DNA of 23,518 bases from the IMG/VR virus record IMGVR_UViG_3300025082_000073, positions 1 to 23,518 of that record; one strand, written 5' to 3'. The stretch's first letter is position 1. Each line of letters begins with the position of its first letter. Origin of the DNA: a virus. This document shows, in pieces, positions 1-23,518 of the stretch. The position numbers and the translations under genes are program-made. A model generated the notes under the pieces. It ran no database searches. It saw only the letters and a program-made list of their open reading frames with translations, and had not been told where the DNA came from.

Positions 1-237
1 ACCACTTAAAGAATCAGCATCAAAAGTCTCAGGCACAGTAACGCCACCAGCCCCTACAGAAGAAGGAGCAGCTGGTTCTACAGGTTGTTGATCAGGGGTA
101 TTTAAACTAGCCCCTGCAAAAATAAGATCAGGATTTGTTATATTCGGATTCAAACTAAGTAGTTCTTGCACTGAGGTACCTTGCGTCTTGGCAATACCAC
201 CTAATGTCTGCCCTGGTTGTATAGTTATTTGTGCCAT
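1..237 (-). CDS. LysM-domain virion/tail protein (3' end cut by window edge)
   Basis: The first 79 codons are present; the gene runs off the left edge. Residues 3-48 form a LysM-like module: a start of the type ITIQPGQTLGGIA, then an NPNI turn and a hydrophobic end near IFAGASL. A Pro/Ala/Gly-rich linker follows from about residue 49. LysM modules bind peptidoglycan or act as connecting modules in phage tail and baseplate proteins. It ends a run of tail genes, with 1 nt between it and the upstream gene. The ATG lies in the SD-less context TTTTAATATGG typical of this phage. A tail, baseplate or lysis-associated role is inference because the C-terminal part is missing. Confidence 0.75.
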   Translation of the reverse strand, partial: MAQITIQPGQTLGGIAKTQGTSVQELLSLNPNITNPDLIFAGASLNTPDQQPVEPAAPSSVGAGGVTVPETFDADSLSG

Positions 238-244
238 ATTAAAA
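224..244 (-). repeat. 21-nt start-region repeat, copy 1
   Basis: A 21-base stretch covering the start codon and first codons (Met-Ala-Gln-Ile-Thr) of the LysM gene is identical to bases 21537-21557 at the start of the SSB-like gene. Only the first six residues (MAQITI) are shared before the two proteins diverge. Confidence 0.6.
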
Positions 245-700
245 TTTTATTTCTATAATTACAGTAACGGTATCTACAGAAGTAAGAACGCCTCCATCTT
301 TTAAAGCTACTCTATCACCTATTACTAAATTCTTATTAGCTATAGTATCTGTTAGAGTGGCTGTGACTACTGTATTTGCTGTTCCTTTTAAGTCAATCGT
401 ACTGGCAAGTGCACTTACTCCTGCTGCTGGTGCTTGAGTACCTGTCAACTTTTCAATATCAAGTGTTACTGCTCCTCCATCTGATCCTGCTGTTTGATGA
501 ACTTCTTGTACCTCTGTTATAACACAATCGAACGGTGCAATCCAGAATACTCCATAATTAGCTGCTGTTGCTGCTTCTGTTCCAACAAGAGTATGATGCA
601 CATATAACTTCCTATTCTTCAAATTACTAAAATCAAAGTTAACATCCTGAAAGAAAGGAACCTCACCCAATACATTTTGATTTACAAATTCATCTGCCAT
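239..700 (-). CDS. Beta-rich virion protein, unknown function
   Basis: A 153-residue protein without cysteine clusters, membrane segment or signal peptide. Residues from about 35 onwards alternate hydrophobic and Thr/Val-rich strands (YGVFWIAPFDCVI, then repeated T/V runs to the C-terminal VTVIIEIKF). This resembles the beta-sandwich domains common in small phage tail, fibre or decoration proteins. It lies between the large 532-residue tail protein and the LysM gene with 1-nt spacings, so it is almost certainly co-expressed with them. The ATG in ATAATATGG fits the local start context. No catalytic motif is visible, and the exact virion role is unknown. Confidence 0.65.
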   Translation of the reverse strand: MADEFVNQNVLGEVPFFQDVNFDFSNLKNRKLYVHHTLVGTEAATAANYGVFWIAPFDCVITEVQEVHQTAGSDGGAVTLDIEKLTGTQAPAAGVSALASTIDLKGTANTVVTATLTDTIANKNLVIGDRVALKDGGVLTSVDTVTVIIEIKF

Positions 701-701
701 A

Positions 702-2300
702 TTATTTATCTGGTAATAATTCTACTTCCATAGTAATTGGTAAAATAACTGATCTAAGCAATGTCCCCTGGAACTCTAACTGTAAATAATAATTATGTTC
801 TCCTTGTACTGGCCCTGATGAATTTGTAGTTAAATCAGTCGCTTTGTACACAATAGTTCTCTTTCCTGCATAATTAGTATTATTTATTGTCTTCAGTGTG
901 TAGGTAGTACCCTCATCATCTGTTAAAAGTTTAGCTATTATAGAAACATTCGCTGCGACACTATTATCTAAATGAATTCTCAGTTTATTTATTTTAAAGT
1001 TTTGCCCTATTTTAAATACTTCACTCATGAAAAAAGCATCCATTGTATCTGAGCCTCCAAGTTTTTCTAAACCATAAGCAGCCGAATCATCCTTCCATCC
1101 TAATATTACACGAGGAGTTAACCCAGAAGGCTGTTGTGCAAATTTAAGAGCTGTTAAAGCAGGATTAGAAGTACTTGCTCCACTTCTAATAATATTGTGT
1201 AAAGCATTAGTCGGTAGTGAAGGATGCTTATATCCTAAAGAAAATACACATGCTGCTTCTTCAGGTTGTGTTACTTTTGTACCCCAAACAACTCTACTAC
1301 CATAATAATCTACAGCTCCTGCAAAAGGTGCATGTCCTGTTTCTAAGAAAGCAACATTCTGTACAGTTTGTCCACCTCTATAAACTCCCACCGCATTACC
1401 AGCATTTGAATTACCTGAAAACACATACAAGTTACCGTTTACATTTAAAAGTGCACCTATAATAGTTTCCTGGATAGGAACCATAGTATGAAATGATGGA
1501 GAGACAGTATCCCAAAAGAAAAGAGCTGCTTTACCTTGTCTAAGAGTAGTATCATCTGTTTGAACAGCAGAAATAACAATATCTGTACCATAGCTTTCAA
1601 TATCAGTTGGTTTATATCCGAAAGGAAGATCAAGAGCAGCATAAGTAGATGCATCATTGGTATCTCCTTCATCTGTTACCTTTGTAGTTTTTATATAATG
1701 AACATAACCAACTCCATCTTTAAAATCGCAAAAGTATAACTTATTATCTGTGTGTACATGCATTGCATGGTTGGGATATTCAACCCCTTCAGCATCTGGA
1801 TAATCTGTGTTTACTAAAGCCGTTTGACTGCCTAAAGTAGCACCAGTCCAAACAGTATTTGTTAAAGCTGGAGTTCCATCCAATGGTCCATAACGTGAGA
1901 TATCTGTAGGTGTCGCAAAATATAAATAGTTATTATAGTATGCAGCTCCATTACCCGCTCCACTTGTTGGTGTGCCTATTACTGTTTCACTGCCAGCTGT
2001 AAGTCCAGCATTATAACTCAACACTTCTCCATCAGAAGCATAAACATAAAGTAAAGCATTTTTAGGTTCAGTCAAAATCCACTTTGGAGCACCACTTAAA
2101 TCAGTATCAGAAAATTTAGTATATCTACTAGGTGTTATCATACCACCCGCCTTCTCTTTAGTAGACACACCAAAATCTACTAACTGGTCTGGATCAATAC
2201 CTACTGATTCTTGAAATTGACCTACACCACTGACATACATGTAAGGAGACATGCCACCAAGTATGCTATCTATTGTTAATTTTATTTTCTTATTTGCCAT
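702..2300 (-). CDS. Large tail structural protein, beta-propeller-like
   Basis: This 532-residue protein is the largest in the tail block. Short repeated segments such as LLYVYASDG, NYLYFATP, KLYFCDFKD and NLYVFSGN recur through residues 80-310. Each is a Tyr/Phe-rich strand followed by Asp/Gly/Asn, as in blades of a beta-propeller. The C-terminal third (about 420-532) is a second beta-rich domain. There is no signal peptide. It sits 1 nt after the LamG-like gene and 1 nt before the 153-residue gene. A tail tube, hub or fibre-associated component is likely from context. The propeller fold is inferred from the repeat pattern, not from a family match. Confidence 0.65.
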   Translation of the reverse strand: MANKKIKLTIDSILGGMSPYMYVSGVGQFQESVGIDPDQLVDFGVSTKEKAGGMITPSRYTKFSDTDLSGAPKWILTEPKNALLYVYASDGEVLSYNAGLTAGSETVIGTPTSGAGNGAAYYNNYLYFATPTDISRYGPLDGTPALTNTVWTGATLGSQTALVNTDYPDAEGVEYPNHAMHVHTDNKLYFCDFKDGVGYVHYIKTTKVTDEGDTNDASTYAALDLPFGYKPTDIESYGTDIVISAVQTDDTTLRQGKAALFFWDTVSPSFHTMVPIQETIIGALLNVNGNLYVFSGNSNAGNAVGVYRGGQTVQNVAFLETGHAPFAGAVDYYGSRVVWGTKVTQPEEAACVFSLGYKHPSLPTNALHNIIRSGASTSNPALTALKFAQQPSGLTPRVILGWKDDSAAYGLEKLGGSDTMDAFFMSEVFKIGQNFKINKLRIHLDNSVAANVSIIAKLLTDDEGTTYTLKTINNTNYAGKRTIVYKATDLTTNSSGPVQGEHNYYLQLEFQGTLLRSVILPITMEVELLPDK

Positions 2301-2301
2301 A

Positions 2302-3021
2302 TTAAATAAATATCACTCTACCTTTACTTGTAGACGTTCCAAATGGGACATTTGTTGAAAAAGTAGCAGAGTTATTATTTGTTAAATTATTTGCATTCGC
2401 ATTCTCATCTACTAAACTATTATTTAACTTCCAATAAGATACTAGACCTGCTTCATCACCAACAAGTTCAAGTTCAAAATTATCATTTAATTCTGCTTCA
2501 GTACGAATATCATTCCAAATCCTAACTTCATCAATGAGACCATCAAAAGGATAAAAACCTGCCCTTGCATCATAACCTATTGAAAATATCGCTGAGCTAT
2601 CAGCACAACCGCCAGTTTCAAGAGTATCTGTTCCAACTGAGCTATGAGATCCACCTTGTGTTGCTAACCATATTTCTGTCGCTCCATCTGACGCTTGATA
2701 AGTCCAAACAACGTGATACCAAGTCCCAATGGAAAGTGATTGATTCATGTTTACACCAGTATCACCAGTACCATTACCAACTATTAATTCAAAACGTTCT
2801 GTTGAGCTACCCCAAATCCAACGATAACCTCCTCCTGATGCACTAGATGCTTTTTTCCCGATCAATCCAAAATAACTAGCACCTGGATCACTCTCTGTTT
2901 TAATCCACATTTCCATTGTAAAATCTGAAGTCGTCAAATCTAAGCCTGTCTGTGATACATCAGCAATAGATAAATATTGAGTAGAACTAGCCTCTAAATC
3001 TATGGAATGTGTATTAGCCAT
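2302..3021 (-). CDS. LamG/concanavalin A-like lectin-fold tail protein
   Basis: A 239-residue protein with the signature of LamG-like jelly-roll domains: a start of the type HSIDLEASSTQYLSI, then DFTMEMWIKT (34-43), a middle WYHVVWTY, and the terminal FDGLIDEVRIWNDIRTEAE. Such domains bind carbohydrate or form trimeric fibre parts, so the likely role is receptor recognition by a tail fibre or spike. No catalytic residues of a glycosidase can be pointed to. It is flanked at 1-nt spacing by a fibre-like gene upstream and the large propeller-like gene downstream, which supports a place in the adsorption apparatus. Confidence 0.8.
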   Translation of the reverse strand: MANTHSIDLEASSTQYLSIADVSQTGLDLTTSDFTMEMWIKTESDPGASYFGLIGKKASSASGGGYRWIWGSSTERFELIVGNGTGDTGVNMNQSLSIGTWYHVVWTYQASDGATEIWLATQGGSHSSVGTDTLETGGCADSSAIFSIGYDARAGFYPFDGLIDEVRIWNDIRTEAELNDNFELELVGDEAGLVSYWKLNNSLVDENANANNLTNNNSATFSTNVPFGTSTSKGRVIFI

Positions 3022-3022
3022 A

Positions 3023-3826
3023 CTATGGTAATTGGAAGGTTAATTCAACGTATAAACCTTTTGCTGCTGTGGTTGATACTGCGTCTACATCTATTCTAAT
3101 GCTATCAGCGGTTGCTACATCATCATTAGCTGCGTCAATAACGGCTGGTGTAGCTGCGGTGCTAGTGTCAGTTTCAGTACTATCAATGGTCATTACAGTT
3201 GACAACATATCGGCTGCTTGAGTAACATTGTGTACTTGTACATCTGTTGTGTTTGTAGTACCTGCAGTCTGCACTTGAGCTGCGACAGCAACAAGATTCC
3301 ATCCATTCATCACAGCAGGGATTCTAACAAAGACATCACCAGCTCCATCACCTGTGGCTGTATCAGTAGCATCATCAAAAACTAATATACCAATTACACG
3401 TTTACCATAGTCACTTCCAGCTAATCCATCAGGGCTAACCGCTCTTCCAGCGTCAGTTCCTGTGGTTGTTTCTGCACCTGTGGCTACTTCAATTTTACCA
3501 GCAGTTGTTAAGTTAGCAGCACTCACAACAGCATCTACATCACCAGCTGTTACCGTCCCTACAGTATCTATATTTGCTGAACCTTGATAGCCATCTTTCA
3601 ATCCATCAGGAGTGACAGCTCTTCCAGCGTCGGTGCCAGTTGTAGTTTCTGCGGTAGTAGCAAGCTCTACTTTACCTTTAACAGTAACAGAAGAATCAGG
3701 AATAAGATTATCCTGAGTTATTTTTTTAGTTACTGCTGTACCAGACGGATCATCAACAATCGCCACCAAATCCGATGAGTCAACACTTGCTAGTTCTGTT
3801 AATCCTGTAATTTTTGAATCAGCCAT
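3023..3826 (-). CDS. Tail fibre protein with tandem repeat
   Basis: A 267-residue protein. The N-terminal segment (residues 1-45, with KITGLTEL and DDPSGTAVTKKIT) is typical of the shaft start of phage fibre proteins. Two imperfect copies of a motif ending AETTTGTDAGRAV(T/S)PDGL follow, about 60 residues apart, a repeat widely seen in tail fibres. The C-terminal about 100 residues form a Thr/Ala/Val-rich beta domain ending in VELTFQLP. The matching DNA repeats are near 3427-3480 and 3603-3655. Together with the LamG-like gene next to it, it probably builds the host-recognition fibre. The receptor is unknown. Confidence 0.75.
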   Translation of the reverse strand: MADSKITGLTELASVDSSDLVAIVDDPSGTAVTKKITQDNLIPDSSVTVKGKVELATTAETTTGTDAGRAVTPDGLKDGYQGSANIDTVGTVTAGDVDAVVSAANLTTAGKIEVATGAETTTGTDAGRAVSPDGLAGSDYGKRVIGILVFDDATDTATGDGAGDVFVRIPAVMNGWNLVAVAAQVQTAGTTNTTDVQVHNVTQAADMLSTVMTIDSTETDTSTAATPAVIDAANDDVATADSIRIDVDAVSTTAAKGLYVELTFQLP

Positions 3827-3828
3827 AT

Positions 3829-4038
3829 TTAGGAAGGTTTAGAATCATTAGTATAAGTACTAGAACCAGCAGTAAGTATAATCTTGTCTCCTGTTTCTTG
3901 TAAGAGAAAATCACCAGTTTCTAGTAAAAGAAAGGTAAAAAAACCGCCTTCTGAATCATTCGTATAGCTATCTGCGGATGGTTCTGAGTCATTTGAATAA
4001 CTACCTGCAGAGGGCTTTGTGTCATTCGAATAAGCCAT
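3829..4038 (-). CDS. 69-residue Y(S/T)NDS-repeat virion-associated protein
   Basis: A small protein with four copies of a Y(S/T)ND(S/T)-type unit, three at the N-terminus about 11 residues apart and one at the C-terminus. They flank a hydrophobic pair of repeats (LLLETGDFLL, LQETGDKIIL). The layout is a short repetitive beta structure around a self-similar hairpin. It lies 1-2 nt from the fibre gene and the neck gene. No family function is known to me. A virion or fibre-linker role follows only from position. Confidence 0.6.
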   Translation of the reverse strand: MAYSNDTKPSAGSYSNDSEPSADSYTNDSEGGFFTFLLLETGDFLLQETGDKIILTAGSSTYTNDSKPS

Positions 4039-4039
4039 A

Positions 4040-4774
4040 CTACTTATACTCCCTTACAGCATCTCTTACAGTTACTCTTGGTGGGAATAACTGAGACAAT
4101 CTCTTACCATAAAATTTAACTATATCTCTTTGATATTCTTTATATCTAGCATCTAACCACTGTACTTGAGAGTTATCTGGTTCTTCAATTTTAAGTCTTT
4201 CCAAACTAGCACCTATCGGAATAACGCTATGAAATTCACTGTAAAAGCCTGGAGCTTTAGTAGTATCTGTACTTGCAAAAGCTACACTTCCTCTATCAAA
4301 AAAGACCTTAAAAGAAGATGCCTGTGTATAATCAGAAGCAGGAAAAACACGTACTGTATCACCAACAACTTGGTAAAATAATGGTTGCCCAGAAGTTTTA
4401 TAAAATTCTCCCATTGCTTGAGAATCTCTAATTTGTTCTTCAGTAATAGGTTTAAGTTGATGCCAAACTCCTCCTTCATCTTTAACTTCTATTCCTCTTA
4501 TTGTTAATGCTCCAGTGGGTAAAGCATAAGAAACTTGATCTGCTGTTATTGTATCCACTGCTGCTGGTAAATCTGTTTGATTACTATCGTCATATTGCCA
4601 ACCACCATAAGCATCAAAAATTAATGCCCAAGTTTCTCTGTTTACTTGGTTAATATGAGCTGTAAACTCTAAAAGAAGTTGAGCATTACCAGAAATACCA
4701 GCATCACCAAGACGCATATATCTTTCACAAGACTGGATAATTCCTAATTTGTTTGTTGTATCACTGAATTGCAT
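4040..4774 (-). CDS. Predicted neck/head-tail adaptor protein
   Basis: A 244-residue soluble protein. The N-terminal about 50 residues are helical (INQVNRETWALIF). A beta-rich core follows with the phrases YALPTGALTIRGIEVKDEGG, PLFYQVVGD, VRVFPASDYT and KVFFDRG, then APGFYSEFHSVIPIGASLE. The C-terminal helix carries WLDARYKEYQRDIVKF. Proteins with this order are common in structural modules of environmental podovirus- and siphovirus-like phages, where they are taken as neck or adaptor components. Here it is the second gene of the tail block, consistent with a connector. I recall the family by pattern only, so the exact role is moderate inference. Confidence 0.55.
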   Translation of the reverse strand: MQFSDTTNKLGIIQSCERYMRLGDAGISGNAQLLLEFTAHINQVNRETWALIFDAYGGWQYDDSNQTDLPAAVDTITADQVSYALPTGALTIRGIEVKDEGGVWHQLKPITEEQIRDSQAMGEFYKTSGQPLFYQVVGDTVRVFPASDYTQASSFKVFFDRGSVAFASTDTTKAPGFYSEFHSVIPIGASLERLKIEEPDNSQVQWLDARYKEYQRDIVKFYGKRLSQLFPPRVTVRDAVREYK

Positions 4775-4775
4775 A

Positions 4776-5120
4776 TTAGATTACTATAAACATTATATGA
4801 AGACCCGTGGTGGACCCAATTGCGTAAAGTTTATTAACATTATCAATAGGAATAAAAACAGTATCATTACCAACAATTGCATAACCATCTGTAGTGACAG
4901 CACCACCTAGTACAGTTACATCAGAATTACCAAGATACACAATATTTGTTGTATTACCTGGGGAAGCTTTTACCCAAACACCTCTTTTGGCAGGTAAATC
5001 TAAAGCAGTAACTTGCACAGCAGATGCCCCAATATTTAACTTTGATCCATGATCAAAAGCGTTGGCGGCATCTTCATTAACTTGAATATTTCCTTCCCCA
5101 TCAAATTTTGGTTGTGGCAT
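4776..5120 (-). CDS. Small beta-rich structural protein
   Basis: A 114-residue first gene of the tail operon, starting 18 nt after the T-tract of the terminator at 5138-5164. A strand pattern (GVWVKASPGNTTNIVYLG, then TVFIPIDNVNKLYAIG and a hydrophobic end HIMFIVI) suggests a compact beta-barrel or sandwich. Similar small proteins often precede neck genes in phage structural modules and may be head decoration or stopper proteins. There are no catalytic residues, membrane segment or signal. The function is inferred only from place and fold impression. Confidence 0.55.
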   Translation of the reverse strand: MPQPKFDGEGNIQVNEDAANAFDHGSKLNIGASAVQVTALDLPAKRGVWVKASPGNTTNIVYLGNSDVTVLGGAVTTDGYAIVGNDTVFIPIDNVNKLYAIGSTTGLHIMFIVI

Positions 5121-5137
5121 AAATCTAGTGTTATTTT

Positions 5138-5164
5138 AAAAAAAAGGACAGCAAATTAGCTGTC
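5138..5164 (-). terminator. Intrinsic terminator after the glycan cassette
   Basis: On the minus strand a perfect 6-bp stem GACAGC/GCTGTC with loop TAATTT is followed by C and eight T residues. It is a textbook rho-independent terminator. It lies 10 nt after the stop of the dehydrogenase-like gene and upstream of the tail genes. Confidence 0.9.
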
Positions 5165-5174
5165 ATTGGTCTTT

Positions 5175-5855
5175 TTACCTTTTTTTGACTAATTCAAGTA
5201 TATCATTTTTCTCTTCACTGTCAAGTAAACTCGCATTTTGTAAAATACAATGTCCACCTATTGGTCCAATCATATATTTTAATACAGGCCGTATAACATG
5301 ATCCATACCTAATTCAGAGTATCCTTTGTTGTATGTTTCATTGAAATGAGTATAAGCAAGATCAAAGTCAACATCATGTTCAACACACCATTTCTTAATC
5401 TCTTTGTTAAGCATTATAAAAAATCCATACTGTGTTGTACTCCATAGCTTACCTGCTTCAATGGAATTAACATCTTCAGTAACAAATGTCTCAATACCTA
5501 TCTCTTCAAAGTACTTAGCTGCTTTCTTGGCATCTTTTCCTCCAAAGTACTTAGTAAAAGTCCTAATCCCATTTTCCAAATGAGGATGTATACCTCTGAT
5601 TGGTGAATGGACAGCTCCTAGCTGCTTACATGTGCCTACTGGGACAGTACTATGAATGATAGTAATCTTTGGTTTAAATTGTTCTTTGTAACCCTCAACA
5701 ATACTAATAAAGTTATCAGCGTAAGGAATACAGATGTGCATTACTTCACATTCTCCAACAAAGATAATATCTTGGAAGGGGTCATGGACAGTTGAATCCA
5801 AAATAGCTTTCAATCCTTTACCTACCTCACCGTACCCCACAATTAAATGTTTCAT
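5175..5855 (-). CDS. Short nucleotide-sugar dehydrogenase-like protein (UGDH superfamily)
   Basis: A 226-residue protein counted from the ATG at 5855. An N-terminal Rossmann motif GYGEVG (7-12) binds NAD(P). STVPVGT (69-75) and an Asn-x3-Glu-Ala-Gly-Lys-Leu stretch (130-136) match landmarks of UDP-glucose/GDP-mannose dehydrogenases. GGHC (200-203) mimics the GG-x-C segment around their catalytic cysteine. Normal family members are about 400-450 residues, so the C-terminal UDP-binding domain is missing. It may oxidise a nucleotide sugar or be a divergent remnant. It is last in the glycan cassette and overlaps the aminotransferase. An ATG at 5873 would add six residues; I prefer 5855 because the Rossmann strand starts there. 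Confidence 0.7.
   Translation of the reverse strand: MKHLIVGYGEVGKGLKAILDSTVHDPFQDIIFVGECEVMHICIPYADNFISIVEGYKEQFKPKITIIHSTVPVGTCKQLGAVHSPIRGIHPHLENGIRTFTKYFGGKDAKKAAKYFEEIGIETFVTEDVNSIEAGKLWSTTQYGFFIMLNKEIKKWCVEHDVDFDLAYTHFNETYNKGYSELGMDHVIRPVLKYMIGPIGGHCILQNASLLDSEEKNDILELVKKR
5197..5224 (-). promoter_or_regulatory. Sigma70-type promoter inside the 3' end of the dehydrogenase-like gene
   Basis: On the minus strand TTGACA (5219-5224), a 16-nt spacer and TATACT (5197-5202) match the -35/-10 consensus 6/6 and 5/6. It points towards the tail genes but lies upstream of the terminator at 5138-5164. Confidence 0.6.
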
Positions 5856-6768
5856 AAGAAATTCTTTTAACATCCCTTTTACTCATAGATGGATGTACTG
5901 GTAAATAAATATTTTCTTGAGATGCTTTCAAAGCGTTCTCACCCACCGTTTGTTTCCACATTGGCATGGTAGATAGAGGTTTAAAAGCAAATCTAGAACC
6001 ATTAACAAGAGTAACAACATTATGCTTTTTAGGATGTTTAAGATCATAGACCCAAACAACATCTCGTTCTGGTAGTTGCCACTCTTTAGGAATATATTTG
6101 TTATACCATTTCTCTATCTTCTTTCTTTTCTTCAAATTCCTATCAACTATCCTTAAAGATTCTAAAGCTTTCTGTGCCTGACCTTCTGGCATTCTATAGT
6201 TATACCCAATTTCTTCATGAAAGTAACTATGATTATCACCAAAAGCCATGTTCTTCAAATAGTTAGCTTTTTCAGCAATACTCGGTTTATTTGTCGTAAT
6301 CATGCCTCCTTCTTCAGCATGGACAATTTTGTTTGAATAGAATGAATGACAAGTTACGTCTGCTGGTCCTAACTTTGCTCCCTGTGCTTCACAGGCATCC
6401 TCAATCACAAAAATATTATACTTCTTAGCAATTCTGTTTATTTCCTCCATATCACAGAGCCTACCGTAAATATGGACAGCCATTATAGCTCTTGTTTTCT
6501 CTGTTATTTTATTCTCAAGATCCTTTGTATCAATATTAAACCTTTTGTCACAGTCAACTGTAACAACTCTTGCTCTTGTATATGAAACAGCAAAGCCACA
6601 AGCTGCCATTGTAAAATCAGGGACTATTACTTCATCCCCAGGCCTAACATCTAAGGCAAGTAATGCAAGATGAAGAGCAGCAGTGCCACTATTAACAGCC
6701 ACAGCATAATCAGACCCAATAAACTTAGCATATTCTTTTTCTAATTGTTTATAAGCTAAAAATCCCAT
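5827..6768 (-). CDS. DegT/DnrJ/EryC1-type sugar aminotransferase
   Basis: A 313-residue PLP-dependent aminotransferase of the nucleotide-sugar family. NSGTAALHLAL (26-36) binds the cofactor phosphate, EDACEAQGA (123-131) carries the aspartate for the pyridine nitrogen, and K147 in SFYSNK is the Schiff-base lysine. AEEGG (151-155) stands in place of the usual GEGG. Family members turn 3- or 4-keto nucleotide sugars into amino sugars with glutamate as donor. It is short against the usual 370 or so residues, mainly at both termini. The ketosugar may come from the adjacent epimerase/dehydratase, and the product would suit the GNAT acetylase of the same cassette. It overlaps both neighbours. Confidence 0.85.
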   Translation of the reverse strand: MGFLAYKQLEKEYAKFIGSDYAVAVNSGTAALHLALLALDVRPGDEVIVPDFTMAACGFAVSYTRARVVTVDCDKRFNIDTKDLENKITEKTRAIMAVHIYGRLCDMEEINRIAKKYNIFVIEDACEAQGAKLGPADVTCHSFYSNKIVHAEEGGMITTNKPSIAEKANYLKNMAFGDNHSYFHEEIGYNYRMPEGQAQKALESLRIVDRNLKKRKKIEKWYNKYIPKEWQLPERDVVWVYDLKHPKKHNVVTLVNGSRFAFKPLSTMPMWKQTVGENALKASQENIYLPVHPSMSKRDVKRISYETFNCGVR

Positions 6769-7709
6769 TTATTTCCATTATTTTTGTAATAATTTATAGT
6801 CAAAGCTAGTGCTTCTTCTAAATCCACCTGTGGTCTTGAATCAATGACACTATAAAGTTTCTTATTATCAGACTGTAAATGCCATATTTCCCACGGTCTC
6901 TTTCGAGCTTCATCTTCAATGATATCTATGTATTCCCAACCCATTAATTTACCTATCAATCTAGCTAGATCATAGATACCAATGCAACCTTCACTTCCCA
7001 TATTATATACTTCACCAAAGTCTCCTTTTTCTAATAGTTCAACTGCCATTTTAACTGCATCCCCAGCATATTGAAAGTCCCTAACAGAGTTATTACCCAG
7101 TCTTACCTCTGGTTGCTCTGCTAATTGATCAATAATAGCAGGTATAACATAATCATGTGTTTCTCTTTCCCCTACACAGTTGAATTGTCTCATAGCAATA
7201 GCTGGAGTCTTAGCTTCTTTCCATCTACATTGCACTAGAGCATCCACAGCCATCTTAGAAGCTCCATAAGTAGAATGAGGCTTTACCATCCTATCTTCAG
7301 TAATCTTTCCATCTAAATCACCATAGATCTCTGCACTTGATACTTGAAGAATCCCTTTAACACCAGCATCTTGAGCTGCATTCATTACTTTCAAGGCTGC
7401 AAAGGCATTGATATTAAAAACATGAAGTGGTCTTTCAAAAGATACAGGAATGTATGGTTCAGCAGCGTAGTTAAACACGTACTCAATCTCATGTTCTTCA
7501 AAAACCTTCCTTAATTGAGCTTCACTACCTGTAATATCAAACCATTGGAACTTTGCTTTAGGGTTAACAAATCTCTTCTGCCCTGTGATTAGATTATCAA
7601 GAACAAGAACAGTACAATCCCTTTCCGTAATTAAGTAATCCACTAGGTGAGAGCCTAAAAAGCCTGCCCCACCAATAACACAAACAGTAACATTTCTTAT
7701 TTCTCGCAT
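6756..7709 (-). CDS. NAD-dependent nucleotide-sugar epimerase/dehydratase (extended SDR)
   Basis: A 317-residue protein with GGAGFLG (13-19) for NAD binding at the N-terminus. Further landmarks are LDN (38-40), the NYAAEPYIP region (80-88), SSAEIYG (124-130) and the catalytic pair Y148-x3-K152 in STYGASK. The order and length fit UDP-glucose 4-epimerase or dehydratase-type extended SDRs. These act on UDP-, dTDP- or GDP-sugars in the cytosol; substrate and reaction cannot be told from sequence alone. It overlaps the GT4-type transferase upstream and the aminotransferase downstream by 13 nt each. It likely supplies or reshapes the sugar used by the transferases. Confidence 0.85.
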   Translation of the reverse strand: MREIRNVTVCVIGGAGFLGSHLVDYLITERDCTVLVLDNLITGQKRFVNPKAKFQWFDITGSEAQLRKVFEEHEIEYVFNYAAEPYIPVSFERPLHVFNINAFAALKVMNAAQDAGVKGILQVSSAEIYGDLDGKITEDRMVKPHSTYGASKMAVDALVQCRWKEAKTPAIAMRQFNCVGERETHDYVIPAIIDQLAEQPEVRLGNNSVRDFQYAGDAVKMAVELLEKGDFGEVYNMGSEGCIGIYDLARLIGKLMGWEYIDIIEDEARKRPWEIWHLQSDNKKLYSVIDSRPQVDLEEALALTINYYKNNGNKWDF

Positions 7710-8626
7710 AAACTTAAGTATTTAGGTTTTAAAATTTCCCATGAGTTTTGTTCTGCCCATTTTTTGCCCTTTCTAGAAAATTCTGTTATATCCTCTCCAT
7801 ACCATTGATCTATCTTTTGGGCTATAGCAGCAGGATCATAGACTGCACAAGGAAAACTCACAGCTAAACTTTCAGTTGTATATTTATTAACAGGGATAAG
7901 TGGTTCAAGAGGCAACCAAGAATTAATAGGTGATCTATTCCCAGCCATTACTAACATTCCACTTGCATAAGCTTCCTGAAGAGGAAGTGATAGTCCATTG
8001 AATTTCTCAGGAAAGATAAATACATCACCTTCTTTATACAATGATTCATAGCCTACTGTTCCACATCTTACTTCTATCCTTGGATCTTTAACATCAAAAT
8101 CTTTACCCTGTGTTCTTATGATTAATTTTGCATCACTCTTTACATGTTTAAAGGCCTCTATTAGCTCTCTAGTGCCATTCCTGCCCCCTAAACCACCATG
8201 ACCAGCATTATGTACAAAAACTTCTGCTTTCTTTCTTAAACGCCATTTTTGTGATACTGGAACATTTATACGAGTCCCTTGTGGAAAAAACTCTTGTTCT
8301 AAATTAGATGGGTTTAAAATAAGATCAAACTCATTAACAACAATCGGATTAGAACACTCATACATCGGCATTATCACAGTTTTTATTTTTCTTTCTACTG
8401 CTTTATAAACAATTTCATTATAAAAAGGAGTTTCAAAGAAGAGCAAAGTATCACAAATATCTAAAAGTTCTTCTGCAGTAGCCAACCTATCAGGATACCA
8501 CCAACTATGATTCTCTCTATGTTTATGAGGTTGTACTACAACTTTATCTATTATCCCATTATTATAAAAATCCTTTGCAAGAATTCCTAAACCTTGATTA
8601 GTAGCGTAAACAATAGAACCTATCAT
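7697..8626 (-). CDS. Glycosyltransferase, GT-B fold (GT4-like)
   Basis: A 309-residue protein with two Rossmann-like halves. The second begins at VFVHNAGHGGLGGRNGTREL (136-155) and carries a donor-site segment (FPEKFNGLSLPLQEAYASGM, 205-224). In that segment E207 and E218 sit where GT4 enzymes have their EX7E-type glutamates, though the spacing is longer. It has no membrane segment, so it acts in the cytosol, using an NDP-sugar to extend a glycan. Donor and acceptor are unknown. It overlaps the methyltransferase stop by 4 nt (ATGA) and the epimerase start by 13 nt. Confidence 0.75.
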   Translation of the reverse strand: MIGSIVYATNQGLGILAKDFYNNGIIDKVVVQPHKHRENHSWWYPDRLATAEELLDICDTLLFFETPFYNEIVYKAVERKIKTVIMPMYECSNPIVVNEFDLILNPSNLEQEFFPQGTRINVPVSQKWRLRKKAEVFVHNAGHGGLGGRNGTRELIEAFKHVKSDAKLIIRTQGKDFDVKDPRIEVRCGTVGYESLYKEGDVFIFPEKFNGLSLPLQEAYASGMLVMAGNRSPINSWLPLEPLIPVNKYTTESLAVSFPCAVYDPAAIAQKIDQWYGEDITEFSRKGKKWAEQNSWEILKPKYLSLCEK

Positions 8627-9099
8627 ATTATTTCGTAGTTACCTGGATTAGTGTATTCCAAAATAAGAATCTGCTTTGCAACTCGCTTTAATTCTTTTAG
8701 CATCTTTTCCCACTCTTCTTCACCTAGGTTATCTGTTACCATTGCTTTAATGGAAGTACAAAATGCCCAATTAAACGATTTGTCTTCAAAAGGTAGTTCT
8801 TTAAGATTAGCTACTTCAAACTTACGATCAGGAAAGAGACTCTTTGCTTTTTCAATAAAGTCTGGTGAAAAGTCAACTCCAATATAACTAACATCTCTTC
8901 GGAACCAGTCTGAAGAACGACCAAATCCACATCCAGCATCCAAAACTTTACCTGTGATATTCTTAAAAGCTATTTGGCTATGAATCCTAGTTATTTCATC
9001 CCAGTCTTCTTGGGTAGTAGCATAAACACTATGAAATAGTCTAGACGCAGTGTCTATTCTCTTCTTCCAAAACTCTTGCGTATCTATTGGTTTAGGCAT
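8623..9099 (-). CDS. Class I SAM-dependent methyltransferase
   Basis: A 158-residue protein from the ATG at 9099. VLDAGCGFG (52-60) is the SAM-binding motif I. A later strand with VGVDFS-like IGVDFSPDF (about 73-81) gives the acidic motif II, and ELPFEDKSFNWAFC is the motif around strand 4. It fits Methyltransf_11-type enzymes, often used for O-, N- or C-methylation of sugars. It is short against 200-250 residues and may lack a C-terminal subdomain. An in-frame TTG at 9123 would add eight residues; I prefer ATG. It overlaps the GNAT gene by 16 nt. A methylated glycan cap is the likely product. Confidence 0.8.
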   Translation of the reverse strand: MPKPIDTQEFWKKRIDTASRLFHSVYATTQEDWDEITRIHSQIAFKNITGKVLDAGCGFGRSSDWFRRDVSYIGVDFSPDFIEKAKSLFPDRKFEVANLKELPFEDKSFNWAFCTSIKAMVTDNLGEEEWEKMLKELKRVAKQILILEYTNPGNYEII

Positions 9100-9449
9100 A
9101 GATTGTTTTTTAAAGTTTCCCAATTAACGATACCTAACACAGCATCTTCTTTATATAAATGTTTAATTATAATCTCTGTAAAACCTAAACGTCTATAAAA
9201 ATGTCCTGCTGATTCATTGGAGGCTAATCTAAAAACAAACACAGAGGTGTAGGGAGGTTTAACTGTTGTAACGAATTTTTTAAAAAGCTCTGTTGCGTAT
9301 CCTTTTCTTGTTTCACTAACTTCTATAAATAGAATCTCATAGTTTTCACCTGTAGACATTTGCCAAGCAATAAAGCCTGTTTCATCCCAGATATAATCTG
9401 CTCCTTTATACTGGCTTAGTCTCTTTAGAAAGTCTTGCTTGGATGTCAT
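9084..9449 (-). CDS. GNAT-family N-acetyltransferase
   Basis: A 121-residue single-domain protein. A strand IEVSE is followed by ETRKGYATELF (46-56), the acetyl-CoA pyrophosphate loop of GNAT motif A. NESAGHFYRRLGF (78-90) is the typical motif B helix with its tyrosine and the RLGF turn. In this context the likely substrate is an amino group placed on a nucleotide sugar by the DegT-type aminotransferase, giving an N-acetylated sugar; this is inference. The gene overlaps the transferase gene upstream by 44 nt and the methyltransferase downstream. Confidence 0.8.
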   Translation of the reverse strand: MTSKQDFLKRLSQYKGADYIWDETGFIAWQMSTGENYEILFIEVSETRKGYATELFKKFVTTVKPPYTSVFVFRLASNESAGHFYRRLGFTEIIIKHLYKEDAVLGIVNWETLKNNLCLNQ

Positions 9450-10275
9450 AAAGTTTGTTTGCTATGTTTTTTGTCATTACTTCGTTAGAAAAGTTATCAA
9501 CAATGTACTTACGTGCTTTTATTATATCAATTTTTGGAGGTTTTTGCCACATTTGTTCCATTTTTCGTGCAAAATCATCACGATCATCCCATTTAAAGTA
9601 AGTTCCAAAGTCTTTTAGATATTCCATTCCACCTTGATAAGGAGAGTCTGCGATGAGTGCAGGTTTTCCATTCCATAATCCCTCTATAAGCGTTAAACCA
9701 CCTGTTGAGGCTTCCATATACTCACAGACCATGAAACGGCAATTAGACACCATTTTACGCCATTCAGGAGGTTCTAATCCATGATCTGGCCACTCATAAG
9801 GTACTTTGTTCTCCTCACACCATTGTTTTGTAATTCCCCAGTTAGGTTCAGGATATTCTCTTAAATGATTCAATACATAACCACCATCAGTAACTTCATG
9901 GTCATACACTGAGATAGCAGTAGGAACAACAACAGCTTCAATATCAAACATTTCTTTTAGCCTCATCTTTGTTCCATTGTTTGGTACGAATACTACAGCA
10001 CTCTCTTGCAGAAATTGAGCATAACCTTCCCAATCATAGTCCCACTTTCTAGGATTCTCTATAGCCCATTTATAGAAATCCCAGCAGTAGTTGATTGTTG
10101 GTATACCTGTTTTTCTTGCAAACCTATGGGCTATCCTGTAATTAAGTACGCTATCATTCCATATAAAATCTACCTTTTCTTCTTCGTCTTCTGTACATTC
10201 AACTCCATGGCTATTCAGAAGATCGTAAAACCTTCTTTGATGTTCGTTTACCCCGTTTAGAAATAAAATCTTCAT
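9406..10275 (-). CDS. Glycosyltransferase-like protein, GT-B fold
   Basis: A 289-residue protein. The start MKILFLNGV is a Rossmann-type first strand, and VVFVPNNGTKMRLKE (about 94-108) and VVVPTAI mark the end of the first half. In the second half, STGGLTLIEGLWNGKPALIA (about 195-214) is the donor-binding segment of GT-B transferases, with a glutamate in the position expected for nucleotide ribose binding. It has no membrane segment. Donor and acceptor are unknown. It overlaps the CgeB-like gene by 65 nt and the GNAT gene by 44 nt, so it is probably translationally coupled. Confidence 0.7.
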   Translation of the reverse strand: MKILFLNGVNEHQRRFYDLLNSHGVECTEDEEEKVDFIWNDSVLNYRIAHRFARKTGIPTINYCWDFYKWAIENPRKWDYDWEGYAQFLQESAVVFVPNNGTKMRLKEMFDIEAVVVPTAISVYDHEVTDGGYVLNHLREYPEPNWGITKQWCEENKVPYEWPDHGLEPPEWRKMVSNCRFMVCEYMEASTGGLTLIEGLWNGKPALIADSPYQGGMEYLKDFGTYFKWDDRDDFARKMEQMWQKPPKIDIIKARKYIVDNFSNEVMTKNIANKLYDIQARLSKETKPV

Positions 10276-11170
10276 ATATCTTTAAAAACTGCTTACATCT
10301 ATGATTAAAAGTATATTTGTTCTTCATTGTATTAAAACCATGACTTGCAATTTCTTCTCTAAGTTTAGGACGTTCTAGAAAGTAATCTATCTTCTCTGCT
10401 AATCCTTTAAAATCACCATAGTAATAAGGGACAAAGTCTTTATACAAAGTAAACTCTTTATCAATGTCTTTAATGAAGGGTCTTATTAGAAAACCTCCAC
10501 GTCCTATAACTTCATATATTCTATTAGACCAATAACTATCACTATACATTGAATCACCTATAATAATCTTAGACCCAGCATAAAGCTTATTCAGTTCATG
10601 CCCTCTAATAGAAAAAGAATTATCTCGTCCTATCCAAGTGAACTTATCACCATACCTACCAGTAAGAAAACCCATTAACTTCTGTCTGTAGGGAAAAGAA
10701 CGATTTTTAGTGCCAAGAAAAACAATGTCGTAATCAAAATCAGTCTCAGTAGCTCTGTAGTTAAATTCTTTTGGAATTCCTTGTCTTAGAACCTTCTGAT
10801 TGACACCTAGTTTAGTATATTCCTTGATATGTCCTCCATCAGTTAGAATTGTAAGGTCGGCCCAAAGAAAATGAAAGGTCTTTACTACCCTTTGTCTAGG
10901 AGGATGACCCAGTAATAGATCAAATGTCCAGCTAACAGTAGGTATATCTCTGTTTTTTAAACTTTCTATCAGATTAACAGCCCCAGGAATCTGTAGCTTT
11001 GTAAATAAAACAAAATCAGGTTTTATCCTCTCAATCTCTTCTAAACATCTCATGCTTTGAGCTCCTTGTTCTTCTATGCGATGAACTTCAACCCCTAAAT
11101 CCTCAAAAGCTTGTGCTATTGGTTCTTCATCCCATATATTCTTAAATCTTGCTATAAAAACCATCTTCAT
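10211..11170 (-). CDS. CgeB-like glycosyltransferase (Glyco_trans_1_2 type)
   Basis: A 319-residue protein. The N-terminal half has KPDFVLFTK-like and TVSWTFDLL strands and a DLTILTDGGH segment. The C-terminal half has YDIVFLGTKN, then SNRIYEVIGRGGFLIRPF (215-232) and FTFNHRC-like KYTFNHRCKQFL near the end. This order is typical of CgeB/spore-maturation-type GT-B transferases, which are frequent in phage and bacterial glycan clusters. It is soluble and cytosolic. Its start overlaps the stop of the 74-residue zinc protein by 4 nt (ATGA), and its end overlaps the next transferase by 65 nt. Confidence 0.8.
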   Translation of the reverse strand: MKMVFIARFKNIWDEEPIAQAFEDLGVEVHRIEEQGAQSMRCLEEIERIKPDFVLFTKLQIPGAVNLIESLKNRDIPTVSWTFDLLLGHPPRQRVVKTFHFLWADLTILTDGGHIKEYTKLGVNQKVLRQGIPKEFNYRATETDFDYDIVFLGTKNRSFPYRQKLMGFLTGRYGDKFTWIGRDNSFSIRGHELNKLYAGSKIIIGDSMYSDSYWSNRIYEVIGRGGFLIRPFIKDIDKEFTLYKDFVPYYYGDFKGLAEKIDYFLERPKLREEIASHGFNTMKNKYTFNHRCKQFLKIYEDFISKRGKRTSKKVLRSSE

Positions 11171-11391
11171 AAATGGGATGTTTTATGTTTTTCAATTTCT
11201 TTAGAGATAACCCCACAAAAAGGGCATTCATCTTTTGGGGGTTCTTTGAACTTAGTATCGGAATCTCTATAAACTTCTTTTGATTCATCAAGTAAGACAA
11301 ACCCTCGTTTGAGTGTTGCCTCTAGATGCTTCAAGGGGACATCAAGAACTTTTCCATCAGTTAATCTTTTAACGTATGCGTATCTTTCCAT
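11167..11391 (-). CDS. 74-residue zinc-finger protein in the glycan cassette
   Basis: A small charged protein ending in CPFCGVISKEIEKHKTSH. This C-x2-C-x9-H-x3-H pattern matches a C2H2-like zinc finger with a slightly short loop. The N-terminal half has a strand-helix feel (YVKRLTDGKVLDVP). It lies between the GT-A transferase and the CgeB-like transferase, overlapping them by 31 and 4 nt. No enzyme motif is present. It could be an adaptor or nucleic-acid-binding regulator of the cassette, or a phage small gene caught within it. The function is unknown. Confidence 0.65.
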   Translation of the reverse strand: MERYAYVKRLTDGKVLDVPLKHLEATLKRGFVLLDESKEVYRDSDTKFKEPPKDECPFCGVISKEIEKHKTSHL

Positions 11392-12143
11392 AGTTCCTCT
11401 AAAAACTTAGGCTTCTTTTCCCTTGGTTTTCCTTCTTGGAGAGAAGCAATCTTATTTAACAATCCTTGACGGTCGAAATCAAACATCTTCATCTCACTGG
11501 CTAGATCATCATAGTACATCCTATGTTTAAAGATTGCTTTAGGATCATATTGTTGGTATCTTTCAACTTTTCTCTGTCTATCTTCTACCTTCATCAAACC
11601 GAAATGCTCTAGGTAATAGGGTACATACCAACCATAGATATACATTATTGGAGGAGCTAATCCACAATGAAGATTCTTCTTTTGAAACTGTAAACCATGT
11701 TCTGGCATGTACTTGTAAAATCTAATATTCCAGAATCTTTGTACACCTGCTCCATGAGCAAAGTGTTCTCTATCGTTATAGAGGTTAACAACCATGAAAT
11801 GGTAAGCAATCTCACCTAGTGTAGTCAATCTTTCGGCTTCTTCTCTAGTAAACTCAGGAGCAAATACTTCATCAGAGTCTAAAGCAATGATCCAATCAGG
11901 ATTCATTTCTTCTCCGATCTTAGTCAATAGATCAGTCTTAATAGTAGGTTGATGTAGTCCCCATTCTCTATCATCTGCATACCACTTATACCCATACTTC
12001 TCTATCAGATCTATCTCTTTTTGAGTACCATTGTTAAGTACTATCATTGCATCATCACACAATCGTTTGAATTCTTTTAAAGAACCTTCTAGGTAACGAT
12101 CTACTTCTCCACCTCCACAGACCATTAATCCAATTATTCGCAT
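11361..12143 (-). CDS. Glycosyltransferase, GT-A fold (GT2-like)
   Basis: A 260-residue soluble protein. After MRIIGLMVCGGG a GT2-type start leads to the DxD-bearing segment WIIALDSDEVF (84-94), the metal and nucleotide-sugar site of GT-A enzymes. A helix-rich, aromatic C-terminal half follows (RFWNIRFYKYMPEHG, then WYVPYYLEHFG). It resembles small GT2_4-like transferases that lack membrane helices. It is the first enzyme of the cassette in transcription order and overlaps the 66-residue gene upstream by 10 nt. It may add the first sugar to the acceptor, which is only inference. Confidence 0.8.
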   Translation of the reverse strand: MRIIGLMVCGGGEVDRYLEGSLKEFKRLCDDAMIVLNNGTQKEIDLIEKYGYKWYADDREWGLHQPTIKTDLLTKIGEEMNPDWIIALDSDEVFAPEFTREEAERLTTLGEIAYHFMVVNLYNDREHFAHGAGVQRFWNIRFYKYMPEHGLQFQKKNLHCGLAPPIMYIYGWYVPYYLEHFGLMKVEDRQRKVERYQQYDPKAIFKHRMYYDDLASEMKMFDFDRQGLLNKIASLQEGKPREKKPKFLEELWKDTHTLKD

Positions 12144-12334
12144 AAACCTAGCATTTCTTCAAGAATTGCTAACTTCTTTTTACCTTCTTCCATTCCTAGT
12201 TTATTCTTTTCAATATCTTCTGTATATGCTTCGTTATCTAATCTTTCTAACACTTCTATATTAATCTCTTGAGCTATAAAACCTTGTTTAATGTCATTGA
12301 CAGCTTTTTCAAGCAGTTCTTTTTTGTTCATCAT
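12134..12334 (-). CDS. Small helical acidic protein, unknown
   Basis: A 66-residue, Lys/Glu-rich, probably all-helical protein with leucines at heptad-like spacing (LLEKAVNDI, then IEVLERLDN and LAILEEMLGL), so a short coiled coil is possible. Two adjacent ATGs (12334, 12331) can start it. It overlaps the 123-residue gene upstream by 26 nt and the GT2-like transferase by 10 nt, linking the capsid block to the glycan cassette. No family recognised. Confidence 0.55.
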   Translation of the reverse strand: MMNKKELLEKAVNDIKQGFIAQEINIEVLERLDNEAYTEDIEKNKLGMEEGKKKLAILEEMLGLCE

Positions 12335-12680
12335 ATGTTTTTTGCATTTTTTTAATAAATGGTAGTTCTGTTAACTTATCCTTTGCGGGCAAACGTCCAT
12401 CCTTGATAGCTTTATCTATCTCAACATCTAAATATTTGTTGTATCTCTTCTCCATCTTTTTACTTACTTCGTACTCAACCTTTGAAAGAAGTCCAGAATC
12501 CATCAATCTTTGTAGTCTTTCTTTCTTTACATCACTGATATCATCACTTTCAAGGGCTTTACCTATTACGAACTCTAATTCTGGTGATTTCTTATGTTCT
12601 GTTATCAGAGCATCCTTTAATTCTTGAGGGACATTATCTTGTATCTCCTTTAGAACCTTCTCTATTTTTTTTCTATTCAT
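12309..12680 (-). CDS. Charged helical protein downstream of capsid, unknown
   Basis: A 123-residue protein, very rich in Lys, Glu and Asp and predicted by eye as almost all helix (KKIEKVLKEIQDN, then VSKKMEKRYNKYLDVEIDKAIKDG). It has no cysteine and no membrane segment. It follows another small gene with an ATGA overlap and lies two genes after the major capsid gene. Possible roles are head completion, a minor capsid component or a glycosylation acceptor/adaptor; none is supported by a motif. Confidence 0.55.
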   Translation of the reverse strand: MNRKKIEKVLKEIQDNVPQELKDALITEHKKSPELEFVIGKALESDDISDVKKERLQRLMDSGLLSKVEYEVSKKMEKRYNKYLDVEIDKAIKDGRLPAKDKLTELPFIKKMQKTYDEQKRTA

Positions 12681-12997
12681 ACTCTTTTATTCATATAGTT
12701 AGCCCCATTCCCATAGACATTAACTACTTTAGGAACTTGTAAATTACCTCTTGCTACTTCTAGTTCCTCCTTTTTACCTAGATCTATCCTAGCTAAAGCA
12801 GCCACCTGTCCTTCCTCTTGAAAGATTTTATGGGCTTCTTGTACAGCTTTAAAAAAGGTTTTTCCATCAGAAACACCTACTTGTTTAAACTTATTATGAA
12901 TTTTGGATGCTTCCCTCTCCTCTACTTCGATGATGCTCCCATTAGGTCTTTCATAAAAGAATGTCTTTTTTGGGGGTTCGAGTTTATGTACTTGCAT
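12677..12997 (-). CDS. Small protein directly after the capsid gene, unknown
   Basis: A 106-residue protein. The N-terminal part has a strand pair around FFYERPNGSIIEVEE (13-27). The middle is a helix (KTFFKAVQEAHKIFQEEGQVAALA), and the tail is Asn/Gly-rich. The ATG directly abuts the 54-nt inverted-repeat element, so its initiation region would lie at the base of that RNA structure. It is the first gene after the major capsid gene. A head-associated role is plausible from position only. Confidence 0.55.
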   Translation of the reverse strand: MQVHKLEPPKKTFFYERPNGSIIEVEEREASKIHNKFKQVGVSDGKTFFKAVQEAHKIFQEEGQVAALARIDLGKKEELEVARGNLQVPKVVNVYGNGANYMNKRV

Positions 12998-13051
12998 AAA
13001 TTGTTTCCATTACGTTGGCTTCTCCGTAATGGTAGAGAAGCCAAACAATTT
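12998..13051 (-). promoter_or_regulatory. 54-nt element of three interleaved perfect inverted repeats
   Basis: On the minus strand the order is AAATTGTTT, GGCTTCTC, TA, CCATTACG, GAGAAGCC, AA, CGTAATGG, AAACAATTT. The outer pair (9 bp), GGCTTCTC/GAGAAGCC (8 bp) and CCATTACG/CGTAATGG (8 bp) are all perfect. The two inner stems interleave, so they are either mutually exclusive hairpins or a strained H-type pseudoknot closed by the outer stem. The element starts 7 nt after the capsid stop and ends exactly at the next start codon. It has no T-tract, so it is not a normal terminator. A role in mRNA stability or translation control is inferred. Confidence 0.85.
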
Positions 13052-13058
13052 GCAATCC

Positions 13059-13988
13059 TTATGAGCCAAGGAAAGCAGATGATGCGTTCATCAAAACTCC
13101 ACCTGGTTCTCTCAAGACAGCTACTCCGTAGTTGATGTCAACTACAACTAGCAAGCCAAGATTTTGAACTAGATTATCTGATTGAACACGAACCTTTCCA
13201 CCACCTTTTGTCTGTAGCGCAAAGCCAAGACAAGACTGGTGAAGAAGCAGGTTACGATAAGTTTGTAGACCAGATACAACATTAGATGTTGTATATACAG
13301 GGATACCATACAAGAACCCACGAAGAGCTCGCTCCATTGCTGGAGAACGGAAGTTACCTGTTACGACCATACCAGCTTCATTAGCTGGACCTTTGATGGA
13401 CTGATCGTAGTATTTTGCAATAGCATGAAGCTGATTCCAGTATACGTAAGGATGTACAAAGAATGCACATTCAGTAAGATCGTAGTTAGTAGTATCAAGT
13501 TTTTCGATTGATTGACGTACTTCTGCATCTGAAAGAACTGTTGCAGTATCACCAACTGTATTAGTTGTGATAGAGCTCCAAAGAGCTGCAAGACTGTCTT
13601 CAAGTTCGTCAGCAAGCACAGATGATGCTTGTTTAGTATACTTCTGAACCATGTCGTATTTTGTAGCAATAGCAGTTAGGTCAGCGTCACCAATCAAGAA
13701 AGCAACGTACTTGTGTGTATTGATTGTCAAAGTAGTATCAACTGATGCAGGAGCGTCAGTTGTTACTTCTGCACCTTGTGTAGACTGTGTCTGAGCACTA
13801 AAGATATTAGTGTAGATGTCTGGTACATGGAAGATATCACCGCCTTGTGTAGCAAATGATGAAAGATCTGTAACGAAGTTGGCAAGTACAGTTTTAGCAA
13901 AAAATGCTTCGTTAACCATAGGTGTCCAGATCTCAGGGATCACCGCTACCAACTCTGTTGAGTCAAATGGGTCTGTTGTTACAGCCAT
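13059..13988 (-). CDS. Major capsid protein (HK97-fold type)
   Basis: A 309-residue protein with the usual features of phage coat proteins. The N-terminal region starts with TELVAVIPEIWTPMVNEAFF, and a beta strand IFHVPDI follows. The long spine helix lies near residues 105-140 (DADLTAIATKYDMVQKYTKQ, then LADELEDSLAALW). P-domain and A-domain strands come next (CAFFVHPYVYWNQL, GFLYGIPVYTTSNV), and the C-terminal LLVVVDINYGVAVLREPGGV is typical. It forms the icosahedral shell on the scaffold encoded just upstream. Codon choice looks somewhat richer in C/G-ending codons than its neighbours, as expected for a highly expressed gene. It lacks a clear SD site; the ATG lies 11 nt after the scaffold stop. 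Confidence 0.9.
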   Translation of the reverse strand: MAVTTDPFDSTELVAVIPEIWTPMVNEAFFAKTVLANFVTDLSSFATQGGDIFHVPDIYTNIFSAQTQSTQGAEVTTDAPASVDTTLTINTHKYVAFLIGDADLTAIATKYDMVQKYTKQASSVLADELEDSLAALWSSITTNTVGDTATVLSDAEVRQSIEKLDTTNYDLTECAFFVHPYVYWNQLHAIAKYYDQSIKGPANEAGMVVTGNFRSPAMERALRGFLYGIPVYTTSNVVSGLQTYRNLLLHQSCLGFALQTKGGGKVRVQSDNLVQNLGLLVVVDINYGVAVLREPGGVLMNASSAFLGS

Positions 13989-13999
13989 AAGAGGTTATA

Positions 14000-14560
14000 T
14001 TATCCCTTCTTTGCTCTAGACATAACTTTAGAAAAATTCTTTGCTCTTTCTTCTGTTGATTGTTCATCCCATGATTTCCCTTCGAAAGTCGTAGACTTCT
14101 TAGAGGAAGATGGAGTAGCATTATCAATGCGTTGTTGTGTCCTTTGAGCTTCTAATCCAGCCTTAAAGAATGAATTTTCTAGTGCTTCTTTTGGATCACC
14201 ACTACCAGCAAAACGGAATGCTAGATCTGTCTCTTCTGGAGATAGACCGTGATCATGTCCGAACTGGCGTTTTGTTTCTAGTGTTTCAAGAGAATTGAGT
14301 CTCTTAGTTACGTCATTATCAAGCTGAGGGGTTTGTTTAACAGCTTGTTCCTTCTCTTCTGAAGAATTAAGCTTTTCAAGCTTGGATCTAAAATGCTTTC
14401 GTTGAGCATCTAGTGTCCTAGCTTTCTTCCTAGCTTCTTTCAACTGCTCAATAGCAGAATCATAATCTAGGTCTTCGAGGTTTTCATCCTTTTCAGGAAG
14501 TGTTACCTCTTGTTCAAGGTCATCTTGGAGGTCCTTGTTCTCCATTTCGTCATTTTCCAT
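14000..14560 (-). CDS. Capsid scaffolding-like protein
   Basis: A 186-residue, strongly charged protein placed directly before the major capsid gene. The N-terminal about 35 residues are acidic, with many Asp/Glu. Residues about 36-65 form a likely coiled coil (IEQLKEARKKARTLDAQRKH). A second helical part lies around 85-140, and the C-terminus is basic and Ser-rich (VMSRAKKG). That architecture and position are those of phage scaffolding proteins, which assemble with the coat protein and leave before packaging. No protease motif is visible. An acidic-head, basic-tail layout fits electrostatic binding to the coat protein. Confidence 0.8.
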   Translation of the reverse strand: MENDEMENKDLQDDLEQEVTLPEKDENLEDLDYDSAIEQLKEARKKARTLDAQRKHFRSKLEKLNSSEEKEQAVKQTPQLDNDVTKRLNSLETLETKRQFGHDHGLSPEETDLAFRFAGSGDPKEALENSFFKAGLEAQRTQQRIDNATPSSSKKSTTFEGKSWDEQSTEERAKNFSKVMSRAKKG

Positions 14561-14586
14561 AGGTTTTGTCCTATTAGTAATTTAAA

Positions 14587-14631
14587 GGGGTTGATTCCCC
14601 GAGTACGTTTTTATAGAGGTTTACGTTCCTC
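14587..14631 (-). other. Two short hairpins between the portal-side gene and scaffold
   Basis: Minus strand: GAGG-AACGTAAA-CCTC (14616-14631) and GGGG-AATCAA-CCCC (14587-14600), the second followed by TTTAAATT. The stems are only 4 bp and the T-tract is weak, so this is at most a poor terminator or mRNA structure in the 69-nt gap before scaffold. Confidence 0.35.
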
Positions 14632-14863
14632 AGTTCCAATCATCGTTACCCTTCTCTAATCGTCCAGAAAGGATTTTTAAACGTTGTTGAAATTCATCTA
14701 ATATTTGCACTACTCCTAGTCTAACATCATTAGCAAGTTCAGGTTTTACACTAAGAGGTTTTCTAACATCGGCAGCATCAGATTTCATCTGTTCTAAATA
14801 CTCGACTAAAAATTTGCCATGATTGCTCTTAGCTAATCTCTCTAATTTCTTTTCATTTATCAT
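14630..14863 (-). CDS. Small helical protein between portal and scaffold
   Basis: A 77-residue, mainly helical protein (LERLAKSNHGKFLVEYLEQM at the start, then LGVVQILDEFQQRLKILSGR). Its start overlaps the portal stop by 4 nt (ATGA), so translation is probably coupled. Small proteins in this place are common in phage head modules and have no assigned role. No motif was recognised. Confidence 0.6.
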   Translation of the reverse strand: MINEKKLERLAKSNHGKFLVEYLEQMKSDAADVRKPLSVKPELANDVRLGVVQILDEFQQRLKILSGRLEKGNDDWN

Positions 14864-16638
14864 AATGTGGATTCAATAAGGGCAGGTTGTTGTTGGAAAG
14901 CTTGTTGAATTTGTGCTCCTGCTGGTGATTGAGATGGTACTTGAGGAGGAACACCACCTTCGAATGCTTCAGCATTTTCTCCAGTAAGAGCTATTATCCT
15001 TTCAAGTACTATGTCAGCTCTTGGATCTTGCTTGGAAGAAAGGATATTAAATAGATTTGTAAGTGTTTCAATCTTCTTAGGGATATCCATTGATTCACCT
15101 GTAATTATTAAATCAGTTGAAGCTTTAACACTATCATAGAAGGCTCTAGGGATCTTTGTAAAGATTTCTTTCTTCTCATTGATACCCTGCTCTATCTTAG
15201 CTCTAATCTCTTCAGCTAGAGGAATCTTACCATTAAGAAGTACCTTCTTTATCTCATCGTTAGCATGTATTTTGATAAGAGTTTTCTTTAGAAGTTCAAC
15301 ACCCTCTTCACTAGCAAATAAAGCAAGTGTATGTTCAGCTCTGTTTTGTTTTTTAAATACTGGAAGTAAGAGGTTATTAACTACTCTCTTGAAGAATAAT
15401 CCAAGGTTTTCTCTTTTTAGACCGAAGTGACTATTTACTGCGTTAGTAAGTAAAACACCCAAACGGAAGGGAGTACCAGAAGGTAATGCTTCTCCAGTAG
15501 CTACTTCAAAAGTAAATGACTTCTGATTACTATTTTGATCCCATGAGTTGATAGCTGCTGTAAACTCACCTAGACTTTGAGTAGACATGTTTACTTGGCT
15601 AATTTGACCATTAGGCATAATCTTTACAACTTCACCATCTCTAACGTCTCTGATAAGATTCTTAGCTAATTCAGTATCAGCACTCTGGAAAATCTTTTTA
15701 GAACTCCATAACAAACCTCTACGTCTCATGTTCTCAATCATGTTTCTAAATACCTGATTCTCAAATTGATTCTCTATTTCTCCAACACCTAACCATCTAC
15801 CATCCTGCTTTGTCCAAGCAACTTCTTCATAAGGCCGTTCTTTAATCTCTTCCATGAAAAGTATTGAACCACCAAATTCTTTCTGTCCTTCTACTGGTGG
15901 AGCTTTAACAAGCATAGCCATTGTATCAACTACTCTGTTTTTATCTCCTTCTTCAACTTCTTCACCTTTCCATGCTTTTAGAAAAGATAGTGGAACATGA
16001 CCATAACGTTCATAAACAGTTGTTTTTTCACCAAATTGTAAATCTAATTGATCTATATCCCAGTTTTCCATGTCTTGCATCTCAGCTACAGACATATCTT
16101 TATGTTCTTCAATAACATAGCTAGCTGTTTTTAAGCTCTTAGCGTCTTGTTGGTTACGAAGAGTAAGCATTGGAACTCTTTCTAGTTCAGTTCCAACCTT
16201 CTTTAAGACAGCACAACCGTATTTAGGATAATCTTGTGATATATCATTGATTAGTTGTCCAAATCCATTTTCTTTAGTCCATTGTTTAAATCTTTTACCT
16301 AAAAAATAAGCACCCCAAACAGAGTGTCCATCTTCTGGTACAAATACAAAGTTCTTTGTATCTATATCTACTTGTTTGGAAGCAACATCTGATCTGAACT
16401 TACAGATGTTTAAAAATACTTTATCTAAACCTTCAGAATCTTTTTTCCCACTAAGGAATTGGGAACTATAGTACATCTCTATGGTGTTTAAAGTTTCCCA
16501 TTGAGAGTAAGTGTACGATGTATCATCTCTACCAAGATACTTTGCATTCTTATTATCAGAAGTCTTTGCTATTGTAATGCGGTCTTGAAAGAAACTGGTT
16601 AACTCTACGTCTAATTGTGAAAATATATTGAAACTCAT
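14860..16638 (-). CDS. Portal protein
   Basis: A 592-residue protein just downstream of the terminase genes and upstream of scaffold and capsid, the standard place of the portal. The N-terminal half is alpha/beta with YYSSQFL and WGAYFLGKRFKQW segments. The middle has ENQVFRNMIENMRRRGLLW. A long helical stretch around SGTPFRLGVLLTNAVNSHFG matches the portal wing/stem region. The C-terminus ends in a Gln/Pro/Ala-rich tail from about 565 (QQAFQQQPALIEST) as in many portals. It forms the dodecameric ring for DNA entry and exit. Its ATG follows a hairpin by five nt, with no Shine-Dalgarno site. Confidence 0.8.
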   Translation of the reverse strand: MSFNIFSQLDVELTSFFQDRITIAKTSDNKNAKYLGRDDTSYTYSQWETLNTIEMYYSSQFLSGKKDSEGLDKVFLNICKFRSDVASKQVDIDTKNFVFVPEDGHSVWGAYFLGKRFKQWTKENGFGQLINDISQDYPKYGCAVLKKVGTELERVPMLTLRNQQDAKSLKTASYVIEEHKDMSVAEMQDMENWDIDQLDLQFGEKTTVYERYGHVPLSFLKAWKGEEVEEGDKNRVVDTMAMLVKAPPVEGQKEFGGSILFMEEIKERPYEEVAWTKQDGRWLGVGEIENQFENQVFRNMIENMRRRGLLWSSKKIFQSADTELAKNLIRDVRDGEVVKIMPNGQISQVNMSTQSLGEFTAAINSWDQNSNQKSFTFEVATGEALPSGTPFRLGVLLTNAVNSHFGLKRENLGLFFKRVVNNLLLPVFKKQNRAEHTLALFASEEGVELLKKTLIKIHANDEIKKVLLNGKIPLAEEIRAKIEQGINEKKEIFTKIPRAFYDSVKASTDLIITGESMDIPKKIETLTNLFNILSSKQDPRADIVLERIIALTGENAEAFEGGVPPQVPSQSPAGAQIQQAFQQQPALIESTL

Positions 16639-16643
16639 ATAAT

Positions 16644-16674
16644 AAAAGCCATTTTAAAAACAGTAATGGCTTTT
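16644..16674 (-). terminator. 10-bp AT-flanked hairpin just before the portal start
   Basis: A perfect inverted repeat AAAAGCCATT/AATGGCTTTT with an 11-nt loop. On the minus strand it ends in GGCTTTTATTAT; on the plus strand it is followed by a longer T run, so it may work in both directions. It separates the terminase block from the portal block but lies downstream of the promoter at 16696-16723, so it falls in the portal leader. Confidence 0.65.
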
Positions 16675-16695
16675 TTGCCTTTGTTACTTAAATAA

Positions 16696-16723
16696 AGTAT
16701 ACCAAACTAACTCTGTCTGTCAA
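16696..16723 (-). promoter_or_regulatory. Sigma70-type promoter before portal
   Basis: On the minus strand TTGACA (16718-16723), a 16-nt spacer and TATACT (16696-16701). The boxes and spacer length are the same as in the promoter at 5197-5224. It overlaps the end of the 50-residue gene. A start near 16689 would give a leader of about 50 nt holding the hairpin. Confidence 0.65.
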
Positions 16724-16859
16724 TTACTATCCTTTTATGAGAAGTTATTGTATAAATTATACGATTCTTATCATCTTTCTTGATCTTAATATCCTCGTAT
16801 TCATTTAAATCTCTTATTTCTTCAATAAGCCTCTCCTCTTCGATAGTTAAATTAAACAT
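16707..16859 (-). CDS. 50-residue protein after the large terminase, unknown
   Basis: A small open frame starting at ATG 16859, overlapping the TerL stop region by 8 nt and ending in TAG. The product is charged, with a helical N-terminal half (IEEERLIEEIRDLNEYEDI) and a strand-like C-terminal half (RIIYTITSHKRIVI). The overlap and the amphipathic pattern favour a real gene. Its 3' end holds the -35 box of the portal promoter. No function can be named. Confidence 0.55.
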   Translation of the reverse strand: MFNLTIEEERLIEEIRDLNEYEDIKIKKDDKNRIIYTITSHKRIVIDRQS

Positions 16860-18075
16860 ATCTTGTTTGTGTTATTTTTTCTGGTTTATTCATGTACTTT
16901 AATCCTACCCTTCTTCTCTCTTTAAAAAAGTCAGGAGACATATAGGAGGATAGAGCATATCTTATTGCATCCATTGTATGATCTTGGCCTGGAACTGGTT
17001 TGTTTACAATTTTACCATTCTTATCAGTAATCCAAAGATAATTTCTAAACTCCTTAATGATATTGATACTTCTCTTAGTCATTGAAACCCTTTGATCTTG
17101 AACTAACTGTATTCCTTGGTTAACACTACCAGGACCCTTAACAGAAGGTAGAACATTGTGTCCATAAGAAAGTAACTCATCAATACTCTTTGGTTCAGCA
17201 CTATCAGCAATAGTAAGTACTTTCTCTTGATTTTGTAAAATATCAGCTATATCTTTATTACTTAATCCTTTTTGATAAGTAATTTCATCTAAAATAAAAC
17301 CCCCATTGTATTTATAAACATCTATTATTGTTGTTGGATCATTAGAATAGCCAAAGTCAATACCTCTACGTTCTAATCTAGCTTCATGAGGTATTTCATC
17401 AATTATCTGCCAACCCTTATAAATCTTTCCTTCTACCTCTCCTAGTTTACCTTCTCCGTAAACAGCCCACCAATTCTTATCTTCTTTATGTGATTCTATG
17501 GAATCTATAATACGTTGGTCAAGAACATTTAAACAATCCTGGTAAGTAAGTGTAATAAAATCATGATCCACTCTATCTTTTATCTTATCGTAATACCAAA
17601 ACTCTGTAGTAGGATTCCAATCAAGCCATATATGTTCTTTAGTTCGAACCTCTAACTGGTCATAAATATTATAATGGATATTGTTTGCCTCGTTTATAAA
17701 AAGAACATCTCTTCTAGGTCCATGTGCTTTACCCAGTTTGTCTATGCTAATAAACTTTAAAATTGTCCCTGTATCAAATTTATAAAAATGTTTACTCTCA
17801 TTCCAGTTATCATCATCCCAATAACCTCTATCTAACATGATAGATTTAAAATCCTTTATAGCACCATCTTCTAAGTGAGGGTAACTTTCAGACATCACAT
17901 CCATTTTCTTATTCCTATTACTCTGACCATAATCTATAAGCCAGATTAGAATAGAAATAGTCTTACTTGCTGAAGTACCACCGCAAACAGCTTTAATTCT
18001 CTTTCGTAGTTGAAATATCTTCTGTGTTGCCAGGGTGTCCTGGAAGTTGAATTGTATCGGTAGATTTTCCACCAT
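16852..18075 (-). CDS. terL: Terminase large subunit
   Basis: A 407-residue DNA-packaging motor. The Walker A-like loop is CGGTSASKT (31-39), Walker B is DVLFINEA (123-130), and LDWNPT (151-156) is the coupling region. The C-terminal RNase H-like nuclease shows D240 in RGIDFGYSNDP, D291 in IADSAEPKSID and the late DHTMDAIRYA (365-374), as in PBSX-type terminases. It cuts and pumps genome concatemers through the portal encoded downstream. The ATG at 18075 lies 83 nt inside the TerS gene; no later ATG leaves the Walker A loop intact, so the overlap is probably real. Confidence 0.93.
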   Translation of the reverse strand: MVENLPIQFNFQDTLATQKIFQLRKRIKAVCGGTSASKTISILIWLIDYGQSNRNKKMDVMSESYPHLEDGAIKDFKSIMLDRGYWDDDNWNESKHFYKFDTGTILKFISIDKLGKAHGPRRDVLFINEANNIHYNIYDQLEVRTKEHIWLDWNPTTEFWYYDKIKDRVDHDFITLTYQDCLNVLDQRIIDSIESHKEDKNWWAVYGEGKLGEVEGKIYKGWQIIDEIPHEARLERRGIDFGYSNDPTTIIDVYKYNGGFILDEITYQKGLSNKDIADILQNQEKVLTIADSAEPKSIDELLSYGHNVLPSVKGPGSVNQGIQLVQDQRVSMTKRSINIIKEFRNYLWITDKNGKIVNKPVPGQDHTMDAIRYALSSYMSPDFFKERRRVGLKYMNKPEKITQTRYV

Positions 18076-18415
18076 AGATCGGTGTTCCTAATTCTTTACC
18101 ATCTGGTCCTGTTAGTTCTTGTCTAGCACTAAACCCTTCATTCTTTGCCTTTCTTTCTAACCACCAATTAGCTTGTTGTTTATCACCTTTTTTAATAGCA
18201 TTTGCTACTACTTTCTTAGCTTGAAATTTAATCATATCCTTCAAAGCTTCTTTTCGGTCTATATATTCTGGATTCTCTTCTTGGTATTTATAAAGTGTAC
18301 TTTTGCTAATCTCAGCCAAAAAACAAGCTTCTATATCGCTTGCTCCGTTGCTGAAAGCATCCTCTAATATTCGGAGGGTTTCATCAGTCATTACTGTTGG
18401 TCTACCTGCTGGCAT
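17993..18415 (-). CDS. terS: Terminase small subunit
   Basis: A 140-residue protein from the ATG at 18415. Residues about 10-47 form a helix-turn-helix (LRILEDAFSNGASDIEACFL, then ISKSTLYKYQEENPE), the usual DNA-recognition part of small terminases. A helical oligomerisation part follows (FQAKKVVANAIKKG, QANWWLERKA), and the C-terminus has the common phrase LTGPDGKELG. It recognises the packaging site and recruits TerL. A longer frame reading back to 18526 adds a low-complexity stretch and conflicts with the 44-residue gene upstream. The chosen start is 1 nt after that gene's stop. Confidence 0.85.
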   Translation of the reverse strand: MPAGRPTVMTDETLRILEDAFSNGASDIEACFLAEISKSTLYKYQEENPEYIDRKEALKDMIKFQAKKVVANAIKKGDKQQANWWLERKAKNEGFSARQELTGPDGKELGTPIYGGKSTDTIQLPGHPGNTEDISTTKEN

Positions 18416-18416
18416 A

Positions 18417-18551
18417 CTACTTCTTTTTAGTAGCTCTTTTCTTCTTTGGTTTAGTTGGTTTTGGTTGGACTGAACCTTCTGGTCTAGTGACATTACCACC
18501 ATTGAATGATGGGCTCTTTGGGTCACTATATTTTCTTGATCCTGCTGGCAT
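18417..18551 (-). CDS. 44-residue basic protein upstream of TerS
   Basis: A short gene (ATG 18551, TAG at 18417-18419) placed exactly before TerS with one spare base between stop and start. The N-terminal half is Ser/Gly/Asn-rich (SRKYSDPKSPSFNGGNVTRP) and the C-terminus is a strongly basic tail (KPKKKRATKKK), which suggests nucleic-acid contact. It begins with the same 11 bases, ATGCCAGCAGG, as TerS, giving Met-Pro-Ala-Gly in both. It may be a packaging accessory factor; this is inference from charge and position. Confidence 0.6.
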   Translation of the reverse strand: MPAGSRKYSDPKSPSFNGGNVTRPEGSVQPKPTKPKKKRATKKK

Positions 18552-18561
18552 ATAGTTTAAG

Positions 18562-18840
18562 TTATTTTTGTAATAAAAGTAGAAGTTGTCCTGTTACTAG
18601 TGGAGTAAAGGCAGAACTTTCAATAGATTCTTTTACTAATTTTAAATCTGCTTCGTCTATCTCTAATGTTTTTTCTGTATGAAATTTTTGAGCTAAAACA
18701 AAATTCTTCATCTTATCTTTAGCTTTGGCATCGTTTAACAAAATAGTTGAAATAACCTTACCAACTGTTAAATCTGAATCTGCATCTTTTAGAGGTTTCC
18801 CGTCCAATGTTTTTAACACTTGTGTTAGTTCTAGTTTCAT
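18562..18840 (-). CDS. Conserved small phage protein, unknown function
   Basis: A 92-residue soluble protein. It opens with LDGKPLKDADSDLTVGKVIS (12-31), followed by a helix (AKAKDKMKNFVLAQKFH), an acidic turn with EIDEADL and a leucine-rich C-terminal helix (TGQLLLLLQK). Small proteins of this build, with a DGKP opening and a late DEADL helix, recur in tailed phages without known function. It starts 8 nt after the -10 box of the promoter at 18849-18878, so its mRNA may be almost leaderless. It heads the terminase block. Confidence 0.7.
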   Translation of the reverse strand: MKLELTQVLKTLDGKPLKDADSDLTVGKVISTILLNDAKAKDKMKNFVLAQKFHTEKTLEIDEADLKLVKESIESSAFTPLVTGQLLLLLQK

Positions 18841-18848
18841 ATACGTTT

Positions 18849-18878
18849 ATTGTACTAATAAATTAAAGGGTTTGTCAA
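18849..18878 (-). promoter_or_regulatory. Sigma70-type promoter for the terminase block
   Basis: On the minus strand TTGACA (18873-18878), an 18-nt spacer and TACAAT (18849-18854). The start codon of the 92-residue gene lies only 8 nt after the -10 box. Confidence 0.7.
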
Positions 18879-18886
18879 TGTTTTTA

Positions 18887-18924
18887 TAAACAAAGAATGA
18901 AGGGCTTGATAACGGACAAGCCTT
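18887..18924 (-). terminator. Probable terminator at the end of the GC-rich island
   Basis: Minus strand: stem GGCTTG/CAAGCC with an 8-nt loop (TCCGTTAT), followed by CTTCATTCTTTG. The T-tract is interrupted, so strength is uncertain. It sits just before the promoter at 18849-18878 and would end the tRNA/mini-gene transcript. Confidence 0.5.
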
Positions 18925-18937
18925 ACAAACCGTGCAA

Positions 18938-18971
18938 CAAGCTGGTCTTGAAAGGGGAGGGGACCACCTTG
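18938..18971 (-). other. Hairpin downstream of the tRNA
   Basis: Minus strand arms CAAGGTGGTC and GACCAGCTTG pair at 9 of 10 positions around a 14-nt pyrimidine-rich loop. It lies 3' of the tRNA and has no T-tract. It may be a processing or stabilising structure. Confidence 0.45.
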
Positions 18972-18983
18972 AAGCAGCTGACC

Positions 18984-19057
18984 TGCAAGCGATCGGAGTC
19001 GAACCGATAACCATCGGCTGTGTCTTCAGCCTACTCTTCCAATTGAGCTACGCCTGC
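18984..19057 (-). tRNA. tRNA with irregular anticodon loop, identity uncertain
   Basis: A 74-nt cloverleaf. The acceptor is GCAGGCG/CGCTTGC (7 bp, one G-U) with A73; TA at positions 8-9; D-arm GCTC-AATTGGAA-GAGT; T-arm ATCGG-TTCGACT-CCGAT (5 bp). CCA is not encoded. The anticodon arm GGCTG/CAGCC leaves only a 6-nt loop, AAGACA, without the usual T33, and the variable region has 7 nt. GAC (Val) is the central triplet of that loop, while a GAA (Phe) reading breaks the stem. It may be decayed, carry an indel or be a tRNA-like structure. Confidence 0.75.
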
Positions 19058-19061
19058 AAAG

Positions 19062-19089
19062 TGACAATCAGGGACCCCTGCGATTGTCA
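19062..19089 (-). other. Perfect 8-bp hairpin just upstream of the tRNA
   Basis: Minus strand TGACAATC and GATTGTCA pair perfectly, with a further short AGG/CCT pairing inside. It lies 4 nt before the tRNA 5' end and after the 31-residue gene. It has no T-tract, so a processing signal or weak terminator is possible. Confidence 0.5.
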
Positions 19090-19116
19090 GTCAGGGAGAT
19101 GTAACCACCGTCCTTG

Positions 19117-19212
19117 TTAGAGGGAGTCAGCCCACTTACCCACTCCGAAGTGGATGAGGGCGAGGAACGCTCCGATGACGAGAGCTGTCACGATGCGGAT
19201 GATCTTCCTCAC
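19117..19212 (-). CDS. 31-residue single-pass membrane mini-protein
   Basis: A GTG-started frame with a perfect Shine-Dalgarno AGGAGG (19218-19223) spaced 5 nt from the start. That SD site overlaps the TAG of the 62-residue gene upstream, so translation is likely coupled. The product has a basic head (MRKIIR) and a hydrophobic stretch of about 19 residues (IVTALVIGAFLALIHFGVG), then KWADSL. It is a probable inner-membrane peptide. The role is unknown; a holin-like, toxin-like or membrane-signalling peptide would all fit, none with evidence. Confidence 0.7.
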   Translation of the reverse strand: MRKIIRIVTALVIGAFLALIHFGVGKWADSL

Positions 19213-19221
19213 TGTCTCCTC

Positions 19222-19410
19222 CTAGAGCAAGACCTGCGGTTCGTCGGCGGTGTTCGGCACGATGATCGTCTTCGTCGTGCAGTTAGCACAGACGACGATC
19301 AGACCACTGTGTTCGCTCGACCAGTTACACTTACTGGCCTGGCCTTTCCCACAAGCACAGGCATAGAGCGATCCTACGCCGAATGCCTGGGAAACGTATA
19401 TTCTTCTCAC
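19222..19410 (-). CDS. 62-residue zinc-ribbon-like mini-protein
   Basis: A GTG-started gene with a strong Shine-Dalgarno AAGGAG (19417-19422) 6 nt upstream. Cysteines in CACGKGQASKC and a later CANC make a likely zinc-binding site (residues about 18-43), with a strand GLIVVC before the second pair. The tail is Thr/Ile/Val-rich. Codons are much richer in G/C than in the phage genes around it. A single-domain zinc ribbon of this size may bind nucleic acid or protein; the family is not recognised. Confidence 0.7.
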   Translation of the reverse strand: MRRIYVSQAFGVGSLYACACGKGQASKCNWSSEHSGLIVVCANCTTKTIIVPNTADEPQVLL

Positions 19411-19416
19411 ACCTTT

Positions 19417-19439
19417 CTCCTTATCGCTTGATTGCGATA
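19417..19439 (-). promoter_or_regulatory. Shine-Dalgarno site with adjacent hairpin, before the zinc mini-gene
   Basis: Minus strand hairpin TATCGC-AATCAA-GCGATA (19422-19439) runs straight into AAGGAG (19417-19422), sharing one base with it, followed by 6 nt and GTG. The fold could control access to the ribosome site. The stop TAA of the putative 24-residue leader frame lies inside it. Confidence 0.55.
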
Positions 19440-19495
19440 TGAGGGTTGAAATAGGGTAAACTTTCTCTTAACTCACGAACTTCCAGCTCCCACAC
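19421..19495 (-). CDS. Putative 24-residue leader peptide
   Basis: A GTG-started frame ending in TAA exactly at the Shine-Dalgarno of the zinc mini-gene, the same stop-over-SD layout as the next gene pair. The peptide is rich in charged and Leu residues (WELEVRELRESLPYF). No Shine-Dalgarno precedes it and its start codon is uncertain (GTG or the TTG before it). It could be a leader peptide or chance. Confidence 0.3.
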   Translation of the reverse strand: MWELEVRELRESLPYFNPHIAIKR

Positions 19496-19516
19496 CAAGC
19501 TCGTGTCTTAAATTGT

Positions 19517-19580
19517 TAAAATAACCTACCCGTTTTAATTCACCTGATTAACAGATGAACTAGAGGGGTAGACTATTTTA
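19517..19580 (-). terminator. Long imperfect stem-loop after the 76-residue gene
   Basis: The arms at 19517-19531 and 19566-19580 pair at 13 of 15 positions, with an inner stem TTCA/TGAA plus CTG/CAG around ATTAA. On the minus strand the second arm ends in TTATTTTAAC. It overlaps the stop of the gene at 19573 and marks the edge of the GC-rich island. A terminator or boundary RNA structure is likely. Confidence 0.5.
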
Positions 19581-19803
19581 CTTTTATAAGCCAAATTGGT
19601 TTATAATGAGATGCAAAACTAACCGCACTTTCAAATTGATTACCAGATAAGTGTAAACCTTTTAGTGTCTCTTGTTCATTGTTTGCAACTATTGCATCGG
19701 ACTCCCATAAAAGAAGAATAGCTAAGTCTATTGCCATCCCATAACTTTCACCACAATTCTTTTTACAATGATCTTCCCATTGTTCTTTTTTTAAATCTTC
19801 CAT
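19573..19803 (-). CDS. Small protein, unknown
   Basis: A 76-residue soluble protein. The start is acidic/basic (MEDLKKEQWEDHCKKNCG), followed by a helix-like hydrophobic middle (MAIDLAILLLWESDAIVAN) too interrupted for a clear membrane segment. It has two cysteines and one histidine close together near residues 12-17. It lies after the 44-residue gene and before the island. A possible -10-like TATAAA 5 nt before its ATG lacks a good -35. No family recognised. Confidence 0.6.
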   Translation of the reverse strand: MEDLKKEQWEDHCKKNCGESYGMAIDLAILLLWESDAIVANNEQETLKGLHLSGNQFESAVSFASHYKPIWLIKVK

Positions 19804-19841
19804 ACGATTTTATACTTACTTAATAAATTATTTAGAGGGGG

Positions 19842-19976
19842 TTATTCAAATGGTTGAGACGCAAACCATTTCATTGTTTGATAGTCTTGTTTAGGAGTTA
19901 TCTTGAAAGCAAGACTTAAAAGTAGGGATGCAATAGCTCTCTTAATTTCTCTACCCAATTTCTTTGTTGCTTTCAT
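19842..19976 (-). CDS. 44-residue basic helical protein, unknown
   Basis: A short gene from ATG 19976 to TAA. The product starts with a basic helix (KATKKLGREIKRAIASLLLS), then AFKITPKQDYQTMKWFAS. It fills the gap between the 72- and 76-residue genes in the same direction with 12- and 38-nt spacings. Its amphipathic start could contact nucleic acid or membrane. No function can be assigned. Confidence 0.5.
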   Translation of the reverse strand: MKATKKLGREIKRAIASLLLSLAFKITPKQDYQTMKWFASQPFE

Positions 19977-19988
19977 AGGTATTATTTA

Positions 19989-20207
19989 TTAATCACTTAA
20001 ACCATCAATAACCCCGTCATCAGTAACTTTCTCAAAGTCTGTCTGATCACGTTTTTGTTTTTGTTCTTTTAGCATTTCTTCTTTTGTTTTATCTGCTATA
20101 TGTTCTGATGGTTTTTGTTTTGGCATATACATACTTAATAATAAATCATTTTCCCATTTTCCCATTGCTGCTAAGGAAGTTTTGTAAAAGTCTTCTGATG
20201 AGTTCAT
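19989..20207 (-). CDS. Small acidic/basic protein, unknown
   Basis: A 72-residue protein with a helical N-terminus (SSEDFYKTSLAAMGKWENDL), a Lys/Glu-rich middle (EEMLKEQKQKRDQ) and an acidic end (DDGVIDGLSD). The ATG in ATAATATGA follows the RusA stop by 4 nt. It belongs to the recombination operon by position. No motif recognised. Confidence 0.55.
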   Translation of the reverse strand: MNSSEDFYKTSLAAMGKWENDLLLSMYMPKQKPSEHIADKTKEEMLKEQKQKRDQTDFEKVTDDGVIDGLSD

Positions 20208-20211
20208 ATTA

Positions 20212-20559
20212 TTAAAAGTTACCTATATCAAGTTCGATACGAGGTGAGTTTTTATCGTAATCTTTACTTATTTCCATAAAGGCTATCTGGCTATCATCCT
20301 CCCAAAGTATCCCATTACCAGAGTCAAGAAGAATTTTATTATAATTATCTATATCACGTTTTCTCTTATCTCCAAAATAAAGATAGATTGATACATGCAA
20401 TTTACCTTTCATCTTCTTCCCCTGTGCTTTCATCTCCCACTGATACTGTTCTTTCAAAGCTTTACCTTCTTTTGTCATGTACATACAAGGATGTCTACCT
20501 CTACAAGCATATCTGTATAAACTGTTAGTAGATAGTGGATTACCTTTTAAAACTATCAT
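20212..20559 (-). CDS. rusA: RusA-type Holliday junction resolvase
   Basis: A 115-residue endonuclease. The N-terminal GNPLSTNSLYRY is the usual RusA opening (a G-P/L-x-S-x-N pattern). The catalytic acidic cluster is RDIDNYNK (68-75, D69 and D71) and a later WEDDSQI (86-92). The length matches the family. It cuts four-way junctions made during recombination-dependent replication or packaging. It lies with ERF, SSB-like and NinB-like genes, forming a full recombination module, and overlaps the upstream small gene by 4 nt (ATGA). Confidence 0.9.
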   Translation of the reverse strand: MIVLKGNPLSTNSLYRYACRGRHPCMYMTKEGKALKEQYQWEMKAQGKKMKGKLHVSIYLYFGDKRKRDIDNYNKILLDSGNGILWEDDSQIAFMEISKDYDKNSPRIELDIGNF

Positions 20560-20786
20560 TTTGTTTTTATATTACTATTAAAAGCAACACCTAGTTTATC
20601 TCGACAAACTTTCTTTTTATCATCCCATGTTCCACCTCTCCGAACACAGCTCATTCTTTGTGATTTTTCTTTCTTTGAAAGATTATTAAATACTTGTTTC
20701 CTTGAAAGCAATCCTCTTGTAAAACCACTTAAATTTCTTAATTCAGGTATATCTAATTTTCTTATTTGTTCTTTAAGTTCTTTCAT
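20556..20786 (-). CDS. Small basic protein in the recombination operon, unknown
   Basis: A 76-residue protein rich in Lys and Arg. A helical start (KELKEQIRKLDIPELRNLSG) leads to a C-terminal SCVRRGGTWDDKKKVCRDK with two cysteines around Gly-Gly-Thr-Trp, like a small disulphide or metal knot. It overlaps the NinB-like gene by 14 nt and the RusA gene by 4 nt, so it is almost surely co-translated with them. A DNA-binding accessory role is possible. Confidence 0.6.
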   Translation of the reverse strand: MKELKEQIRKLDIPELRNLSGFTRGLLSRKQVFNNLSKKEKSQRMSCVRRGGTWDDKKKVCRDKLGVAFNSNIKTK

Positions 20787-21135
20787 AATTATCTATCTCC
20801 ATTAAAGTCTCTACTGAAGGAAAAGGTGGTACATCTATTCCTGTACGCTGTCCAATTTCTCTATTGATTATATCGTAAATGTTATTAATATCTTCAGTAG
20901 ATAATTTAGTGGTACTGTTTACTCGTTTATAAATCTTTTGTACTGGTCTCCAAAGAAGTTCTTTGATCGTCGTTGCAGACCAAGGGACATCTATATCTTG
21001 GTTCAGAGTTGCTTGAATATCGAACCCAGCATTACTTAATGTTTCTGCTAGTTGAGTGAACCATAAATGTAAAGCTCTGTTTTGTTGAGTGGAACGCTTT
21101 GGTTTAGTTATTTTTTTACAGGTGTCACACTTCAT
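20773..21135 (-). CDS. NinB-like recombination protein with zinc knuckle
   Basis: A 120-residue protein from the ATG at 21135, which follows the SSB-like stop by 1 nt (TGATATG). It opens with CDTCKK, a Cys-x2-Cys knuckle. STQQNRALHLWFTQL matches the S-x2-QNR opening of NinB/YbcN-like phage recombination proteins, and KELLWRPVQK and VPPFPSVE later are typical of this phage family. NinB proteins bind single-stranded DNA and act with annealing proteins and resolvases, which fits the neighbours. A start at 21156 is possible but less fitting. Confidence 0.7.
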   Translation of the reverse strand: MKCDTCKKITKPKRSTQQNRALHLWFTQLAETLSNAGFDIQATLNQDIDVPWSATTIKELLWRPVQKIYKRVNSTTKLSTEDINNIYDIINREIGQRTGIDVPPFPSVETLMEIDNYERT

Positions 21136-21136
21136 A

Positions 21137-21550
21137 TCAGAAGGGCAAATCCTCAACTTGTATTTCTTTAGGTTGGTTTGACTGTGAAGGTACGCTAGGA
21201 GCCTCTGTATTGGCTTCTAAGGCGTTTTGTGGTGTTTTACCATCAGACCTACCTTCTAGCACTGAAACACGTAATTCAAGGCTTTTTAAGCGTTCTAGTA
21301 TTTCACTTAGATTCTGTGTTGGTTGTTTAATATCCTCAACACCTTCTGGAAGTCTAAATTGTAGTCCCCATTTTTCATCATTGTAAACATCTAATTCTAC
21401 TACGTCACCTTTTTGCCAGGTAGGTCGGTTGTTAAGAAAACCATTTATCCAAACCTCTTGTCCATCTTTATCTTTTGTAAAGATACCAACTTTCAATGAG
21501 TCACTTTTAGTAGGTTTTACGTTGATTCCGTTTATTGTTATTTGTGCCAT
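21137..21550 (-). CDS. SSB-like single-stranded DNA-binding protein
   Basis: A 137-residue protein. The first about 65 residues are strand-rich (ITINGINVKPT, then VWINGFLN, VVELDVYND, GLQFRLPEG) like an OB-fold core. A short coiled coil follows (LSEILERLKSLELRVSVLEG, about 81-100), then a Ser/Pro/Asn/Gln-rich linker and the acidic tip VEDLPF, close to the DDIPF tip by which SSBs recruit partners. It lies between ERF and the NinB-like gene. The OB-fold is inferred; the C-terminal tip is the clearest evidence. Confidence 0.7.
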   Translation of the reverse strand: MAQITINGINVKPTKSDSLKVGIFTKDKDGQEVWINGFLNNRPTWQKGDVVELDVYNDEKWGLQFRLPEGVEDIKQPTQNLSEILERLKSLELRVSVLEGRSDGKTPQNALEANTEAPSVPSQSNQPKEIQVEDLPF

Positions 21551-21557
21551 ATTAAAA
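21537..21557 (-). repeat. 21-nt start-region repeat, copy 2
   Basis: Identical to 224-244. It covers the start codon and leader of the SSB-like gene, as copy 1 does for the LysM gene. Confidence 0.6.
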
Positions 21558-21938
21558 ATTAGCTTTAGTTACTGATTTAGGTTTTGTATTATTTGCATCG
21601 TCGTCTTCTGCTTGGAGTGAAAACATTGAAATGATGGAGTATCGTCTATAGTAGGTTATTGCACTCCCCATTTTTTGAGGGTCTTGTAAATCTGGGAGAG
21701 TAATAACTCCAGTAAGTAGAGTTTTGCTTGTTTCAGCGTCAACTATTAAAGTTGATATTGCTGGTCTTCCATCAACTTGTGTAAGAGGTTGAAGTAATAA
21801 AAGTTCTCTACTTTCTAATTCTGGAGTAATCACATCTAGCAAAGTATTGATATCTACATACTTAGATTTGTAAAAGGGATTTTCGGCTGTCTTTTCTAAT
21901 TTACCGATTGCCTTTTTTATTTCAAGTATTCTTTTCAT
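21552..21938 (-). CDS. erf: ERF-family single-strand annealing protein
   Basis: A 128-residue recombinase of the ERF type. The N-terminal phrase ENPFYKSKYVDINTLLD (19-35) is the family opening. The hallmark QKMGSAITYYRRYSI (88-102) and LQAEDDDAN (108-116) are present. It anneals complementary single strands for phage recombination, usually with SSB and nuclease partners; here an SSB-like gene follows after 1 nt. It is shorter than P22 Erf (about 200 residues) and lacks a separate C-terminal domain, as in many compact phage ERFs. Confidence 0.9.
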   Translation of the reverse strand: MKRILEIKKAIGKLEKTAENPFYKSKYVDINTLLDVITPELESRELLLLQPLTQVDGRPAISTLIVDAETSKTLLTGVITLPDLQDPQKMGSAITYYRRYSIISMFSLQAEDDDANNTKPKSVTKANF

Positions 21939-21948
21939 ATTATTTTAA

Positions 21949-22083
21949 TTAAAATCTATCCATTGATCCACAAGTCATTTCTTCTTCCATGACTTCTGGG
22001 TTAGGTTCACATTGCTCTTCATGTTCTGTATCAAAATCAGTATCGATTTTATTTCCACAGAACTTACAAACTATAATGCTCAT
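21949..22083 (-). CDS. 44-residue zinc-finger mini-protein
   Basis: A short gene upstream of ERF. It opens with CKFCGNK (6-12), followed by an acidic run and H21-x3-C25, giving a C-x2-C-x11-H-x3-C zinc site. The rest is acidic and Met-rich (EVMEEEMTCGS). The frame fills the 155-nt gap between its neighbours almost exactly (10 and 10 nt spare). A role as a nucleic-acid or protein adaptor is inferred. Confidence 0.65.
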   Translation of the reverse strand: MSIIVCKFCGNKIDTDFDTEHEEQCEPNPEVMEEEMTCGSMDRF

Positions 22084-22093
22084 ACTCTAATTT

Positions 22094-22405
22094 TTACCAT
22101 TTAAGTTTAAAAAAGGATTCAATAGACTGTCGCATTACAAAAGCATTATTAGGTAATGATTCAATAGTTTCAGCACTTTTATTGTCATAAGAACCTGTCT
22201 CAAAGACAACACTAGCTTTTTCTAATTCAACATATGTTGCATTTACTGTTTTAATTTTACCGTGGTAACAATACCTTGCACATTGAAAAACATAAGTCTC
22301 CCCAATTAAGTCATCAAGATTATTTATTTCTTTTACTTCAAATTCTTCTCCTAATTGTTCTTTGATTTTTGATAGTGTTTCTTCACTAACTTCTAATGTT
22401 GGCAT
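22094..22405 (-). CDS. Conserved small beta-rich protein, unknown
   Basis: A 103-residue protein. After an acidic helix (SEETLSKIKEQLGEEF) comes a beta-rich core with YVFQCARYCYHGKIKTV (38-54), YVELEKASVVFETGSY (58-73) and a C-terminal NAFVMRQSIESF. Small proteins with the phrases FQCARY-Y-GK and LE-A--V-ETG occur in diverse bacteria and phages; the function is unknown to me. The core looks like a small barrel. No catalytic residues are evident. Its ATG (AAATATGCC) fits local starts. Confidence 0.6.
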   Translation of the reverse strand: MPTLEVSEETLSKIKEQLGEEFEVKEINNLDDLIGETYVFQCARYCYHGKIKTVNATYVELEKASVVFETGSYDNKSAETIESLPNNAFVMRQSIESFFKLKW

Positions 22406-22429
22406 ATTTAAAAAGTTATTTTAATAAAA

Positions 22430-22510
22430 TTAATTTGACCATGACCATGACCTTGACCCTGACCCTGACCCTGACCTTGACCTTGACCAAAATTTAGTAA
22501 ATTGATTCAT
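22430..22510 (-). CDS. 26-residue Ser-X repeat peptide (putative)
   Basis: The ATG overlaps the TGA of the 54-residue gene (ATGA), the coupling layout used elsewhere in this phage. After MNQFTKFW the frame runs through the hexamer repeat at 22435-22488, giving alternating Ser with Arg, Gly or Trp (SRSRSGSGSGSRSWSWSN), then TAA. A GGGAGG lies 11 nt upstream. The peptide is low-complexity and basic/aromatic and could bind RNA or DNA. It may equally be a chance frame over a DNA repeat. Confidence 0.4.
   Translation of the reverse strand: MNQFTKFWSRSRSGSGSGSRSWSWSN
22435..22488. repeat. Nine-copy hexanucleotide tandem repeat
   Basis: Nine perfect-length units of NTGACC on the plus strand (GGTCAN on minus). 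The variable base on the minus strand runs A A G G G A T T A. The other five bases never change. Confidence 0.95.
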
Positions 22511-22671
22511 ACTCTCACTACCTCCCCTCTTGTAAACTCATTCATCTTAATATCATGGTTAGGGTTTTCTAATTCTTCCTCTTCTTCTTTCAATTGTTCA
22601 TCGTAGTATCTGATTGCGTCTTGGGTTTTCTTTTCCTCTTTGTTGATGAGGAAGTCTTTAATTTTGCTCAT
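22507..22671 (-). CDS. 54-residue acidic helical protein, unknown
   Basis: A short gene from ATG 22671 to TGA. The product is highly charged (KIKDFLINKEEKKTQDAIRY, then DEQLKEEEEELENPN) and probably all helical, ending FTRGEVVRV. It lies 17 nt after the 32-residue gene, and its stop overlaps the start of the Ser-X repeat frame. No family recognised. Confidence 0.55.
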   Translation of the reverse strand: MSKIKDFLINKEEKKTQDAIRYYDEQLKEEEEELENPNHDIKMNEFTRGEVVRV

Positions 22672-22688
22672 AAGACTTTGTTTAATAA

Positions 22689-22787
22689 TTAAGCCTGTCG
22701 GGCTGACTGTATTCCATGATGCCTAATGACTAGAGGATATTGAAAGGAGGGAATCTCTATCCTTTTGTCTTCGGTTATAAAGGTCAT
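22689..22787 (-). CDS. 32-residue mini-protein, unknown
   Basis: The ATG overlaps the TGA of the 111-residue gene (ATGA), suggesting coupled translation. The peptide is mixed, with IEIPSFQYPLVIRHHGIQSA and two adjacent histidines. It ends in TAA, 17 nt before the next gene. Only the tight overlap supports it as real. Confidence 0.4.
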   Translation of the reverse strand: MTFITEDKRIEIPSFQYPLVIRHHGIQSARQA

Positions 22788-23119
22788 GCCAGCCCTATAT
22801 CTACTTTAGCAGATGACGAGCGGTTTGTCAAGAGTTGTTTATCCACATGCTGACAATGGTCAGGCATATAATTCAAACGATAGTCTTCTTCTTTTTCCCT
22901 TTGTGCTTCTGTTGACTTGGTTAGCTTACGTCTAGCTCTAGTAATAGACTCTGGTGGGTAGTCTTTGATGATAAGCTTCATCTCAAACCAATCATTCATA
23001 TCAGCACCTCTTACAGTAGCCACCATCTCCCAGAGAGCTAGACAGGTGTTAGTATTAGACCTAGGTAGTGCAGGGTCTTCTTTGAAGAGATATTGGAGTT
23101 TGTCTTCTAAAGTTTTCAT
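22784..23119 (-). CDS. Conserved small phage protein with PESI-x-RARRK helix
   Basis: A 111-residue helical protein. Residues 1-75 hold LQYLFKEDPALPRSNT, then CLALWEMVATVRG and the phrase YPPESITRARRKLT, a helix seen in small early proteins of many environmental phages. The C-terminal part is polar with DHCQHVDKQ (two His and one Cys near 88-91). The function is unknown; a replication-associated or DNA-binding accessory is plausible. The last codons carry a strong promoter (22803-22831). It overlaps the 32-residue gene by 4 nt. Confidence 0.6.
   Translation of the reverse strand: MKTLEDKLQYLFKEDPALPRSNTNTCLALWEMVATVRGADMNDWFEMKLIIKDYPPESITRARRKLTKSTEAQREKEEDYRLNYMPDHCQHVDKQLLTNRSSSAKVDIGLA
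22803..22831 (-). promoter_or_regulatory. Sigma70-type promoter for the small-gene/recombination block
   Basis: On the minus strand TTGACA (22826-22831), a 17-nt spacer and TAAAGT (22803-22808, 4/6). It lies in the 3' end of the 111-residue gene and would drive the mini-genes and the ERF-to-RusA run. Confidence 0.55.
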
Positions 23120-23121
23120 AG

Positions 23122-23235
23122 TTACATTGCTAAAGGTGCGCTGTCTATACCGTCAAGAAAGTTAGGATGTTGGTTACAGGGGTTTGGACAAGTACATTCT
23201 TTTTCCTCTTCTTCTATTTGTTCTGGTAGGTTCAT
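23122..23235 (-). CDS. 37-residue Cys-rich mini-protein
   Basis: A short gene from ATG 23235 to TAA, 2 nt before the 111-residue gene. An acidic helix (EQIEEEEKE) leads to CTCPNPCNQH (C14, C16, C20, H23), a possible zinc site, then FLDGIDSAPLAM. The position and tight spacing favour a real gene. The function is unknown. Confidence 0.55.
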   Translation of the reverse strand: MNLPEQIEEEEKECTCPNPCNQHPNFLDGIDSAPLAM

Positions 23236-23263
23236 AGGGTTATTTTTTATATGAATTAATTAG

Positions 23264-23452
23264 TTAAGATAGTTCTTTAAAATGTGTTAAATCAAGTTTG
23301 ACCTCGGAAGTATCATCAACCCAAACACCAAACCGTAATCTAGCTATAGTTCCATCGTTACATTTAAACCGATCAAAGTCTTTATAGGGAGAATTTTTTT
23401 TATTTTTCCATACCCAATATTCAGATGGAGAAATTGGTTTAATTTTGTTCAT
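23264..23452 (-). CDS. 62-residue protein, unknown
   Basis: A small protein from the ATG at 23452 (TAATATG after the stop of the upstream gene). An ATG at 23467 would add five residues but overlaps that gene. The core YWVWKNKKNSPYKDFDRFKC (13-32) and ARLRFGVWVDD are rich in aromatic and basic residues. The end is LDLTHFKELS. No family recognised. Confidence 0.55.
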   Translation of the reverse strand: MNKIKPISPSEYWVWKNKKNSPYKDFDRFKCNDGTIARLRFGVWVDDTSEVKLDLTHFKELS

Positions 23453-23453
23453 A

Positions 23454-23518
23454 TTATAGACTTTCATTTATTTTTCTTTTATATTTAATCGCCTTATATT
23501 TTTCATAAGCTTCTGATA
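23454..23518 (-). CDS. 3' end of a gene cut by the right edge
   Basis: The last 20 codons of an open frame ending in TAA one base before the next gene's ATG. The visible part is a charged helix (SEAYEKYKAIKYKRKI, then NESL). The amphipathic pattern and the stop-start spacing typical of this phage support it. Nothing can be said about function. Confidence 0.45.
   Translation of the reverse strand, partial: SEAYEKYKAIKYKRKINESL

Follow-up and report, generated by a model that had tools for sequence, protein, structure and literature searches.

The stretch of DNA analysed here, which we call the window, comprises 23,518 nt of IMG/VR virus record IMGVR_UViG_3300025082_000073 (positions 1 to 23,518). 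Between the stop codon of its major capsid gene and the ATG of the following gene, dn1, lies a 54-nt element on the minus strand (12998-13051). Every gene around it is encoded on that same strand, which makes the RNA of interest the window's reverse complement. Read on the mRNA strand, the element is 5'-AAATTGTTT GGCTTCTC TA CCATTACG GAGAAGCC AA CGTAATGG AAACAATTT-3', with the ATG directly after it, and its parts are ordered O5–S1a–TA–S2a–S1b–AA–S2b–O3, that is, an outer 9-bp stem (O) around two crossing 8-bp stems (S1 and S2). The features, in mRNA order, are:

13059-13988, minus strand: major capsid (head) protein gene, 309 aa (PHROG 267 major head protein, E 2e-15)
13052-13058, minus strand: 7-nt spacer from the capsid stop codon to the element (5 to ~50 nt in relatives, not conserved)
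13043-13051, minus strand: 5' arm of outer stem O (AAATTGTTT), with an ATTGTT core that is invariant in closer members
13035-13042, minus strand: S1a (GGCTTCTC), 5' arm of the stronger inner stem
13025-13032, minus strand: S2a (CCATTACG), 5' arm of the crossing stem, which is the apical loop of S1
13017-13024, minus strand: S1b (GAGAAGCC), 3' arm of S1
13007-13014, minus strand: S2b (CGTAATGG), 3' arm of S2
12998-13006, minus strand: 3' arm of outer stem O (AAACAATTT), immediately 5' of the dn1 ATG
12677-12997, minus strand: dn1, 106-aa gene 3' of the element, with relatives behind the element or a terminator in most related phages

An earlier note on this DNA had described three interleaved perfect inverted repeats at 12998-13051, and all of its coordinates hold: all three stems are perfect over the lengths given (S1 reaches 10 bp when the flanking TT/AA is counted), the linkers are TA, 0 nt and AA, and 0 nt separate the outer stem from either inner stem. 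Folding of the mRNA strand with pseudoknots left out gives O plus S1 as the minimum, and the folding z-score is -4.0 for 91 nt of the plus strand, which carries the same inverted repeats. The element lacks a T-tract or any other T-run, and a terminator scan reported no site there, so that, as the note had held, it is not a standard terminator. We found no family match for dn1 in the libraries searched.

The note had also claimed that the element exactly fills the gap between the capsid stop and the next start codon. The distances are as it described, 7 nt from the capsid stop codon, whose end is at 13059, to the element and 0 nt from the element to the dn1 ATG (12997-12995); the second distance is nevertheless normal spacing for this genome. 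Genes are packed 0-5 nt apart or overlap, with most start codons 0-5 nt past the previous stop, so that the 61-nt gap holding the element is an exception and the contact between element and ATG is not. Almost no gene in the window genome has a Shine-Dalgarno sequence. Elsewhere in the window, an island of 49% GC in this 36% GC genome (18841-19572, minus strand) carries two small reading frames behind AAGGAG/AGGAG-like sites, unlike the other genes of the genome, and a tRNA (18983-19058) whose anticodon is unreadable; the island is strongly folded (z -4.7), and no relatives of it were found in named phages.

Taken alone, the window sequence makes a chance origin of the element suggestively unlikely. 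None of 300 shuffles of the local 120 nt yielded a triple of such stems; 65 dinucleotide shuffles of the whole window yielded 19 looser, wobble-containing matches, with a maximum of 24 bp against 25-26 bp in the real sequence. Conservation in relatives removes chance as an explanation. Queries for relatives were the capsid protein and alignments of it, plus the glycosyltransferase-like protein encoded downstream and the portal-like protein; together they recovered ~40 different contigs that carry the capsid gene. In 17 distinct phages, counting the window itself, the capsid gene and dn1 are separated by the ordered triple. Fourteen of these were identified by a mechanical scan (the window, L001, L003, L006, L007, L012, L016, L020, L022, L029, L083, L099, L117 and L119, with L004 and L005 counted as L003, L013 with L012, and L021 with L022), and three, with small imperfections, by eye (L002, L049 and L130; the capsid protein of L130 is 37% identical to the nearest query). 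With both strands of the loci scanned, the element occurs once per genome, and other matches score clearly lower; the exception is L100, which has one 22-bp scan match at a locus without a capsid gene. One member, L007, has an extra gene of ~120 aa (about 5073-5435) between the capsid gene and the element, which there still precedes dn1. This extra gene has no match in a Pfam search, and its product is perhaps a capsid partner encoded on the same message.

Neither the capsid protein nor the downstream glycosyltransferase-like protein matched any named phage, and the terminase matches many phages at less than 60% identity (best, Flavobacterium phages, 42%). As a single-protein query against viral contigs, dn1 recovered no relatives; tblastn against the capsid loci shows it to be homologous among them, with dn1 relatives lying behind both the pseudoknot and the terminator types of slot described below. 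Outside the family, a search for the DNA pattern of outer stem plus ATG returned mostly one repeated sequence in many contigs and two singletons, with no crossing stems visible by eye. In three relatives the capsid gene itself is interrupted in an intron-like manner, at about codon 180 in L026 (6019-6704) and L027 (6541-7265; the same contig as L008) and at about codon 38 in L066 (about 3333-4000); Rfam gave no intron match.

The sequences of S1 and S2 are unrelated between members, with almost no letters in common, and pairing is nonetheless maintained. When ten aligned members were scored for pairing in O, S1 and the crossing S2, 95.5% of paired cells were occupied by pairs, compared with 73% in shuffles and 38-46% when partners were slid by 1-3 columns. 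Two-sided compensatory cells numbered 57 (19.5 in shuffles), the covariation score was 0.60 (0.22 in shuffles), and none of 500 shuffles reached the real paired percentage, cell count or covariation score. Two-sided changes are found at 8 of 12 pairs in S1 and 7 of 8 in S2; L006 and L012 differ by a single such step, GCTTAT/ATAAGC versus GCTCAT/ATGAGC. Arms also pair far better within members than between them (-15.2 versus -4.7 kcal/mol for S1, and -7.8 versus -1.2 kcal/mol for S2). Thus, both crossing stems of the pseudoknot topology that the earlier note proposed are backed by compensatory change, the very feature whose absence from homologues it had taken as counting against the element. 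Since letters vary in S1 and S2 while pairing is kept, shape rather than sequence appears to matter; the sole constant letters are the ATTGTT of the outer 5' arm, in the closer group, and that arm differs in L083, L099 and L130. From this comparison of sequences, we consider it near certain that the element is a conserved pseudoknot RNA with all three stems under selection.

Non-Watson-Crick cells indicate which molecule folds. Counted on the mRNA strand there are 24 G·U and 3 A·C cells (the partition of L049 used in the energy and mismatch tallies is not verbatim to its sequence, in which S2 is 8 bp; this shifts the totals marginally). A DNA-level inverted-repeat site predicts equal numbers of G·T and A·C mismatches, and we therefore reject it; the excess of G·U shows that mRNA-sense RNA folds, rather than that double-stranded DNA serves as a site. 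The recombination site suggested in the earlier note is unlikely for the same reason.

The same slot behind the capsid gene holds an intrinsic terminator, a GC hairpin with a T-run, in ~13 relatives (L015, L017, L023-L027, L058, L096, L118, L122, L123 and others), most of which have a TATAAT-like hexamer 5-8 nt before the dn1 ATG, after the terminator. Among pseudoknot members, six have roughly 7-55 nt between the element and the dn1 ATG, and four of the six (L003, L006, L012 and L119) have TATAAT or TACAAT 6-8 nt before that ATG. In these four, dn1 has its own -10-like hexamer, so that the element there cannot serve the start of dn1 itself. The outer stem ends 0-2 nt from the ATG in nine members (the window, L001, L002, L007, L020, L022, L029, L083 and L117), and where the element abuts the ATG we found no good hexamer at that distance, except for a 5-of-6 match in L007, 4 nt from the ATG. 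A hexamer so close to the ATG looks as if the dn1 message were leaderless; scarce Shine-Dalgarno sequences, genes 0-5 nt apart and TATAAT 6-8 nt before the dn1 ATG in several relatives are as would be expected for leaderless messages.

On the capsid tree, lineages with the pseudoknot are mixed among those with the terminator; parsimony requires at least six changes, of which at least three are forced by well-supported branches in a tree with many unresolved forks. Given the shared slot and this mixing, the pseudoknot and the terminator seem to stand in for each other, filling a single role where the capsid message ends. Other relatives have further structures after the capsid gene. T-run terminators in L065, L067 and L069 (possibly also L115) have loops complementary over 8-11 bp to their own 5' flank; complementarity as good arose in 7 of 2000 shuffles for L065, 54 of 2000 for L067 and 2 of 2000 for L069, and was not significant for L115. 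In L065 and L069 the loop has two stretches that could pair, in crossing order, with two stretches upstream, and we predict that L065, L067, L069 and possibly L115 have pseudoknotted terminators in the slot. Read by eye, L068 and L093 have variant forms: the loop of a GC hairpin is able to pair with the sequence flanking it on the 3' side, but the linker is longer (6-7 nt) and no outer stem is clear.

The form and position of the element, together with the terminator that takes its slot in sister lineages, lead us to infer, at about an even chance, that it is a pseudoknotted end block, free of a U-tract, that insulates and probably stabilises the capsid mRNA. The outer stem enclosing an H-type-like pseudoknot would be a cis-acting RNA of the late mRNA, placed between the capsid gene and dn1 and working as a mechanical roadblock through its shape, not its sequence. 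Such a roadblock would define the 3' side of the capsid message and guard it against exonucleases once the distal part of the mRNA has been processed or has decayed, as terminator hairpins do; these are known to protect bacterial mRNA 3' ends (PMC3997798). Because a pseudoknot resists unwinding, protection would perhaps be stronger, as described for xrRNA, whose fold mechanically stops bacterial RNase J1 (PMC5760640). The roadblock would also shield the genes behind it from the heavily translated capsid gene, in that fewer ribosomes leaving the capsid gene would run into dn1, giving less downstream product. Where no promoter follows the element, as in window-type lineages, RNA polymerase would have to pass at least partly, with downstream genes expressed from the same transcript at a lower level; an end of the message at that point in the window must then come from processing. 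Protection of the 3' end and the setting of product ratios are the readings we favour, and the extra gene upstream of the element in L007 is placed as if it were part of the protected unit. Protection of a 3' end leaves the need for the crossing stem unexplained, since a simple hairpin would provide it too. A bolder proposal, which we regard as doubtful though not negligible, is that this DNA phage carries a bacterial counterpart of xrRNA. The element would then be a pseudoknotted ring, largely independent of sequence, that mechanically stops ribonucleases, and perhaps scanning ribosomes, and has repeatedly been swapped with the capsid-gene terminator.

It is also possible, although rather unlikely, that the element controls translation of dn1, with the fold before the ATG keeping translation low or coupling it to ribosomes that end on the capsid gene. 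The nine members in which the outer stem lies within 2 nt of the ATG and the lack of Shine-Dalgarno sequences would fit such control, as would L007, in which the element stays with dn1 and not with the capsid stop. Against this, direct contact with a start codon is nothing unusual in this genome, and six members leave a gap before the ATG, which in four of them contains a promoter-like -10 box.

That the element is a U-tract-free or factor-aided transcription terminator or attenuator is in our view quite unlikely. Sister lineages do use the slot for an intrinsic terminator, L003 has a T-run shortly 3' of its element, and the terminators of L065, L067 and L069, with their flank-complementary loops, are real ones. 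Nonetheless, most members have no T-tract, and the class without a promoter needs polymerase to pass if dn1 is to be made. Moreover, the usual kind of terminator is available to this phage, since the window has an ordinary one at 5121-5174 (minus strand; GACAGC hairpin and T-run).

We see a slim chance that the element binds a phage or host protein in autoregulation of the kind seen with T4 gp32 or ribosomal protein S15; pseudoknot operators are known in T4 gene 32 and rpsO (PMC3014915). The invariant ATTGTT, whose partner varies by G·U, hints at a role of sequence beyond pairing. Against this, letters in loops and junctions are not conserved, and three members have a different outer 5' arm.

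The earlier note had favoured a two-state RNA switch between S1 and S2, on the ground that the linkers may be too short for both inner stems at once. The linkers do look tight (L1 mostly 2-5 nt, L3 0-3 nt, and 0 nt at the outer stem), and we examined them with a coarse model of rigid A-form helices that has chain-length and clash terms, takes the outer stem as 6 bp, and ignores electrostatics and the folding pathway. In this model the three stems coexist free of violations in three members (L003, L006 and L016); the window accommodates them with less than about 1 Å of strain at each junction or one frayed pair, and L022 with 1-2 frayed pairs. The exception is L130, in which S1, at ~20 positions, is too long for the other stems to form alongside it; in members with so long an S1, S2 might conceivably pair between two molecules, as a dimer. 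Coexistence thus appears geometrically possible in most members tested. The inner stems of the window are symmetric, and the energy difference between S1 and S2 is small there (2.5 kcal/mol) and in L001, L049, L083 and L016 (-0.9 to 3.9 kcal/mol), as a switch would have it; in seven members, by contrast, S1 alone is better than S2 alone by ~9-19 kcal/mol (L002, L006, L007, L022, L117, L119 and L130). Gaps this large in many members make a conserved thermodynamic switch very unlikely and weaken the preference expressed in the note. A single compact fold would be the simplest reading.

A further reading is that the pseudoknot stimulates programmed readthrough or frameshifting in the capsid gene, for which Listeria phage PSA, with a pseudoknot at its own capsid gene, is a precedent (PMC5009743). 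The 7 nt that separate stop codon and structure in the window are of a usual size for this. Yet the reading is contradicted, to the point of being hardly credible, by phase, spacing and open frames that are not conserved: the gap to dn1 is 0, 1 or 2 modulo 3 among members, the dn1 frame is closed in each of the 16 members examined, tandem stops occur in L001 and L119, and the spacer varies.

Rfam searches with the element gave no match at the gathering score and none meaningful at E up to 10, xrRNA families included; with no Rfam match and no conservation of the inner letters, it does not resemble a riboswitch or a self-cleaving ribozyme. No capsid-associated pseudoknot of this form was found in the open-licence literature, a scope outside which a 2017 survey of 224 candidate RNAs falls, and a 2010 survey called structured elements in bacterial 3' UTRs highly unusual (Weinberg 2010; PMC2864571). 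REP-type and 3' terminator hairpin stabilisers of mRNA are alike in placing a structure right behind a highly expressed gene of an operon and in relying on shape more than sequence; these are simple hairpins, however, whereas the element has an outer stem and two crossing stems, with the crossing stem selected. The intrinsic terminators of sister phages share its location between the capsid gene and dn1 and a GC-rich hairpin as the strongest part, and the element differs from them in lacking a U-tract, in its second crossing stem and, often, in having no promoter after it. Like xrRNA, one of which stops RNase J1, it has a compact pseudoknotted fold that is thought to act mechanically; however, in the xrRNAs of mosquito-borne flaviviruses the core nucleotides are conserved and there is a three-way junction with a ring (PMC5760640), features that we do not see in the element, and these xrRNAs belong to RNA viruses, whereas the element is found in a DNA phage and its nuclease resistance is putative. 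The T4/T2 gene 32 operator is likewise an H-type pseudoknot in a phage mRNA, but it is located in its own gene's 5' leader, where gp32 binds it, whereas the element sits between genes and has an outer stem. Similarly, the STAXI motif is a pseudoknot-based candidate RNA of bacteria, but it occurs in tandem, close to genes that encode DNA-binding and integrase proteins (Weinberg 2010; PMC2864571), whereas the element is a single copy and is negative in Rfam. We rate the element as a new RNA structure family with a known kind of job.

The element combines strong comparative proof in an uncultured phage family with absence from every RNA library searched, and it is evolutionarily interchangeable with ordinary terminators. 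Its 17 natural variants form a test series for comparing a pseudoknot with a hairpin as a block to bacterial nucleases or ribosomes, and the element bears on how one operon yields far more capsid than neighbouring proteins.
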